From Roseovarius faecimaris (GTDB lineage: Bacteria > Pseudomonadota > Alphaproteobacteria > Rhodobacterales > Rhodobacteraceae): a stretch of DNA of 64,000 nt. The stretch's first letter is position 1. The number at the start of each line of letters is the position of its first letter. The notes beneath the pieces are model-generated. The model saw nothing but the letters and a program-made list of their open reading frames with translations, did no database searches and was not told where the DNA came from. A program made the position numbers and the translations under genes. This document shows, in pieces, positions 1-64,000 of the stretch. Where the stretch lies: the NCBI RefSeq assembly GCF_009762325.1, contig NZ_CP034348.1:2052501-2116500 (forward strand), written 5' to 3'.

Positions 1-2
1 GC

Positions 3-233
3 TTCTCCGACGGGCGTGGTTTTACCATTGCGCGGCAGCTCAGGCTGATGGGCTTCACCGGGCGGCTCAGGGCGCGAGGGCATGTCCTTGCGGATCAGTT
101 CGCCATGGCGCGGCGCGCGGGCTTCGACGAGGTGGAGATCAGCGACGAAATGGCCGAGCGCCAGCCGCAGACGCACTGGCTTTTCCGGGCGGATTGGAAG
201 GCGCATGACTACCAGGCCCGCTTGCGCGGCTAA
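3..233 (+). CDS. DUF934 family protein, 3' part
   Basis: The reading frame is open from the first bases and ends at TAA 231-233, so the start lies outside the window. The visible protein begins with the residues FSDGRGF, the typical DUF934 signature (SDGRG followed by A-x-x-LR), and ends in a short W-x-A-H-D-Y-Q-A-R-L tail. DUF934 proteins are small, uncharacterised proteins encoded after the sulfite reductase and PAPS reductase genes in alphaproteobacterial cysteine operons. The next gene is a ferredoxin-NADP reductase, as in other Rhodobacteraceae, so a role linked to assimilatory sulfite reduction is inferred from context only. Confidence 0.8.
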   Translation, partial: FSDGRGFTIARQLRLMGFTGRLRARGHVLADQFAMARRAGFDEVEISDEMAERQPQTHWLFRADWKAHDYQARLRG

Positions 234-255
234 GACCTTTCCCCGAACGCGAAAC

Positions 256-283
256 GCGGCTGGGGCAAAAATGCGCCAGCCGC
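256..283 (+). terminator. GC hairpin after the DUF934 gene
   Basis: GCGGCTGG (256-263) and CCAGCCGC (276-283) form a perfect 8-bp stem with an A-rich loop, 22 nt after the stop codon. No U-run follows, so it may be a processing or attenuating hairpin rather than a classical intrinsic terminator. Confidence 0.4.
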
Positions 284-285
284 AA

Positions 286-305
286 TTCATTTGCACGCAA
301 ATGAA
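286..305. promoter_or_regulatory. 20-bp palindrome upstream of fpr
   Basis: TTCATTTGC and GCAAATGAA are perfect inverted repeats separated by AC. The palindrome lies 75 nt before the fpr start. It is well formed for a dimeric regulator but could also be a second RNA hairpin behind the preceding GC stem. The protein that would bind it is unknown. Confidence 0.4.
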
Positions 306-320
306 CTTCCGCCTCTTCAC

Positions 321-334
321 CTGATCCAGATCAA
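321..334. promoter_or_regulatory. FNR/FnrL-like box upstream of fpr
   Basis: CTGAT-CCAG-ATCAA matches the FNR/FnrL consensus TTGAT-N4-ATCAA at all but one defined position. It ends 45 nt before the fpr ATG, a plausible place for redox control. Prediction by consensus only. Confidence 0.4.
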
Positions 335-379
335 CGACTAAGAAAGGAATGCCGGGCAAACGCACCGGTAACGGAAACC

Positions 380-1225
380 ATGAACGAGATCTCTCCTGTG
401 ACCGAAGCCAAACCTGTCAAGGTGCCCACCCTGCCCGATGCACAGACCGTAACGGAGGTGAAACACTGGACCGACCGGCTGTTTTCCTTCCGGGTGACGC
501 GGCCCGCGAGCCTGCGGTTCCGCTCGGGCGAGTTTGTGATGATCGGCCTGATGCAGACCGACGAGAAGACCGGCCGCGAAAAACCGCTTCTGCGGGCCTA
601 TTCCATCGCCTCGCCAAGCTGGGACGAGGAGCTGGAGTTCTATTCGATCAAGGTGCAGGACGGCCCGCTGACCTCGCGGCTGCAACATATCGCACCGGGC
701 GATCAGATCATCCTGCGGCCCAAACCCGTGGGCACTCTGGTGCATGACGCGCTGCTGCCGGGCAAGCGGATCTGGTTCTTTGCCACCGGCACCGGCTTTG
801 CGCCTTTTGCCTCACTGCTGCGTGAGCCGCAGACCTACGAGGATTATGACGAGGTGATCATCACCCATACCTGCCGCGAAGTGGGCGAGCTGGCCTATGG
901 CGCTGAAATCATCGAGAGCCTGAAACATGATGAGCTGTTGAACGAGGTCATTGGCGAAGGGTTCTGGAAAAAGGTCAAATACTACCCGACCACCACCCGC
1001 GAAGAGAGCCCCAAGATGGGCCGGATCACCGACCTGATGCGCTCGGGCGAGGCCTTCGCGGATCTGGGCACCACGCCGCTCTGCCCCGAGAACGACCGCG
1101 CGATGATCTGCGGCAACCTGGCCTTCAATCTTGAGCTCAAGGAGATGCTCGAGGAATACGGGCTGGAAGAAGGGGCCAATTCCGACCCCAAGCAATATGT
1201 GGTGGAAAAGGCGTTTCTGGACTGA
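380..1225 (+). CDS. fpr: ferredoxin--NADP(+) reductase
   Basis: This 281-aa FAD protein moves electrons between NADPH and ferredoxin or flavodoxin. The FAD-binding RAYSIASP motif is at residues 72-79 and the NADP-binding G-T-G-F-A-P-F loop at 137-143. The length and the C-terminal tail (VVEKAFLD, residues after the usual terminal aromatic) fit the bacterial-type FPR of Rhodobacter rather than the plant type. The start is ATG 380, 146 nt after the DUF934 gene. An FNR-like box and a palindrome precede it. Likely roles are reductant supply for sulfite reductase (context) and oxidative-stress defence (family knowledge). Confidence 0.9.
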   Translation: MNEISPVTEAKPVKVPTLPDAQTVTEVKHWTDRLFSFRVTRPASLRFRSGEFVMIGLMQTDEKTGREKPLLRAYSIASPSWDEELEFYSIKVQDGPLTSRLQHIAPGDQIILRPKPVGTLVHDALLPGKRIWFFATGTGFAPFASLLREPQTYEDYDEVIITHTCREVGELAYGAEIIESLKHDELLNEVIGEGFWKKVKYYPTTTREESPKMGRITDLMRSGEAFADLGTTPLCPENDRAMICGNLAFNLELKEMLEEYGLEEGANSDPKQYVVEKAFLD

Positions 1226-1237
1226 TCTGCCGGGAGC

Positions 1238-1261
1238 GGTGCGTGCAAGCACACACCCTAC
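1238..1261 (-). repeat. REP-like 24-bp element, inverted copy
   Basis: This is the reverse-oriented member of a 24-bp family with consensus GTAGGGTGCGTG followed by a short spacer and CACGCACC. It differs from the copy at 1272-1295 at a few bases. The pair lies head to head in the gap between convergent genes, the classic arrangement of REP/BIME elements. Confidence 0.6.
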
Positions 1262-1271
1262 ATCTTGTTCC

Positions 1272-1295
1272 GTAGGGTGCGTGATTTCACGCACC
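1272..1295 (+). repeat. REP-like 24-bp element
   Basis: Contains a 20-bp palindrome (GGTGCGTGA, TT, TCACGCACC). It is identical to the copy at 11779-11802 over 28 bases, counting the TTGC that follows both copies. It is intergenic. Confidence 0.65.
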
Positions 1296-1311
1296 TTGCT
1301 GTCCCATAGAA

Positions 1312-1345
1312 AAACCCGCGCCAGTGACAGCGCGGGTTTCGTTTT
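1312..1345 (-). terminator. bidirectional intrinsic terminator between fpr and the Ala-rich gene
   Basis: AAACCCGCGC (1312-1321) pairs with GCGCGGGTTT (1330-1339). On the minus strand the stem is followed by a T-rich run, which suits termination of the gene at 1363-2337. On the plus strand the tail is CGTTTTG, so it may also stop fpr transcripts. Confidence 0.7.
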
Positions 1346-1362
1346 GTCAGGATCAGAGCGGC

Positions 1363-2337
1363 TTACTTCGCCAGCGCCTTCTTGACCGCATCCAGGGCGG
1401 CTTGCAGCAATTCGGGATTGTCCTGAGCTTTCTTCACCCCTTGCGTCAGCATGGCTTTCTTCGCCGGGCTCAGGTCCGATCCGGCGATCAGTTCACTCAC
1501 CGTATCCATGTTGAACTCTTCCGCGCTCAGCGCCTTGGCCAGGGTGTCGGCCATGCTGCTGGCCTCTTCCTCTACCGCTTCGGTCGCCTCTGCGGCGGTT
1601 TCCGTTGCGGCATCAGCCGCCTCCGCTGTCGTATCCGCCGCCTCGGTCGCGGTTTCAGTGGCCGCGTCCGTCGCCTCCGCAGCCGCTTCGGTCGCGCTGT
1701 CCATCGCCGCGTTGGTCGCGTCCGCTGCGGCATCCGCCGCACCTTCCACCGCCTCGACCGCCGCGTTGGCCGCATCCGCTGCTGTGTCTGCCGCACCTTC
1801 GGCCGCTTCGGTCGCCGTTTCGACCGCCGCATTGGCCGCGTCTGCGGCCCCTTCTGCAGCTTCCGTCGCCGTCTCGACAGCGGCGTTGGCCGCGTCAGCC
1901 GCAGCGTCGGCAGCCCCCTCGGCGGCTTCGGTGGCGGTCTCCACCGCCGCTACGGCAGCATCGGCCGCCGCATCCGCCGCACCTTCGGCAGCTTCAGTCA
2001 CCGTGTTCGCCGCATCCGCCGCGGCATCCGCCGCACCTTCGGCAGCTTCGGTCGCAGCCTCAACCGCGGTCGCTGCTGCGTCGCCGACCGCGTCGGTCGC
2101 CTGAGAAGCAGTATCCGTCGCCGCAGTTGCGGCATCAGCAGCCGCATCAGCCGCCTCCGACGCCGTCTCGGTCACGGCTTCAGTCGCCGCACCAGCCGCC
2201 TCGGTGGCGGTCTCGGTGCTGCTATCAATGACGCCTTTGGCTTCCTCGGTCATCTCTTCTACCGACTTGCCGGTGAACAGCATGTAACCGCCCAGAAGAA
2301 CGACGACAGCCAGTACGATCCACAGAAGATTCCTCAT
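1363..2337 (-). CDS. membrane-anchored Ala-rich repeat protein of unknown function
   Basis: The protein has 324 aa. Residues 4-21 form one hydrophobic segment after the start MRNLL, most likely an uncleaved anchor. Most of the rest is Ala, Glu, Asp and Thr arranged in imperfect modules of about 22 residues built on ATEAAEGAADAAADAANAAV; EGAAD recurs about six times. The C-terminal 65 residues are ordinary helical sequence (TLAKALSAEEFNMD onward). A GAGGGG ribosome site lies 7 nt before the ATG. The pattern recalls LEA or apolipoprotein-like 11-mer amphipathic helices or a periplasm-spanning coil. No function is assigned. The long plus-strand frame opposite is a composition artefact. Confidence 0.75.
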   Translation of the reverse strand: MRNLLWIVLAVVVLLGGYMLFTGKSVEEMTEEAKGVIDSSTETATEAAGAATEAVTETASEAADAAADAATAATDTASQATDAVGDAAATAVEAATEAAEGAADAAADAANTVTEAAEGAADAAADAAVAAVETATEAAEGAADAAADAANAAVETATEAAEGAADAANAAVETATEAAEGAADTAADAANAAVEAVEGAADAAADATNAAMDSATEAAAEATDAATETATEAADTTAEAADAATETAAEATEAVEEEASSMADTLAKALSAEEFNMDTVSELIAGSDLSPAKKAMLTQGVKKAQDNPELLQAALDAVKKALAK

Positions 2338-2525
2338 ATTCTTTCCCCTCAGAACTCAGGCCATTCGCAGGAGTGCAGGCCTGTCTTACCTGACAACCAG
2401 ATGGCGAGGATGACAGGAAGGCACAAGGGGGAAACTCACTGATTTCGGCGCAGATTAGCCGATATTCCTGCTTGTATCGGCCCAACGCGAGGTTTACCTT
2501 GGCGCCACCTGAACTGTGAACAACC

Positions 2526-2542
2526 GAAGGATCAAAACCATA
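2526..2542 (+). promoter_or_regulatory. ribosome site and AUA start codon of infC
   Basis: GAAGGA (2526-2531) is followed by an 8-nt spacer and then ATA (2540-2542), the codon before ARRPHNAPP where IF-3 proteins of this group begin. The only upstream conventional candidate, GTG 2516, has no ribosome site. infC genes are known for non-AUG starts (AUU in E. coli) that let IF-3 repress its own translation. Confidence 0.7.
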
Positions 2543-3088
2543 GCCCGCAGACCTCACAACGCGCCGCCCACGCGCGACACCGGCCCACGTATCAACGAAC
2601 GTATCACATCTGACGAAATTCGCCTGATTGGGGCTGATGGTGAAAATGTTGGCGTCGTAACGCCCTCCCGCGCACTCGATCTTGCCGAGGAAGCGGGGCT
2701 GGATCTGGTGGAAATCTCACCCAATGCCAACCCACCGGTCTGCAAGATCATGGATTTTGGCAAATACAAATACGAACAGCAAAAACGCGAATCCGAGGCC
2801 CGCAAGAAACAGAAGGTCATCGAGGTGAAGGAGGTGAAGTTTCGCCCCAACACCGACACCCATGACTATGATGTGAAAATGCGCAACGTCACCAAGTTTC
2901 TGCAAAACGGCGACAAGGTGAAGGTCACGCTGCGGTTTCGCGGCCGCGAGATGGCCCACCAGGAGCTGGGGCGCGATCTGCTGAACCGGGTGGCCGAGGA
3001 CACCAAGGACATCGGCAAGATCGAAAACATGCCCAAGATGGAAGGCCGTCAGATGATCATGATCATCGGCCCGGTGGCGAGCAAGTAG
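2540..3088 (+). CDS. infC: translation initiation factor IF-3
   Basis: IF-3 binds the 30S subunit, prevents premature 50S joining and rejects non-AUG starts. From the preferred ATA start the protein has 182 aa. The N domain ([19 protein letters not shown]) leads to the helical linker with the [12 protein letters not shown] signature at about 73-84, then the C domain with VKEVKFRP and the closing MIMIIGP. Using GTG 2516 would add eight residues (MNNRRIKT) without a ribosome site. The gene is not followed by rpmI/rplT here. Autoregulation through the weak AUA start is inferred. Confidence 0.95.
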
Positions 3089-3484
3089 GCCAAAACACCC
3101 GCAAGAGGGTCTGCGCAGGCGACCCCCTGAAACGCGCTGTCCCGGCGCCAATGGCACGCCGGGACAAAAGGCGATCAACCCCTGCGTGTTTTATCTGCGC
3201 CACACTTCAGACATATTCGAATCGCGCCCGGACAGGCGGTGTGACGGCCCTACCTATCGGTTTGTAAACAATCCCGACCCAGCAGAGGGATCGTTGATCA
3301 TTTTCGCGCAGTCATTTACCAGGCGCACATTTTCACCGCCTGGCACACTTTCACGCAACTCTTTGTAATATAATGATTTATACACATTTCAACCGGCCAA
3401 ATCCTCGGAGATTCGGCGTTTGCTGGCATGAAAAAGGTTAAAATCTGGTAAATTTGTGACCTCAAGGCGTCGGAGGTCAGGACG
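3089..3484. other. 396-bp intergenic region after infC
   Basis: A 9-bp hairpin (GTCCCGGCG 3139-3147, CGCCGGGAC 3157-3165) is the likely end of the infC transcript, although no U-run follows on this strand. The rest becomes AT-rich towards 3360-3460, which suits a promoter for the next gene. A possible 60-codon frame at 3186-3368 has no ribosome site or recognisable features and is not called. Confidence 0.5.
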
Positions 3485-4870
3485 GTGTTGGTTTCAACTA
3501 CAGCTATATCAACTTTTGCGATTGTCGCGCATCCTGACGACGACCTGCTTTTCATGAACCCGGACATCCTGCACAGCATTCAGTCAGGCGACGGGCATGT
3601 CTCGGTCTATCTGACCGCCGGAGATGCCGGACAAGACGAAGAGTATTGGGAAGGCCGCGAGGACGGCATCAAGGCGGCTTACGGCGAAATGGCCGGTGCG
3701 AATGACTGGGTGGACACCGAAGTGACCCTGTCCAACGGTGAGGACGAGGTCACCATTGCCTCCTCATATCTCGAAAGTCAGCCCGAAGTGCGCCTCTATT
3801 TCCTGCGCCTGCCCGACGGCTACACCGCCACCGAATCCGGTTACACGGAGAACATGAACGGGCTGGAGCAGCTTTGGGATGGTGACATTCAGACCGTCAC
3901 CTCGATTGACGGGGCAAACAGCTATTCCGGTGGTGAGCTTGTCGGGACGCTGCACGCCCTGCTGGAATTCCACGAACCCGAAACCGTCATGATCCAGGAC
4001 CACCAGACCGAATTCTCGGATCACAGTCACGCCGATCATGTGCACGGCTCGATGTTTGCCCAGACCGCTTATGAGTTCTATGCAGACGATCACCAGCATG
4101 ATCTTGTCGGCTATGTCGATTACGCGTCGTCCGAGCTCGATCCGAACGTGTCCGGGCAAGATCACGCGCAGATGCTCGACACCTTCCTGGCCTATGCAGG
4201 GCATGACGAGAACGTGCGCACCGGCAGCACCGAAGATGGCACGCCGATCCTCAACACCTCCTACCTGCAATGGCTGGAACGTCAGTATTACACCGAGGAA
4301 TTTGCATCGACGCATGATCACGAAGACCCGGCGTTCGAGTTGGAAACATCGGACTTCACGGTCCAGTCCTGCGGCTGTGAAGACGGCTCTTGCGACGCGT
4401 GCCAGGGGATCGTGGAAAATCCCGATCTGAGCATTCACGTCACACCAGACAGCCCCTCTCCCGATGCCGCAATTGCCTCCGACACGGCGGGCGGGGGCCC
4501 TGACGCGGCGCCGGGCCCGTCCGGCGGTGCACCCGCCGGGCCATCGACGCTCAATCAGTTTCTCGCTCAAATCGGATGGACCGGCGGGCGCTTTGATACG
4601 AACGGGCCGGAACATTCCGGTGCGGCTGACCCTTCGAATAACGTGTTCACCGGGCATGATCCGATGAACCGCTGGCTCGTACAAGATGGTGCTGCACGGC
4701 CGGGCACAGCCGCCCTTGGGGCGTCTCAGGAACAGCCAGCCGGAGGGATCGCGGATCTCGGCGCGCTCGAGCTGATGTCTGCCCTCTTCACACCGATGCC
4801 CAACGAGCATGAGTATGTTCAGGACATGCAGCTCGATCCCGAGGATCAGCAGTTCCTGCCAGAGCTATGA
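3485..4870 (+). CDS. PIG-L/LmbE family deacetylase with long C-terminal extension
   Basis: This 461-aa protein starts at GTG 3485, 8 nt after GGAGG. Residues 11-20 carry the FAIVAHPDDD metal site of the PIG-L family, and residues 179-188 (DHSHADHVHG) supply the second His cluster. The family removes acetyl groups from N-acetylglucosamine-type substrates, including mycothiol, glycopeptide and GPI precursors. No signal peptide is evident. After residue 290 come a Cys cluster (C296, C298, C303, C306), a Gly/Pro/Ala linker and an acidic tail unknown to me. The substrate cannot be told. The secreted fibre-like neighbours suggest a surface-glycan or envelope context. Confidence 0.8.
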   Translation: MLVSTTAISTFAIVAHPDDDLLFMNPDILHSIQSGDGHVSVYLTAGDAGQDEEYWEGREDGIKAAYGEMAGANDWVDTEVTLSNGEDEVTIASSYLESQPEVRLYFLRLPDGYTATESGYTENMNGLEQLWDGDIQTVTSIDGANSYSGGELVGTLHALLEFHEPETVMIQDHQTEFSDHSHADHVHGSMFAQTAYEFYADDHQHDLVGYVDYASSELDPNVSGQDHAQMLDTFLAYAGHDENVRTGSTEDGTPILNTSYLQWLERQYYTEEFASTHDHEDPAFELETSDFTVQSCGCEDGSCDACQGIVENPDLSIHVTPDSPSPDAAIASDTAGGGPDAAPGPSGGAPAGPSTLNQFLAQIGWTGGRFDTNGPEHSGAADPSNNVFTGHDPMNRWLVQDGAARPGTAALGASQEQPAGGIADLGALELMSALFTPMPNEHEYVQDMQLDPEDQQFLPEL

Positions 4871-4991
4871 CCGATGGGCCTTTCGGAGGGGCCGGGATCG
4901 CTTCGGCCCGCCCGTGAGGGCCAGCCGCCGCCTTTTGAGCAGCGCGGCCCCGGCACCGGTGCCGCCCCCCTCTGCCGATCACTCCCAAGGT

Positions 4992-5013
4992 CCCCGGGGC
5001 GTACGGGGCTTTT
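4992..5013 (+). terminator. weak hairpin with T-run after the deacetylase gene
   Basis: CCCCG (4992-4996) and CGGGG (5004-5008) are followed by CTTTT. It sits between the deacetylase stop and the next start. The short stem makes this a low-confidence terminator. Confidence 0.35.
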
Positions 5014-5088
5014 CAGATTGTCCGGATTGGGGCATGTTTTGAAAGATAATCTATCGAACCCGCATCTTTTCCGCAGAAAGGTTTTCAG

Positions 5089-6408
5089 ATGAAGTGCTCA
5101 GCTCTTGTTACCATCACGTCCCTCTTGGCAATGTGCACCCTGCCCGCCCAGGCGCAGGATTTGAACGGGGCGAACCTGACACTTTCAGGCACCATCACTC
5201 AGAGCGGTTTTGGCCAAAACTACTTTTCTGCGCAGAACAATACTTTCGATGGGCGCGCCTGCATAGGTCCCGCCTGTGATGGCACGGAACCGTTCGAACA
5301 GGGCCCGTTGAGGTTGAAATGGTCCGAACCCGACATCTTGTTTCAAGACAGCTCAGTCTCTGGCGCTTTTTCAAGCAATGACTGGCGGTTGGTCGTCAAT
5401 GATGTCAGCCAAACTTTCTTTGCCGTTGAGGACATTGACGGCGGCACAATCCCGTTGAAGATCGCCGGTGGCGTGCCAACCAACAGCCTGTATCTTTCAA
5501 GTTCAGGAAATATCGGATTTGGCACGTCTCTTCCCCAGGAAGCGCTTCACGTGACCGGAGGCACCCCCAATCTCAGGTTCGAGGATGTTATAGGCACGAC
5601 CTACCAATGGGATGTGGGCGGCAATCACATCGGTTTCTTTGTTGAGGATGTCACTGCCAGCCGGTTACCCTTCATTATTGCGCCAGGCGCACCCACAAAC
5701 AGTATCTATATTGCAGGTTCAGGCGGGATCGGTATGGGCACGGACCTGCCGTCCACCGGCCTGCACGTCCAAAAATCCGATGGCACCGGCGCGATCCTGA
5801 TCGAGGAAACCTCTGCCGGCACACTTGGCCAGATGACCCTTCGCAACAACGGCATCACCTTTTTCACGCTGGAGGACACGTCCATCGCTGACGTGGACAA
5901 TTCGGGCCGCAAGTGGAACTTCCAGAACCAGGCAGGCACCTTCCGCGTCACCACCGCCCCCGGGGGCCCCGGCGAGATCGAGATGATCCTGACGCCCGCG
6001 GGTGACATGACCATCGAAGGTGCTTTGACCCAGAACTCGGACAAGAACAAGAAAATGGCGATCGAGCCGGTGGACCCCGGTGAGATCCTTCAGAAAGTGG
6101 CCGAATTGCCCGTCTCAAGCTGGATGTACAAGGACAACGAGGCCCTCGGCATCCGCCACATGGGGCCCATGGCACAGGATTTCCACGCGGCCTTCGGCCT
6201 TGGCGCTAGCGAGACGGGGATTTCCTCGCTCGACACCTCGGGCGTCGCACTGGCGGCCATTCAGGCGCTGGCCAGTGAAAACGCGGCGCTGCGGACCGAG
6301 TCTGCCAAGCTCAAGGCACAAACCAAAGCAGAAACGGACGCTTTGAGGGCACAATTGACCGCGCTCACTGCTCGGCTTTCCGCGATGGAAATGCAGATCA
6401 CAGACTGA
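5089..6408 (+). CDS. secreted fibre-like protein with C-terminal S74 chaperone domain
   Basis: This 439-aa protein has a signal peptide at residues 1-23 (cleavage near AQA-QD). The body contains repeated blocks ending in TNSLYL/TNSIYI plus G-x-G-T-x-LP, typical of beta-rich fibre stalks. Residues 317-392 match the Peptidase_S74 intramolecular chaperone: NSDKNKK start, SWMYKDNEALGIRHMGPMAQDF core. A Leu-rich coiled-coil tail of about 45 residues follows. In phage tail spikes this domain trimerises the fibre and then cleaves itself off with the Ser of the SD motif. A surface appendage or adhesin role is inferred. Residues about 219-310 are nearly repeated in the broken gene downstream. Confidence 0.75.
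   Translation: MKCSALVTITSLLAMCTLPAQAQDLNGANLTLSGTITQSGFGQNYFSAQNNTFDGRACIGPACDGTEPFEQGPLRLKWSEPDILFQDSSVSGAFSSNDWRLVVNDVSQTFFAVEDIDGGTIPLKIAGGVPTNSLYLSSSGNIGFGTSLPQEALHVTGGTPNLRFEDVIGTTYQWDVGGNHIGFFVEDVTASRLPFIIAPGAPTNSIYIAGSGGIGMGTDLPSTGLHVQKSDGTGAILIEETSAGTLGQMTLRNNGITFFTLEDTSIADVDNSGRKWNFQNQAGTFRVTTAPGGPGEIEMILTPAGDMTIEGALTQNSDKNKKMAIEPVDPGEILQKVAELPVSSWMYKDNEALGIRHMGPMAQDFHAAFGLGASETGISSLDTSGVALAAIQALASENAALRTESAKLKAQTKAETDALRAQLTALTARLSAMEMQITD
5759..6020 (+). repeat. segmental duplication, copy 1 (inside the S74 gene)
   Basis: About 262 bp, closely similar to 7982-8241 with a constant offset of 2223. The encoded stretch from GAILIEETSAG to TPAGDMTI is almost identical in the two proteins. 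Confidence 0.85.
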
Positions 6409-6729
6409 TCCAGTTGAACACCTGACGTGTGTAAGCGCCCGCTTTCGACGCGGCTGTGATTGAATTTATTGAAAAAATCTGCCAAACCTTTGGCCTTAGA
6501 GCGGGGAAACTGTGCACATGTTTTCCCGGCTTTGCTTCTCGTCTTTGTTTTGGGGAGGATACGATATGAGACTCAATACTCTGCTAACCGGCATTCTGGC
6601 TTTTGCGGTCGCGACGCCTGCCGCGGCACAGGTCGTCAATCTCACCCCCAACAACAGTGACGCTGGAGTAGCCCCCTGAAAGTGGTCCACCAACTGGGAT
6701 AGATTATCCCGCAAATTGGAGGATCAGCG

Positions 6730-7008
6730 ATGGCTGGAAAACGAGAGAAGCCCGAAGAGATTGTTTCGAAGCTTCGACAGGTTGAAGTTCTGCAGGGGCA
6801 AGGCGCGACGATTGTCGAGGCAGTGCGCCAAATCGGCGTGACGCAACAGACGTTCTATCGATGGCGAAAGCTCTATGGCGGGATGCAGCGGTCTCAGCTT
6901 GCCCGTCTGAAAGAGCTGGAGAAAGAGAACCAAAGGCTGCGTCGAGCGGTGTCCGATTTGACCTTGGATAAGCTCATCCTGACGGAAGCCGCAAAGGGAA
7001 ACTTCTGA
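6730..7008 (+). CDS. IS3-family transposase OrfA
   Basis: The 92-aa protein has an N-terminal helix-turn-helix of the HTH_Tnp type (EEIVSKLRQVEVL, then QIGVTQQTFYRWRKLYGGM). A leucine-zipper-like helix follows (LKELEKENQRLRRAVSDLTLDKLIL). It recognises the element's ends. The final codons run over AAAGGGAAAC, a possible slippery site for the -1 shift that makes the full OrfAB transposase. The TGA stop is at 7006-7008. Confidence 0.9.
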   Translation: MAGKREKPEEIVSKLRQVEVLQGQGATIVEAVRQIGVTQQTFYRWRKLYGGMQRSQLARLKELEKENQRLRRAVSDLTLDKLILTEAAKGNF

Positions 7009-7040
7009 GCCCTTCGCGTCGCCGGAAATGCGTCGACCAT

Positions 7041-7856
7041 GTGCGGCAGGAGCTTGGCGTGTCTGAACGCCGCGCCTGCCGCGCACTTGGGCAGCATCGA
7101 TCGACGCAGCGCAAGGTCCCCCAAGGCCGTGCTGATGAAGCGCGATTGACCGACGACATCATTGAGCTGGCCGACCAGTACGGGCGCTATGGGTATCGCA
7201 TGGTCACTGGTTTGCTGAACAACGCTGGGTGGTGTGTGAATCATAAGCGGGTTGAACGGATATGGCGGCGTGAAGGGCTGAAGGTTCCACAGAAACAGAA
7301 GAAGAAAGGGCGGCTTTGGCTGAACGACGGATCATGCGTGCGTCTCAGGCCCGAACGACCGAACCACGTTTGGTCCTATGACTTCGTGCAGGATCGAACC
7401 GCTGATGGGCGCGTCTATCGAACGCTCAACATCATCGACGAATACACCAGGGAGGCGCTGATGATCCGCGTCGATCGCAAACTCAACTCAACCGATGTGC
7501 TGGATGCACTGACCGACCTGTTCATCCTGCGTGGCCCGCCGGAGTGGATAAGATCCGACAACGGACCAGAATTTATCGCTCAGAAGGTGCGAGACTGGAT
7601 CGCCGCCGTCGGAGCAAAAACGGCCTACATCGAACCAGGGTCGCCTTGGGAGAATGGATATTGCGAAAGCTTCAACGCCCGTTTCCGCGACGAGCTACTC
7701 AACGGCGAAATCTTCTATACCTTACGCGAGGCTCAAATCCTGATCGAGCAATGGCGCGTCCACTACAACACGGTCAGACCCCACAGCGCATTGGGTTACC
7801 GCCCACCCGCGCCCAAAAGCATCGTTCCAATGGACCAGAGGCCCACGATGCACTAA
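7041..7856 (+). CDS. IS3-family transposase OrfB (rve integrase domain)
   Basis: The 271-aa protein is shown from GTG 7041. The frame is open further upstream (LSPSRRRKCVDHVRQ), so the natural product is probably an OrfAB fusion made by -1 frameshifting. The order is an HTH_21 region (YGYRMVTGLLNNAGW, VNHKRVERIWRREGL) and then the RNase H-like core. Catalytic residues are visible as D in YDFVQDRT, D in IRSDNGPEF, and E in SPWENGYCESF. The terminal RPHSALGYRPPAP signature is complete. Nothing suggests inactivation. Confidence 0.9.
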   Translation: MRQELGVSERRACRALGQHRSTQRKVPQGRADEARLTDDIIELADQYGRYGYRMVTGLLNNAGWCVNHKRVERIWRREGLKVPQKQKKKGRLWLNDGSCVRLRPERPNHVWSYDFVQDRTADGRVYRTLNIIDEYTREALMIRVDRKLNSTDVLDALTDLFILRGPPEWIRSDNGPEFIAQKVRDWIAAVGAKTAYIEPGSPWENGYCESFNARFRDELLNGEIFYTLREAQILIEQWRVHYNTVRPHSALGYRPPAPKSIVPMDQRPTMH

Positions 7857-7981
7857 CAATTAAACCGGACCACCCGAAGGGGGCACGCCACCTCTGATCA
7901 TCGAAAACGGGGCGATGACCAATGCGCTCCGGATCGCGAATGACGGGAATGTCGGACTTGGCGCCGGAGTACCAAGCGTGG

Positions 7982-8241
7982 GCCTGCATGTGCAGCGGGG
8001 CGATGGGAACGGCGCGATCCTGATCGAGGAGACCTCTGCGGGCACCCTCGGACAGATGACCCTTCGCAATAACGGCATCACCTTCTTCACACTCGAAGAC
8101 ACGTCCATCGCGGCTGGCGACAACACCGGCCGGGCCTGGAACTTCCAGAACCAGGCGGGGACTTTCCGAGTGACGACCGCGCCGGGCGGACCGGGCGAGA
8201 TCGAGATGATCCTGACGCCCGCGGGCGACATGACGATCAAG
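7982..8241 (+). repeat. segmental duplication, copy 2 (inside the broken fibre gene)
   Basis: Counterpart of 5759-6020. Differences are mostly third-position changes plus a short variable stretch (AGDNTGRA against DVDNSGRK), so the duplication is old enough to have diverged under protein-level selection. Confidence 0.85.
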
Positions 8242-8641
8242 GGGTCACTCACCACCGGCGGCGGCACCTGTGGCGGGGGCTGTGACGCTGTCTTCTCGGA
8301 CGACTACGATCTGCCCACGATTGCCGAGCATCAGGCGCAGATGTGGGCGGCGGGACACCTGCCTAATGTCGGCCCGACGGTGGAGAACGAACCGATCAAC
8401 GTCTCCGACAAGCTGGGGCGCATGCTCAACGAGCTGGAGCACGCGCATATCTATATCGGGCAGCTGCATGACCGGCTTTCGGAAAGCGAGACGGAAAAAG
8501 CCGATCTCCGGGCGATCATCGCCGATCAGAACGCACGATTGGCACGGCTCGAAGCTGCGGTCACCGCTCTGAGCGCGGAGTAACTCCGAGGGCGCCATCG
8601 CCGACTGGCATTCCTGCGCCCAGCTCCCTTGCCTCTGGGCG

Positions 8642-9031
8642 CTACCCGCGCGGGTCCACGGTATCGGCCAGCGCCTCGGCGCGGGCGGCGATCTCGGCCA
8701 AGGCGTCGGTCACGTCGGCGGGCACCACGGGCACTTCGACCCTCTCTGGCTCGGGCTGGGGCGCGTTGCGCAACTGCGCCAGTTCGGCCTCTTTCTCGGC
8801 CATCTTGTCCTCCAGCTCGCGCAGCCTGTCCTGCACGCCCGCCGTCTTGTCCGCCAGCATCAGCCCCGCCATCAGCAGCATCCGCTGCTCGGGGATACGT
8901 CCGATCTGGCTGGTGAGCACCTGTGCTTCTTCGTTCAGCATGGCGGCGGCGGATTTCAGGTAATGCTCTTCCCCCTCCTGGCAGGCCACGTCGAAGCTGC
9001 GGCCTCCGATATCGATCTGTACTTCGGGCAT
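8642..9031 (-). CDS. zapA: cell division protein ZapA
   Basis: The 129-aa protein fits ZapA, which bundles FtsZ filaments at mid-cell. The N-terminal beta-rich part (VQIDIGGRSFDVACQEGEEHYL) is followed by the helix with EEAQVLTSQIGRIPEQRMLLMAGLMLAD, a ZapA signature, and a coiled coil (DRLRELEDKMAEKEAELAQL). The last 40 residues are an Ala/Glu-rich tail longer than in E. coli. Its ATG overlaps the stop of the preceding coiled-coil gene by one base (TAATG), so the two are translationally linked. A GC hairpin (8616-8642) overlaps the stop codon but has no T-run. Confidence 0.9.
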   Translation of the reverse strand: MPEVQIDIGGRSFDVACQEGEEHYLKSAAAMLNEEAQVLTSQIGRIPEQRMLLMAGLMLADKTAGVQDRLRELEDKMAEKEAELAQLRNAPQPEPERVEVPVVPADVTDALAEIAARAEALADTVDPRG

Positions 9032-9519
9032 TATGCGTCCTCCGATGATGCGGCGGCGGCCTTGGCGATGCGGCCCAGCTCGGCCATGACCGCCTCGGTC
9101 TCGGCGCGGTCGGCGGCGCGGGCGGCGCGCAGCCCTTCAAGCTCGCTCAGCATGGCCTTGTTGATCAGGTGCGGCTCGGCCACGCCTGCCTCGATGGCCT
9201 CGCGCAGCGCCTTGTTGTTGTCGCGCAGCTGGGCATTGGCCCGGCGCAGCGATTGCAGATCGCCGTCAAGCTTGGCCAGCCCGTCGCGATGCTCCTGCAC
9301 CGCTGCCTCCGCCGCGGCTTCGGCCGCATCGAGCTTTTCCTTCATCCGCTTGAGCCGCTCTTCGAGCTGGGCATTGGCGGTCTGCTCATCTTCCAGCTGC
9401 TGTCTGAGCGCGTCCATCTCATCGGCATCGGCCCCGTCTGCGGACATCCCCTCAAGCCCCTGGCTGATCCGGTCCAGCGCCGCCGTGATCCGCCCTTGCA
9501 ACTCTTCGATCTGGCTCAC
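9031..9519 (-). CDS. coiled-coil protein co-transcribed with zapA
   Basis: The 162-aa protein is almost entirely predicted coiled coil: heptads run from about residue 35 to 110 (LRQQLEDEQTANAQLEERL and onwards) after an N-terminal helix MSQIEELQGRITAALDRI. No catalytic motif is visible. It precedes zapA with a one-base overlap, an arrangement I recall from other Rhodobacterales between zapA and transketolase. A helper role in division, perhaps as a ZapA partner, is inferred from position only. It diverges from tkt, leaving 217 nt for the two promoters. Confidence 0.75.
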   Translation of the reverse strand: MSQIEELQGRITAALDRISQGLEGMSADGADADEMDALRQQLEDEQTANAQLEERLKRMKEKLDAAEAAAEAAVQEHRDGLAKLDGDLQSLRRANAQLRDNNKALREAIEAGVAEPHLINKAMLSELEGLRAARAADRAETEAVMAELGRIAKAAAASSEDA

Positions 9520-9736
9520 CTACTCACCCCTCTTGTCTTGTCGTACCAGTCACATTTTCCCCGATACGGGCGCAAGGGACGAATCGCCCGCAGGCCCGAT
9601 TTATCCACAAGTCTACATAAGCCGCAGGGAAAATGCGCCCCCTTAACGGGGCCTTCCGGGGCTGGATGCTTGATCTTTGATCTTGGCCTGATATGCACCG
9701 GTTTGACTGATGCTGCATGATAAGGAACACGACCCC

Positions 9737-11755
9737 GTGGATATTGCTGCCCTGCGTTCTGCCAACCCCGATCACTGGATGCGCTCAACCGCCATTCGCG
9801 CGCTGACCCTGGACGCGGTGCATGCCGCCAATTCCGGCCATTCCGGAATGCCCATGGGCATGGCCGATGTGGCCACCGTGCTGTTCGACAAGCACATGAA
9901 GTTTGACGCCAAGGCCCCTGATTGGCCTGATCGCGATCGCTTCATCCTGTCGGCCGGCCACGGCTCCATGCTGCTTTATTCGCTGCTCTACCTCACCGGC
10001 TACGAGGACATGACGCTGGAGCAGGTCAAGAACTTCCGCCAATGGGGGGCGATCACCGCAGGCCACCCGGAATATGGCCACGCCAAGGGGATCGAAACCA
10101 CCACCGGCCCGCTGGGTCAGGGCATCTCCAACGCCGTGGGCTTTGCCATGGCCGAGGAAATCCTGCGCGCGCGCTACGGGCGCAAGCTGGTGGATCATTA
10201 CACCTATTGCATCGCGGGCGACGGCTGTCTGATGGAAGGCGTCAGCCAGGAGGCGATCGGCATCGCCGGCCGGCACCGCCTGGGCAAGCTGATCGTGTTT
10301 TGGGACAACAACAACATCACCATCGACGGCACGGTCGAGCTGTCGGACAGCACCAACCAGGTGGCGCGTTTCAAGGCGGCAGGCTGGCATGTGATCGAAA
10401 TTGACGGTCACGACCCCGAGGCCATCGACGCGGCCATCACCAAGGCCAAGGCCACCAAGAAGCCCTCGATGATCGCCTGCAAGACCCATATCGCCCTGGG
10501 CCATGCCGCACAGGACACCTCCAAGGGCCACGGCGCCCTCACGGACGAGGCGCAGATGGCCACCGCCAAAGCGGCCTATGGCTGGACGACCGGACCTTTC
10601 GAGGTCCCGGGAGAGATCAAATCCTGGTGGGAAGGTGTGGGCACCCGTGGTGCCTCCGAGCGCGCAGCCTGGGAGGCGCGGCTGTCCGAGGCCTCGGCTC
10701 AGCGCCAGGCCGAGTTTGCCCGGATCTTCGCGCGGGACGTCCCCAAGAAGCTCTCGGCGCGGATCAAGGCGCTGAAAAAGCAGATCAGCGAGGAAGCTCC
10801 CAAGGTGGCCACCCGCAAGAGCTCGGAAATGGTGCTGGAGGTGATCAACCCGATCATGTCCGAAACCGTGGGCGGCTCGGCCGATCTGACCGGTTCCAAC
10901 AATACCAAATCGGGCGATATGACCGCCTTTGACGTGGATAACCGCAAGGGCCGTTATGTCTATTGGGGCATTCGCGAGCATGGCATGGCCGCGGCGATGA
11001 ACGGCATGGCCCTGCATGGCGGCATCCGCCCCTATGGCGGCACCTTCATGTGCTTCACCGATTATGCGCGCCCGGCGATGCGTCTGGCGGCCCTGATGAA
11101 AATCCCGACCGTCTTTGTCATGACCCATGACAGCATCGGTCTGGGCGAGGATGGCCCGACCCACCAGCCGGTCGAGCATCTGGCAATCTCGCGGGCGACG
11201 CCCAACACCTATGTGTTCCGGCCCTGCGATACGGTGGAGACGGCAGAAGCGTGGGAACTGGCGCTGACCTCGAAGGAAACCCCGTCGGTCCTGTCGCTCA
11301 CGCGGCAAGGCGTGCCGACGCTGCGCACCGAGCACAAGATGAAGAACCTGACCGCCCAAGGCGCTTACGTGCTGGCCGAAGCGGAAGGCAAGCGGCAGGC
11401 GATCCTGCTGGCCACCGGCTCGGAGGTTTCGGTTGCGATGGCCGCGCGCGATATCCTTCAGGCCAAGGGGATCGGCACGCGTGTCGTCTCCATGCCCTGC
11501 TGGGAGCTGTTCGAACAGCAGGACGAGGCCTATCGCAAACGCGTCCTGCCCGGCGGATCGGCTGTGCGTGTGGGCGTCGAGGCGGCTGTCCGGCAAGGCT
11601 GGGACCGCTGGCTTTGCGGCGAACGCGGGCGCGAGGCGCGTGCAGGTTTCGTCGGTATGGACAGCTTCGGCGCGTCGGCCCCTGCCGGCACTCTTTATGA
11701 GAAGTTCGGCATCACCGCCGAAGCCGTGGCCGAAAAGGTTCAGTCGCTGCTCTGA
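9737..11755 (+). CDS. tkt: transketolase
   Basis: The 672-aa thiamine-diphosphate enzyme moves two-carbon units between sugar phosphates in the pentose phosphate pathway. The GDGCLMEG loop that starts the TPP/metal site is at residues 161-168, with conserved His in SGHSGMPMG and TAGHPEYGH. The catalytic Glu is in [12 protein letters not shown], and the substrate-binding [11 protein letters not shown] motif follows. GTG 9737 is preferred because AAGGA sits 9 nt upstream and homologues begin MDIAALR. The ATG at 9710 would add nine residues without a ribosome site. A REP-like repeat follows the gene. Confidence 0.95.
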
Positions 11756-11778
11756 AGGCGGCACCGCAAACATCACAC

Positions 11779-11802
11779 GTAGGGTGCGTGATTTCACGCA
11801 CC
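11779..11802 (+). repeat. REP-like 24-bp element, third copy
   Basis: Identical to 1272-1295, with the following TTGC also conserved. It lies in the 70-bp gap between tkt and the lipoprotein gene. Confidence 0.65.
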
Positions 11803-11825
11803 TTGCGGCACCACAGGGGGGACCG

Positions 11826-12374
11826 ATGATCCGACAGCTCACCGCGCTCGCGATCCTGGCCGCCCTTGGTGCCTGCGGTGATGTGGAGGTATCGTCCGCT
11901 CCCATCGAAGGCCCGCGCACTAAAGACGCCGACGCGTTCGCCATCGCCTATCTCGACCTCATGCAGGCGCGCTCTTTCAGGCGCGGCGTTGAATATTGCG
12001 GCCTGTTCGGGCGCGACGCCGAGGGTTATGTCATCGCCACAGCTCCGCTTGTGGGGCGACTTTCCAGTTGCCACACCCCGGATTTTCCCGACGGTTTCAA
12101 CGCCTTCGCCACCTACCACTCGCACAGCACCTACGACATCGAGGCCGATAGCGAAGTGCCCTCGTCCAACGATGTGATCGCCGATCAGATCGACGGGGTC
12201 ATTGGCTATATCAGCACGCCGGGGGGACGCGTCTGGCGCAATGAGGACGGTGTCGCCACCCTGGTCTGCGGGCCTGGCTGCATCACGGCGGATCCGAATT
12301 TCGTGCCCGAGACCTTCGGGCCCATCCGCACCCGCTACACCATCATCGACCTGCGCGAGCGTGAAGCGTCCTGA
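11826..12374 (+). CDS. DUF4329 (JAB-like) lipoprotein
   Basis: The 182-aa protein has a lipoprotein signal ending in the lipobox LGAC (Cys17). Residues 34-116 resemble DUF4329, a JAB1/MPN-like fold. E56 lies in GVEYCGLF, H98-x-H100 in TYHSHSTYD, and S113/D116 in PSSND, giving the spacing of a JAMM zinc site. DUF4329 is often found in toxin or RHS-type proteins; here it is a stand-alone envelope lipoprotein. Substrate and role are unknown. It converges on dddQ with 6 nt between the stops, so there is no room for a separate terminator. Confidence 0.7.
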   Translation: MIRQLTALAILAALGACGDVEVSSAPIEGPRTKDADAFAIAYLDLMQARSFRRGVEYCGLFGRDAEGYVIATAPLVGRLSSCHTPDFPDGFNAFATYHSHSTYDIEADSEVPSSNDVIADQIDGVIGYISTPGGRVWRNEDGVATLVCGPGCITADPNFVPETFGPIRTRYTIIDLREREAS

Positions 12375-12380
12375 GTGCGG

Positions 12381-12977
12381 TTACGGATCCTTCCAGAGCG
12401 CCCACATCGCCAGCAACGGCGCCTCGCCCGATCGCATCGCGTGCAGGATGCCGGGCCGGTTGTAGAACGTCCCGCCGATCCCGGGCGTGAACCAGCCGCG
12501 GCCCTCCTGCCAGAAGCCACCTTCGGTGAACACCAGATAGCTTTCTTCCGGTGGATGGTCATGATCCGGGTAGCGCACCCCGGGCGCCAGCAGGGACACG
12601 CCCAGCCACACGCCCGGCACCTCCGCCAGCCCCTGCGGGCCAATCAGCATCGCATTGGCATGACCCTCGGGATAGGCCTCATTGGCCCCCGCCCCACCGC
12701 CTGTGCGCCTGTACCAGTGCAGATGCGGCTCCAGCCCGACAAGGGCGTGCGCCAGGCTCCGGACCGGCCCTTCCGGCAATCGTGAGGCATCCGCGCCCTG
12801 CGCGAAATACCGGCAGGCGGGCAACCGCTCCGGCACCGCGCCGCGCAAGTGCAGGGGGCCGCGCAGCGCGGCGAATATCCGCGCCACCGAGGCCCGCCCG
12901 CGCGGATCGCTCACCTGGGTTGCATAGGCCGCCTCGGCCGCGTCGATCGCCGTGCGCAACCGCCTCTCTGCCGTCAT
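12381..12977 (-). CDS. dddQ: DMSP lyase, DddQ-type cupin
   Basis: The 198-aa cupin should cleave dimethylsulfoniopropionate to acrylate and dimethyl sulfide. The metal and catalytic residues Y136, H139, H141, E145, Y147 and H179 have the same spacing as Tyr120, His123, His125, Glu129, Tyr131 and His163 of the Ruegeria DddQ structure, as I remember it. LHWYRR before the cupin and APLLAMW after it also fit the family. Its ATG overlaps the stop of the DUF808 gene by four bases (ATGA), so the two form one operon. The related cupin lyases DddW, DddL and DddK are the main alternatives. Confidence 0.82.
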   Translation of the reverse strand: MTAERRLRTAIDAAEAAYATQVSDPRGRASVARIFAALRGPLHLRGAVPERLPACRYFAQGADASRLPEGPVRSLAHALVGLEPHLHWYRRTGGGAGANEAYPEGHANAMLIGPQGLAEVPGVWLGVSLLAPGVRYPDHDHPPEESYLVFTEGGFWQEGRGWFTPGIGGTFYNRPGILHAMRSGEAPLLAMWALWKDP

Positions 12978-13942
12978 CCCTCACCCTTTCCGTTCAGCCG
13001 CCTCCACAGCGGCGTGATCACACCGATCCCGAGCGGGATCAGCGCCAAGCCCAGCACCAGCCCGAAAAGCCCGTCGAGCCCGGCCGTGACCCCCCATGTC
13101 ACGGCACCAGACCACGCGCCCGCGCCCTCTGCGGCGCCCTCGGCCACATGATGCACCCAACCATAAGGCGCATGCCAGCCGATCTGGTCCAGTGCATGCA
13201 GAACGATCGAGCCGCCAACCCACAGCATCGCCGCCGTGCCGACGACCATCAGCAGGGTCATGACCCCCGGCATGGCCTTCACGATCCCGTGCCCCAGCGC
13301 CCGGGTCAGGCCCAGCCGTCCGCGCGCCGCCAGATAGAGCCCCACATCATCCGCCTTCACGATCAGCGCCACGGCGCCATAGACCAGAACGGTCATCCCG
13401 ATGGCCACCATCGCCAGGGTCGCCGCCTCCATCCAGATCGAACTTTCAGGGATCGCGGCCAGCGCGATGGTCATGATCTCGGCCGACAGAATGAAATCGG
13501 TCTTGATGGCCCCGGCCACCTTGGCCTCTTCCAGATGCGCGGCATCTCCCGATGCGTGACTGCCATCCGGCCCGCCATGCCCTTTGCCGATCCCCACCGC
13601 ATGGGCCACCTTCTCGGCCCCTTCATAGCACAGATACATCCCCCCCAGCAGCAGCAAAGGCGGGATCATCCAGGGCGCGAAAGCCGACAGTAACAACCCC
13701 GCCGGCAGCAACACAAGCAGCTTGTTCTTGATCGACCCAAGGGCGATGCGCCCCACGATGGGCAACTCCCGCGCGGGCGAAAAACCCTGCACATATTTCG
13801 GCGTGACGGCGGCATCGTCGATCGCGGCCCCCGCCGCCTTGGCCCCGGCCTGGGCCGCCTGTCCAGCCACATCATCCACCGAGGCCGCGGCGATCTTGGC
13901 AATCCCCGCCACATCGTCCAGCAACGCCATCAATCCGCTCAT
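12974..13942 (-). CDS. DUF808 (YedI-like) inner membrane protein
   Basis: The 322-aa polytopic protein begins MSGLMALLDDVAGIAK, the family start. An ATG 33 bases further upstream is less likely. The order is an N-terminal amphipathic region with VDDVAG, about five hydrophobic segments (LLVLLPAGLLLSAFAPWMI, MTVLVYGAVALIV, VMTLLMVVGTAAMLW and others), and a Lys/His-rich loop with HASGDAAHLEEAKVAGAIKTDF. DUF808 has no known function. Four-base overlap with dddQ ties it to DMSP metabolism by context, possibly as a transport or membrane-stress partner. That link is speculative, since the family is widespread without dddQ. Confidence 0.8.
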   Translation of the reverse strand: MSGLMALLDDVAGIAKIAAASVDDVAGQAAQAGAKAAGAAIDDAAVTPKYVQGFSPARELPIVGRIALGSIKNKLLVLLPAGLLLSAFAPWMIPPLLLLGGMYLCYEGAEKVAHAVGIGKGHGGPDGSHASGDAAHLEEAKVAGAIKTDFILSAEIMTIALAAIPESSIWMEAATLAMVAIGMTVLVYGAVALIVKADDVGLYLAARGRLGLTRALGHGIVKAMPGVMTLLMVVGTAAMLWVGGSIVLHALDQIGWHAPYGWVHHVAEGAAEGAGAWSGAVTWGVTAGLDGLFGLVLGLALIPLGIGVITPLWRRLNGKGEG

Positions 13943-14113
13943 CCCGCCCTGCCCTTCTCCCGCGAGGCCGCCCATTCGGGCGGAAGAGCACCACAGTTCC
14001 GGGGTTTGCGCAAACGGTTATCGCTACCACGCTCCCGCCGGTCATTTTCCGCTTTCGCCACTCGGGGCGGCCCGCTAAGAGGCCCCCAAATCCTCACCTT
14101 TCGGGAGACATCC

Positions 14114-15115
14114 ATGACCATCAAAGTCGGTATCAACGGATTTGGCCGCATCGGCCGCTGCACTCTGGCCCATATCGCCGCCTCGGGGCGCGACGATATC
14201 GAGGTCATCAAGCTCAACGCCACCGGCCCGCTGGAAACCGCCGCACACCTGATCAAATATGACAGCGTGCATGGCCGCTTCCCCAATGAGATCACGCTGG
14301 GCGAGGGCACCATGGATCTGGGCCGTGGCCCGATCAGCATGTTCTCGACCTACGAGATGGACGAGCTTGACTGGTCCGGCTGCGACGTCGTTCTGGAATG
14401 CACCGGCAAGTTCAACGATGGCGAGAAGGCGAACAAGCACCTCGAGCGCGGCGCGGGCAAGGTTCTGCTCTCGGCCCCGGGCAAGAACGTGGACCGCACG
14501 GTTGTCTTCGGCGTCAACGATGGCGACCTGCAGGCCGGTGAGCGGATGATCTCGAACGGTTCCTGCACCACCAACTGCCTGGCCCCCGTGGCCAAGGTGC
14601 TGCACAACGCCTTTGGCATCGAAAGCGGCATCATGACCACGATCCACGCCTATACCGGCGACCAGCCCACGCTCGACCGTCGCCACAAGGACCTCTACCG
14701 CGCCCGTGCCGCGGCCATGTCGATGATCCCGACCTCCACCGGCGCGGCCAAGGCCCTGGGCGAGGTGCTGCCCGCCCTCAAGGGCAAGCTTGACGGCTCG
14801 GCCATCCGGGTGCCCACGCCGAACGTGTCGGCGGTGGACCTGACCTTCGTGGCAGGCCGCGACGTGACCGAGGACGAGGTGAACGCCGCGGTCGAGGCCG
14901 CCGCCAATGGCGAGATGAAAGGTGTTCTGGGCTATGACCCCGAGCCGAAAGTCTCGATCGACTTCAACCACACCGACGAAAGCTCGATCTTCGCGCCTGC
15001 GCAAACCAAGGTGATCGGCGGCCGCCTGGTGCGTGTGCTGGCCTGGTACGACAATGAATGGGGCTTCTCCGTGCGCATGGCCGATGTGGCCGTGGCCATG
15101 GGCAAGCTGGGCTGA
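14114..15115 (+). CDS. gap: glyceraldehyde-3-phosphate dehydrogenase, type I (first copy)
   Basis: The 333-aa enzyme interconverts glyceraldehyde 3-phosphate and 1,3-bisphosphoglycerate. The NAD-fold GFGRIGR is at residues 9-15, the catalytic Cys151 in SCTTN, the paired His in HAYTGDQ, and the terminal WYDNEWGFS. After beta strand 2 the sequence reads VIKLNATGPLETAAHL. An Asn (residue 35) stands where the strictly NAD-dependent paralogue has Asp (ND at 35-36), which may relax cofactor choice towards NADP. ATG 14114 follows a GGGAGA site. A strong terminator follows at once. Confidence 0.95.
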   Translation: MTIKVGINGFGRIGRCTLAHIAASGRDDIEVIKLNATGPLETAAHLIKYDSVHGRFPNEITLGEGTMDLGRGPISMFSTYEMDELDWSGCDVVLECTGKFNDGEKANKHLERGAGKVLLSAPGKNVDRTVVFGVNDGDLQAGERMISNGSCTTNCLAPVAKVLHNAFGIESGIMTTIHAYTGDQPTLDRRHKDLYRARAAAMSMIPTSTGAAKALGEVLPALKGKLDGSAIRVPTPNVSAVDLTFVAGRDVTEDEVNAAVEAAANGEMKGVLGYDPEPKVSIDFNHTDESSIFAPAQTKVIGGRLVRVLAWYDNEWGFSVRMADVAVAMGKLG

Positions 15116-15139
15116 ACCGCGTCTTATACGGACTGTTTA

Positions 15140-15176
15140 CGCCCCCGGATCGCGTTGATCCGGGGGCGTTTTTCTT
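15140..15176 (+). terminator. strong intrinsic terminator after gap
   Basis: A 12-bp stem (15140-15151 with 15157-15168) and a 5-nt loop are followed by GTTTTTCTTT. It lies 24 nt behind the stop codon. Confidence 0.9.
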
Positions 15177-15269
15177 TGCGCTCAACAGAAAGAGCCGACC
15201 CCACGGCACCACGCGACAGGGCGTAACCGCCCCACATAAACTTCGGTTATACGCGCCCGGATATCAGAC

Positions 15270-15361
15270 CTGAGTACAGTGGCCGCGCTGTCCTTTCGCA
15301 GGCATCTCAGGACGACAGCCCCGAGCGTTCCTCTGGGCGCTCACACAAGAAAGGATCAACC
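15270..15361 (+). other. structured leader before the PepSY gene
   Basis: CCTGAG/CTCAGG and GAGCG/CGCTC inverted pairs can fold in this 5' region before the AAAGGA ribosome site. It may be a regulatory leader. No known riboswitch class was recognised. Confidence 0.25.
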
Positions 15362-15613
15362 ATGACACGGATTATCGCCCTGGCTCTTGCCATCGCCGCA
15401 GGCTCGCTTGCCCATGCCACCGAAAGCACCGTCGCACTCGACACGGCAACCTCCGAAAAGATCACCGCCATGCTCACTGCCCAAGGCTATGAGATCCGCA
15501 AGATCGAAATCGAGGACGGCATGTACGAGGCCTACGCCCTGAAAGACGGCAACCGCTACGAGATTTACCTGAATGCCGAGCTGGATGTGGTCAAGACCGA
15601 GCTGGACGACTGA
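15362..15613 (+). CDS. periplasmic PepSY-domain protein
   Basis: The 83-aa protein has a signal peptide at residues 1-19 (cleaved after AHA) and one PepSY-type domain (SEKITAMLTAQGYEIRKIEIEDGMYEAYALKDGNRYEIYLNAELDVVK in outline). Small PepSY_2 proteins act in the periplasm, often as inhibitors or sensors near redox or two-component systems. AAAGGA precedes the ATG. The cytochrome b561-like gene starts 68 nt later, and a membrane HTH protein follows, suggesting a three-gene redox-linked operon. Confidence 0.8.
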   Translation: MTRIIALALAIAAGSLAHATESTVALDTATSEKITAMLTAQGYEIRKIEIEDGMYEAYALKDGNRYEIYLNAELDVVKTELDD

Positions 15614-15681
15614 CCATTCCCCCAAAGGACGCAGGCCCGCCCGGGGTCAGGGCGGGCCGATCTCTTCCCAAAGGAGCTTCC

Positions 15682-16221
15682 ATGACCTCCTATCGCATCT
15701 GGGATCCGTTCGTGCGCCTGTTTCACTGGACGCTCGTTCTGGGTTTTGTCGGCAATGCCTTGCTGATCGACGACGACAGCAAGGCCCATGAATGGGTCGG
15801 CTATTTTGTTCTGGCGCTGGTCGGCGCGCGGCTTGTCTGGGGCCTGATCGGCCCCTACCACGCGCGCTTCGCCTCGTTCTTCCCCAGCGCACGCGCCATC
15901 ACCGGGCAGTTGTCCGATTTCCGCGCCCGCCAGCCCCGGGCCCATCTCGGCCACACGCCGCTTGGGGCGCTGATGATCTTCAACCTGCTGGCTACCATGC
16001 TCGCCATTGGCGCCACCGGCTACATGATGACCACCAACGCGTTCTGGGGCATCGACTGGGTCGAGGAGGTGCATGAGGCCCTCGTCAATTGGGCATGGGT
16101 CTCTATCGTGCTGCATGTGGCCGCCGTGATCTGGGAAAGTCGGCGCACCGGCATCAATCTGCCCCGCGCCATGATGACCGGTAGAAAAGATGTGCCGGAG
16201 GGCGTAACTCTGGTGGAATGA
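15682..16221 (+). CDS. cytochrome b561-type membrane haem protein
   Basis: The 179-aa protein belongs to the bacterial cytochrome b561/Ni-Fe hydrogenase cytochrome b family (PF01292-like). It begins WDPFVRLFHWTLVLGF with the first haem-ligand His15, and has AHEWVGYFVLALVGARLVWG (second segment), RAHLGHTPLGALMIFNLLATMLA (third) and VNWAWVSIVLHVAAVIWES (fourth, with a His). Such proteins pass electrons between quinol and periplasmic partners. The preceding PepSY protein may be its periplasmic partner. Its stop overlaps the ATG of the next gene by four bases (ATGA). Confidence 0.85.
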   Translation: MTSYRIWDPFVRLFHWTLVLGFVGNALLIDDDSKAHEWVGYFVLALVGARLVWGLIGPYHARFASFFPSARAITGQLSDFRARQPRAHLGHTPLGALMIFNLLATMLAIGATGYMMTTNAFWGIDWVEEVHEALVNWAWVSIVLHVAAVIWESRRTGINLPRAMMTGRKDVPEGVTLVE

Positions 16222-16754
16222 AACCCACCGCCTCCGACCGCCCGGCCCCATTGATTGCCCTGATTGCGGTGCAAGCTCTTTGCGCCGCTTTCTTCGTCCT
16301 GGATGTGCTAAGCGATGTCGGCCCGGATGGGCTTCGGGCATTGGCCAATCTGCATATCGCTATCGAAGCCGCCGCCGCGCTCGGCCTCGTCGCGGCCGTG
16401 ATCTTCGAGACCCGCTATCTTCTCGCTCTTCTGCGCCGCAAGGCCCATCTGGAGCATCAGGTCTCGATCGCCGCCGGGGCCTTCAATGATGTCCTTCTCG
16501 AGCATTTCGAGCGCTGGAAACTGACCCCAGCCGAGCGCGATGTGGCCATCTTCACCATCAAGGGGTTTTCGGTTGCCGAGGTCGCGGACCTGCGGGGATC
16601 GGCCGAAGGCACGATCAAATCGCAGCTCAACGCCGTCTATCGCAAGGCCGACGTGTCGGGGCGCGGCGCGCTTCTGGGTCTGCTGGTCGATGACCTGATC
16701 GCCGCCCCTCTCGTCACCGCGGCCGATGCGGTCGCGTCCCCGCAACGCAGCTGA
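16218..16754 (+). CDS. membrane-tethered LuxR-type HTH regulator
   Basis: The 178-aa protein has two hydrophobic segments (about 11-31 and 47-72), a short helix, and a GerE/LuxR-type helix-turn-helix at about 100-150 (KLTPAERDVAIFTIKGFSVAEVADL, then EGTIKSQLNAVYRKADV). No receiver or autoinducer domain is present. The DNA-binding domain would face the cytoplasm from the membrane. A four-base overlap with the cytochrome gene suggests it senses the state of that redox protein or the membrane. Its target genes are unknown; its own operon or the flanking gapdh genes are the nearest guesses. Confidence 0.8.
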   Translation: MKPTASDRPAPLIALIAVQALCAAFFVLDVLSDVGPDGLRALANLHIAIEAAAALGLVAAVIFETRYLLALLRRKAHLEHQVSIAAGAFNDVLLEHFERWKLTPAERDVAIFTIKGFSVAEVADLRGSAEGTIKSQLNAVYRKADVSGRGALLGLLVDDLIAAPLVTAADAVASPQRS

Positions 16755-16821
16755 CGCTTGCGCCGCCGCGTCTCGTCAGGCATACCGCTGTCGTTCTCAT
16801 CATCCATGCCGAAAGCGCGCC

Positions 16822-16965
16822 ATGACCAATCGCATCGCCCTGATCCTCGGCCTGCTGATCCTCGGCGGCCTGGCGCTCGATGCGTATTTCCTCAACTGGG
16901 CCAACACGCTCTTTCTGGCGCGCAAACTCGCTGACCTGATCGAGTATCTCGCCTTCTGGCGTTGA
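16822..16965 (+). CDS. 47-aa single-pass membrane protein
   Basis: The product, starting MTNRIALILGLLILGG, has one transmembrane segment at about residues 5-22 followed by an amphipathic region (LFLARKLADLIEYLAFWR). I recall similar tiny proteins next to gapdh genes in related genomes, sometimes misnamed as the dehydrogenase. It lies 51 nt before the second gapdh gene and is probably co-transcribed with it. Function is unknown. Confidence 0.6.
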   Translation: MTNRIALILGLLILGGLALDAYFLNWANTLFLARKLADLIEYLAFWR

Positions 16966-17016
16966 CGCCCCGCCACCGCCCGCCTTTACTGCCCTCACCA
17001 CCGCAGGGAGGCCCGC

Positions 17017-18015
17017 ATGACCACCAGACTTGCCATCAACGGTTTTGGCCGCATCGGCCGCAACGTGTTGCGCGCCCTGATGGAGAGCACACGCACGGAC
17101 CTCTCCATCGTGGCCATCAACGACCTCGCGCCGCCCGAGATGGCCGCCCATCTGTTCGAGTTTGACACCAATCATGGCCGCTACCGGGGCCCTGTCACCC
17201 TGGGCGACGGCACGCTGGATGTGGGCGCAGGGCCGATCCGGCTGACCGCCATCCGCGACCCGCAGAAGCTGCCCTGGACGGATGTGGATATCGTGCTTGA
17301 ATGCACCGGCGTCTTCCGCCACCGCGACAAGGCGGCGCTGCATCTGGCCAACGGTGCCGCGCGCGTGCTCGTCTCTGCCCCCTCCAAAGGCGCTGATCGC
17401 ACCGTGGTCTATGGGGTCAACCACATGGACCTCGCGGCAAGTGACACCATCGTGTCCAACGCCTCCTGTACCACCAATTGCCTCGCCCCGGTCGCCTCGG
17501 TGCTGCACGACAGCATCGGCATCACCCGCGGCTTCATGACCACGGTGCACAGCTACACCGCCTCGCAGCCAACGCTCGATACCGCGCGCAAGACCTTCGC
17601 CCGCTCCCGTGCCGCGGCCGAGAACATCGTGCCCACCACCACCGGCGCCGCCGCTGCCGTGGGCCTCGTGCTGCCCGAACTCGATGGCCGGCTCGACGGC
17701 ATGGCGGTGCGCGTGCCCTCGCCCAATGTCTCGATGATCGACCTCAGCTTCGAAGCCGCGCGCGCCACCAGCCCGGACGAGATCAACGCCGCCCTGCGCG
17801 CCGCCGCCGCCGGGCCGCTCAACGGCGTGCTCGACACCACCGACCGCGAGCTTGTCAGTTCCGATTTCCGGCATGACCCGCATTCGGCAATCGTCGCCAC
17901 CGATCAGACCCGTGTGCTGGACGGTCAGCTTTGCCGCGTGCTGGCCTGGTATGACAATGAATGGGGTTTTTCCATGCGCATGCTCGACACGGCCGCGGCC
18001 ATGGCAAACGCCTAA
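17017..18015 (+). CDS. gap2: glyceraldehyde-3-phosphate dehydrogenase, type I (second copy)
   Basis: The 332-aa paralogue of the gene at 14114 has the catalytic Cys151 in SCTTN, HSYTASQPTLD around the second catalytic His, and WYDNEWGFS. Unlike the first copy it keeps VAINDL with Asp36, the usual NAD discriminator. The two copies may therefore serve different directions or cofactors (inference). An AGGGAGG ribosome site precedes ATG 17017. The end overlaps the stop of the convergent coaD gene, so no terminator separates them. Confidence 0.93.
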   Translation: MTTRLAINGFGRIGRNVLRALMESTRTDLSIVAINDLAPPEMAAHLFEFDTNHGRYRGPVTLGDGTLDVGAGPIRLTAIRDPQKLPWTDVDIVLECTGVFRHRDKAALHLANGAARVLVSAPSKGADRTVVYGVNHMDLAASDTIVSNASCTTNCLAPVASVLHDSIGITRGFMTTVHSYTASQPTLDTARKTFARSRAAAENIVPTTTGAAAAVGLVLPELDGRLDGMAVRVPSPNVSMIDLSFEAARATSPDEINAALRAAAAGPLNGVLDTTDRELVSSDFRHDPHSAIVATDQTRVLDGQLCRVLAWYDNEWGFSMRMLDTAAAMANA

Positions 18016-18503
18016 CCCAGCCGCTCTTTCAGCGCCGTGTTCACCGCGGGTGTCACGAATTTCGACACATCGCCTCCCAGCCGTGCGATCTCTTTCACCA
18101 GCTTGCTGGCAATCGCCTGATGATTCGCATCCGCCATCAGGAACACGGTCTCGATCGACGCATCCAGCGCCCGGTTCATCCCGACCATCTGAAATTCATA
18201 CTCGAAATCCGCCACCGCCCTCAGCCCGCGCAGGATGATCTCGGCCCCCACATCGCGGGCGCAGTCGATCAGCAGGTTCTCAAACGGATGCACCACGATC
18301 TCGGTCCCGGTCAGCGCCGACAGCTTCGCGCCTTCGGCCTCGATCATGGCCACCCGCTCTTCCAGAGAAAACATCGGCCCCTTGTCACGGTTGATCGCCA
18401 CACCGATCACCAGCCGGTCCACCAGCGTCGAGGCCCGGCGGATAATGTCGATATGCCCCAGCGTGATCGGGTCAAACGTACCGGGATAAAGGCCAATGCG
18501 CAT
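18012..18503 (-). CDS. coaD: phosphopantetheine adenylyltransferase
   Basis: The 163-aa enzyme makes dephospho-CoA from 4'-phosphopantetheine and ATP, the penultimate step of coenzyme A synthesis. The nucleotidyltransferase motif YPGTFDPITLGH is at residues 6-17, with RGLRAVADFEYEFQM in the middle and the terminal helix KEIARLGGDVSKFVTPAV. Length and motif order are normal. The stop codon lies inside the last codons of the convergent gap2 gene. Confidence 0.96.
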   Translation of the reverse strand: MRIGLYPGTFDPITLGHIDIIRRASTLVDRLVIGVAINRDKGPMFSLEERVAMIEAEGAKLSALTGTEIVVHPFENLLIDCARDVGAEIILRGLRAVADFEYEFQMVGMNRALDASIETVFLMADANHQAIASKLVKEIARLGGDVSKFVTPAVNTALKERLG

Positions 18504-18580
18504 GGGAGAGCTCCCTCAATTCAAATCGCTCACAAGCAACAGCACCCCCGCCCGGAATGCAAGGGCCAACACCCCGTTTT

Positions 18581-18610
18581 CATCGTTCCACAAATACTCC
18601 CGCCGGAGGC
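18581..18610 (-). repeat. dispersed 3'-end element, copy A
   Basis: Read on the minus strand it is GCCTCCGGCGGGAG followed by TATTTG. The related copies are at 34156-34174, 52865-52891 and 62442-62475. This copy lies about 150 nt downstream of the CBS gene (minus strand), so it may end that transcript. The short stem CTCC/GGAG plus a T-rich tail resembles a minimal terminator. Confidence 0.5.
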
Positions 18611-18757
18611 GCCCTCATGCAACACACGCGCACCGCTTCGGTCAGAGGCGTCGCCTCTCCATTGGCCCCGAGGACGCCGCCAAAGGCGAAGGACGAGATA
18701 CCCTGCGCGCCGCAAGGCGCTCAACAAAACAGCGGTTCGGCCAGGACAGAGGCGGGC

Positions 18758-19192
18758 TCAGTAGCCCATGATCATGCCTTCCAGCGCGCTTTTCTCCATC
18801 GACAACTCCTGCAGCCGCGCCTTGACCACATCGCCGATGGTCACGATCCCGACGAGCTTGCCATCCTCCACCACCGGCATGTGGCGAAACCGCCCGTCGG
18901 TCATCCGGCTCAGCACCGCATCCGACGTGTCCTGCCGGGTGCAACAAACCGGGTTACGGGTCATCATCTCATCCACCGTCTCGGTCAGGCACCCTGCCCC
19001 GCGCACGGCCAGTGACCGCACGATGTCGCGTTCCGACAGGATCCCCTCGGCCTTCTCGCCATCGCTCGACACAACCAGGCCGCCGATCCGCCGCTCGGCC
19101 AGGATCTGCGCCGCATCGGACACTTTTGTCCCGGGTTTGATGGTGATCACACCGTCGCCGCCCTTGGATTGCAGGATCTGTTGCACCAGCAT
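18758..19192 (-). CDS. CBS-domain pair protein
   Basis: The 144-aa protein is two tandem CBS domains: residues about 8-65 (VITIKPGTKVSDAAQILAERRIGGLVV) and 75-132 (MTRNPVCCTRQDTSDAVLSRMTDGRFRHMPVVEDGKLVGIVTIGDVV). Stand-alone CBS pairs bind adenine nucleotides and act as energy or ionic sensors, but this protein's partner is unknown. It starts at an ATG preceded by GGAAAAG-type purines. A dispersed 3'-end element lies behind it. Confidence 0.85.
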   Translation of the reverse strand: MLVQQILQSKGGDGVITIKPGTKVSDAAQILAERRIGGLVVSSDGEKAEGILSERDIVRSLAVRGAGCLTETVDEMMTRNPVCCTRQDTSDAVLSRMTDGRFRHMPVVEDGKLVGIVTIGDVVKARLQELSMEKSALEGMIMGY

Positions 19193-19244
19193 GGCTTTTC
19201 CTCCGCTTTTGAGAGTCTTAGCGTCGGACAGAAGCCCGCGCCTG

Positions 19245-20141
19245 TCAAGTCAGCGCCTCAAGCCGCGCCACCTCGGCCCGCAACCCCTCGACCAGCGCGG
19301 CGGCGAACCGGTTCTGCCGCTCCAGCCGCCGGTCATCGGCATGGCGCACAAGATAGAAGCTGCGCGTCAGGCTGACCTGATCCGTGAGGATTTTCCGAAC
19401 CCCGCGCGTGGCCGGCAAGGCGAAATCATGCACCACGCCCACACCGCTGCCCTGCCGGACCCAGTTGATCTGAACCGAGACCGAATTCGACGCAAGGTCC
19501 ACATGCTCCAGCCCCGCCTCCGACAGATAATCGAGTTCCTTGTCAAAGATCATATCCTGGATATAGCCGATCACGCGGTGCGCTCGCAGGTCCTCCAGCG
19601 TCTTGATCGGCGCATGGCGGCGCAGATATGCGCGCGAGGCCGCCAGATGCAGCTTGTAGTCACAGACCTTCTGCACCGTAAGGCGCCCCGCATTGGGGCG
19701 ACTCACCGCGATCACCATATCCGCCTCGCGCCGTGTCAGGTTCACCACCCGGGGCAGCGCCAGTATCTGGATTTCCAGGTCCGGGTTGTCGCGCGAGATG
19801 CGCGCGCAAACCTGCGGCAACAGGAAATTGGCCGACCCATCCGGCGCGCCGATCCGGATCTGCCCGGTCAGCCCGCCCGATTGCCCGCCCATTTCATCCG
19901 CCGCCGCGATCATCGCCTGTTCGACCCGCTCGGCATGGCCGATCAGGCGCTGGCCCGCATCGGTCAGCGCATATCCATTGGGCGATTTGGCAAAGAGCGG
20001 CGTGCCGAAACTGTCCTCCAGCCGCCCGATCCTGCGGCCCACGGTGGCCGGGTCCACCTTCAGCATACGCCCCGCCCCGCTGAGGCTTTCGGCCCGCGCC
20101 ACCGCCAGAAACACCTTCAGATCATCCCACTGCGCATCCAT
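19245..20141 (-). CDS. LysR-family regulator divergent from mmsA
   Basis: The 298-aa protein has an N-terminal winged helix (WDDLKVFLAVARAESLSGAGRMLKVDPATVGRRIGRLEDSFG) and a LysR effector-binding domain with GQIRIGAPDGSANFLLPQVC. I prefer ATG 20141, where the conserved MDAQWDDLKVF begins. GTG 20159 would add six residues. It is transcribed away from mmsA with about 115 nt between starts, a typical layout for a regulator of the adjacent catabolic genes. Inverted TTGCAAAATT boxes lie in between. Confidence 0.88.
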   Translation of the reverse strand: MDAQWDDLKVFLAVARAESLSGAGRMLKVDPATVGRRIGRLEDSFGTPLFAKSPNGYALTDAGQRLIGHAERVEQAMIAAADEMGGQSGGLTGQIRIGAPDGSANFLLPQVCARISRDNPDLEIQILALPRVVNLTRREADMVIAVSRPNAGRLTVQKVCDYKLHLAASRAYLRRHAPIKTLEDLRAHRVIGYIQDMIFDKELDYLSEAGLEHVDLASNSVSVQINWVRQGSGVGVVHDFALPATRGVRKILTDQVSLTRSFYLVRHADDRRLERQNRFAAALVEGLRAEVARLEALT

Positions 20142-20161
20142 CTCTTCCGCTTCACCCACCT

Positions 20162-20217
20162 TTGCAAAATTGCATGACCTTTTTGGGATATTGCCTCTGT
20201 TCCAATGAATTTTGCAA
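20162..20217. promoter_or_regulatory. inverted TTGCAAAATT boxes in the LysR/mmsA divergent promoter
   Basis: TTGCAAAATT (20162-20171) and its exact reverse complement AATTTTGCAA (20208-20217) are 36 bp apart. The first is part of TGCAAAATTGCA, itself an inverted repeat. These are good candidates for binding by the divergent LysR protein. A TTGCA-type box also occurs before the acyl-CoA dehydrogenase gene at 23566. Confidence 0.5.
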
Positions 20218-20256
20218 GACTACCCTGCCCGCAACCAGGCTATGGAGGATTCGCCT

Positions 20257-21753
20257 ATGGAAATGCATCACTTTATCGACGGCGCGTATGTCAAAGGCAC
20301 ATCGGGCCGCTTTTCGGATGTCTACAACCCCGCCACGGGCGAGGTTCAGGGCAAGCTGCCCATGGCCTCCGTCTCCGAGATGGACGACGCCATTGCCCGC
20401 GCGGCCGCGGCGCAACCCGCATGGGGCGCCATGAACCCGCAGCGCCGGGCGCGTGTGATGATGGCCATGGTCGGCCTGATGAACCGCGACATGGACAAGC
20501 TCGCCGAGGCGCTCAGCCGCGAGCACGGCAAGACCCTGCCCGACGCCAAAGGCGATCTGCAGCGCGGCCTGGAAGTGATCGAATACTGCATCGGCGCGCC
20601 GCAAATGCTGAAAGGCGAATACACCGATGATGCCGGCCCCGGGATCGACATGTATTCCATGCGCCAGCCGCTTGGCGTGGTGGCCGCGATCATGCCCTTC
20701 AACTTCCCCGCGATGATGCCGCTCTGGCATGTCGGCCCGGCGCTGGCCTGCGGCAATGCCGTGGTGCTGAAGCCGTCCGAGCGCGACCCCTCCGTGCCGA
20801 TGATGCTGGCCGAGCTTTTCGTCGAGGCCGGTCTGCCCAAGGGCTGTTTCCAGGTCGTCAATGGCGACAAGGAGGCAGTGGACACCCTGCTGGACAGCGA
20901 CATCATCCAGGGCGTCAGCTTTGTCGGATCCACCCCCATTGCGCAATATATCTACAGCCGCGCCACCGCGAACGGCAAACGTGCACAGTGCTTTGGCGGG
21001 GCCAAGAACCACCTGATCGTGATGCCCGACGCCGATATGGATCAGGCCGCCGACGCGCTGGTCGGCGCAGGATTCGGCGCAGCCGGTGAACGCTGCATGG
21101 CCGTCTCCGTCGCCGTGCCCGTGGGCGAGGAAACCGCCGACCGTCTGGTCGACGCACTCAAACCCCGCATCGAAAAGCTGCGCGTCGCCCCCTATACCGA
21201 TGGCGATGACGTGGATTTCGGCCCCGTCGTGACCGCCGAGGCCAAGAACCGCATCCTCGGGCTCATCCAGTCCGGCGTCGATCAGGGCGCGGAGCTGGTG
21301 GTGGACAACCGCGACTTCTCGCTGCAGGGCTATGAGAACGGCTTTTTCGTCGGGCCGCATCTGTTTGACCGCGTGACGCCTGACATGGACATCTACAAGA
21401 CCGAGATTTTCGGCCCCGTGTTGTCGGTCGTGCGCGCAGGCTCCTACGAAGAGGCGATCGGCCTCGCCATGGACCACGAATACGGCAATGGCACGGCGAT
21501 CTATACCCGCGACGGCGACACCGCCCGTGACTTCGCCCACCGGATCAATATCGGCATGGTCGGCATCAACGTGCCGATCCCGGTGCCGCTGGCCTATCAC
21601 ACGTTCGGCGGCTGGAAGAAATCGATGTTCGGTGACCTCAACCAGCACGGTCCCGACAGCTTCAAATTCTACTCTCGCACCAAGACGGTGACCTCGCGCT
21701 GGCCCTCTGGGATCAAGGAAGGTGGCGAGTTCAACTTCAAGGCGATGGACTGA
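20257..21753 (+). CDS. mmsA: methylmalonate-semialdehyde dehydrogenase (CoA-acylating)
   Basis: The 498-aa aldehyde dehydrogenase oxidises methylmalonate semialdehyde to propionyl-CoA in valine catabolism, and malonate semialdehyde to acetyl-CoA. Catalytic Cys280 is in GERCMA, with PFNFPAMMPLW (148-157) and FGGAKNHLIVMPDAD (246-260), which are MmsA-specific. ATG 20257 is chosen because GGAGGA lies 7 nt upstream; the frame is open 45 bases earlier without a site. mmsB and the acyl-CoA steps of the same pathway lie 2-4 kb downstream. Malonate semialdehyde also arises from acrylate, giving a possible link to DMSP use. Confidence 0.93.
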   Translation: MEMHHFIDGAYVKGTSGRFSDVYNPATGEVQGKLPMASVSEMDDAIARAAAAQPAWGAMNPQRRARVMMAMVGLMNRDMDKLAEALSREHGKTLPDAKGDLQRGLEVIEYCIGAPQMLKGEYTDDAGPGIDMYSMRQPLGVVAAIMPFNFPAMMPLWHVGPALACGNAVVLKPSERDPSVPMMLAELFVEAGLPKGCFQVVNGDKEAVDTLLDSDIIQGVSFVGSTPIAQYIYSRATANGKRAQCFGGAKNHLIVMPDADMDQAADALVGAGFGAAGERCMAVSVAVPVGEETADRLVDALKPRIEKLRVAPYTDGDDVDFGPVVTAEAKNRILGLIQSGVDQGAELVVDNRDFSLQGYENGFFVGPHLFDRVTPDMDIYKTEIFGPVLSVVRAGSYEEAIGLAMDHEYGNGTAIYTRDGDTARDFAHRINIGMVGINVPIPVPLAYHTFGGWKKSMFGDLNQHGPDSFKFYSRTKTVTSRWPSGIKEGGEFNFKAMD

Positions 21754-21759
21754 CGCCCC

Positions 21760-21805
21760 CAATTTCTGACACAGAAATTGGCCAAGAAAATGTGCATTTT
21801 CTTGG
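21760..21805 (+). repeat. two tandem AT-rich hairpins after mmsA
   Basis: CAATTTCTG/CAGAAATTG (21760-21780) and CCAAGAAAATG/CATTTTCTTGG (21782-21805) have perfect 9- and 11-bp stems with tiny loops. The second closely resembles the palindrome behind lpd at 34178-34203. Confidence 0.55.
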
Positions 21806-21823
21806 ACGTCACACCAGAAAATC

Positions 21824-21853
21824 AGGGCCGCGCACCACAGCGCGGCCCTTTTT
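21824..21853 (+). terminator. intrinsic terminator after mmsA
   Basis: AGGGCCGCGC (21824-21833) pairs with GCGCGGCCCT (21840-21849) and is followed by TTTT. A strong stem with a correct T-run. Confidence 0.85.
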
Positions 21854-21965
21854 GCGTTCCGCGCTCCCCGGCGTTCGCAAAAAAGAAAAAGATTTTCCTT
21901 TTGATCGCGGCACTTTCCTGTTTTCATCCAGGAACACAAAAAAATACATCTGGGGGGATGGGGAA

Positions 21966-22331
21966 ATGACGGGACTGGCTTTCCGGTTTTTTGCAACCGC
22001 AATCGTGCTTCTGACGGCAGGTATGCTCTGGGGGATCCAGATGGGGATCACACAGGATCACACGCTTTCGCCCGCACATGCCCATCTTAATCTGGCCGGC
22101 GGCGTCCTGATGGCGCTCTTTGGCATCTTTTATCACCTTGTACCGGCGGCGGCCGCCTCGGTGCTTGGGAAGGTGCATTATCTGGTCGCACTGGTGGGGG
22201 CGATCCTCTTTGCAATCGGAATCGCGATACACCATTCAGGCGGAACGGAACTCTTTGCGATCCTCGGGTCTTTGGTGACGCTCGGCTCCATGCTGATCTT
22301 CCTCGCCACGATGCTCCGAACCCGGACATAG
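21966..22331 (+). CDS. small multi-spanning membrane protein with His residues, oxidase subunit I-like
   Basis: The 121-aa protein has four hydrophobic segments and conserved-looking histidines (SPAHAHLNLAGG, GIFYHLVP, KVHYLV, IAIHHSGG). The pattern HAHLNLxGG plus FYHL resembles a fragment of haem-copper oxidase subunit I (CcoN-like), and short stand-alone proteins of this kind are common in Rhodobacteraceae. Haem binding is inferred from the His pattern only. A GGGG stretch precedes ATG 21966. The frame is open further upstream but runs through the mmsA terminator, so the later start is chosen. Confidence 0.65.
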   Translation: MTGLAFRFFATAIVLLTAGMLWGIQMGITQDHTLSPAHAHLNLAGGVLMALFGIFYHLVPAAAASVLGKVHYLVALVGAILFAIGIAIHHSGGTELFAILGSLVTLGSMLIFLATMLRTRT

Positions 22332-22427
22332 CGGCGGCGGCGACACCGGCAGAGACGAGTTTTTCCTTGGAACCAGGCCCGATCCGGGTTTTTCTGGTAA
22401 GGAAACAAGATTTTGGAGGGCGTGCTC

Positions 22428-23561
22428 ATGGCCCAGACCGACACCGATTTCACCATCGGCATCGAGGAGGAATACCTTCTCGTTGACCGCGACAGCTTGG
22501 CGCTGGCCGAGGCCCCCGAAGGCCTGATGGAAGCCTGCGCCGCCGAATTGCAGGATCAGGTCGCGCCCGAGTTCCTGAAATGCCAGATCGAGATCGGCAC
22601 CAAGGTCTGTCGCAATGTGGCCGAGGCGCGCGAGGATCTCAAACGCCTGCGGGCCTGTGTATCGAAACATGCGGCCACCCATAACCTCGCCCCGATCGCC
22701 GCCTCCTGTCATCCCTTCTCGGACTGGCGCGATCAGGCGCATACCGACAAGGACCGCTATAACGACCTCTCGCACGACCTGGCCGGCGTGGTGCAGCGGA
22801 TGCTGATTTGCGGGATGCATGTGCATGTGGGCATTGCCAATTTCGACCGCCGCGTCGATCTGATGAACCAGCTCACCTATTTCCTGCCGCATCTTCTGGC
22901 GCTCAGCACCTCCTCGCCCTTCTGGCAGGGGCGCGACACCGGCCTCGCCTCCTATCGGCTGACCGTGTTTGACAACCTGCCGCGCACCGGCCTGCCGCCG
23001 CGCATGGACAGTTTCAGCGAGTTCGAACGCTCTGTCTCCATCCTGACCGATCTCGGGGTGATCGAGGACAGCTCGAAAATCTGGTGGGATCTGCGGCCCT
23101 CCTCCAAGTTTCCCACGATTGAGAGCCGCATCTGCGACGTGCAGCCCCGGCTCGAACATACGCTGACGCTGGCCGCGCTCACCCAGGCGCTTACCCGCAT
23201 GCTCTGGCGGCTGGCGCAGAAAAACCAGCGCTGGCGCATCTATGACGCCTTCCTTGTGGCCGAGAACCGCTGGCGCGCGCAGCGCTACGGCACCTCCAGG
23301 GGGCTGATCGATTTCGGCCGTGGTGAGATCGTGCCCTTTGGCGAGCTTCTGGAAGAGCTGTTCGACCTGATCCAGGAAGATGCCCTGTTTTTCGAATCCA
23401 CCACCGAGATCGAAACCGCCCGCGAGATGGTGGCCAGCCAGGGCAGCGCCGGACGGCAACGCACCGTCTATATCGACGCGCTGGAATCCGAGGATGACCG
23501 CGACGGCGCCCTGCGCGCCGTGGTCCGCCACCTGATCGAGGAATATCACGCCGATCTCTGA
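22428..23561 (+). CDS. YbdK-type carboxylate-amine ligase (GCS2 family)
   Basis: The 377-aa protein belongs to glutamate-cysteine ligase family 2. It begins [15 protein letters not shown] with the family's metal-binding Glu run, and has [25 protein letters not shown], and [18 protein letters not shown]. YbdK proteins join a carboxylate to an amine with ATP and have weak gamma-glutamylcysteine ligase activity; the physiological substrate is usually unknown. ATG 22428 sits 7 nt after GGAGGG. The TTG at 22413 would overlap that site. Confidence 0.88.
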
Positions 23562-23565
23562 TCTG

Positions 23566-23584
23566 CTTGCAAAACTCCTGCAAG
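23566..23584. promoter_or_regulatory. TTGCA inverted repeat before the acyl-CoA dehydrogenase gene
   Basis: CTTGCA (23566-23571) and TGCAAG (23579-23584) are inverted repeats with a 7-nt spacer, 49 nt before the start codon. The TTGCA core is shared with the mmsA/LysR intergenic boxes, suggesting common control of the valine-pathway genes. Confidence 0.45.
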
Positions 23585-23632
23585 AATTGGTAATTAAACG
23601 GGTGTTCAATTCGCACGATCTGAGAGGGCCCC

Positions 23633-24775
23633 ATGGATTTCGCGCTGAGTGAGGAACAAACCGCCATATTCGACATGGCGCATGCCTTCGGGCAGGAGAA
23701 GATCGCCCCCTTTGCCCGTCAATGGGAGAAGGACGGCACCATCCCGAAAGAGCTCTGGCCCGAGATCGCCGAACTGGGCTTTGGCGGGCTCTACGTGTCC
23801 GAAGAGTCAGGCGGCTCCGGCCTTTCCCGGCTGGACGCCACACTTGTCTTCGAGGCGCTCTCGATGGCCTGCCCCTCCGTAGCCGCGTTCCTGTCGATCC
23901 ACAACATGTGCGCCAAGATGCTCGACATGTATGCCAGTGACGACATGAAGGCGCGCCTGCTGCCCGATGTGCTGTCGATGCAAACCTTCCTCTCCTATTG
24001 CCTGACCGAGCCCGGCTCCGGCTCGGACGCCGCCGCCCTGAAAACCCGCGCCGAGCGGACCAATGAAGGCTATAGCCTGAACGGCTCCAAGGCCTTCATT
24101 TCCGGTGGCGGCTATTCCGATGCCTATCTGGTCATGGTGCGCACCGGCGAGGATGGGCCGAAAGGCATCTCGACCGTCTATGTCGAGGACGGCACCGAAG
24201 GGCTCAGCTTTGGCGGGCTCGAGGACAAGATGGGCTGGCGCAGCCAACCGACCCGGCAAGTCAACTTCGACAATTGCAACATTTCCGCCGATAATCTGAT
24301 CGGTGAAGAGGGGAAAGGTTTCACATATGCGATGTCTGGCCTGGATGGCGGGCGGCTGAACATTTCCGCCTGTTCGCTCGGGGCGGCCCAGGCGGGCCTC
24401 GATCAGACCCGCGCTTATATGGCCGAGCGCAAGGCGTTCGGGCGCTCCATCGATCAGTTCCAGGCGCTGCAATTCCGCCTCGCCGATATGGAGATCGAGC
24501 TGCAGGCGGCGCGTACCTTCTTGCGCCAGGCGGCCTGGAAACTCGACACGCAGGCGCCGGACGCCACCAAGTTCTGCGCCATGGCCAAACGCTTCGTCAC
24601 CGAGACCGGATCGAAGGTCGTCAACCAGTGCCTGCAACTGCATGGCGGCTATGGCTACCTCGCGGATTACGGGATCGAGAAACTGGTGCGCGATCTTCGC
24701 GTGCACGAGATCCTGGAAGGCACGAACGAGATCATGCGCCTGATCGTGGCGCGTCAATTGTTGTCTGAGTCATGA
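23633..24775 (+). CDS. acyl-CoA dehydrogenase, probably isobutyryl-CoA dehydrogenase
   Basis: The 380-aa flavoprotein is a typical acyl-CoA dehydrogenase: N-terminal helices (FALSEEQTAIFDMAHAFG), the FAD/substrate motif YCLTEPGSGSDAA, and the catalytic Glu in HEILEGTNEIMR near the C-terminus. Neighbours encode a 3-hydroxyisobutyryl-CoA hydrolase-like enzyme and 3-hydroxyisobutyrate dehydrogenase, which points to isobutyryl-CoA to methacrylyl-CoA (valine breakdown) as the reaction. This substrate is inferred from context. GAGAGGG precedes the ATG, and the stop overlaps the next start (ATGA). Confidence 0.87.
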   Translation: MDFALSEEQTAIFDMAHAFGQEKIAPFARQWEKDGTIPKELWPEIAELGFGGLYVSEESGGSGLSRLDATLVFEALSMACPSVAAFLSIHNMCAKMLDMYASDDMKARLLPDVLSMQTFLSYCLTEPGSGSDAAALKTRAERTNEGYSLNGSKAFISGGGYSDAYLVMVRTGEDGPKGISTVYVEDGTEGLSFGGLEDKMGWRSQPTRQVNFDNCNISADNLIGEEGKGFTYAMSGLDGGRLNISACSLGAAQAGLDQTRAYMAERKAFGRSIDQFQALQFRLADMEIELQAARTFLRQAAWKLDTQAPDATKFCAMAKRFVTETGSKVVNQCLQLHGGYGYLADYGIEKLVRDLRVHEILEGTNEIMRLIVARQLLSES

Positions 24776-25824
24776 GCGATATTTCGATCCGCATCACCGG
24801 CCAGGCCGGCCGCATCACCCTGACCCGCCCCAAGGCGCTGAACGCGATGAGCTATGACATGGCCATGGCGATCGAGGGCGCTCTGGACGCATGGGCGACG
24901 GACGATGCCGTGAAGCTCGTGATCATCGACGCCGAGGGCGACAAGGCGTTCTGTGCCGGCGGCGACATTCAACAGCTTTATGACACCGGCCGCGCCGGGG
25001 ATTTTGCCTATGGTCAGCGCTTCTGGCGCGATGAATACCGGCTGAACGCCAAGATCGCCGAATATCCCAAACCCTATATCGCCTTCATGCAGGGCTTCAC
25101 GATGGGCGGCGGTGTGGGTATTTCCTGCCACGGCTCGCACCGCATCGTCTGCGAAAGCTCGCAGATTGCCATGCCCGAATGCGGCATTGGCCTTGTGCCG
25201 GATGTGGGCGGCTCGCTGCTTTTGGCGCGTGCGCCGGGTCGGCTTGGGGAATATCTGGCCACCACCACCGCGCGCATGGGGCCGCAAGACGCAATATTCT
25301 GCGGATTTGCAGATACTTACATCCCACAGCTCAAGTGGCCAGAAGTCATTGCGACGCTGGAGGAAACCGGCGACCCCTCGGCCATTTCCGCAGCCAGCGA
25401 GGCTCCGCCGCAAGGCGAGATGAGCGCCCTCGCCCCGCAGATCGACGCTCTTTTCGCAGGCGAGACCCTGCTCGACATTCGCAACGCCCTCTCTGCCGAT
25501 CCGGGCGATTTCGCCGCCGACGCGCTCAAGAAACTCGGCCGCAACTCGCCGCTTTCAATGGCCTGCGCCGTTGAGATGATCCACCGTTTGCGCGGTCCCG
25601 CCGCCGATATCCGGCGCGCGCTGGAGCTGGAATACCGCTTCACCTTCCGCGCGATGGAACATGGCGATTTCCTCGAAGGGATCCGCGCCGCGGTCATCGA
25701 CAAAGACCGCAGCCCCAACTGGCAGCACAGCCTTGACGCCCCGCCGTCGCTGGCCGCCACCAAAATGCTGATGCCACTGGGAAAAGACAGCTTAACCTTT
25801 GAAACAGAAGGACAAAACACATGA
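24772..25824 (+). CDS. enoyl-CoA hydratase/isomerase-fold protein, probable 3-hydroxyisobutyryl-CoA hydrolase
   Basis: The 350-aa crotonase-fold protein carries DKAFCAGGDIQQLYD and GFTMGGGVGISCHGSHRIVCE (oxyanion hole and CoA site), followed by MPECGIGLVPDVGGS. The length (about 350 rather than 260), the GGGVGIS loop and the E-C-G-I-G-L-x-P-D-V-G stretch are typical of the HIBCH branch, which releases 3-hydroxyisobutyrate from its CoA ester. Four-base overlaps link it to the genes on both sides. A simple enoyl-CoA hydratase is the less likely alternative. Confidence 0.87.
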   Translation: MSDISIRITGQAGRITLTRPKALNAMSYDMAMAIEGALDAWATDDAVKLVIIDAEGDKAFCAGGDIQQLYDTGRAGDFAYGQRFWRDEYRLNAKIAEYPKPYIAFMQGFTMGGGVGISCHGSHRIVCESSQIAMPECGIGLVPDVGGSLLLARAPGRLGEYLATTTARMGPQDAIFCGFADTYIPQLKWPEVIATLEETGDPSAISAASEAPPQGEMSALAPQIDALFAGETLLDIRNALSADPGDFAADALKKLGRNSPLSMACAVEMIHRLRGPAADIRRALELEYRFTFRAMEHGDFLEGIRAAVIDKDRSPNWQHSLDAPPSLAATKMLMPLGKDSLTFETEGQNT

Positions 25825-26696
25825 AAATCGGATTTATCGGATTGGGCAACATGGGCGGGCCGATGGCCGCCAACCTGGCCAAGGCAGGCCATGAGGTCAC
25901 CGGGTTCGACACGGCGGGCGTCACCATCGACGGCGTGACCGTCGCCGCCTCTGCCGAGGACGCCGCGCGCGACCGCGATGTGGTCATCACCATGCTGCCC
26001 AACGGCGCCATCCTGCGCGCCGTCGCTGATCAGGTGATCCCGGTCATGCAGCCCGGTGCGGTGCTGCTCGACTGCTCCACCGTCGATGTGGAAAGCGCGC
26101 GCGCCGTCGCGGCCCAGGCCAACGCCGCCGGCCTCTCCGCGCTTGACGCGCCGGTGTCGGGCGGTGTCGGCGGGGCCACGGCCGGTACGCTGACCTTTAT
26201 GGTGGGCGGCGATGAGGCGGGCTTTAACGTCGCCTCGGAACTCTTTGACATCATGGGGCAAAAATCCGTTCACTGCGGGCCTTCCGGCAATGGACAGGCC
26301 GCCAAGATCTGCAACAACATGATCCTTGGCGCGACCATGATCGTCACCTGCGAAGCTTTCGCTCTGGCCGACAAGCTCGGGCTCGACCGGCAAGCCATGT
26401 TCGACGTGGTCTCCACCTCCTCCGGCTATAGCTGGTCGATGAACGCCTATTGCCCCGCCCCCGGCGTCGGGCCGCAATCGCCCGCCGATAACGGCTACAA
26501 ACCGGGTTTCGCGGCCGAGCTCATGCTCAAGGATCTGCGCCTGGCACAACAGGCCGCCGAGGCCGCCGATGCGGATACACCCATCGGGGCCGCCGCGACG
26601 GCGCTTTACGCGCAGTTCGTCGAAGACGAGGACGGTCAGGGTATGGATTTTTCCGCCATGCTCCCCCGCTTCGAAGGGCGCGGCCACAAAAGCTGA
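25821..26696 (+). CDS. mmsB: 3-hydroxyisobutyrate dehydrogenase
   Basis: The 291-aa NAD-dependent enzyme oxidises 3-hydroxyisobutyrate to methylmalonate semialdehyde, the substrate of MmsA. The N-terminal Rossmann motif is KIGFIGLGNMGGPMAANLAKAG, the substrate motif DAPVSGGVGGATAGTL, and the catalytic Lys lies in GNGQAAKICNNM. Start and upstream stop overlap (ATGA). Together with the two upstream genes and mmsA it completes isobutyryl-CoA to propionyl-CoA. Confidence 0.93.
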   Translation: MKIGFIGLGNMGGPMAANLAKAGHEVTGFDTAGVTIDGVTVAASAEDAARDRDVVITMLPNGAILRAVADQVIPVMQPGAVLLDCSTVDVESARAVAAQANAAGLSALDAPVSGGVGGATAGTLTFMVGGDEAGFNVASELFDIMGQKSVHCGPSGNGQAAKICNNMILGATMIVTCEAFALADKLGLDRQAMFDVVSTSSGYSWSMNAYCPAPGVGPQSPADNGYKPGFAAELMLKDLRLAQQAAEAADADTPIGAAATALYAQFVEDEDGQGMDFSAMLPRFEGRGHKS

Positions 26697-26759
26697 CACC
26701 TTTTGCGCTTTGCCCGGTGCGGCAAGCCCGCTATCCTGCCCAAAACGACCGAGCAGGCC

Positions 26760-27566
26760 ATGGCCCAGACGCAAAACAACACGCCCCCGCATTTCGTTGG
26801 GCAGATCACCGATTTGCTCAACGGCAACCCGACCGCGCAGGAGCTGAACGCAGCCCTGCGCATACTGGCCAAATGGCGCACTCAACTTATTGAAAACACA
26901 ATTGTTTCCAAGGATGGGGCGCGCGTGCAATCAGGTCCGTTTCAGGGCATGACCTATGCCAGCCGCGCCAGTGAGGGCGCCCGGGCGCCCAGGCTGCTGG
27001 GCTGCTATGAAGCGTCGCTCGCCCCGGTCATCGAAGAGATCATTGCCCAGGCCTACCCGGTCGTTGTCGATATCGGCTCGGCAGAGGGCTATTACGCCGT
27101 GGGGCTTGCCCGGCGGATGCCCGACAGCCTGATCCACGCCAGAGACCAGAACCCGGCGGCGCAGGCGCTCTGCGCAGAGCTGGCCGCGCTCAACGGGGTC
27201 GCGGAGCGGGTGCGGATCGGCGGCGAGATCACATATGACGACCTCGCTCTGTGCACCGAACAGGACACGGTGATCATCTGCGATATCGAAGGCGCCGAAC
27301 GGGCGCTGCTCGATCCGGAAAAGGCACCGGGCTTGCGGGCGGCGGATGTCCTTGTGGAATGCCATGAGCGCCTTTCGCCGGGCGTCACCGCAGAGATCGA
27401 GGCGCGCTTTACCCCCACCCACCGGATCACGCGGATCGACCGGGAAATGAGCAGCGCCGCCCTGCCCGCCTGGATGGAAGAATGGAGCGACCTCGACCGC
27501 GCTCTCGCGCTCTGGGAATGGCGCGGCGGGCCAACACCCTGGCTCTGGATGACGCGACATGACTGA
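26760..27566 (+). CDS. SAM-dependent methyltransferase-like protein
   Basis: The 268-aa protein has a Rossmann-type SAM site VVDIGSAEGYYAVGLARRMP at about residues 102-121, an acidic DIEGAERALLDPE motif (FkbM-like) and AADVLVECHERLSPG. The acceptor is unknown. ATG 26760 gives the MAQTQNN start; the frame is open 57 bases earlier with no site. It overlaps the glycosyltransferase gene by eight bases, so the pair is translationally coupled and may modify the same surface glycan or small molecule. Confidence 0.72.
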   Translation: MAQTQNNTPPHFVGQITDLLNGNPTAQELNAALRILAKWRTQLIENTIVSKDGARVQSGPFQGMTYASRASEGARAPRLLGCYEASLAPVIEEIIAQAYPVVVDIGSAEGYYAVGLARRMPDSLIHARDQNPAAQALCAELAALNGVAERVRIGGEITYDDLALCTEQDTVIICDIEGAERALLDPEKAPGLRAADVLVECHERLSPGVTAEIEARFTPTHRITRIDREMSSAALPAWMEEWSDLDRALALWEWRGGPTPWLWMTRHD

Positions 27567-29217
27567 TCCTGGGCGCAACGCGGCAATCTGGTATGCAGAT
27601 GACGGCTATGACCCTGTAAATAAAGGTTTAAACGGTCGGCGCGTCGCAGGCGCATCTTTCCTCGCCGGGTTCTTTCGGCATGCGGATGTGGCCGAGTTCG
27701 TATCGCTCACCCAAGGCCGCAAGGGCCAGGCCCGGTTTGCCGAACGGCTTGCGGCCTCGGGCCGCGATCTGCCCCACCGGGCCGCCTATGTCAGCGCGCC
27801 GCTGCGCATGGCGCCGGTGCACACGCTCTATTATCCGTCGCCCAATTATGCCGAGCAGTGCTGGTTGCGACAGCGCTTCGGCAAGCAGACCTATGCGATC
27901 AGCGGGATCACCCATACCACCGCCACGCGGGCGGTGATGCAGGGCATGTTCGACCTTCGCGCCGCACCGCAAGCCCCTTGGGACGCGGTGATCTGCACAT
28001 CCCGCAGTGTTCACGCGGCGACCCTGCGCAATCTGGATCTGGCCGATGCACAGCTCAGGGCCCGTTTCGGCGCCCTGCCCCCGCGCCCGCTCATGCCCGT
28101 TATCCCGCTCGGGATCGATTGCAACGCCTATGCCCATGATCCGGCGGCCCGAGACGCCTTGCGCAGCCGTATGGGCTGGGGCCCCGATGACATCGTCATC
28201 GCCACCCTGTCGCGCCTGCTGCCCTATGGCAAATTCGACCCCGGGCCGCTCTTTCTGGCCCTGCAGGCCGCCCGGCAGGAGCTGCCCGGGCGCAGGCTGC
28301 ACATGCTCGCCTGCGGGATCTATGCCGATACGCATTCAAAAAACACGTTCGAGGCCTGCGCCCGCGCGCTCATGCCCGATGTCAGCTACACCCATCTCGA
28401 CGGGGCCGATGCCACGGCCCGGCGCGAAACCCTTTCTGGTGCGGATATCTTCACCTTTCCCATTGATAACATTCAAGAAACCTTTGGCCTTGCCCCGATC
28501 GAGGCGATGGCGGCCGGTCTGCCGGTGGTCACCTCCGACTGGGACGGCATGCGCGACACGGTGAGCGAGGATGTCGGCATTCGCGTGCCGACCCTGTCCG
28601 CCCCGGCGCGCCACACCCTCCCCGAGGCCTGGCGCTATCACTGCCAGCAACAATCCTATGCGCAGTATTCCTCGAATGTCTCCGCCCTTACGGCGATCGA
28701 CCTGCCCGCGCTCACCCGGGCCTTTGTCGCGCTGGCCAGCAACCCCGACAAACGCCGCAGCATGGGCGAGGCCGGAAAACGCCGGGCGCGCACGCTCTAT
28801 GACTGGGCCGCCATCATCCCGCAAATGCAGGATCTCTGGGCCGAGCAGAACGCCATGCGCGAGGCCGCGGACGACGACAAGACCCCCCGGGCCGTCCCCA
28901 TGGCCCCCGCGCCGATGGATCTCTTTTCTGCCTACCCCACCGCGCAACTGACCCCGGGCCGGGGCCGCATCCACCCGCAAGACAGCTCTGTCACCCTGCG
29001 CGAGATCTACGCCGCCCGCCGCTACGGCAAGCTCGGGCAGGTATTCGAGAAGGAGGAGACGCTGCAAATGGTCCATGACGCGCTTGTTGCAGGCGGCGCG
29101 GCAGGCAGCAGCGCCGCCACACTCGCCAAACAGCTCGGCCTCAACCCCGTCACCGTTGAACGCGCCTGCCTCTGGCTGATCAAATACGGGCTTGCCCGCT
29201 ACGAGGCCCCGTCATGA
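27559..29217 (+). CDS. GT4-like glycosyltransferase with C-terminal helix-turn-helix-like domain
   Basis: The 552-aa protein has a GT-B fold. The donor-site signature DNIQETFGLAPIEAMAAGLPVVTSDWDG lies in the second half (E-x7-E pattern of family 4), with VIPLGIDCNAYAHDP between the domains. After a linker (about residues 430-480) the last 75 residues look like a small winged helix (EETLQMVHDALVAGG, then SAATLAKQLGLNPVTVERACLWLIKYGLARYE), which is unusual for a glycosyltransferase. Acceptor and sugar are unknown. The stop overlaps the following Crp gene by four bases. Confidence 0.75.
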   Translation: MTDPGRNAAIWYADDGYDPVNKGLNGRRVAGASFLAGFFRHADVAEFVSLTQGRKGQARFAERLAASGRDLPHRAAYVSAPLRMAPVHTLYYPSPNYAEQCWLRQRFGKQTYAISGITHTTATRAVMQGMFDLRAAPQAPWDAVICTSRSVHAATLRNLDLADAQLRARFGALPPRPLMPVIPLGIDCNAYAHDPAARDALRSRMGWGPDDIVIATLSRLLPYGKFDPGPLFLALQAARQELPGRRLHMLACGIYADTHSKNTFEACARALMPDVSYTHLDGADATARRETLSGADIFTFPIDNIQETFGLAPIEAMAAGLPVVTSDWDGMRDTVSEDVGIRVPTLSAPARHTLPEAWRYHCQQQSYAQYSSNVSALTAIDLPALTRAFVALASNPDKRRSMGEAGKRRARTLYDWAAIIPQMQDLWAEQNAMREAADDDKTPRAVPMAPAPMDLFSAYPTAQLTPGRGRIHPQDSSVTLREIYAARRYGKLGQVFEKEETLQMVHDALVAGGAAGSSAATLAKQLGLNPVTVERACLWLIKYGLARYEAPS

Positions 29218-29867
29218 GCTGGTTGCAGGAAGCCACCGGGCTGCCGCCCTTCGCGTCCGAGATCGAGACCTTGCTCGAAGGAATATCGCCGATGGAGGTG
29301 CCCGAAGGCACCATCCTCTTTCGCCCGGGCGAAACGGTGAAGGGCTTCGTGATCCTTCTCGAAGGCCAGGTCGATGTCTATCTGACCGGGCAAAGCGGGC
29401 GCGAAATCCTCCTCTATTCGGTCTCACCGGGCCAGTCCTGTATTCAAAGCACACTCGGCCTGCTGGGCGGCGAGGAATATTCCGGCGAGGCCATTGCCCG
29501 CAGCGCCTGCCGGCTGGTTCTTGTCCCCAACGCGCTTTTTCTCACCTTGATGGACCGCTCCACCGCATTCCGGGGCTTTGTCTTTTCCGCCTTTGCCAGG
29601 CGGATGCAGAGCATGATGCATCTGCTCGATCAGGTCGCCTTTCAACGTGTCGAAGCGCGGCTTGCCCGCTGCCTGCTGGACCGTGCCGAGAACGGCGTTC
29701 TGCGTGCCACCCATGCCGATATCGCGGTGATGATCGGCTCCGCGCGAGAGGTCGTCTCGCGTCGGCTGGACGCGCTCGCCAGACGCGGGATCGTCACACT
29801 GGACCGCGGGCAGGTCTCGCTTCGCGATCCCAGGTCGCTCGAGGATATGGCGCGCGACGCCAAATAA
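29214..29867 (+). CDS. Crp/Fnr-family transcription regulator
   Basis: The 217-aa protein has an N-terminal cyclic-nucleotide-type beta barrel (GTILFRPGETVKGFVILLEGQVDVYL, then PGQSCIQSTLGLLGGEEYSGEA) and a C-terminal winged helix (THADIAVMIGSAREVVSRRLDALARRGIVTLDRG). It has no N-terminal Cys cluster, so it is not a classical FNR; its ligand is unknown. A 15-bp palindrome lies immediately downstream, in front of the DUF2892 gene, a likely target site. It overlaps the glycosyltransferase gene by four bases. Confidence 0.88.
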   Translation: MSWLQEATGLPPFASEIETLLEGISPMEVPEGTILFRPGETVKGFVILLEGQVDVYLTGQSGREILLYSVSPGQSCIQSTLGLLGGEEYSGEAIARSACRLVLVPNALFLTLMDRSTAFRGFVFSAFARRMQSMMHLLDQVAFQRVEARLARCLLDRAENGVLRATHADIAVMIGSAREVVSRRLDALARRGIVTLDRGQVSLRDPRSLEDMARDAK

Positions 29868-29876
29868 TGCGCGCAA

Positions 29877-29891
29877 TGTGACCAAGTCACA
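29877..29891. promoter_or_regulatory. CRP-like palindrome before the DUF2892 gene
   Basis: TGTGAC-CAA-GTCACA is a perfect inverted repeat 10 nt after the Crp-family gene and 64 nt before the DUF2892 start. It resembles a CRP site (TGTGA-N6-TCACA) but with a 5-bp spacing between those half sites. Confidence 0.5.
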
Positions 29892-29955
29892 GACCGCCCG
29901 GCCACCCCACGCAATACTGGTGTCATCAGTCACTCACTCGATTCGGAGATACACC

Positions 29956-30162
29956 ATGTTCAAGAAAAACGTCGGATCCGTCGACCGCGCGCTGCGCATC
30001 ATCGTCGGCATCGCCCTGCTGCTGGGCTTCTTCCTCAATGCAGACGCCAGCTATCGCTGGCTTTACCTGATCGGCATCGTGCCGCTGGTCACAGGACTGA
30101 TGTCAAGCTGCCCGGCCTATTCCATTTTCGGGCTGTCGACCTGCCCGCTGAAAAAGGACTGA
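29956..30162 (+). CDS. DUF2892 family small membrane protein
   Basis: The 68-aa protein begins MFKKNVGSVDRALRIIVGIALL, the DUF2892 start, and has two transmembrane segments and a short Cys-containing end (SSCPAYSIFGLSTCPLKKD). DUF2892 occurs alone or fused to rhodanese (YgaP), linking it loosely to sulfur chemistry. It sits behind a Crp-family gene with a palindrome between them. A GC hairpin (30183-30208) lies downstream. Confidence 0.85.
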   Translation: MFKKNVGSVDRALRIIVGIALLLGFFLNADASYRWLYLIGIVPLVTGLMSSCPAYSIFGLSTCPLKKD

Positions 30163-30182
30163 GGCGGCATTCCGCGCATCCG

Positions 30183-30208
30183 CCCCGGCCCGCCTTGGCA
30201 GGCCGGGG
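30183..30208 (+). terminator. GC hairpin after the DUF2892 gene
   Basis: CCCCGGCC and GGCCGGGG form an 8-bp stem around a 10-nt loop. No T-run follows, so termination efficiency is doubtful. Confidence 0.4.
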
Positions 30209-30251
30209 ACAATTGCCCATCTTTGAGCCGTAAAGTTTGAAAGGGCATATG

Positions 30252-30566
30252 ATGCGTATACTCATCCTTCTGGCGTCCGCCGCCTTGCTGGTGTCCGATC
30301 CGGGCCTGGCCCTGGCCAAGCAGAAGACCTGCCCGCCGGGGCTCGCGAAAAAGCAGAACGGGTGCCTGCCGCCGGGACAGGCCAAGAAAATCTATGGCAC
30401 CGGTGATTACATCGACAGCGATTATCAACAGATCCGCTTGCCGGGTCGGCACGGGCTCGACCCTGACGAGACCTATTACCGCGTTGGCGATTACGTCTAT
30501 CGCGTCGACCGCGACACTCGCAAAGTGCTGGACCTGATCGGGGCCGTGTCCCAGATCCTGAACTGA
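30252..30566 (+). CDS. small secreted RcnB-like protein
   Basis: The 104-aa protein has a signal peptide (RILILLASAALLVSDPGLALA) and a mature part with KTCPPGLAKKQNGCLPPGQAKK, then a domain ending YRVGDYVYRVDRDTRKVLDLIGAVSQIL. The last part matches the RcnB-type C-terminal pattern (periplasmic nickel/cobalt homeostasis in E. coli). Metal handling here is only a family guess. ATG 30252 is chosen because AAGGG lies 6 nt upstream; the adjacent ATG 30249 is too close. It converges on uvrA with 2 nt between stops. Confidence 0.7.
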   Translation: MRILILLASAALLVSDPGLALAKQKTCPPGLAKKQNGCLPPGQAKKIYGTGDYIDSDYQQIRLPGRHGLDPDETYYRVGDYVYRVDRDTRKVLDLIGAVSQILN

Positions 30567-30568
30567 GC

Positions 30569-33427
30569 CTATTCGGCGGCCACCTTTCGCGCGCCCAGCA
30601 TATCCTTAAGGTAGCGCCCGGTATGACTGCGCTCGGAGCGGGCCACCTCTTCGGGGGTGCCCGTCGCCACGATCTCGCCCCCGCCATCGCCCCCCTCCGG
30701 GCCGATATCGATGATATGGTCGGCCGTCTTGATCACGTCGAGGTTATGCTCGATCACCACAACGGTATTGCCGCTCTCGACCAATTCATGCAGCACTTCC
30801 AACAACTTGCGCACATCTTCGAAATGCAGCCCCGTGGTGGGCTCATCCAGAATATAGAGCGTGCGGCCGGTGGAGCGTTTGCTGAGCTCCTTTGACAGCT
30901 TCACCCGCTGCGCCTCCCCGCCCGAGAGCGTGGTCGCCTGCTGGCCCACCTTGATATAGCCAAGCCCCACCCGGGCCAGCGCATCCATCTTCTCGCGGAT
31001 GCTCGGCACCGCCTTGAAGAACTCCTGCGCATCCTCGACGGTCATATCCAGCACATCGGCAATGCTCTTGCCCTTGAACTTGATCTCCAGGGTCTCACGG
31101 TTATAGCGCGCGCCCTGACAGGTCTCGCAGGTGACATAGACATCGGGCAGGAAATGCATCTCGATCTTGATGACGCCATCCCCCTGGCACGCCTCGCAGC
31201 GCCCGCCCTTGACGTTGAAGCTGAACCGCCCGGGCTTGTATCCCCGTGCCTTGGCCTCCGGCAGCCCGGCAAACCAGTCGCGGATCGGCGTGAAGGCGCC
31301 GGTATAGGTGGCCGGGTTGGATCGCGGCGTGCGCCCGATGGGCCGCTGGTCGATATCGATCACCTTGTCGAGATGCTCCAGCCCCTTGATCGTCTCACAG
31401 GGCGCCGGGGTCTGGCGCGCGCCGTTCAGCCGCATCGAGGCGGTTTTGAACAGCGTCTCGATGGTCAGGGTCGACTTGCCGCCCCCCGACACGCCCGACA
31501 CACAGACAAACTTGCCCAGCGGGAAATCGGCATTCACCGCTTTAAGATTGTTCCCTGTCGCCTTGATAACACTCAAGGTTTTTCCATTTCCCTCACGGCG
31601 CACCGCAGGCACGGAAATCTCGCGCACCCCCGACAGGTACTGCCCGGTGATGGAGTTCTTGTCCTTGGCGATCTTGGCAGGCACGCCGTGGCTCACCACC
31701 TCGCCGCCATGCACGCCGGCACCGGGGCCGATGTCGAACACGTAATCGGCGGTGCGGATGGCCTCCTCGTCATGTTCCACGACGATGACCGTATTGCCCT
31801 GGTCGCGCAGGTTCTTCAGCGTGCCCAGCAGGCGGTCATTGTCTCGCTGATGCAGGCCGATACTGGGCTCGTCGAGCACGTAAAGCACACCCGTCAGGCC
31901 GCTGCCGATCTGACTGGCCAGCCTGATCCGCTGGCTCTCCCCGCCGCTCAGCGTTCCGGCATTACGGCTGAGCGTCAGATAATCGAGGCCCACATTGTTC
32001 AGAAACCCCAGCCGCTCGCGGATTTCCTTCAGGATGGCGCGGGCAATCTCGTTTTTCTGCGCGCTCAGGTGGTCCGGCACGGTCTGACACCAGTCAAACG
32101 CCTCGCGGATGCTCATCTGCACCACTTCGCCTACGTGCAGCCCGGCAATTTTCACCGCCAGAGCCTCTTCGCGCAGGCGGAAGCCGCCACATGAACCGCA
32201 GCTTCTATTATTCTGATATCGTTCGAATTCTTCACGAATCCAGTTGCTATCGGTTTCGCGATAGCGGCGCTCCATATTGGGGATCACCCCTTCGAACACG
32301 CGGGACACCTGATAGACCCGCCCGCCCTCATCATAGCGGAACGCGATTTCCTCGTCGCCCGAGCCATAGAGGAACACCTGCTGCACATGCGCGGGCAGAT
32401 CCTTCCACCGCGCATTGGCGTCAAACTCATAGTGTTTCGCAATCGCTTCAATCGTCTGCAGAAAATAGGGCGACTTGCCCTTGCGCCAGGGGGCCAGAGC
32501 CCCGTCGCTGATCTTCAGCTGCGCATCGGGCACGACGAGACGTTCGTCGAAAAACAGCTCCACCCCCAGCCCGTCACAATCCGGGCAGGCCCCGAACGGC
32601 GCGTTGAAGGAAAACAGCCGCGGTTCAATCTCGGGGATGGTGAAGCCGCTCACCGGACAGGCGAATTTCTCCGAGAAAACAGTGCGTTCCGGCCCGCCCT
32701 CTTTCGGCGCGGTCTCCAGCATGGCGATCCCGTCGGCCAGATCGAGCGCGGTGCGGAAACTGTCGGCCAGCCGCGTCTCCAGCCCCTCCTTGATCACCAG
32801 CCGGTCCACCACCACGTCGATGTCATGGCGGAACTTCTTGTCCAGCTCGGGCGGCTCGTCAAGCTCGTAGAACTGCCCGTCCACCTTCACCCGTTGAAAG
32901 CCGGACTTGCGCAACTCTATGAATTCCTTGCGGTATTCCCCTTTCCTGTCGCGCACGATCGGGGCCAGAAGATAGGCGCGCGTGCCCTCTTCCATCTCCA
33001 TCACCCGGTCGACCATATCCTGCACCTGCTGCGCCTCGATGGGCTTGCCGGTGGCGGGGGAATAAGGCGTGCCGACGCGGGCAAACAAGAGCCGCATGTA
33101 GTCATAAATTTCGGTCACCGTGCCGACGGTGGACCGGGGGTTTTTCGAAGTCGTCTTCTGCTCGATGGAAATCGCCGGGCTCAGACCGCTGATATGATCC
33201 ACATCGGGCTTTTCCATCATATCGAGGAACTGCCGCGCATAAGCGCTGAGCGATTCCACATAGCGGCGCTGACCCTCGGCATAGATCGTATCAAACGCCA
33301 AAGATGACTTGCCCGAGCCGGAAAGCCCCGTGATCACAACCAGTTGGTCGCGCGGAATATCCACGTCGATATTCTTCAGATTATGCTCGCGCGCCCCGCG
33401 CACTTCGATATTCTTCAGCTCGGCCAT
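30569..33427 (-). CDS. uvrA: excinuclease ABC subunit A
   Basis: The 952-aa ABC ATPase recognises bulky DNA damage together with UvrB. It has two Walker A motifs (GLSGSGKSS near residue 34 and GVSGGGKST near 650), two LSGGE signatures ([11 protein letters not shown] and [11 protein letters not shown]) and zinc-binding CxxC pairs (CPDCDG, CGSCGG, CEACQG, CETCQG). Length is normal. An alphaproteobacterial LexA box lies 65 nt upstream of the start codon, so SOS control is predicted. Confidence 0.98.
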
Positions 33428-33491
33428 AAATCACCCCACCACAATGGGCTATATCTAGGCGAGTCGTCGCAGGCTTCCAAGGGAAATCTGC

Positions 33492-33506
33492 GAACATACA
33501 GTGAAC
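33492..33506 (-). promoter_or_regulatory. LexA (SOS) box of uvrA
   Basis: GAAC-ATACAGT-GAAC on the plus strand reads GTTC-N7-GTTC towards uvrA, the known alphaproteobacterial LexA consensus. A third GTTC follows two bases from the distal half. Confidence 0.85.
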
Positions 33507-33530
33507 AAGAACCAATGCTGACAGCTTCTG

Positions 33531-34097
33531 TCAGTCAAAACTCTTCTGCGCCAGCGCCCAGGCACAAATCGGGAAGTCCGGGTCGTTCTCCAGATCGTCA
33601 TGATCCGGATCGAAGGCCGGCGGCCATGGCATCTCGAAATTTCTCAGCGCCGCCGCGCGGTTGCCCCATTGCTCGGCGCGAATGGCCTCTTCGGCAAAGC
33701 CCGCCTCAATCAGCAGGTTCTTCAGCCCCCGCGCCGACCAGCGCGAACAATCCACCGGTGCCGCGTGATAGGGGATGAAAAACGGCACCGCGATCCAGAA
33801 ATACCCGCCCGGCCGCAGCATCTCCAGCACGTTACAGGTGGCCGCATAGGGCCGGTCCAGATGCTCCCACACCTGGTTGGCCAGAATGAGATCATATTGC
33901 AGCACCTCACCCCGCGCCGTCAGAAACGGCCCCTCACAGATATCGTGCTTCGGGTATCGAAAGATCTTGTAACTCTTGAAGCTGTAGCGCCGCCCATGCT
34001 TGCCCGAGATTTCCGCCGCGTCCATGTGCGACAGAGGCAAGTCCTCCAGCCAGCTTCGCGACGTCTTTTGCATGACAACCCTGTTGATGCTCGGCAT
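33531..34097 (-). CDS. class I SAM-dependent methyltransferase-like protein
   Basis: The 188-aa protein retains the middle and end of a methyltransferase fold: YDLILANQVWEHLDRPYAATCNVLEMLRPGGYFWIAVPFFIPYHAAP contains the acidic/EHL post-II region and the PGG turn. The N-terminal SAM loop (E/DxGxGxG) is not obvious, so the protein may be degenerate or use another nucleotide site. ATG 34097 is chosen because GAGGAGG lies 5 nt upstream; an ATG 30 bases earlier has none. Nothing nearby identifies a substrate. Confidence 0.65.
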   Translation of the reverse strand: MPSINRVVMQKTSRSWLEDLPLSHMDAAEISGKHGRRYSFKSYKIFRYPKHDICEGPFLTARGEVLQYDLILANQVWEHLDRPYAATCNVLEMLRPGGYFWIAVPFFIPYHAAPVDCSRWSARGLKNLLIEAGFAEEAIRAEQWGNRAAALRNFEMPWPPAFDPDHDDLENDPDFPICAWALAQKSFD

Positions 34098-34155
34098 GGG
34101 GCCCTCCTCGACCCCAGAATGCACCAAGGGGGCCGCATCGCACAGCCCCCTCTTT

Positions 34156-34203
34156 CATTGTTCCAAAAATACTCACAAAAGAAAATTCGTACGAATTTTC
34201 TTT
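34156..34203 (-). terminator. 26-bp palindrome plus dispersed element behind lpd
   Basis: A perfect palindrome centred on GAAAATTCGTACGAATTTTC (34181-34200) extends to 34178-34203. Read on the minus strand it is followed by TTTTGTGAGTATTTTTGG, the dispersed 3'-end element (copy B, 34156-34174). It lies directly behind lpd and probably ends its transcript. Confidence 0.65.
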
Positions 34204-34212
34204 GGCCCGGCG

Positions 34213-35607
<1,395 letters not shown>

Positions 35608-35628
35608 CTGGCCCTCCATCTGGAAATT

Positions 35629-35646
35629 TAGTTTGGTATTAAACTA
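35629..35646. promoter_or_regulatory. TAGTTT/AAACTA inverted repeat upstream of lpd
   Basis: TAGTTT and AAACTA are separated by six bases, 21 nt before the lpd start. Possible operator; no regulator is assigned. Confidence 0.3.
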
Positions 35647-35729
35647 TTTTCCGAAAGCCCACAACGCAGAGCCGCCGCCCCGCGCTGAAATGGCGCGGAG
35701 ACCAGCAATATCCCAAGAGATTTAAGCCC

Positions 35730-36314
35730 TTATGCAGCGGCCTTGGCCTGCAGACTGCGCAATGTATGGCCATAACCGCCCTTGGCGACATAGTCGCGCT
35801 CCAGATCGGTCGACGGGCGGTCCAGCGCCTCGTTGCGGTAGGGGAAGCGGCCGAACTGGCGGATCACGTCGCGATGAGCCTGGGCATGGATCAGCTGCTC
35901 GGGCCCGCCTTCCGGCATCCGTTCGCACATCAGGCGAATGCACCGCTCCTGGTCACACAGGTTTTCCGAATGCATCAGCGGCAGATAGAAGAACTGCCGC
36001 GCGGGCTCGTCCAGGCGCAGATCCCATTTGCGGTTGATGGCCACCTTGGCAGCGGCCAGCGCATGTTTGTCGGTCGAAAACGCCTCGCCGGAGCCCCGGA
36101 ACATGTTGCGCGGAAACTGGTCCAGCAGGATGATATAAGCCAGCGTGCCCGAAGGATAGGTCAGCCAGAGCGCATTCGCCCCGTCCTTCGCATTCTGCCA
36201 GGCCTCACCAAACCTGTCCCGGATCGTCTGATCCAGCGCGTCGGTCGGATTATACCACCCGTCTTCCCCGACCTCGTCCAACCAAAAACTCAATACCTCT
36301 TCCGGCGCGACCAT
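35730..36314 (-). CDS. DUF924 family protein
   Basis: The 194-aa protein matches DUF924: EEVLSFWLDEVGEDGWYN at the start, GTLAYIILLDQFPRNMFRGSGEAFSTD in the middle, and FFYLPLMHSENLCDQERCIRL plus FGRFPYRNEALDR later. The family is helical and TPR-like and has no established activity. ATG 36314 has GAGGAG 7 nt upstream; the frame is open 90 bases earlier but without family similarity. It stands alone between lpd and a transporter gene. Confidence 0.85.
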   Translation of the reverse strand: MVAPEEVLSFWLDEVGEDGWYNPTDALDQTIRDRFGEAWQNAKDGANALWLTYPSGTLAYIILLDQFPRNMFRGSGEAFSTDKHALAAAKVAINRKWDLRLDEPARQFFYLPLMHSENLCDQERCIRLMCERMPEGGPEQLIHAQAHRDVIRQFGRFPYRNEALDRPSTDLERDYVAKGGYGHTLRSLQAKAAA

Positions 36315-36405
36315 GGACAAACTCCTCTGCATTCCATGAGCGTTACAAAATGTTAACTGCAGAATCCGAGATGGGAACAGTAACGAATTCCTACAATCCG
36401 ACATA

Positions 36406-37656
36406 TTAACCCTGAGACGTTTCCTGTTGCTCCTGGGCCACTTCGATAGCGTATTCCACGATCAGCGGAGAGCTTGTCGCGCCCATGGGCGAATAGCTCT
36501 CGGTATCCTCCACCGACGGGGCCGCGCGCTGCGTCATCCGGTAGGCCGCATAGGCTGCCATGGCAAAGCCCAGCACACCGATGATCAGGAAGAACCCCCA
36601 GGCCCCCACAAGGCCCATCAAGCCCCCGGTGATCACCGGCCCGGCAACCGCCCCCAGCCCGTTGATAAAGACCATCCCGCCCGCGGCGGCGGCCATGTCG
36701 TCATGCTCCAGAAAGTCGTTCGTATAGGCGATGAGCAGCGAATAGAGCGGGTTCGACGTCCCGCCGATCAGGACGGCGGCCACGAGCAGCATGATATAGC
36801 TGCCTCCCAGCAGCCCGCCCAGCACACCTCCCAGCCCCAGCACGACCGAGATGATCAGGATCAGCTTGCGCCGGTCCATCCGGTCCGAAATCCAGCCGAT
36901 CGGGAACTGCATCACCAATGCGGCCACATAGAACATCGACACGAAAAGCGAGATCTGCGCCACGCTCAGCCCCGCCTCGGCACCATAGACCGGCGCCATG
37001 CCGAACTGGGCCGCGAACACACCGCCCAGAAGGAACATACCCACACAGCCCAGCGGCGAAATCTTCATGATTTCCATAAGGCTAAGGGGTTTCGTGGTGG
37101 AAAAGGCCGGGGTTGGCCCGACCGAAAGAAGGATCGGCGCAAAGGCCAGGCTGACCAGGATCGACGGGATGATAAACAGGATATACCCGCCCGGATCGGC
37201 CACCAGCATCAGCGCCTGCGCGCTGACGATGCCGACCATCTGCATGATCATGTAAAGCGACAGCGCCTTGCCCCGGTTCTCGTTATTGGCCGCCTCATTG
37301 AGCCAGCTTTCGGCGGTCACGTAGACGCCCGAAAAACAGAACCCGATCAGAATACGCGCAGCCCCCCAGGCGAACGGGTCGGTAAACAGCGGATAGGTGA
37401 TCATCACCGCCGAAATGAGTGATCCGAGGGCGGCAAAGACCCGCACATGCCCGACCCGGCGGATCATGTCCGGCGCGCGCCGCGATCCGAACAGAAAGCC
37501 GACGAAATAGCCCGACATCACCAGCGACATTTCCAGGGTGGAAAATCCCTCGATCTCGCCGCGCACACCCAACAGCGTGGACTGCATGCCATTGCCCATC
37601 TGCAACAGCATCATGCCCAGAAGCAGGGCCCAGGCGCTTCGTATCACATGCAGCAT
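36406..37656 (-). CDS. MFS transporter, YcaD-like
   Basis: The 416-aa protein has about twelve transmembrane segments with MFS-type loops: GFLFGSRRAPDMIRRVGHVRVF between TM2 and TM3 (the RR-G motif A region) and GWISDRMDRRKLIL before TM8. The AESWLNEAANNENRGKALSLYM stretch is characteristic of the YcaD/CynX-like branch. The substrate is unknown. An acidic C-terminal tail of about 30 residues extends into the cytoplasm. It stands alone upstream of DUF924 on the same strand. Confidence 0.88.
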   Translation of the reverse strand: MLHVIRSAWALLLGMMLLQMGNGMQSTLLGVRGEIEGFSTLEMSLVMSGYFVGFLFGSRRAPDMIRRVGHVRVFAALGSLISAVMITYPLFTDPFAWGAARILIGFCFSGVYVTAESWLNEAANNENRGKALSLYMIMQMVGIVSAQALMLVADPGGYILFIIPSILVSLAFAPILLSVGPTPAFSTTKPLSLMEIMKISPLGCVGMFLLGGVFAAQFGMAPVYGAEAGLSVAQISLFVSMFYVAALVMQFPIGWISDRMDRRKLILIISVVLGLGGVLGGLLGGSYIMLLVAAVLIGGTSNPLYSLLIAYTNDFLEHDDMAAAAGGMVFINGLGAVAGPVITGGLMGLVGAWGFFLIIGVLGFAMAAYAAYRMTQRAAPSVEDTESYSPMGATSSPLIVEYAIEVAQEQQETSQG

Positions 37657-37691
37657 CTTCGCTCTCCACTGTCACGATCAGGGGTCGCGAC

Positions 37692-38780
37692 TCAGGCTTT
37701 CATCAATTTGCCGCCGATGACAGTGTTTTTCTCCGGGATCAACAATGAAGAATCACCATAGCTGAAAAAACGGTAATTTTCCGCAACCGCATGGGCATAA
37801 ATATCGCGGATGCGATCCTGGCCCATCAGCGCGGATACAAGCATCATCAGCGTCGATTTGGGCAAGTGGAAATTGGTCATCAGCGCATCGGTGGCCCGAA
37901 ACTCAAAGCCCGGATAGATGAAGATATCCGTGTCGCCTTCCCAGGCGCGCACCACGCCCGTCTCGCGCGCCGCGGTCTCAATCAGGCGCAGGGCGGTGGT
38001 CCCCACCGGGATGATCCGCCCCCCCGCCGCGCGCGTCGCGGCGATCTCGTCGGCGGCCTCGGCGCTCACCTGCCCCCATTCGGCATGCATCTTGTGAGTG
38101 GTCACGTCATCCACCTTCACCGGCAGGAAGGTGCCCGCCCCCACATGCAGCGTGACATGGGTGAAATCGACGCCGCGCCTGCGCAACGCCTCCAGCAGCG
38201 CCTCGTCGAAATGCAGCGACGCGGTGGGCGCGGCCACGGCCCCCAATTCGCGGGCGAACACCGTCTGGTAATCTTGCTTGTCGCGCTCATCGGCCTTGCG
38301 CTTGGCCTCGATATAGGGCGGCAGCGGCATCGCCCCCACCCGCGCAAGTGCTGCCTCGAAATCCTCCCCCGTCAGGTTGAACCTGAGCCGCGCCTGACCA
38401 TCGGCCCGGTCCATCAGCGTGGCCTCAAACCCCTCTCCAAAGGCGATCACCTCGCCATCCCTGACCTTCTTCAGCGGCTTGATCAGCGCGCTCCAGTCCC
38501 CCTCCGGCGTGGGCGACAGCAGCGTGACCTCGATCTTCGCAACACCCCCCTCCTGCGCGCCTGCCCGCGTGCGCGTGCCACTCAGCCGCGCCGGGATCAC
38601 CTTGGTGTCATTCAGGATCAGACGGTCGCCGGGGTTGAGAAAATCGGGCAGCTCGATCACCCGCGCATCCCGGATCGTGCCGCCCTCGGCCACCAACAGG
38701 CGCGCCGAACTGCGCGGATTGGCCGGGCGCGTGGCAATCAGCCTGTCCGGCAAGTCGAAATCGAAATCGCTCAGCTTCAT
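37692..38780 (-). CDS. queA: S-adenosylmethionine:tRNA ribosyltransferase-isomerase
   Basis: The 362-aa enzyme transfers a ribosyl unit from SAM to preQ1-modified tRNA, making epoxyqueuosine. Family motifs are [15 protein letters not shown] at the start, [27 protein letters not shown] and [16 protein letters not shown]. The ATG overlaps the stop of the large AsmA-like gene by four bases. Confidence 0.96.
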
Positions 38781-41700
38781 CTCTGCACCTTCGGCGGCGG
38801 ACGGCGGAACAGCTCGCGGAACATCCCCGGCGTCAGCAGCGACAGCGGGTTCACCGTCACGCGCGGATCCGAGGCAGGCCCGGTCAGCTCGTAATTAAAC
38901 CCGATGAGCCCCTCGCCCTTGCGGGTAAAAAGCCCGCCAACCGCATTCACCAGATACAGCGGCGAAAAGACCCCCTGCATGTTCATCTGTCCACTGCCCA
39001 AGTCATAAAACCCGTCCATCGAAATCCCCATCGACGCGCCCACCGCACTGCCCCGTTCCAGGATCACCTGCGTCGGCGTCAGCTGAAAATCCGCCTCCAC
39101 CTGGCCAAAATGAATGCCTTCGCCGCCAAGCTGCTCCAGAAGCCCCACGACACTCAGCGTGTTGAACAGCGCGGCCAGCGCCGGGGCATCCTTGAGCCGC
39201 ATCTGCTCGACCGTGAGCTTGCCGTTGTAGCTGCCTTTCGCGGTCGCCGGGAAAAGCGTGAGGTCCATCTCACCGTCACGCGCGTTTTTCAAGAGCCCCG
39301 CCGATTTCATCACACTGCCGGCATCCTGCGACAGGATGCGAAAGGCGCTGCGCCCCTGATGCGGCAGGACCACGCCCGTCACCCTGGCGCCGCCATTCAC
39401 CTGCCCCGAAAAACGCCCGTCGGCGCCTTTCGACATATCCAGTTCGGCCTGGAAATTGGTCAGCGCGATCCCGTCGGAAATCTGCAACCGGTCAAGGCTC
39501 AGGCTCAGCGGCCCGGTTTGCCCGCTGCTCTGGCCGCTCTCCCCGCTGCCGCCCAGCGAGGTCTGGCGCATGTCGATCATGCCGCCCCGCACCTGCACGG
39601 CGGGCGCCGCATTGCCGCCGCGCCCGATCAGGTCCACCGGCGCATCCAGCCAGCTGCCCACACGCACCCGGGAAAACCGCGCCCGCTCCAGCCCGCCATC
39701 CGGCCTCAGGCCGATGCTGCCCTCGGCCTGCAATCCCGCCGCATTCAGCGAAAGCTGGTTGATCTCGGGCGGCGACCCGAGCGAGCCCAGCACCTCCAGC
39801 GCGCCGCGCCCGCTCTGCGACAATGCCCAGCCCAGCGGCGGCAGGCTCAGCCCCAGCCCCGCCAGATCCGACCGCAGGGCGAACTTGCCGGGCTCGCCCT
39901 TGCGGAACCGGATGGTCAGATCGCCCTGCCCGTTTCCGCTGATCGAGCCGGGGGGCAGGCCGATGTTGAACTCGTCGGCAAAGCGTTCCGACAATTCCAC
40001 TGTCCCGTTCAGCACGCTGCTGCCATCCGCGTCCTTGCCGATCCGGGTGGACCACGCGCCCGAGGCAGGCACAGCCCCGATCCGCCCGTCACCCGCGATG
40101 CTCAGCTCTCCGTCCTTGGCCGTCACCGCCAGTCGCGGCGACGCGAGCACCCGCCCCGGCACCAGCGTCTCGGAGCGCACATCGCGTGCCGTGGCGCGGA
40201 TATCATAGGTCACATCCCCGGGCGCCACCTTCTGCTTCAGCCGGAAATTCAGCAGCCCCTGCACCTCGGCCCGCCCATCGGCCAGGGTCACCGGCTGACC
40301 CGCCTTCTGCAGGAACCGGAACGGCCCCGAATCCAGTAGCGACAGCGCGGCGGTGACCGTGCTCGACGTGGACAGCCGCACCTCTGCCGGGGCCTGCTGC
40401 TGTGACGTGTCGGTCACGATAAAGCTGGTGCCAGCGATATCCACCTTTCCGCCCTGCGCCGCCGTCACATGCCCGCGATCCGCCGACAGCACGAACCGCT
40501 TGTCATAGAGCGAGCCATGCCCCGCCGCCCCCTTGATCACCGGCACATCCTTGATAAACCGCGTCTCCAGCTCTTCGAAATCGAAGCCAAGAAACAGATC
40601 AGGGCGGCTCTTGGGGCTGGACCGCAGGGCAAGCTGAATGTCACTCATCTTCGCCCCGCGCACATTGTCGCGGATCCAGTTGCGCGTCGGCGCCTTGACG
40701 CTTTCGGGCCAGAGCTGAAGCATCCGCTCCGGCGTCAGCCCGTCCATCCGCCCGTCCAGCGCAACCGACCAGCCCTCCGGCCCCGCCCCGGCCCGGCCCG
40801 TCAGGATCAGCCGTTGACCCTGATCGGAAAAGCTCATCTCGCCCAGCGTCAGCTCGAACGGATCAAGCCGCAGCTTCGCATCCATCGTCGCGCCTTCCAC
40901 CGAAACCGGCTCGGCATAAAGCGCGGCCGGATTGGCCGACAGCTCGGACACCCGGAACTGCGTCCACAACTCCGTCGGCCAGCCCTCGTCCAGACCAATC
41001 AGAAACGCCTTGCCCTCGACCCGTGCCGTGACCCACTTGCTTTCGACAAAGGCTTCGCTGACCTGCATGGTCTGGGTCAGCGGATCGAAGGTCAGATAGG
41101 TGCGCGCGCGGCTGAACGGGATCGGCCGTGCCGCCTCTGTCGGCTGCACCGCGCCCGCGCCGATCTGCAAGGTCGCGTTCAGCGGCCCCAGACGGCCATC
41201 CTCCATCACCGAGGCCCGCAGCGCTCCGGACATCGGCGCATCCAGCGCATCCAGAAACGCCAGAGCCGGGGTCTGGCCGGCCATGTCTCGGGCGGGCATG
41301 TCGTCAAAGCTCACGCCGAACTCCGCCGCCGTCTCACCGATCTGGCCCGAATAGTTCATCTCCAGCGTGGTGGCATAGCCGCGATTGCCCAGCAGCACGA
41401 AATCCCCCCGCAACTGCAACCGCTTGCGCTCCCGCGACAGCTCGATCCGCCCGCCATCGACCGTCCAGTTGCGCCGCGCGCGCGCATCTTCGTATTGCAC
41501 CGTGAGGTTCTCGGCCTCCACCCGTTTGAGCGCCGCGAAATCGGGCCGCAGCAGGAACCGGTCAACCTCCTGAATGAGCCCCGCCAGGCTGGGCGCGTCC
41601 TCCACCGTCTCGGGGCTGTCCCCCAGGGCCAGGCCGATATTGCCGTCCTCGCTGCGCCGCAATCTCAGCGTGGCCCCCGACAGTCGGATCGTCGCTGGAC

Positions 41701-42094
41701 GTATCTCGCCGCGCAGCAACGGGCGCAGGGCCACCGTCCCATCCACATCCGACAGGATCGCCAGCCGCTCGCCCCGTGCATCCGAGATCATCAGGTTGCG
41801 CATCACCAGCCGCGGCACCCAGTCGCGTTCCAGCACAAAGGCCACATCGCCAAAACGCAGCTGCGGACCGGTCAGGCCGCTGTTGATCCGGGTCGACACC
41901 TCGTCGCGCAACCAGCCCGGCGCGCTGACCGGCTTGCCCAGGATCGAAAAAAGCCCCACCGCCCCGACAAGCGCCAGCACCACCAGCGGCACGCCCAGCC
42001 ACAACGCGCAGCGCCGCAGCCACCCGCGGCGCGGCTTGGCCGCATCGGCCTCGGGGCTGCCTTTCGGGTCTGCCTCTTTGGCGGGCTCGCTCAT
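38777..42094 (-). CDS. large AsmA/YhdP-like envelope protein (DUF3971 type)
   Basis: The 1105-aa protein has one N-terminal transmembrane segment ([20 protein letters not shown]) and a long beta-rich periplasmic part. Features include DUF3971-like [36 protein letters not shown] in the middle and an AsmA-like end ([46 protein letters not shown]). Such proteins are thought to form hydrophobic grooves that carry phospholipids to the outer membrane. ATG 42094 follows AAGGAGG. It overlaps queA by four bases, an operon without evident functional link. Confidence 0.88.
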
Positions 42095-42197
42095 CGTCCT
42101 CCTTGCGGCTGAGACCAGGGCCACACACACGCGCCCTTTTCGCTCGCCTTTTGCGACCTAATATGAAACTCCTCGTCGCAGTTAACAAGGATTGCCC

Positions 42198-42659
42198 ATG
42201 CCCGAAACCACCGATATCGCCCCCGACTTCACCCTGCCCCGTGACGGCGGCGGCGAGGTGACGCTGTCATCGCTCAAACCCAAATCCGTTGTCCTCTTCT
42301 TCTACCCGCGCGACGACACGTCCGGCTGCACCAAAGAGGCCATCGGCTTCACCGACGCGGCGGGCGAATTCGAGGCCGCAGGCGCGGTCGTGCTCGGCAT
42401 CTCCAAGGACAGCATCGCCAAACATGACAAGTTCCGCGACAAACACGGGCTCGGCGTGGCCCTTCTGTCGGATGAAGACAGCGATGTTTGCGAACGCTAC
42501 GACGTCTGGAAGGAAAAGAGCATGTATGGCAAGAAATTCTTCGGCATCGAGCGCTCCACCTTCCTGATCGACGGGACCGGCAAGATCGCCCGCGTCTGGC
42601 GCAAGGTGAAAGTGCCCGGCCATGTGGACGAGGTGCTTGAGGCGGCGCGCGCGCTGTGA
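42198..42659 (+). CDS. bcp: peroxiredoxin, Bcp/PrxQ type
   Basis: The 153-aa thiol peroxidase has APDFTLPRDGGGEVTLSSLKPKSVVLFFYPRDDTSGCTKEA with the peroxidatic Cys in SGCT. The resolving Cys usually found five residues later is replaced by Ile (GCTKEAIGF). Another Cys in DVCERY lies far away, so this is either a 1-Cys enzyme or an atypical 2-Cys form. ATG 42198 has AAGG 7 nt upstream. It diverges from the AsmA-like gene and overlaps DUF455 by four bases (GTGA). Confidence 0.92.
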   Translation: MPETTDIAPDFTLPRDGGGEVTLSSLKPKSVVLFFYPRDDTSGCTKEAIGFTDAAGEFEAAGAVVLGISKDSIAKHDKFRDKHGLGVALLSDEDSDVCERYDVWKEKSMYGKKFFGIERSTFLIDGTGKIARVWRKVKVPGHVDEVLEAARAL

Positions 42660-43477
42660 CCACGCTCAGCGACATGGCCGTCGAGGTGCTGACCACCGCC
42701 GATGGCCGCGCCAAGACCGCCCTTTCGCGCAGGCATGCCGCCACCTGGTTTGCCGCGCGCGCGGCGGGTGAGGTGATCCCGCTCGGCAATGCCTCCCCGC
42801 CTCTGCGCCCGGCGCGCCCCGACAAACCGGCGCTCCTCGACCCGCGCGACGTGCCCCGCCGCCGCCCCGGCAGCCCGCAGGGGCGCATCGCCCTTCTGCA
42901 TGCCGTGGCGCATATCGAACTGAACGCCGTGGACCTGCACTGGGACATCATCGCGCGGTTTTCTGATGTCAAAATGCCAGCCGGATTCTATGATGACTGG
43001 GTCAAGGCGGCAGATGAAGAATCAAAACATTTCAATCTGATATCCGACTGTCTTGAAGCACTCGGCAGCCATTACGGCGCCCTGCCTGCCCATGCCGGAA
43101 TGTGGCGCGCCGCCGAGGATACGATCGATGATTTCATGGGCCGCCTGGCCGTGGTGCCGATGGTGCTGGAGGCGCGCGGCCTCGACGTGACCCCCGGCAT
43201 GATCGAGATTTTCGAAAAGGCAGGCGAAACCCAGGCGGTCGATGCCATGCAGGTCATCTATGCCGAAGAGGTCGCGCATGTCGCCTATGGCTCCAAGTGG
43301 TTTCACTTCCTCTGCGGGCGGCATGATCTCGACCCCAAAGAGGTGTTCCACAGCCTTGTGCGGCGCTATTTTCACGGCCCGCTCAAGCCGCCCTTCAACG
43401 AGGAAAAACGCGCCGAGGCGGGCCTGCCGCCCGACTTCTACTGGCCCCTTGCCGACCACCCTGACGCGAACCGTTAG
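42656..43477 (+). CDS. DUF455 ferritin-like protein
   Basis: The 273-aa protein begins at GTG 42656 inside the bcp stop region. It has the family pattern RIALLHAVAHIELNAVDLHWDIIARF, DDWVKAADEESKHFNLISDCLEALGSHYG, and QVIYAEEVAHVAYGSKWF, which contain paired Glu and E-x-x-H motifs of a di-iron four-helix bundle. The enzymatic role is unknown; some relatives take part in tRNA hydroxylation-like chemistry. Coupling with bcp suggests a peroxide- or iron-related context. Confidence 0.87.
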   Translation: MTTLSDMAVEVLTTADGRAKTALSRRHAATWFAARAAGEVIPLGNASPPLRPARPDKPALLDPRDVPRRRPGSPQGRIALLHAVAHIELNAVDLHWDIIARFSDVKMPAGFYDDWVKAADEESKHFNLISDCLEALGSHYGALPAHAGMWRAAEDTIDDFMGRLAVVPMVLEARGLDVTPGMIEIFEKAGETQAVDAMQVIYAEEVAHVAYGSKWFHFLCGRHDLDPKEVFHSLVRRYFHGPLKPPFNEEKRAEAGLPPDFYWPLADHPDANR

Positions 43478-43561
43478 CGCCACCGTCACCGCATAGGGCA
43501 AGTCCTTGGAATCGGCGGATTTTCGCCACATGCGCCTTCATCCGCCAAAAAGGCTGGTGCG

Positions 43562-43588
43562 CTTGACCAAATACCTTGCCGAAGGCAA
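43562..43588 (-). repeat. variant of the dispersed 3'-end element, copy E
   Basis: On the minus strand it reads GCCTTCGGCAAGGTATTTGG, a 4-bp stem plus T-rich tail similar to copies A-D. Here the neighbouring genes are both on the plus strand, so it does not fit the rule that it lies behind a gene of its own orientation. Confidence 0.35.
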
Positions 43589-43675
43589 AGCCGCTGGGGT
43601 ATGCACGACCGCGGGCGCTGCCACTCCAAAAATACGTGCGCCGCAATGGGATGGGAAAGATAGGGGCCCGAGGAT

Positions 43676-44998
43676 TTGCGAAGCAAAATTGCGATCAAGA
43701 TGGATGCGTTTCTGGAGCGGTATTTTCCTGAGCGACGCGTCTTTCTGAAATCCGATACGGACACGCGGTTCATCCGCCTCCGTCCTGCCTCACAACTCAT
43801 GGCCTTCCTGGGCTGCTCGGCCATTGTCGCCTGGGCGATCATCGCCACCGCGATCCTGATCATGGACAGCATCGGCTCGGGCAATTTCCGCGAACAGGCC
43901 AAGCGCGATCAGCGCACCTATGAAACCCGGCTCAACGCCCTGTCCGCCGAACGCGACCTGCGCGCCGAAGAGGCGATTGCCGCCCAGGAGCGTTTCAATA
44001 CCGCGCTTCGGGAAATCTCCAAGATGCAGTCGGAGCTTCTGGCCTCCGAGACCCGCCGCCGCGAGATGGAAACCGGCATCGAGGTGATCCAGGCCACCCT
44101 GCGCAAAGTGATGAACGAGCGCAACGATGCCCGCGAAGAAGCACAACAGCTCGCGCTCGCCCTCGAAGAAAACGGCGGTCAGACAGGCGTGACCGGCGAC
44201 AAGGGCGGGCTGAACCAGCAGGCGCTGAACTTCCTGACCGCAGCACTTGAGGACACCGCCAGCGCCCGCGACACGATCACCGAAAATGCGCAGGAGGCGC
44301 TTCTGGCCGCCGATGAGATGGCGCTTCAGATCGAGTTGATGAAAGACCAGAACAACCAGATCTTCCGTCAGCTCGAAGAGGCCATGACCATCTCGGTCGA
44401 GCCGCTCGACAAGATGTTCCGCGCCGCCGGGCTCAACACCGAAAGCCTGCTGAACACCGTCCGCCGCGGCTATTCCGGCCAGGGCGGCCCGCTGACCCCG
44501 CTCAGCTTCTCCACCCGCGGGGGCGACCCCTCGGAAGACACGCTGCGCGCCAACCGGCTTCTCAGCCAGATGGACCGGCTCAACATGTACCGGATCGCGG
44601 CGCAAAAGGCCCCCTTCGCCCTGCCGGTCAAATCCGCGTTCCGCTACACGTCGGGCTTTGGCATGCGCTGGGGCCGGATGCATAACGGCACGGATTTCGC
44701 AGCCCCCCACGGCACGCCGATCTATGCCACCGCCGATGGTGTCGTCACCCATGCGGGCTGGCAGTCAGGCTACGGCCGCCTCGTGAAGATCCAGCACGAG
44801 TTCGGCATCGAGACCCGCTATGCCCATAATTCGAAACTGTTCGTTCAAGAGGGCCAAAGGGTCTCGCGCGGACAGAAGATTGCTGCTATGGGGAACACTG
44901 GACGTTCTACCGGCACTCATCTACATTACGAAATCCGTGTCGGCGGCAAACCCGTCAACCCCATGATCTATATCAAGGCAGCGAACGATGTTTTCTAA
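43676..44998 (+). CDS. DUF5930/M23 family murein metallopeptidase
   Basis: The 440-aa protein has one transmembrane segment (about 42-65), a long coiled coil (about 75-150), and a C-terminal M23 (LytM) domain. Zinc-site motifs are RMHNGTDFAAPHGTPIYA and GTHLHYEIRVGG, both intact, so an active glycyl-type endopeptidase is expected. The start is uncertain: TTG 43676 keeps a basic N-terminus, while ATG 43700 would remove eight residues; neither has a strong site. It overlaps the bactofilin gene by 11 bases. M23-bactofilin pairs shape cell-wall growth in several bacteria. Confidence 0.88.
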   Translation: MRSKIAIKMDAFLERYFPERRVFLKSDTDTRFIRLRPASQLMAFLGCSAIVAWAIIATAILIMDSIGSGNFREQAKRDQRTYETRLNALSAERDLRAEEAIAAQERFNTALREISKMQSELLASETRRREMETGIEVIQATLRKVMNERNDAREEAQQLALALEENGGQTGVTGDKGGLNQQALNFLTAALEDTASARDTITENAQEALLAADEMALQIELMKDQNNQIFRQLEEAMTISVEPLDKMFRAAGLNTESLLNTVRRGYSGQGGPLTPLSFSTRGGDPSEDTLRANRLLSQMDRLNMYRIAAQKAPFALPVKSAFRYTSGFGMRWGRMHNGTDFAAPHGTPIYATADGVVTHAGWQSGYGRLVKIQHEFGIETRYAHNSKLFVQEGQRVSRGQKIAAMGNTGRSTGTHLHYEIRVGGKPVNPMIYIKAANDVF

Positions 44999-45500
44999 AA
45001 GCAAAATCAACGACCCGGCCCCGAAACCTGAGGAGGCCACCCGGCCCGCCGCCCCTGCGCCCAAGACGGATGCAAATCCCGCCGCGGCAGAGTTCAAGGC
45101 CGCAGCCCCCAAAGCCAAGCCGCCCGCATCGGTGCTTTCGTCGGATCTGCATGTGACCGGCAACCTCAAGACCACCGGCGATATCCAGGTCGAAGGCACT
45201 GTCGAAGGCGATATTCGCGCGCATCTTCTGACCATCGGCGAAGGCGCCACCATCAAAGGCGAAGTGATCGCCGATGACGTGGTGATCAATGGCCGCATCG
45301 TGGGCCGTGTGCGTGGCCTTAAGGTGCGCCTGACCTCGACCGCCCGCGTCGAAGGCGACATCATCCACAAGACCATCGCAATCGAAAGCGGCGCGCATTT
45401 CGAAGGCTCGGTGCAGCGTCAGGATGACCCGCTCAACGCCAAGTCGAAAAACCCGAACCCGGCCGCCGCCGCCGCATCTTCGGACGCCGCCAAAGGCTGA
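44988..45500 (+). CDS. bactofilin
   Basis: The 170-aa protein has a Pro/Ala-rich N-terminal tail and a bactofilin beta-helix core at about residues 48-145 (SDLHVTGNLKTTGDIQVEGTVEGDIRA, ATIKGEVIADDVVINGRIVGRV, ARVEGDIIHKTIAIESGAHFEG), followed by an Ala-rich tail. Bactofilins polymerise without nucleotide into membrane-linked scaffolds that localise wall enzymes. Overlap with the M23 peptidase gene strongly suggests the two act together. A strong terminator follows. Confidence 0.93.
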   Translation: MFSKSKINDPAPKPEEATRPAAPAPKTDANPAAAEFKAAAPKAKPPASVLSSDLHVTGNLKTTGDIQVEGTVEGDIRAHLLTIGEGATIKGEVIADDVVINGRIVGRVRGLKVRLTSTARVEGDIIHKTIAIESGAHFEGSVQRQDDPLNAKSKNPNPAAAAASSDAAKG

Positions 45501-45532
45501 CCGCAGCGCAAGACCGGCTGAAAAAACAGAGA

Positions 45533-45572
45533 AAAGGCGCCCTGCCCATGCGGCAGCGGCGCCTTTCCTTTT
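45533..45572 (+). terminator. intrinsic terminator after the bactofilin gene
   Basis: AAAGGCGCC-CTGCC pairs with GGCAG-c-GGCGCCTTT (one bulged C), followed by CCTTTTG. It is partly bidirectional and also lies behind the DUF4242 gene on the opposite strand. Confidence 0.8.
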
Positions 45573-45599
45573 GCGGCCGTCCGGCCGTGTCCCGCGCGG

Positions 45600-45875
45600 T
45601 CAGTTATTGGCGGTCAGCGGGTCGATGATCTGGGACACTTCGGTGACCTTGCTGAACGGGATGCCGCTCAGTTCCGCATGTTGCTTGATCTCATCCTCGC
45701 TCTCCGCGAGATAGACACAGAACGTCTTGTCGCCCGCAACATAGGAATGCTGCCACTGAATGCCCGGGCCGACGCTGGCAAGGGCCTGGTTCGATGCGCG
45801 TGCCGCGCCGCACAGCTCGGTCATGGAAAACTCTCCGATACCAGGAATGTCACGTTCGATGATGTAGCGTTTCAT
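45600..45875 (-). CDS. DUF4242 family small protein
   Basis: The 91-aa protein begins MKRYIIERDIPGIGEFSMTEL, then CGAARASNQALASVGPGIQWQHSYVAGDKTFCVYLAESEDEIKQHAELSG. This is the DUF4242 (SCO4226-like) ferredoxin-like fold, whose Streptomyces member binds nickel. GGAAGGA lies 7 nt before ATG 45875; the longer frame upstream crosses the promoter and is rejected. It diverges from a LysR gene, which is its probable regulator. Confidence 0.8.
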   Translation of the reverse strand: MKRYIIERDIPGIGEFSMTELCGAARASNQALASVGPGIQWQHSYVAGDKTFCVYLAESEDEIKQHAELSGIPFSKVTEVSQIIDPLTANN

Positions 45876-45977
45876 GATGTTATCCTTCCGATTTTGAGGT
45901 CTGTCGGTGTGCACAGTCACAGCATGACCTGTCCCGGTCGAATTCGCGAATTCAATTTTCTTTAGCAAAACGAAGAA

Positions 45978-46033
45978 AACCTTTATCATTGATGCTTGAT
46001 GTTTTGCCTATTAAAGGTAACCTTTATCAATGA
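45978..46033. promoter_or_regulatory. duplicated AACCTTTATCA boxes between DUF4242 and LysR genes
   Basis: AACCTTTATCATTGA (45978-45992) and AACCTTTATCAATGA (46019-46033) match at 14 of 15 bases and are exactly 41 bp apart, about four helical turns. The second overlaps a 15-bp palindrome TAAAGGT-A-ACCTTTA (46012-46026) and the LysR start codon, so the regulator may bind both and repress itself. Confidence 0.6.
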
Positions 46034-46944
46034 CCCCTGTCACGCACCTGAAATCCCTTCAGGCCCTCGAAATGGCGATCCGCGAAGGATCGCTCAAAGC
46101 TGCGGCCGAGGCATTGGGAATCACCTCCGCAGCGGTCGGACAGCGCATTCGCGCGCTGGAGGATTATCTTGGTACCGACCTGCTGCTCAGGGGGCGCTCC
46201 GGCCTCTCTCCGACGCCGGAACTTCTTGAGGCGCTGGCCGATCTGCGGGCCGGGTTCGCGGCACTCGAACGTGTGACCGAGGTGCTCGATTTTCAGCGCA
46301 TGTCCGAGATTCATGTGGTCGCCGATCCGGACTGGACCGAGCTGTGGCTGATGCCCCGCCTGACCGAATTCCGGCAGATGTATCCCAATGTCCTCTTTTG
46401 CATCAATGGCGCCGGAGACGTGCCGATACGGATCGGCACGCCCGATCTGCGCATCACCTATGCGAACGGACCGGGCGAGGTTTTGTTCAGGGATGTGCTG
46501 ATCCCGGTCACCGGCCCCGACAACCCGCGCCGCATCGCTGTGGGCGAGGCTTATCCGATGGAGGGCATGCCGCTCTTGCATCTGAAGGCACAGCTCGAAG
46601 ACCCGGCCCATCCCGGCTGGCCCCACTGGTTCGACCTGTTCGGCCAGCGCGAAACAGGCATCGACCGGGGTGTGCGCTATCCGCATGCGCGCCTCGCCCT
46701 CAAAGCGGTGCGCGAAAATGTCGGTTTTCTGGTCTGTGGCCTGTCGCTGATGACCCGCGACATCGCGGAGGGGCGCATCGTTACCCCCTTCCCGCTGTCG
46801 CAATCCATTCCCGCGCCGCTGCCCTACCAGCTGACGGTCCGGCACGATTCCGGGAAACGCCCCCAGATCCAGAAATTCGTCTCCTGGCTGCGGGACGCCG
46901 CCGCGCAGACCCAGGCCGAAATCGACCGGATGACCAGCGCCTGA
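46030..46944 (+). CDS. LysR-family regulator (GcvA-like)
   Basis: The 304-aa protein has a winged helix (LKSLQALEMAIREGSLKAAAEALGITSAAVGQRIRALEDYLG) and a LysR substrate domain (SEIHVVADPDWTELWLMPRLTEFRQMYP, then DLRITYANGPGEVLFRDVLIPVTG), closest in style to GcvA-type regulators. The ATG is at 46030, within the second AACCTTTATCA box. Its divergent partner DUF4242 is the likely target; the ligand is unknown. Confidence 0.88.
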   Translation: MTPVTHLKSLQALEMAIREGSLKAAAEALGITSAAVGQRIRALEDYLGTDLLLRGRSGLSPTPELLEALADLRAGFAALERVTEVLDFQRMSEIHVVADPDWTELWLMPRLTEFRQMYPNVLFCINGAGDVPIRIGTPDLRITYANGPGEVLFRDVLIPVTGPDNPRRIAVGEAYPMEGMPLLHLKAQLEDPAHPGWPHWFDLFGQRETGIDRGVRYPHARLALKAVRENVGFLVCGLSLMTRDIAEGRIVTPFPLSQSIPAPLPYQLTVRHDSGKRPQIQKFVSWLRDAAAQTQAEIDRMTSA

Positions 46945-47019
46945 GCAGGGCGATTGCCGCGCCGCACCGCAGTTGATAGGCTTTCATCAACCACCCGACC
47001 CCAACCGCAGGAGCGCCCC

Positions 47020-47799
47020 ATGTCAGACAAGAACCAGCATTACGACGACGCGTTTGCCGGGCTGCTCGAAGAGGTCTGGGGCGAGGGCTATCTTTCTCCT
47101 GGCGGCCCCGAGGAAGTGGCGCGCGTTCTGGAGGGGCTCGACCTCTCCGGCAAGACCGCCCTCGATATCGGCTGCGGCACCGGGGCGATCACCCTTTCAC
47201 TCGTGGCCGATCACGGCGCGGCGCGCGCGGTGGGCATCGATGTCGAAAACCACGTCTGCCAGGAGGCCCGTGCACGGGCCGAAAAGGCTGGGTATGGCGA
47301 CGCGGTCGAGATCGTCCATGTGGCACCCGGCCCCTTCCCTTTCGAGGATGGCACGTTCGATCTGGTCTTCTCCAAGGACTCGATCATTCACATCGCCGAC
47401 AAGGAGGCGCTCGCGCGTGACATCTTCCGCGTGCTGAAGCCCGGTGGCGTGTTCGCCGCATCCGATTGGCTGACCAATCAGGATGGCCCGATGTCCCCCG
47501 CGCTCCAGCGCTATGTCGATCTCGAAGGTCTCGGCTTCGCCATGGCGTCGCCCTCCCGCTATGCCAAGGCGCTGAGTGACGCGGGCTTCACCGGCGTCGA
47601 GACCCGTGACCGCAACCCATGGTATCTGGGCCTTGCCGGGGACGAACGCGCGTTTCTCGCCGGGCCCGAACGTGCCCGTCTCGAAGTGGCCTATGGCGCC
47701 GGCCTGGTGGCGGAAAATATCGAGATCTGGGACGCGATGATCGCGGTGCTAGAAACCGGCGAGCTCTGCCCGCATCACCTGCGCGGACACAAACCTTAA
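47020..47799 (+). CDS. class I methyltransferase, phosphoethanolamine/sarcosine methyltransferase-like
   Basis: The 259-aa protein has EEVWGEGYLSPGGPEEVARVLEGL before the SAM loop ALDIGCGTGAITLSLV (residues about 46-61), then PFEDGTFDLVFSKDSIIHIADKEAL and FRVLKPGGVFAASDW. The GEGYLSPGG motif and the order of motifs resemble phosphoethanolamine N-methyltransferases, so a choline/betaine or phospholipid head-group role is possible but unproven. ATG 47020 follows GGAG. It lies just before the palindromes and the AT-rich cassette. Confidence 0.8.
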   Translation: MSDKNQHYDDAFAGLLEEVWGEGYLSPGGPEEVARVLEGLDLSGKTALDIGCGTGAITLSLVADHGAARAVGIDVENHVCQEARARAEKAGYGDAVEIVHVAPGPFPFEDGTFDLVFSKDSIIHIADKEALARDIFRVLKPGGVFAASDWLTNQDGPMSPALQRYVDLEGLGFAMASPSRYAKALSDAGFTGVETRDRNPWYLGLAGDERAFLAGPERARLEVAYGAGLVAENIEIWDAMIAVLETGELCPHHLRGHKP

Positions 47800-47820
47800 G
47801 ATTTGGTTGCGCGCGGTCCG

Positions 47821-47853
47821 ATTGTACAATTCAGGGGGTGATTTTGTACAAAA
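47821..47853. promoter_or_regulatory. paired TTGTACAA palindromes
   Basis: ATTGTACAAT (47821-47830) and TTTTGTACAAAA (47842-47853) are perfect palindromes with centres 22 bp apart, and a further half site GTACAAAA follows. They directly precede the displaced copy of the HNH gene end and could be operators or recombinase-binding sites. Confidence 0.45.
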
Positions 47854-47864
47854 CGTACAAAACT

Positions 47865-47919
47865 ACGCCTCCAGCTCGGCATCCCAATAGAGAAAGTCCA
47901 TCCGGCTTTCATGCAGGTG
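47865..47919 (-). repeat. 55-bp direct repeat, displaced copy of the HNH gene 3' end
   Basis: Matches 48707-48761 with one mismatch. Read on the minus strand it still encodes HLHESRMDFLYWDAELEA followed by TAG; the intact gene has W where this copy has R. It marks one end of the AT-rich cassette. Confidence 0.9.
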
Positions 47920-48067
47920 TTTGGGGTTTTTAAAAGTTTGCCGAGTTACGGATAAGTACAAACAAAGCGGGAATGGACAGTTTGCGAAAACTGAAAAAAC
48001 CCTAAGTTTTCCGATAACAGGGCTAAGGCTTCTGTATTTATATCTGCGTCAAAAGCAGCCTTAGCCT

Positions 48068-48385
48068 CTACGCTTTTCCATTCTCTGCGATCAAGGCTTT
48101 CAACAATGCCTTCAACCAAGCCCGAGCAGGTTTTCCGTTCCATGCCATAAAGCTCTGATCTGAATAAGCAACATGAGCAAATGCACCAGGTTTCTCATCT
48201 TTGGAGTTAATGCTAATTTCCCAAGCCCACTCGGGAAGAAAAGCTTCATGAAGAGTTTCTGCCGCGTTCAAATCACCGGTTGAAGCCTGATTGAGAACGC
48301 TAACCCATTTTTCTTCTGGCTGCGCCAAGTATGCCGGTAACATCAACGGTACTTCACCTGTGCTACCATTTTCTAAATCATTCAA
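48068..48385 (-). CDS. hypothetical protein in the AT-rich cassette
   Basis: The frame starts at TTG 48385 (105 aa) or ATG 48343 (91 aa, MLPAYLAQPEEKW). An in-frame stop lies just before the TTG. The centre reads LHEAFLPEWAWEI and later FMAWNGKPARAWLKALLKALIAE. This spacing of EW-x-W and PA-x-x-L-x-x-L-L-x-A-L resembles small phage/prophage proteins of unknown function that I recall from other alphaproteobacteria. Codon use is markedly more AT-rich than in neighbouring genes, consistent with recent transfer. A second overlapping frame (47946-48143) is not called. Confidence 0.5.
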   Translation of the reverse strand: MNDLENGSTGEVPLMLPAYLAQPEEKWVSVLNQASTGDLNAAETLHEAFLPEWAWEISINSKDEKPGAFAHVAYSDQSFMAWNGKPARAWLKALLKALIAENGKA

Positions 48386-48704
48386 TAACTATTTGAACTC
48401 AAACAAATTATCCTTCATTTTCCCCCGCTCCCCAAAGCAATCTTGTACTTCTTAAAGGTGTTTCTTTACTCAGCCAACCCCTTTATAAGGTAGCTGAGAT
48501 TAGCACTTTATAGATTGACTTAGATCATTCACTTCCTAAAAATGACGCGTTTTCGTTACATATTGTGTAAATAAAACCACGCATTGTGTAAATAAAACCA
48601 AGCAATGATACTCTGAAAGCTGTGAGTTCGATTTTGGCTAGCGACCGAGTGGGATTTGAAAGTTCACCTATTTGGAAACAATTTTTCCTGTAAAAAAGTT
48701 CCGA
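48386..48704. other. AT-rich non-coding part of the cassette
   Basis: No convincing gene was found here on either strand. Long stretches of A/T and the 21-bp tandem repeat at 48562-48603 are the only structure seen. The part nearest 48400 would hold the promoter of the minus-strand cassette gene. Confidence 0.5.
48562..48603 (+). repeat. 21-bp tandem repeat, two units
   Basis: ATTGTGTAAATAAAACCACG(C) is followed immediately by the same unit with one change (AAGC for ACGC at the end). A spacing of two helical turns suggests a doubled protein-binding site (iteron-like) or a slipped duplication. Confidence 0.75.
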
Positions 48705-49289
48705 TCACGCCTCCAGCTCGGCATCCCAATAGAGAAAGTCCATCCAGCTTTCATGCAGGTGGTTCGGCGGGAATTTACGCCCCATATTGCGCAGCTGCTC
48801 CGCCCCCGGCGCGCGGGGCGGTTTGCGCAGGGACATGCCCGTGCGATGCAGGCTTTTCGCGCCTTTCCTGAGATTGCAGGGCGAACAGGCGGCAACAACG
48901 TTTTCCCAGCTCGTGATCCCGCCCTTGGCGCGCGGCACCACATGGTCAAAGGTCAACTCCCCCTTGGCCCCGCAATACTGGCAGCGAAACTCGTCCCTCA
49001 GAAATAAATTAAAGCGCGTGAAGGCCACGCGCTTTTGAGGTTTTACGTAATCTTTCAAGACGATAACCGACGGTATCCTGATCTCTATACTCGGGGAATG
49101 CACCATCGCGTCATATTCCGCCACGATATCCACCCGGTCGAGATAGGCCGCCTTCACCGCCTCCTGCCAGGTCCATAAGGACAAAGGATAGTAGGATAAG
49201 GGCCGGTAATCCGCGTTGAGCACCAGTGCCGGATGCTGCTTCAGCGCTGCGGGGTCCCTGACAAACTCGGTCCTGAAATCACCTTGCAT
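48705..49289 (-). CDS. HNH endonuclease
   Basis: The 194-aa protein has a zinc-stabilised HNH core: C103-x2-C106 (CQYCGAKGELTFDH), the DH at 115-116, VPRAKGGITSWENVVAAC, and C135-x2-C138 (CSPCNLRKGAK). This single-domain form is widespread and near-universal in Rhodobacteraceae; its biological role is not settled (DNA repair or nicking). The C-terminal HLHESWMDFLYWDAELEA is encoded by the 48707-48761 repeat. The gene itself is intact despite the insertion behind it. Confidence 0.9.
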   Translation of the reverse strand: MQGDFRTEFVRDPAALKQHPALVLNADYRPLSYYPLSLWTWQEAVKAAYLDRVDIVAEYDAMVHSPSIEIRIPSVIVLKDYVKPQKRVAFTRFNLFLRDEFRCQYCGAKGELTFDHVVPRAKGGITSWENVVAACSPCNLRKGAKSLHRTGMSLRKPPRAPGAEQLRNMGRKFPPNHLHESWMDFLYWDAELEA

Positions 49290-49450
49290 GGTCTGCTCTC
49301 ACCTTGTCGTCTTGAGGCCCACTATATCTCGTGTTTGGAACCTGACAAGCCCTACATGTTGCGGCAATTTGCGCACAGTTTGGCAACAGCAGAATGACAC
49401 CCGAAACCGCATCGGGCCAGGGAAAGCGCAGTGGCTGAAAAAACCGGTGG

Positions 49451-50116
49451 TCAGAACCCCAGCTTGTCGCGCATGAAGGCCAGCGCCACCTGCAACCCGT
49501 CCGGCGCGATGCCATGCGCTGTGCCCTTCATCACATGGGCATAGACCTCGTCCCAGCCCGCGCCCTGCAACGCCTCCGCCGCCTGCGGCAGGGATTGCGG
49601 CGGAACGACATCATCCATATCCCCATGCACCAGCAGGACGGGCGGGCGTACCTTCACCTCGTCCTTCAACAGATCGGGCGACAAGAGCCGCCCCGAGAAG
49701 GCCACGATCCCCGCCACCGCATCTTCCCGGCGCGGGGCGACATGCAACGCCATCATCGTGCCTTGGGAAAACCCAAACAAAACAACCTGTTCCGGCAGGA
49801 CATCCTCATCCACCATCAGCGCGTCGAGATAGGCGTCAAGGTCTTCCGCCGCCGCCATCAGGCCGCGCTCGGCCTCTTCCTCGGACGACCCGTCGATCCA
49901 GGGGATCGGAAACCACTGATAGCCGCCGAACATCCCCGGGATCGTTTCCGGCGCATCGGGCGCCACGAAAAGCGTGTCGGGCAAATGCTCGCCCAGAACA
50001 TCCGCCAGCCCCAGCAAATCGGCCCCGTTGGCGCCATAGCCATGCAGGAACACCACGACCGATCGGGTCGTGCCCGACTGCGGCTCTTTCCGGCCGGATT
50101 GCAAAACGCGCGTCAT
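49451..50116 (-). CDS. phospholipase/carboxylesterase family serine hydrolase
   Basis: The 221-aa alpha/beta hydrolase has VVFLHGYGANGADLLGLADVL near the start, the nucleophile Ser in LFGFSQGTMMAL, Asp in LVHGDMDDVVPP, and His in GTAHGIAPDG. This is the short carboxylesterase/lysophospholipase-like family (PF02230-like). The natural ester is unknown. ATG 50116 overlaps the alkA stop by four bases; an in-frame start 69 bases upstream would lie inside alkA and is rejected. Confidence 0.9.
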   Translation of the reverse strand: MTRVLQSGRKEPQSGTTRSVVVFLHGYGANGADLLGLADVLGEHLPDTLFVAPDAPETIPGMFGGYQWFPIPWIDGSSEEEAERGLMAAAEDLDAYLDALMVDEDVLPEQVVLFGFSQGTMMALHVAPRREDAVAGIVAFSGRLLSPDLLKDEVKVRPPVLLVHGDMDDVVPPQSLPQAAEALQGAGWDEVYAHVMKGTAHGIAPDGLQVALAFMRDKLGF

Positions 50117-50736
50117 CTGATCCCTTCCCTGTCTTTCGCAACACGGTAGTAGGCCCAAAGAATGCGCGCCGCAACCGATCTCCACGGCGCCCAGGCCTCG
50201 GCCATCTGGCGCAGGGCGCGGTCCTTGGGCCGCTCCGGCAGGTCATAAAGCAGCCGCGCGGCCTCTTGCAGGGCCAAATCCCCCGGCGCGAAGACATCCG
50301 CATGACCCAATGAAAACATGGCATAAATCTCGGCCGTCCACACGCCGATACCGGGCACCTGCGTGAGCGTGGCCACCACCTCTTGGGTCGGCGCGTCGCG
50401 CAGCGCGGCATAATCCAGACGCGCCTCGGCCAGCGCCCTGGCATAGCGGATCTTCTGGCGGCTCAGCCCGGCCTCGCGCAGCGCCTCCTCGCTGGCGTTT
50501 GCGACCGCCTCAGGCCCGGTCAGCCCGGCCGCCTGCATCCGCTGCCAGATCGCCGCAGCCGAGGCGACGCTGACCTGCTGGCTGATGATGGCGCTCAGAA
50601 GCTCGGCGAAACCGTCGGGTTTGCGCCGTAGGGGCAGCGGCCCGGTCAGGCTCTGGGCATACGCCATGCGCGGGCAGATTTCTGCAAGATAATCAGCACC
50701 TTCCTCGACATCCTTCATGTCATGAATGAGTCGCAT
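50113..50736 (-). CDS. alkA: DNA-3-methyladenine glycosylase II
   Basis: The 207-aa HhH-GPD glycosylase removes alkylated purines. It has FAELLSAIISQQVSVASAAAIWQRM (DNA-contact helix), the hairpin LTQVPGIGVWTAEIYAMFSLG, and the catalytic Asp in VFAPGDLALQEAARLLY. It is the short form without the N-terminal domain of E. coli AlkA. It lies between cobK (2 nt away) and the esterase gene (4-bp overlap) in one operon. Confidence 0.92.
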   Translation of the reverse strand: MRLIHDMKDVEEGADYLAEICPRMAYAQSLTGPLPLRRKPDGFAELLSAIISQQVSVASAAAIWQRMQAAGLTGPEAVANASEEALREAGLSRQKIRYARALAEARLDYAALRDAPTQEVVATLTQVPGIGVWTAEIYAMFSLGHADVFAPGDLALQEAARLLYDLPERPKDRALRQMAEAWAPWRSVAARILWAYYRVAKDREGIR

Positions 50737-50738
50737 CC

Positions 50739-51467
50739 TTACAGCTCATCCACCCAGGCAAGCGCGGCGTCGACCGTGTCGAAGCACGGCCCTTCGGGCG
50801 CGACGGGCCGCGTGATCATCGCCACCGGCAGCCCCAGATTGCGCGCCGCGACAAGCTTGCTGCGCGGGGCCTCGCCGCCCGCATTCTTCACCACCAGCCA
50901 GTCAACCCCCAGCTCATGAAAGAGCGCCTCCTCCTCTGCCACCGAAAAGGGCGGCGTGCCGACAAGATATTCCCCATCGGGCAGAGGAAACGGCGCATCC
51001 GGCGGATCTATCTGACGGCAGATAAGCCGCCGCCCCTCAAGATTGGCAAATCTTTCAAGGGTTTGTCGGCCCGTCGCCAGAAAGACGACAGAGCCCGGCG
51101 CGATATGATCCGCCGCCTCTTCCTCGCGCGCCAGCATGGTCCAGCGGTCGCCCTCCTCGGGCACCCATTCCGGGCGGATCACCTGCGCATAAGGCAACCC
51201 GCGCGCCGCACAGATCCGTGCCGTCCGGTGCGAGATCCGATGCGCGAAAGGATGCGTCGCATCAAGCACCGCCGAGATGTCTTCGGCATCGAGAAAGTCC
51301 TGAAACCCCGCCTCGCCGCCAAACCCGCCGACGCGCAGAGGCAGCGGTGCGCTCTGCCCCCCGCGCGGGTGGTGCGCGATGGACAGAATGGCCGGATGCC
51401 CGCGCTCGCTCAGCGCCTCGGCAATCCGATCGGCCAGCCCGGTCCCCCCCAGCAAAAGTAGGGTCAT
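50739..51467 (-). CDS. cobK: precorrin-6A reductase
   Basis: The 242-aa NADPH-dependent enzyme reduces the corrin ring in cobalamin synthesis. It has an N-terminal TLLLLGGTGLADRIAEAL, a central AVLDATHPFAHRISHRTARICAARGLPYAQVIRPEW and a terminal WLVVKNAGGEAPRSKLVAARNLGLPVAMITRP, all typical of CobK/CbiJ. ATG 51467 follows GGGGAGAG. No other cobalamin gene or B12 riboswitch was seen in the window. Confidence 0.93.
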   Translation of the reverse strand: MTLLLLGGTGLADRIAEALSERGHPAILSIAHHPRGGQSAPLPLRVGGFGGEAGFQDFLDAEDISAVLDATHPFAHRISHRTARICAARGLPYAQVIRPEWVPEEGDRWTMLAREEEAADHIAPGSVVFLATGRQTLERFANLEGRRLICRQIDPPDAPFPLPDGEYLVGTPPFSVAEEEALFHELGVDWLVVKNAGGEAPRSKLVAARNLGLPVAMITRPVAPEGPCFDTVDAALAWVDEL

Positions 51468-51628
51468 GCGCAACTCTCCCCAAGGCATGCAGCAACGCAC
51501 ATCGCCCCGCTGCGGTCCGCGTGACTATACGGCTCCGGCCTGGCTGCGCAAATCGACAATCCCCCCTGCGACACCACAGCGCGCAATCGCGCTTGCGGGG
51601 GCGCGGCTTCGCCGCTAGCACGGACCCC

Positions 51629-52846
51629 ATGACTGACGCCACGCTTCATATCGACGACGCCCGCGCCCGCCGCAATGTGTGGGTTCTGGTGCTGGCCCAG
51701 GCCTTCCTTGGCAGCCAGATGGCGATGATGTTCGTGGTCGGCGGCTGGGCCGGGCAATCTCTGGCCTCCAACCCCTGCTTTGCCACCTTGCCGATCTCGC
51801 TCATCGTGGTCGGGTCCATGCTGGCCGCCAGCCCGCTGTCCATGGCCATGCAGCGCTGGGGCCGCCGTGTGGGGTTCTTCATCGGGACGGGGGCCGGAGC
51901 CATCGGCGCAACGGTAGGCGCCTATGGGCTCTACCTCAATTCCTTCGCTCTTTTCCTGCTGGGCAGCCTGATTTCGGGCGTTTACATGTCGGCACAGGGG
52001 TTTTACCGCTTCGCCGCCGCCGACACGGCCAGCGATGCGTTCCGGCCCAAGGCGATCTCCTACGTGCTGGCCGGCGGGCTGGCCAGCGCCATCATCGGCC
52101 CGCAGCTGGTGAAGGTGACGACCCAGGCCATGGTCGTGCCCTTCCTCGGCACCTACGTGGCGATCATCCTGCTCAACCTGATCGGCGCGCTGCTGTTCTT
52201 GTTCCTCGACATTCCCAAGCCCATACCCCCCAGCGCCGACAGCCCCCGTGGCCGCACCCGGTGGGAGCTGATCACCACCCCGCGCATCACCGTCGCCGTG
52301 ATCTGCGCCACGGTGTCCTATGCCCTGATGAACCTGGTGATGACGTCCACGCCTCTCGCTGTGGTCGGCTGTGGGTTCAGCGAAGGCAACGCCGCCGATA
52401 TCGTCACCGGGCACGTGCTGGCGATGTTCGCGCCCTCCTTCTTCACCGGCCACCTGATCGCGCGCTTCGGGGTCGAGCGGATCATGGGCCTCGGCCTTCT
52501 GATCCTCGCCTGCGCCGGAGCGGTGGCCCTTCAGGGCATCGCGCTGGAAAACTTCTTCATCGCGCTCATCCTGCTGGGCCTGGGCTGGAACTTCGGCTTC
52601 ATCGGCGCCACCACCATGCTCGCCGGTGCGCATGAGCCGCATGAGCGCGGCCGGATGCAGGGGCTCAACGACCTCATCGTTTTTGGTGGTGTCACCATGG
52701 CCTCGCTGGCCTCAGGCGGGCTGATGAACTGCGCGGGCGGCACGCCCGAGGCAGGCTGGATGTCGGTCAACCTCGCCATGACACCTTTCCTGGCGCTGGC
52801 AGGCGGCGCTCTTATCTGGCTGCTTCTGCGCCCGAAAGAAGCGTGA
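51629..52846 (+). CDS. MFS transporter
   Basis: The 405-aa protein has about twelve hydrophobic segments, LVLAQAFLGSQMAMMFVVGGWAGQSL as TM1, and an MFS-type loop with QRWGRRVGFFIG after TM2. It also has ARFGVERIMGLGL between later segments and a cytoplasmic Pro-rich middle loop (IPKPIPPSADSPRGRTRWEL). No substrate can be named. ATG 51629 is chosen over much longer upstream frames that run through cobK's opposite strand. It diverges from cobK. Confidence 0.85.
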   Translation: MTDATLHIDDARARRNVWVLVLAQAFLGSQMAMMFVVGGWAGQSLASNPCFATLPISLIVVGSMLAASPLSMAMQRWGRRVGFFIGTGAGAIGATVGAYGLYLNSFALFLLGSLISGVYMSAQGFYRFAAADTASDAFRPKAISYVLAGGLASAIIGPQLVKVTTQAMVVPFLGTYVAIILLNLIGALLFLFLDIPKPIPPSADSPRGRTRWELITTPRITVAVICATVSYALMNLVMTSTPLAVVGCGFSEGNAADIVTGHVLAMFAPSFFTGHLIARFGVERIMGLGLLILACAGAVALQGIALENFFIALILLGLGWNFGFIGATTMLAGAHEPHERGRMQGLNDLIVFGGVTMASLASGGLMNCAGGTPEAGWMSVNLAMTPFLALAGGALIWLLLRPKEA

Positions 52847-52864
52847 CCGCGCGCCTCTTCTGCT

Positions 52865-52891
52865 TGGTCGAAATACTCCCCCCGCAGGTAT
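52865..52891 (-). repeat. dispersed 3'-end element, copy D
   Basis: Read on the minus strand it is CCTGCGGGGGGAGTATTTCG, close to copies A and C. It lies about 130 nt behind the phytoene-synthase-like gene, which is on the same strand. Confidence 0.4.
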
Positions 52892-53016
52892 CCACCGCCA
52901 CCACAGGAACCACCACCCGGATCAGAGGCCAGAAGGCGGCCACCCGCGCCCGCCGCGCGCCCCATCAGGGGGCGTGCAAAACCGGTGAGGCCGCAGGCCT
53001 CTCAATCTGACAAGAG

Positions 53017-53787
53017 CTACCAGCGGCCCCGCGAGGCGCGCCACATCAAGGCAAGGCGGCTGTGCAAGGGCGAGATGTCAAGCGCGCCGGCCCCCACCCG
53101 TTGCGGATCCGCCGCTGCCCGTTTCAAGACCGCCGCGGTTTTCCACGCGGGCAACAGCGCGGGAAATATGGCTTTCGGCAGCCTGCCCCGTGTCTCGCCG
53201 AGCCGCGTCAGCCCCGTCCGCGCCAGCGCCTGCACCGCCTCGGCGCGACCATCCACCAACGGCACCCGGCCCGCAGCCTCAAGCGCCGGGATCGCGCGCA
53301 GGTAATTGGCCAGCCCCTGCGCATAACCCGCCTCCAGCACAAGCGGCCGCAGCTCGTCGCCTGCTCCCAGAGCCCGTGCCGCCGCCCACATCAGATGGCC
53401 CGAGGTCTTGCGCAGATAGTCGTCAAACGCCGCCGCATCCTCGAACGGGTCGCGGTAGATATCCCAGCGCCGCGCCAGGATCAGATCATCCAGAACCGCC
53501 GCGCCTTCGGCATCAAGCACCCCGGCCAGAGGCGTTGTCACCTCATGCCGCCGCACGCGCCCGCCGCCGCCGATTTCCTCCAGCGCATCGCGCCACCATT
53601 GCAGGCGCATCTCGGCGATCATCGCCTCTTCGGTGACCCAGGGCGCGCGCGCCACCTCGGCATTGAACGCATAGAGCGGAAACAGCACCTTGCGCGCCGC
53701 CACGGGCGCGGCCATGGCCGCCAGAAACCGCTCCGGATCGGCGCGGCGCACCAGATCGGCGCAGGCGGTCAGGTCATCGCTGAGCAC
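53017..53787 (-). CDS. squalene/phytoene synthase family protein
   Basis: The 256-aa protein is a short member of the trans-isoprenyl head-to-head synthase family: AARKVLFPLYAFNAEVARAPW, the stretch EMRLQWWRDALEEI and the later YAQGLANYLRAIPALEAAG. The aspartate-rich motifs of true phytoene synthases (DxxxD) are only partly present. Related proteins include NDUFAF6-type assembly factors, so the catalytic role is uncertain. GTG 53787 has GGAAG 8 nt upstream and overlaps the cimA stop. Confidence 0.78.
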   Translation of the reverse strand: MLSDDLTACADLVRRADPERFLAAMAAPVAARKVLFPLYAFNAEVARAPWVTEEAMIAEMRLQWWRDALEEIGGGGRVRRHEVTTPLAGVLDAEGAAVLDDLILARRWDIYRDPFEDAAAFDDYLRKTSGHLMWAAARALGAGDELRPLVLEAGYAQGLANYLRAIPALEAAGRVPLVDGRAEAVQALARTGLTRLGETRGRLPKAIFPALLPAWKTAAVLKRAAADPQRVGAGALDISPLHSRLALMWRASRGRW

Positions 53788-55387
53788 GCAGAAGCTTCCA
53801 GTTGATGGCATCCAGCAGCGCCTCAAAGGAGGCATCCACTATGTTGGCGCTCACCCCCACGGTGGACCAGCGGCGGCCCTCTCCGTCCTCGCTGTCGATG
53901 ATCACGCGGGTCACGGCCTCGGTCCCGCCTTGGGTGATACGCACCTTGAAGTCGACCAGACGCACATCGTCTATCGCCGCCTGGTAACGCCCCAGATCCT
54001 TGGCCAGCGCCTTGGCCAGCGCATTGACCGGGCCCCGGTCGCTACCGGCCTCGTCCATGCTCTCGGAGACCGACAACTTCTTCTCGCCGTCGATCTTTAC
54101 GACAACCACGGCCTCCGACAGGGAAATCATCTTGTTATACTTGTTCTTGCGCCGCTCCACCGTGACCTTGTAGCGCTTGACCTCGAAGAACTCGGGCATC
54201 TGCCCCAGCACCTCGCGCGCCAGAAGCTCAAAGCTCGCCTGTGCGCTGTCATAGGTATAGCCGCGATCCTCGCGCGCCTTGATTTCCTCAAGGATGCGCG
54301 CCAGGGCCGGATCGTTATCCGCCACCTCGATCCCCGCCTCGGCCAGACGGCGGCGCAGGTTCGATTGCCCCGCCTGGTTCGACATCGGGATGATGCGCGC
54401 ATTGCCCACAGCGCCCGGATCGATGTGCTCGTAGGTGCTCGGGTCTTTCAGGATCGCGCTGGCATGCAGCCCCGCCTTGTGGGCAAAGGCCGAGGCCCCC
54501 ACATAGGCCGCCTGTTTCAGCGGTACGCGGTTGAGGATATCGTCAAGCTGACGGCTGGCCAGTGTCAGCCCCTTGAGCGCCTCCGGCGTCACGCCCGTCT
54601 CATACTGGCTGGCATACGGCTCCTTGAGCAGCAGCGTCGGGATCAGCGCCGTCAGATTGGCATTGCCACAGCGCTCGCCCAGACCGTTCAGCGTGCCCTG
54701 GATCTGCCGCGCGCCCGCATCCACGGCAGCAAGGGCGCCTGCGACCGCGTTTTCCGTGTCGTTATGGGTATGAATGCCCAGCCGCTCGCCGGGGATACCG
54801 GCCGCGATCACCGCCTTGGTGATCTCGAATATCTCATGCGGCAACGTCCCGCCATTGGTGTCGCAGAGCACGATCCAGCGCGCCCCGGCCTCCAGCGCGG
54901 CCTGCAGACAGCCCAGCGTATAATCGGGGTTGGCCTTGTAGCCGTCAAAGAAATGCTCGGCATCAAAGAGCGCCTCACGCCCCTGCCCCACCACATGGCT
55001 GATCGAGGCGGCGATATTGGCGGTGTTCTCGTCAAGGCTGATGCCAAGGGCCGTCTCCACATGAAAATCATGGGTCTTGCCCACAAGGCAGACGGCGGCT
55101 GTGTTCGCGTTCATCACGGCGGCGAGCACATCGTCGTTTTCCGCCGAGCGCCCGGACCGCTTGGTCATGCCAAAGGCGGTCATTGTGGCGCGCGTCTTGG
55201 GGGCAGCGTCGAAAAAGGCGCTATCGGTCGGGTTCGCCCCGGGCCAGCCGCCTTCGATATAGTCGATCCCCAGCCGGTCGAGCGTGGCGGCAATAAGCTG
55301 TTTCTCATGCGTGGAGAACTGCACGCCTTGGGTCTGCTGCCCGTCGCGCAGGGTGGTGTCGTAGAGGGAAAGGCGGGTTTTGGTCAT
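53774..55387 (-). CDS. cimA: citramalate synthase
   Basis: The 537-aa enzyme condenses acetyl-CoA and pyruvate to (R)-citramalate, an entry to isoleucine synthesis. The DRE-TIM barrel starts LSLYDTTLRDGQQTQGVQFS, with GIHTHNDTENAVAGALAAVDAGA and the NGLGERCGNANLT motif. The LeuA-type regulatory domain occupies about residues 400-537. Its sequence is of the CimA rather than LeuA type (LGIDYIEGGWPGANPTDSAFF). ATG 55387 follows GGAGGG. The end overlaps the phytoene-synthase-like gene. Confidence 0.92.
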   Translation of the reverse strand: MTKTRLSLYDTTLRDGQQTQGVQFSTHEKQLIAATLDRLGIDYIEGGWPGANPTDSAFFDAAPKTRATMTAFGMTKRSGRSAENDDVLAAVMNANTAAVCLVGKTHDFHVETALGISLDENTANIAASISHVVGQGREALFDAEHFFDGYKANPDYTLGCLQAALEAGARWIVLCDTNGGTLPHEIFEITKAVIAAGIPGERLGIHTHNDTENAVAGALAAVDAGARQIQGTLNGLGERCGNANLTALIPTLLLKEPYASQYETGVTPEALKGLTLASRQLDDILNRVPLKQAAYVGASAFAHKAGLHASAILKDPSTYEHIDPGAVGNARIIPMSNQAGQSNLRRRLAEAGIEVADNDPALARILEEIKAREDRGYTYDSAQASFELLAREVLGQMPEFFEVKRYKVTVERRKNKYNKMISLSEAVVVVKIDGEKKLSVSESMDEAGSDRGPVNALAKALAKDLGRYQAAIDDVRLVDFKVRITQGGTEAVTRVIIDSEDGEGRRWSTVGVSANIVDASFEALLDAINWKLLRAQR

Positions 55388-55511
55388 GAGCGCCCTCCAC
55401 ATGCCTGCCCCGTGGAGGGGTGGGTCACTTCTCGGCGATTGAAGACAATCGCCTGCCAGTCAGCGGGGAGCGGCCCGGGGCAGGCCCGGGCGAAACAGAA
55501 CGAATGGAGGG

Positions 55512-56873
55512 TCATTTGAGGGTCTCCAGTTTGCTGACGTCAAACCCAGCACCAGGAACCAATTCAACGCCATCCTTACTCATTCGCACCTCTACCCCTG
55601 CGGTCTGCAAAGCGGCTTTCGCGGCATCAAGCTCAGAAAAGTCCTTCGTTTCTATAGCATGAGTTCTGAGGTTGCGAATGCGCTGCGCAAACTCCGACAA
55701 ATCTACAGCTTTCGCCCAATCGCCCAGTTCTTCCCCGAGAAGGCCCATGAGGGCCGCTGAGGCCTTCAATTCCCCAGCCGCGCCAGCGGCAGCCAGCCGG
55801 TGTAGCTCGGCCACGGCACCCGCCGTATTCACATCATCTGCGAGTGCCTCGAGCACCGGATCGGCCACGTCAGTGGCCGAAACTCCTTCCGTCAGGGCGC
55901 GCCACTTTCGCAATGTCGCCTCCGCCTCCCGCGCCTTCTCTGCCGTCCAGTCCATCGGCTTGCGGTAATGCGTGCTCAGAAACACGAACCGGATCACCTC
56001 GCCCGGTATCCCCTTATCCAGCAAGTCCCGAACGGTGAAGAAATTGCCTAAGGATTTGGACATCTTCTTGCCCTCCACCTGCAGCATCTCGTTATGCATC
56101 CACACCTGCGCGAACCCGCCCGAGGGGTGGGCGCAGCACGATTGCGCGATCTCGTTCTCATGATGCGGGAACATCAGGTCATTGCCGCCGCCGTGGATGT
56201 CAAAGCTCTCGCCCAGAAGCTCATAGGACATGGCCGAGCATTCGATATGCCAGCCCGGACGCCCCCGGCCCCAGGGTGACGGCCAGCCCGGCAGGTCGTC
56301 CGAGGAGGGCTTCCACAGAACGAAATCCATCGGGTCTTCCTTGTAGGGCGCCACCTCGACCCGCGCCCCGGCGATCATGTCATCGACCGACCGGCCCGAC
56401 AGCCGCCCGTATTCCTTGTAGGACCGCACCCGGAACAGCACATGCCCCTCAGCGGCGTAGGCATGCCCGTCGGCAATCAGCCCTTCGATCATCGCCACCA
56501 TCTGCGGGATGTACTGCGTGGCCCGCGGCATGTGGTTGGGCTCCAGCGCGCCCAGTTCGGACATATCGTCGAGAAACCACTGCGTCGTCTCGGCGGTGAT
56601 GTCGCCAATCGGTCGCCCGCTTTCGGCGGCTCGCGCGTTGATCTTGTCATCCACGTCGGTGAAGTTACGGGCATAGGTCACATGCTCGGGACCATAGACA
56701 TGCCTGAGCAGCCGGTAGAGCACATCGAACACCACCACGGGCCGGGCATTGCCCAGATGCGCGCGGTCATAGACCGTGGGACCACAGACATACATGCGCA
56801 CATTCTCGGGATCGAGAGGCGTGAACACCTCCTTGCGGCGGGTCAGCGTGTTGTGCAGCTTAATCTCGGTCAT
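55512..56873 (-). CDS. cysS: cysteinyl-tRNA synthetase
   Basis: The 453-aa class I synthetase has [23 protein letters not shown] (HIGH-type motif), GWHIECSAM (zinc site), [14 protein letters not shown] and the KMSKS loop ([12 protein letters not shown]). ATG 56873 has GAAAGGG 7 nt upstream. The last 160 codons (55512-55990) are visibly less GC-rich than the rest of the gene, possibly a sign of partial gene replacement. A candidate promoter lies 138 nt upstream. Confidence 0.96.
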
Positions 56874-57010
56874 GGCGCGCCCTTTCGACAAGCGTCTTCG
56901 CTTGGCGGGCTTAGCAACTTACTCAATCAGATGGAATAGAAGACCGGCCCGCCTAACGATGTTAGCGGATAATGCAGCAAATGATGCAGGTTGCACGGGT
57001 CATGCCCTTG

Positions 57011-57039
57011 TCTTAGAGCGCGGCCCCCTGCCCCGTCAA
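57011..57039 (-). promoter_or_regulatory. candidate sigma-70-type promoter for cysS
   Basis: On the minus strand TTGACG (57039-57034) and CTAAGA (57016-57011) are 17 bp apart. The -10 box is a poor match but the spacing and the -35 are good. Confidence 0.4.
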
Positions 57040-57073
57040 GCCGCATGATCAGCACCGCCCGCGCGGCGCGCCG

Positions 57074-57532
57074 TCAATTGTGGCGGGCAAAGAAATCCGC
57101 CGCACCGCCGGGATGCACCAGCAGCGTCGCATAGGGCTCGCGCTCATCGCCCATTTCCATCCCCGGAGAGCCGATGGGCATGCCCGGCACGCTCAGGCCC
57201 AACCCCTCGGGCCGCTCGGCCAGCAGGCGGCGGATATCCTGCGCGGGCACATGCCCTTCGATCACATAGCCCTCGACAAAGGCGGTATGACAGGAGCTGA
57301 GATCGTCGGTGATCCCCGCCCTGGCCTTGATCTGCCAGAGCATGTCCTGGCTGACATCCTCGGCCTGCACATTGAACCCGTCCTGTTCCAGATGCTCCAC
57401 CCAGGCCGCGCAGCAGCCGCAGGTGGGGGATTTGTAGACCTTGATCTGCGGCTCCTCAGCATGGGCGGCGCGCACCAGAATCGGCGCGGTGAGTGCTGCG
57501 GCCAGAAAAGAGCGGCGGGTAAAACTGGGCAT
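57074..57532 (-). CDS. DUF411 family Met/Cys-rich periplasmic metal-binding protein
   Basis: The 152-aa protein begins SFTRRSFLAAALTAPILV, a twin-arginine signal. The mature part has KVYKSPTCGCCAAWVEHL (CxCC site), LSSCHTAFVEGYVIEGHVPAQDIRRLL, and the Met-rich GLSVPGMPIGSPGMEMGDE. DUF411 proteins are linked to copper handling; the Cys and Met clusters fit Cu(I) binding. No copper operon is visible nearby. It lies 83 nt beyond the VOC gene on the same strand. Confidence 0.88.
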   Translation of the reverse strand: MPSFTRRSFLAAALTAPILVRAAHAEEPQIKVYKSPTCGCCAAWVEHLEQDGFNVQAEDVSQDMLWQIKARAGITDDLSSCHTAFVEGYVIEGHVPAQDIRRLLAERPEGLGLSVPGMPIGSPGMEMGDEREPYATLLVHPGGAADFFARHN

Positions 57533-57614
57533 TTCGGAACCTCCGTCTGTGCCTGTTCAATATGGCGGTCATGGCGTCCAAGACAATCCCGCGATATGCC
57601 GCAGAGCGGTGTCA

Positions 57615-57989
57615 TCAGGGATAGGCCACCACTTCGAACTCGATCCCGTCCGGCCCGTCGAAATAGAACCGCAGGCCCGGCTCGTAATCACCGTGGCTGT
57701 GCGGCGCGTATCCCGCCGCTTTGACCCGCGCCTCGGTGGCCGCGATATCATCGACCACCACGCCCACATGGTTGAGCCCCGCCACCTGGCCATAGGAATT
57801 GCCCATCGGCTCCAGCGTCTTCTTCGGTGCATAGAGCGCCAGATAGCTCTCCTCATCGCCCACATGCACGGTGAACCCGTTATCCTTGGCCTCCCCCTGC
57901 CAGCGGATATGCCAGCCGAAGAGATCGCACAGCACCGCGGCACTTGCCTTGGGGTCCGGTACCGTGATGTTCACATGTTCCAGTTTCAT
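57615..57989 (-). CDS. VOC (glyoxalase-fold) family protein
   Basis: The 124-aa protein has the two beta-alpha-beta-beta-beta modules of the VOC fold: MKLEHVNITVPDPKASAAVLCDLFGWHIRW and GLNHVGVVVDDIAATEARVKAAGY, ending FDGPDGIEFEVVAYP. Metal ligands can be placed at H5, E (YLALY region) and the final Glu. Its substrate is unknown. It diverges from soxR with a SoxR-like palindrome about 50 nt upstream, so redox-stress induction is likely. Confidence 0.85.
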   Translation of the reverse strand: MKLEHVNITVPDPKASAAVLCDLFGWHIRWQGEAKDNGFTVHVGDEESYLALYAPKKTLEPMGNSYGQVAGLNHVGVVVDDIAATEARVKAAGYAPHSHGDYEPGLRFYFDGPDGIEFEVVAYP

Positions 57990-58036
57990 GGCTTGTCTCC
58001 TTAAGAATTGAATTACCTTGGCTTTTACCGTAATTC

Positions 58037-58052
58037 TTCAAGTATACTTTAA
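58037..58052. promoter_or_regulatory. SoxR/MerR-type operator between the VOC gene and soxR
   Basis: TTCAAGTA-TACTTTAA is a 16-bp palindrome with one mismatch, similar to the SoxR box core (CAAGTTAACTTG). On the minus strand TTGTAT and a TA-rich -10-like box flank it at about 19 bp, the long spacing used by MerR-family activators. Confidence 0.65.
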
Positions 58053-58071
58053 TACAAGCGGGAAATTTTCC

Positions 58072-58542
58072 ATGCGCAGCAGCAGCTTGGCCAGCCGTGG
58101 CCTCACAATCGGGCATGTGTCAAAGCGCACCGGCCTCGCTACCTCCGCCATCCGGTTTTATGAAGAGCAGGGCCTTGTGACCCCGGACCGGACGGAGACC
58201 GGCCACCGCCGGTATGAGCGCTCGGATCTTCGGCGGCTCTCCTTCGTGATGATCAGCCAGGAACTGGGCTTCACCATCGCCGAGATCCGCGCAGCCCTTG
58301 CCAGCCTGCCCGAGCACCGCACCCCGACCAAGGCCGACTGGGCGCGCATTTCCCGCAGCTTCGGCAAGGTGCTGGATGCGCGCATCGCCACCATGCAGCA
58401 ACTGCGCGCCCGGCTGGATGGATGCATCGGCTGCGGCTGCCTGTCGCTGAAAACCTGCGCGCTCTACAATCCGAAGGATCGCGCCGCCGCGCGTGGGGCC
58501 GGTCCGCGCTATTTGAGGGGGGATGTGGCCGACGCACCCTGA
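58072..58542 (+). CDS. soxR: redox-sensitive transcription activator SoxR
   Basis: The 156-aa MerR-family protein has the DNA-binding part LTIGHVSKRTGLATSAIRFYEEQGLV, a dimer helix, and the SoxR iron-sulfur motif C118-x2-C121-x-C123-x5-C129 (CIGCGCLSLKTC), exactly as in the family. Oxidation of the [2Fe-2S] cluster by redox-active compounds activates transcription. ATG 58072 is chosen: MRSSSLASRG precedes the HTH and the palindromic operator ends 20 nt before. The VOC gene is its probable target. Confidence 0.95.
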   Translation: MRSSSLASRGLTIGHVSKRTGLATSAIRFYEEQGLVTPDRTETGHRRYERSDLRRLSFVMISQELGFTIAEIRAALASLPEHRTPTKADWARISRSFGKVLDARIATMQQLRARLDGCIGCGCLSLKTCALYNPKDRAAARGAGPRYLRGDVADAP

Positions 58543-58614
58543 CACTCGGCGCTTGACACTCTGCGCCCGCGCTGCCTCTCTGCCGCGACAGGTCAGGACT
58601 TCAGGAGGTAGGGG

Positions 58615-59790
58615 ATGCAACTTTCGGACAGGATCACCGGCATCAACGCGGGCGGCTCGGATGGCTGGGGCATCTATATCAAAGCGCGCGACATGGAGCG
58701 CGCGGGCCAGAAGGTCATTCACCTGACCATTGGCGAACATGACGTCAGGACTGATCGGACCATCCTCGACGCGATGCACGCGGCCACGCTGGCGGGGCAC
58801 ACGGGCTATTCCTTCGGCTCCGGCAGCCCTGGCCTGCGCGAGCGGATCGCCCGGCGTGTCAGTGAACGCACCGGCGTCACCACGACGCCCGATAACGTTC
58901 TGGTCGTGCCCGGCGGTCAGGCCGGGCTGTTCGCCACGCATATGGCGGCCTGCGATCCGGGGGACCGGGCGCTTTTCATCGATCCCTACTATGCCACCTA
59001 TCCCGGCACCATCCGCAGCGTGGGGGCGCGGCCCGTCCCGGTGCTGGCCCGGGCCGAGCGCATGTTTCAGCCCGACGCCGCCGATATTGCGGCCGCCGCC
59101 GGGGACGGTGCCGCCTCGCTTCTGATCAATTCGCCCAACAACCCCACCGGTGTGGCCTATTCGCAGGAAACGATGGAGGGAATTGCCCGCACCTGTCAGG
59201 ATCATGACCTCTGGCTGATCTCCGACGAGGTTTACGACACGCAGCTCTGGCATGGCCGCCATATCACCCCGCGCGCCCTGCCCGGCATGGCCGAGCGCAC
59301 GCTGGTCATCGGCTCGCTGTCGAAATCCCACGCCATGACCGGCAGCCGCATCGGCTGGGTGGTCGGCCCGGAAGAAGCGCTGGAGCATATGGGGCATCTC
59401 GCGACCAACACCACCTACGGGGTGGCGGGCTTCGTGCAGGAGGCGGCAAGCTTCGCTCTGGATCAGGGCGAAGGTTTCGAAACCACCATCGCCGCCCCCT
59501 TCCGCCGCCGCCGCGACCTTGTACTGCGGCTGCTCGACGGTCAGAACGTGGTGCGCCCGATCCCGCCCGACGGGACAATGTATGTCATGCTCGACATCCG
59601 CGCCACCGGCCTGAGCGGCGAGGCCTTCGCCGAGGCCCTGCTCGACAAACACCACGTGGCCGTCATGCCGGGCGAAAGCTTCGGCAAGGCGGCGGCGGGG
59701 CATCTGCGCGTCGCACTCACCGTGGATGACGCACAACTGGAAGAGGCCATGCGCCTCTTGCTGGCCTTAGCCGCCGAGCGCGCCGGCTAA
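58615..59790 (+). CDS. PLP-dependent aminotransferase, class I/II
   Basis: The 391-aa protein has the class I fold: VIHLTIGEHDVRTD near the start, NSPNNPTGVAY, SDEVYDTQLWHGRHI, the PLP-Lys in SLSKSHAMTGSRIGWVVG, and the final Arg in GHLRVALTVDD. It resembles aspartate/aromatic or arginine:pyruvate-type aminotransferases; the substrate is unclear. AGGAGG precedes the ATG. The next gene starts 3 nt after its stop. Confidence 0.88.
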   Translation: MQLSDRITGINAGGSDGWGIYIKARDMERAGQKVIHLTIGEHDVRTDRTILDAMHAATLAGHTGYSFGSGSPGLRERIARRVSERTGVTTTPDNVLVVPGGQAGLFATHMAACDPGDRALFIDPYYATYPGTIRSVGARPVPVLARAERMFQPDAADIAAAAGDGAASLLINSPNNPTGVAYSQETMEGIARTCQDHDLWLISDEVYDTQLWHGRHITPRALPGMAERTLVIGSLSKSHAMTGSRIGWVVGPEEALEHMGHLATNTTYGVAGFVQEAASFALDQGEGFETTIAAPFRRRRDLVLRLLDGQNVVRPIPPDGTMYVMLDIRATGLSGEAFAEALLDKHHVAVMPGESFGKAAAGHLRVALTVDDAQLEEAMRLLLALAAERAG

Positions 59791-59793
59791 CCC

Positions 59794-60579
59794 GTGGCCC
59801 GCCGCCGCTCCGATACCTCTCTGCCCGCGCCGTTTCTGCAACGTCTGCGTGTCCGCCCTGAAAAGCTGGCCGAACACGCGGGCTACCCCTTCGATCTGCC
59901 GTGGCTTGGCCCGGAATCGTTCGAGCTGCAATTTACCCAGCCGGTCACCATCATCTTCGGGGAAAACGGCACCGGCAAATCCACCCTGATCGAAGCCATC
60001 GCAAGTCTGAGCGGCTATGACGAGGCGGGCGGCGGTAAAGGCTACCGGCCGGTCGATCATTCCGGCGCCCTCGACAAGAGCGGCGCCGGGCTGGCCGAGG
60101 TTTTGCGCGCAAGCTGGCTGCCCAAGATCACCGATGGCTGGTTCTTCAAGGCCGAGAGCTTCTTCTCGGTCGCACGCTATCAGGATGAGATGGCTATCCG
60201 GTACGGCGGAATGGCCCCTGACTATCTTTCCTGGAGCCATGGTGAGGGGTTTCTCAGGTTTTTCGAAGAGCGCATGTCGCGGCAGGGCATCTATTTCATG
60301 GACGAGCCCGAAAGCGCTTTGTCACCGACGCGGCAGCTTGAGCTTTTGCGCATCCTTCACGGGATACAGCAGGCCGCGACATCCCAGGTGATCCTGGCCA
60401 CACATTCGCCAATCCTGATGGCCTTGCCCGGGGCGCAGCTTCTGGAGATCACCCGGCACGGGCTGGCAGAATCCCACTATCGTCAGAGCGCTCATTTCAA
60501 GCTCTACCAGTCCTTTACCACAGACCCTGAGGAATTCATCAAAGAGGCACTAGCCCACCCGGATGATCTCCCTTTCTGA
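59794..60579 (+). CDS. AAA-family ATPase (COG3910-like)
   Basis: The 261-aa protein starts at GTG 59794 right behind the aminotransferase. Walker A is GENGTGKST (56-64), Walker B IYFMDEPESALSP, and the switch His is in LATHSPIL. This compact SMC/ABC-like ATPase without an extended coiled coil is common as a single gene. Similar ATPases occur in defence systems, but no partner nuclease or toxin lies beside it, so no such role is proposed. Function unknown. Confidence 0.85.
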   Translation: MARRRSDTSLPAPFLQRLRVRPEKLAEHAGYPFDLPWLGPESFELQFTQPVTIIFGENGTGKSTLIEAIASLSGYDEAGGGKGYRPVDHSGALDKSGAGLAEVLRASWLPKITDGWFFKAESFFSVARYQDEMAIRYGGMAPDYLSWSHGEGFLRFFEERMSRQGIYFMDEPESALSPTRQLELLRILHGIQQAATSQVILATHSPILMALPGAQLLEITRHGLAESHYRQSAHFKLYQSFTTDPEEFIKEALAHPDDLPF

Positions 60580-60736
60580 CCAGGGCATGCGCGGATCGAC
60601 TTCGCACCCGAATGCGCATTTTCAAGTCGTTTTCAGACCATGCGTCGCAAACGGGACAGAATTGCACAGCCCGAGCCGCAAGTGTCTGCTGCAGACTTCT
60701 GGAGACTGGCCATGTTGCCATGCTGTAAGATTCGCC

Positions 60737-60751
60737 TCGTCATCCTGACGA
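60737..60751. promoter_or_regulatory. TCGTCA/TGACGA palindrome in the mttB-like upstream region
   Basis: TCGTCA-TCC-TGACGA is a perfect inverted repeat 93 nt before the start codon, within a 264-bp gap that otherwise shows no gene. A possible operator for a GntR- or LysR-like protein; unassigned. Confidence 0.35.
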
Positions 60752-60843
60752 TCGGCGCTCAGAGAGGCCGGGCCGCGCGTGGCAGGCCCTGACGGGCTCG
60801 TACCGCCTTCTCTGTGACATTTCTCCACCAAGGACATCCCGAT

Positions 60844-62385
60844 ATGACAGCCCCTTCCCCGCGCCGCTCCGGTGGCCGTGCCGCCCGTCAAGCCCTGCGC
60901 GCCGCCGCCCCTGCCGAAGATCAGCGCTCCGTTCGCCCCGGCATGTCCGGCGGCGTCTACAAGCCCCTCTCGCCGGAGGGGATCGAACGCATTCACCAGA
61001 CCGCCCTTGCCGCGCTGGAGGAGATCGGCCTCGCGGACGCGCCGCCATCGGGCATCGAATATCTGACCGCCGCCGGGGCGATCCTTGGCGATGACGGGCG
61101 CATCCGTTTTCCGCGCGCGCTGGTCGAAGACATGCTCGCCAAGGCCAATCGCGAGATCACGCTTTTTGCCCGCGACCCCCGGCATGACATGACATTGTCG
61201 GGCGCACGGGTGCATTACGGGACTGCCGGCGCCGCGGTGCATATGGTCGATGTCAAAGGACGTAACTACCGCGAGAGCACGGTGCAGGACCTGCATGACG
61301 CCGCGCGGATCACCGATGTGCTCGACAATATCCACTTCCTGCAACGGCCGATGGTCTGCCGCGACATCACCGACAACATGGAGATGGACCTGAACACGGT
61401 CTATGCCACCGTCTCGGGCACGATGAAACATATCGGCACGTCCTTCACCGAGCCACATCATGTGCCGCCCGCCTTCGAGATGCTGCATATGATCGCCGGC
61501 GGCGAGGATAAATGGCGCGAACGGCCTTTCATGAGCAATTCCAACTGCTTCGTCGTCCCGCCGATGAAATTCGCCACCGAAAGCTGCCTGGTGATGGAGG
61601 AATGCATCAGGGGCGGGATGCCGGTGCTGCTGCTGTCGGCGGGCATGGCCGGGGCCACGACCCCCTCGACCGTGGCAGGCGCCATCGCGCAATCCTGCGC
61701 CGAATGCCTGGCGGGGCTGGTATATGTGAACGCGGTGAAACCCGGGCACCCGGCGATTTTCGGCACCTGGCCCTTCGGGCTCGACCTGCGCACCGGTGCG
61801 ATGTCCATCGGCTCTGCCGAGCAGGCGCTGCTGACGGCAGGCTGTGCACAGATGCATCAGTTCTACGGCGTGCCCGGCGGCGCGGCGGCAGGCGCCTCGG
61901 ACAGCAAGCTGCCCGACATGCAGGCCGGATGGGAGCAGATGTGCACCAATGTCACTGCCGGCCTCGCGGGCGTGAACATGGTCTACGAGGCGGCCGGCAT
62001 GCATGCGTCGCTGCTGGGCTTCTGCCACGAAAGCCTGATCCTCGGAGATGACCTCATCGGCCACGCCCAGCGCGTCGTGCGCGGGATCGAGGTGGATGAC
62101 GTGACCCTGGCGCTTGACCAGATCCGCTCGGTCTGTCTCGAGGGCCCCGGCCATTACCTCGGCACCGAACAAACCCTGGCCCGGATGCAGTCGGATTACG
62201 TCTACCCCGCGCTCGGAGACCGGATGTCGCCGAAAGAATGGGCGGAAAAAGGCAAGCCGGACCTGATTGAAAAGGCGATTGCCCGAAAAGAGGAAATCCT
62301 CGCCGAACGCTCGCGTGCGCGCTTCAACCCGGTTCTGGATGCCGAAATCCGGCGGAAGTTCAACATCCACCTGACGGCGGGCTGA
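60844..62385 (+). CDS. MttB-superfamily (trimethylamine methyltransferase-like) protein without pyrrolysine
   Basis: The 513-aa protein belongs to the COG5598 family that demethylates quaternary or tertiary amines and passes the methyl group to a corrinoid protein. It has LSPEGIERIHQTALAALEEIGL, RPFMSNSNCFVVPPMKFATES, and FYGVPGGAAAGASDSKLPDMQAGWEQM. No in-frame TAG occurs, so it is the non-Pyl branch, whose members include a glycine betaine methyltransferase. The N-terminal 30 residues are a basic, low-complexity tail. No corrinoid protein gene is next to it. ATG 60844 follows AAGGA. Confidence 0.87.
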   Translation: MTAPSPRRSGGRAARQALRAAAPAEDQRSVRPGMSGGVYKPLSPEGIERIHQTALAALEEIGLADAPPSGIEYLTAAGAILGDDGRIRFPRALVEDMLAKANREITLFARDPRHDMTLSGARVHYGTAGAAVHMVDVKGRNYRESTVQDLHDAARITDVLDNIHFLQRPMVCRDITDNMEMDLNTVYATVSGTMKHIGTSFTEPHHVPPAFEMLHMIAGGEDKWRERPFMSNSNCFVVPPMKFATESCLVMEECIRGGMPVLLLSAGMAGATTPSTVAGAIAQSCAECLAGLVYVNAVKPGHPAIFGTWPFGLDLRTGAMSIGSAEQALLTAGCAQMHQFYGVPGGAAAGASDSKLPDMQAGWEQMCTNVTAGLAGVNMVYEAAGMHASLLGFCHESLILGDDLIGHAQRVVRGIEVDDVTLALDQIRSVCLEGPGHYLGTEQTLARMQSDYVYPALGDRMSPKEWAEKGKPDLIEKAIARKEEILAERSRARFNPVLDAEIRRKFNIHLTAG

Positions 62386-62402
62386 TCCCACAGGGCGGCT
62401 TT

Positions 62403-62475
62403 CGAGTATTTGAAGAACGATGAAATCATGGGCGAGCCCCCTTTCATTGTTCCAAAAATACTCCCGCCGGAGGCG
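62403..62475. terminator. pair of dispersed 3'-end elements in convergent orientation, copies C+ and C-
   Basis: A plus-oriented copy (62403-62425, GAGTATTTGAAGAACGATGA) follows the mttB-like gene. A minus-oriented copy (62442-62475, on the minus strand CCTCCGGCGGGAGTATTTTT) lies behind the DUF3179 gene. Each is oriented with the gene it follows, as expected of a bidirectional terminator pair. Confidence 0.55.
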
Positions 62476-62553
62476 TCCCGCAGGCACCGCATAGACATCG
62501 TCGGCCAAACGCGCGCCCAATGCGAGACGCGCACGCAAGAGCGCGGCGAGCGG

Positions 62554-63528
62554 TCAGTTTCCCAGCATCCAGGCGCCGTCGGGCCAGAAGGCGTGAAACG
62601 CAAAGGCAAAGAGCAGATCATGCGGCACATCGCGGCCCTGATCGTCGCGCACGCGCACCGTGCCCACATCCTTGCCCGAAGCAATCCGGCTGGTATCGAG
62701 CGCTGAGGCCTGGCCCGCCTCCCATGACAGTACGACACCGGCCTCGCTGATGCGGCCCGCCTCGCGCAGCCGCGTCAGCGGCCAGGCGCGCGCCCCCACA
62801 CGCACGACGCGCACCAGCGGCGGGATGCCATGCGGCGGGTTTTCTCCGTTATAGAGGAACGGTTTGGTCAGGCTGTCGTACCCGCGATAGGGGTTTTGCC
62901 CATAGCGGCGTGGAAAATCCGGCTCGGCCATCACCAGCCCGTCGGGGTTTCTTTCGCGAAACTGATCCCAGCTTTCCATCCAGCTCGGCAGCTGCATAAG
63001 CGTGGTGCCGGTCAGGTCGCCCACGATCGCCTCCGCCGTGGCCTGCTGCCACCAGCTTTCGGTCTGGCGGTCATACATCACCATATCCGAGTTGCGCAGC
63101 TTGCCCGACACACCAAAGCTCAGCGTGCCGTGTTTTGTGCGCCGGTCAAACACCATGGCCGAGTTGCACAACGGGCAGAAGGTCACCGCCACGGGCATGC
63201 CCGCAACTTCGTCATTCACGATTTCATGCCAGGTCAGGTATCGGATCGGATAGGCGCGGGGCGGCCCGCCCAGCTCCACCGTGATCACCGGCTCCCTCCC
63301 GTCGATCCCTGTCTCATCCCCTGCGGCGATGAATACCGGCCCGTCAATGGCCGGAATACCATCCTTCGGCGGCCCGCCGGAGAGGATCTCGACCCAGTTG
63401 CCCACGCTGGTTTTCCCGAAATTGGTCTCAGGCCATTCATGCTTCCAGAATTCGGGATCGGCCTGCGCGGGGGCATTCCACACGCCAAGGCAGATCAGGG
63501 CGACAAAAACGGACATGAGACGGATCAT
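62554..63528 (-). CDS. DUF3179 domain-containing secreted protein
   Basis: The 324-aa protein has a signal peptide (RLMSVFVALICLGVWNAPAQA) and DUF3179 motifs: GREPVITVELGGPPRAYPIRYLTWHEIVNDEVAG, VAVTFCPLCNSAMVFDR with a CPLC site, and SGKLRNSDMVMYDRQTESWWQQATAEAIVG. DUF3179 has no known activity; the CxxC and surrounding His suggest metal or haem binding. ATG 63528 is chosen because the signal peptide starts there; GAGGAG lies about 10 nt upstream. Confidence 0.88.
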   Translation of the reverse strand: MIRLMSVFVALICLGVWNAPAQADPEFWKHEWPETNFGKTSVGNWVEILSGGPPKDGIPAIDGPVFIAAGDETGIDGREPVITVELGGPPRAYPIRYLTWHEIVNDEVAGMPVAVTFCPLCNSAMVFDRRTKHGTLSFGVSGKLRNSDMVMYDRQTESWWQQATAEAIVGDLTGTTLMQLPSWMESWDQFRERNPDGLVMAEPDFPRRYGQNPYRGYDSLTKPFLYNGENPPHGIPPLVRVVRVGARAWPLTRLREAGRISEAGVVLSWEAGQASALDTSRIASGKDVGTVRVRDDQGRDVPHDLLFAFAFHAFWPDGAWMLGN

Positions 63529-63626
63529 GAGGCGGCACTCCTCGGCAAGGCAGCGCCATGATGCGCCGTATCGCCCACCTTTGGCCACCCGATCCACGCA
63601 ATTGTGAAAACGCGAGAGGCCCCGCC

Positions 63627-63998
63627 TCACCTGTTTTCGCGCGCCTTGATTTCGTCCACCGTCTTTTCCCAGGCCCGGGCGTTCAGCAACTTGCGGAAGG
63701 CGCGTTGCAATTCGGCCGCCCCGTTCGCGTCATAGCAATCGCCATGCGCCAGGATAATGCGCCTCGGAGCCCAACCGACCAGGGTCTCGATATCCTCGGC
63801 CAGCGCCGCCTTGTTCTTGTAGGTCCAGCGCAGAAGCGGCGGCATCTTGCCGTCGGTGTTATCGATCCCGTTGAGCCAGACAAACGGGCGGCAATGGGCG
63901 GGCAGTTTGGCGGTGTCGAAGGCCTCGATCAGATCCGTGACGATAAGCGTCCGGCTGACGCGGTGGAAAAACACCGCCTCCTTGTGAAAAGAGCTGCC
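63627..63998 (-). CDS. DUF4336 family protein, C-terminal part
   Basis: The frame is open to the window edge (GSSFHKEAVFFHRVSRTLIVTDLIE at the visible start), so the N-terminus lies outside. DUF4336 proteins resemble metallo-beta-lactamase folds: TLIVTDLIEAF, LVGWAPRRIILAHGDC (His-Asp pair), and the closing FRKLL helix fit. GTG 63972-63974 is an internal codon, not a start. Function unknown. Confidence 0.8.
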   Translation of the reverse strand, partial: GSSFHKEAVFFHRVSRTLIVTDLIEAFDTAKLPAHCRPFVWLNGIDNTDGKMPPLLRWTYKNKAALAEDIETLVGWAPRRIILAHGDCYDANGAAELQRAFRKLLNARAWEKTVDEIKARENR

Positions 63999-64000
63999 AC

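Follow-up and report, generated by a model that had tools for sequence, protein, structure and literature searches.

A DMSP-lyase-like cupin overlapping a DUF808 gene in Roseovarius faecimaris belongs to a clade distinct from DddQ

In Roseovarius faecimaris, a cupin gene begins within the last codons of a gene for a DUF808 membrane protein. We are interested in which reaction this cupin catalyzes, and in whether the DUF808 protein takes any part in it. The pair lies in a stretch of 64,000 nucleotides (contig NZ_CP034348.1, positions 2,052,501 to 2,116,500), which is called the window here; positions are counted from its first letter.

The overlapping gene pair and its surroundings

Both open reading frames and their ATGA overlap of four bases, as described in an earlier note on this DNA, are real (Table 1). 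The DUF808 frame (13942-12974, minus strand) matches PF05661 over its full length with 391.9 bits, and we saw nothing unusual in it as a member of that family. An upstream in-frame ATG would extend the frame to 13975. The start MSGL at 13942 is invariant among 29 aligned DUF808 proteins, the others having been picked because their match begins at the MSGL residue.

Table 1. Positions of the cupin and DUF808 genes, their motifs and the neighboring genes in the window
Feature	Position	Strand	Size, basis or remark
Cupin, DMSP-lyase-like family (PF16867)	12381..12977	-	198 aa; Pfam, tree, residues, model and fold
DUF808 membrane protein (PF05661)	12974..13942	-	322 aa; Pfam and start-site alignment
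ATGA overlap, cupin start codon and DUF808 stop codon	12974..12977	-	
Cupin motif 1: Tyr136, His139, His141, Glu145, Tyr147	12537..12572	-	Alignment
Cupin motif 2, metal ligand His179	12441..12443	-	Alignment
DUF4329 gene (PF14220)	11826..12374	+	Convergent with cupin; Pfam (from 11841), ATG at 11826
gapA (presumed)	14114..15115	+	Divergent border of the cupin-DUF808 pair
tkt (presumed)	9710..11755	+	Other border

We take the two bordering genes to be gapA, encoding glyceraldehyde-3-phosphate dehydrogenase, and tkt, encoding transketolase. None of the neighbors of the window cupin, namely tkt, DUF4329, DUF808 and gapA, is a known DMSP gene. A homologue of the DUF4329 gene also adjoins the cupins of two further loci (L035 and L036). 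The interval between gapA and tkt (11756-14113 in the window) is variable within the genus, containing DUF808 without the cupin, the cupin without DUF808, the cupin together with DUF4329, or all three genes as in the window. Beyond tkt, the window has two small open reading frames on the minus strand (9031-9519 and 8642-9031), the shorter of which resembles ZapA by eye, and small frames resembling these two occur near tkt in some relatives.

Family, fold and clade of the window cupin

The window cupin belongs to the Pfam family PF16867 (DMSP_lyase), which it matches with 161.8 bits (cut-off 27). Chains of solved DddQ structures match it weakly by sequence (E-values of 1.6e-5 to 0.05). We predicted its structure with a pLDDT of 95.5, and a fold search with the model ranked DddQ structures first, with Z-scores of 20.1-21.3 over 180-185 residues at 20-21% identity, followed by DddY at about 16 and other cupins at about 11. 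The model has the DddQ-type fold, in which N-terminal helices accompany the cupin barrel, as found in the DddQ structures 4la2, 5jso, 4b29 and 5cu1. DddY, with chains of 380 residues, shares the cupin core (Z-scores of 15.8-16.0), as does DddK (10.1-10.8), which has no room for the helical part because its chains comprise merely 125-137 residues; the sequences of both match the window cupin by profile only. DddU, a cupin DMSP lyase of marine bacteria, is of the same broad kind by its description (Wang et al., 2023).

The residues reported as essential in DddQ, Tyr120, His123, His125, Glu129, Tyr131 and His163 (PMC4437653), align with Tyr136, His139, His141, Glu145, Tyr147 and His179 of the window cupin. 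The four metal ligands and the two tyrosines of motif 1 are thus present, and all six residues are kept in 97 of the 97 sequences of the clade described below. The window cupin is a DMSP-lyase-like family member whose active site is complete and whose fold is that of DddQ.

The phylogenetic tree placed the window cupin in a clade of 61 rows (SH-aLRT 99). The DddQ group, with 10 rows (SH-aLRT 94), is separate from this clade and contains the PDB entries 4la2, 4b29 and 5cu1 and two further cupins of the same genome. The tree comprises 91 of 135 input rows, after removal of sequences shorter than 130 residues and of near-duplicates (at least 78% identity), and was calculated by a quick method that gave long-branch warnings, with SH-aLRT and no bootstrap as support. 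Several positions separate the two groups. Position 106 is His in 96/97 clade sequences, including the window cupin, and Phe or Tyr in 10/10 of the DddQ group; position 173 is Asn in 96/97, again including the window cupin, versus His in 10/10; and Trp192, which the window cupin shares with 97/97, is replaced by Val in 9/10. Likewise, Leu at position 194 (97/97) contrasts with Trp (8/10), and Arg at position 91 (93/97) with Thr or Ser (10/10). The window cupin has none of the DddQ-group residues Phe/Tyr106, His173 and Val192. These counts cover the 97 sequences that score at least 120 bits against a profile (A1) built from 26 clade members, and they lean towards the clade's own residues because the clade was cut by its score against a profile of its own members. 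By our own count, the Trp that aligns with Leu194 is presumably Trp178 of Ruegeria lacuscaerulensis DddQ, a residue lining the DMSP pocket. The pattern suggests that the clade has likely kept the chemistry and changed the pocket. The earlier note was correct about the six residues and the family. The name dddQ that it gave to the gene does not fit, as judged from the separate clade in the tree.

Seven rhizobial loci carry a second cupin of the PF16867 type (L119:9397-10065 and the matching places in L126, L137, L140, L149, L152 and L160), in which Phe, Gln, Arg, Phe and Phe occupy the positions of Tyr136, His141, Glu145, Tyr147 and His179 in 7/7 cases, so that the active site is lost. This conserved dead paralogue lies downstream of the genes for the electron transfer flavoprotein (ETF) wherever these were called. 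With scores of 86-94 bits, the seven sequences lie outside the 97 used for the residue counts; the one from L119 falls inside the 61-row clade of the tree on a very long branch.

The two further cupins of the genome are PF16867 genes in tandem (C2:2215.5-2216.6 kb), which are 28-29% identical to the window cupin. They are preceded by an MDR-family gene and followed by two successive enolase-superfamily genes, for which we assume a role as betaine epimerases. Farther away lie a DAO-GCV_T oxidoreductase, a class-III aminotransferase and a divergent Rieske oxygenase whose closest PDB relative is carnitine monooxygenase. This locus, too, looks like one for a methylated amine or a betaine. Inspection by eye of L173:6834-17055 (G000:C2, approximately 2211.8-2222.1 kb) added a third enolase-superfamily gene and a small GFA-like gene. 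In Roseovarius nubinhibens, dddQ1 and dddQ2 have been described as adjacent genes with linkage to an MDR gene (PMC3338564). The genome therefore has DddQ-type genes of its own in this tandem pair, and the window cupin is something else.

The window cupin could nevertheless be a bona fide lyase of DMSP or DMSOP, releasing acrylate together with DMS or DMSO, as the third such enzyme beside the DddQ-type pair and unrelated to DUF808. The six conserved residues agree with this reading, and so does the full-length DddQ fold with its Z-scores well above those of other cupins. Roseobacters can carry several lyases according to PMC3338564 and PMC5395565, and cupin Ddd enzymes cleave both DMSP and DMSOP according to PMC10686828. 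We consider it doubtful, however, in view of the separate clade with fixed residues that differ from those of the DddQ group, of window neighbors without a known DMSP gene, and of the many soil- and plant-associated Rhizobiales relatives described below, which reside in a putative N-demethylation locus.

DUF808 as a neighbor of the cupin

Among 104 distinct clade cupins, 81 of which have at least 1,400 bp of sequence on both sides, only two have a DUF808 gene in the same locus, the window cupin and that of Pseudooceanicola atlanticus. In the latter, the cupin comes first and DUF808 follows on the same strand after 114 bp with no overlap, so the adjacency is nearly private to the window and the gene orders differ: a conserved DUF808-cupin operon was not found among the 104 cupins.

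DUF808 is found in 258/394 genomes of the family, compared with 14 for the clade cupin (matches at 2.5e-49 or better). Within the genus of the window strain (84 genomes), the clade cupin occurs in 27 genomes and DUF808 in 59, with 22 genomes carrying the two together, a co-occurrence that is not significant (Fisher p 0.14, relatedness ignored). The two genes lie side by side in one of these 22 genomes, the window's own; in the other 21 they are found on separate contigs or at a distance of over 300 kb, with the reservation that G211 has a cupin fragment at a contig end, where adjacency cannot be judged. The 29 best-matching other DUF808 loci have gapA and/or tkt within approximately 1.5 kb in 26 cases and a clade cupin in none. 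The clade cupin adjoins tkt in six genomes besides that of the window (G198, G217, G192, G222, G150 and G159), with gapA on the other side in five. Those tkt-adjoining cupins that the tree includes group with the window cupin in a subclade (SH-aLRT 94). No DUF808 match was found in G198, G217, G192, G222 and G159, of which G192 and G222 are 86% and 93% complete, and DUF808 of G150 is located on another contig.

DUF808 is a common resident of the gapA-tkt neighborhood in the genus, where it and the cupin mostly occur without each other. The simplest history would be a resident DUF808 and an incoming cupin that came to lie behind it. The overlap of four bases may bring about translational coupling in the window strain while reflecting no conserved link. 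We consider the two genes to be probably neighbors by accident, their adjacency being positional.

Could the two genes nevertheless be a functional pair, in which DUF808 moves or confers tolerance to the substrate or a product such as acrylate, and the overlap keeps the ratio of the two proteins? Besides the overlap itself, the same-strand neighborhood in P. atlanticus speaks for such a pair, since a naive calculation (which assumes approximately 3,900 genes, a DUF808 frequency of two thirds among genomes and 30-53 contexts) expects 0.01-0.02 cases of a second cupin-DUF808 neighborhood, and one was found. As this exceeds the naive expectation, there may be a weak attraction between DUF808 and the cupin. 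However, the second case has the reversed order and no overlap. In Pseudooceanicola G275, moreover, the agmatinase-like gene that flanks the P. atlanticus pair adjoins DUF808 with no cupin between them, and 2/22 Pseudooceanicola genomes have the clade cupin at all. The far wider distribution of DUF808 in the family and the five out of six other tkt-adjoining cupins in whose genomes DUF808 was not found also argue against a pair. The predicted DUF808 structure (pLDDT 73.7) had no PDB match at E ≤ 0.001, and the best sequence match had an E-value of 0.76; the absent fold match is weak evidence because the model is of middling quality. Taken together, we regard a functional pair as highly improbable. 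The suggestion in the earlier note that coupling hints at a role of DUF808 in transport or tolerance of DMSP or acrylate is not borne out by two cases among 104 clade cupins, one adjacent pair in 22 genomes and a p-value of 0.14; neither the adjacency counts nor the structure search support DUF808 as a transporter or tolerance partner.

Two genomes have DUF808 at approximately 7-8 kb from a distant paralogue of the PF16867 type, with 30-35% identity (G165, C1:2744655 and 2752423; G210, C8:152086 and 143269).

Betaine-type neighborhoods of the clade and the candidate substrate

A scan of named-species genomes with the window protein as the single query found no relatives, whereas alignment A1 retrieved 227, the best 80 of which were taken as loci. 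These 80 include loci from Roseovarius, Donghicola, Pseudooceanicola and Thalassospira, and many from Rhizobium, Ensifer, Shinella, Labrys and Mesorhizobium. In 49 of the best 80 of 227, a 678-residue flavoenzyme of the OYE/trimethylamine-dehydrogenase type is encoded directly upstream on the same strand, and it lies within 300 bp of the cupin in 51/104 distinct clade cupins. Its PDB relatives include trimethylamine and histamine dehydrogenases, and from its architecture we take it to be StcD-like. StcD is the N-methylproline demethylase of stachydrine catabolism in Sinorhizobium, where stcD resides on pSymB (PMC12239276). Among the 25 matches listed for the flavoenzyme, no NCBIfam model exceeded its cut-off. 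In Sinorhizobium meliloti AK57, a replicon with the label pSymA has a copy with 89% identity, matched in three pieces, and a plasmid of Ensifer canadensis carries the pair under the labels NADH:flavin oxidoreductase and dimethylsulfonioproprionate lyase family protein. An identification of the flavoenzyme as StcD itself by means of plasmid records failed, as the records seen bear no stcD name, only "NADH:flavin oxidoreductase", and the replicon is pSymA rather than pSymB.

The companions of the cupin in the best 80 of 227 loci were counted as clusters of open reading frames, each named from one representative, and the counts are lower bounds because contig ends shorten the flanks in a number of loci. 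A TetR regulator occurs in at least 51 loci, together with the components of an importer, an OpuAC binding protein (at least 46), a ProV-like (at least 44) and a ProW-like protein (at least 41). The enzymes comprise a P5CR-like protein (at least 43), ETF beta (at least 19) and alpha (at least 12), and a Rieske oxygenase (at least 13) with 4qup (labelled monoxygenase; demethylase) and 3vca as its best PDB matches, which we take to be a stachydrine demethylase. Genes of the formaldehyde-detoxification kind, GFA (at least 9), a zinc alcohol dehydrogenase (at least 8) and an esterase (at least 7), are rarer. Judged by this gene content, the rhizobial clade locus resembles one for the N-demethylation of a betaine, equipped with a betaine ABC importer.

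The best PDB match of the binding protein is 7yle (244 bits), the DMSP-binding protein RnDmpX, a relationship that leaves room for a DMSP-like substrate. Of the pocket residues given for DmpX in PMC10030565, our reading of the alignment finds Thr64, Tyr200 and the four Trp unchanged, while Glu113 is replaced by Gln and Ala153 by Gly. Given this DmpX-like pocket, a small onium zwitterion is the probable ligand, and it may be DMSP. In the literature, no title or abstract opening among the matches listed links the clade with the betaine neighborhood, and a search for dimethylsulfoniopropionate lyase together with stachydrine found none.

In the 37 Rhodobacteraceae regions analyzed, the clade cupin occupies lineage-specific sites, and it lies behind the flavoenzyme in one of them (G507). 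The window locus also lacks the flavoenzyme next to the cupin; the closest homologue in the genome (C2:2544853, 66% identity) is approximately 480 kb away. The co-occurrence of flavoenzyme and cupin in the genus, counted at flavoenzyme identities of at least 59%, is not significant either (21/27 versus 38/57, Fisher p 0.44, relatedness ignored). With the flavoenzyme mostly absent from beside the cupin and no significant co-occurrence of the two, what is seen in rhizobia may not apply to the window strain.

On balance, we lean towards the window cupin being a metal-dependent, DMSP-lyase-like enzyme of a non-DddQ clade that acts on a betaine-type zwitterion, with DUF808 as an accidental neighbor. 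His139, His141, Glu145 and His179 would hold a divalent metal, which would bind the carboxylate of the substrate. For DddQ, a conserved tyrosine has been proposed to take the alpha proton (PMC5395565); correspondingly, Tyr147 (Tyr131 in DddQ) would abstract this proton from a betaine, a small zwitterion of the onium-carboxylate type. The leaving group would then depart from the beta carbon by beta-elimination, or a related reaction would occur at the alpha carbon, such as return of the proton on the other face. An N-methylated betaine of the stachydrine or N-methylproline type is the more likely natural substrate than DMSP, because many Rhizobiales members of the clade lie in an apparent N-demethylation locus.

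A return of the proton would make the clade enzyme an epimerase or isomerase of a betaine, which shares the alpha-proton abstraction with the preferred reading and differs from it in the reaction alone. The proposed role of the DddQ tyrosine is compatible with such a reaction, as are the P5CR-like and flavoenzyme partners and the enolase-superfamily genes beside the DddQ-type pair of the genome, with their putative epimerase role. We consider epimerization unlikely; to our knowledge, the characterized members with this active site are lyases.

If the preferred reading of a betaine-directed cupin is extended to the whole clade, the proteins that bear the label DMSP lyase in bacteria of soil and plants could plausibly, if still tentatively, be betaine enzymes (lyases or epimerases) of a stachydrine- or N-methylproline-type pathway, with a dead paralogue in some rhizobia. 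In that case, dddQ counts derived from PF16867 matches would overstate the capacity for DMSP cleavage. DMSP-lyase labels on clade members exist in plasmid records of Agrobacterium, Ensifer and Shinella; should the clade have another activity than DMSP cleavage, the label misstates the DMS potential of roseobacters and implies that rhizobia use DMSP, although their gene context points to plant betaines. By the title of Lei et al. from 2018, it is reportedly already in print that the cupin DMSP lyase and lyase-like family has members of unknown function in addition to DMSP lyases. For one branch of this family, the flavoenzyme-linked neighborhood offers a class of substrates that can be tested directly. 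The DUF808 adjacency itself looks ordinary.

Another site of the clade cupin recurs among the 37 Rhodobacteraceae regions. In 10 of them, the cupin is antisense and adjoins a terminase gene, and in nine it lies antisense between the terminase and portal genes of a cluster resembling a gene transfer agent, as exemplified by L110:6971-7591 with its flanking genes at 5596-6864 and 7648-9057, and by L210, L211, L214, L215, L217, L218 and L241-L243.
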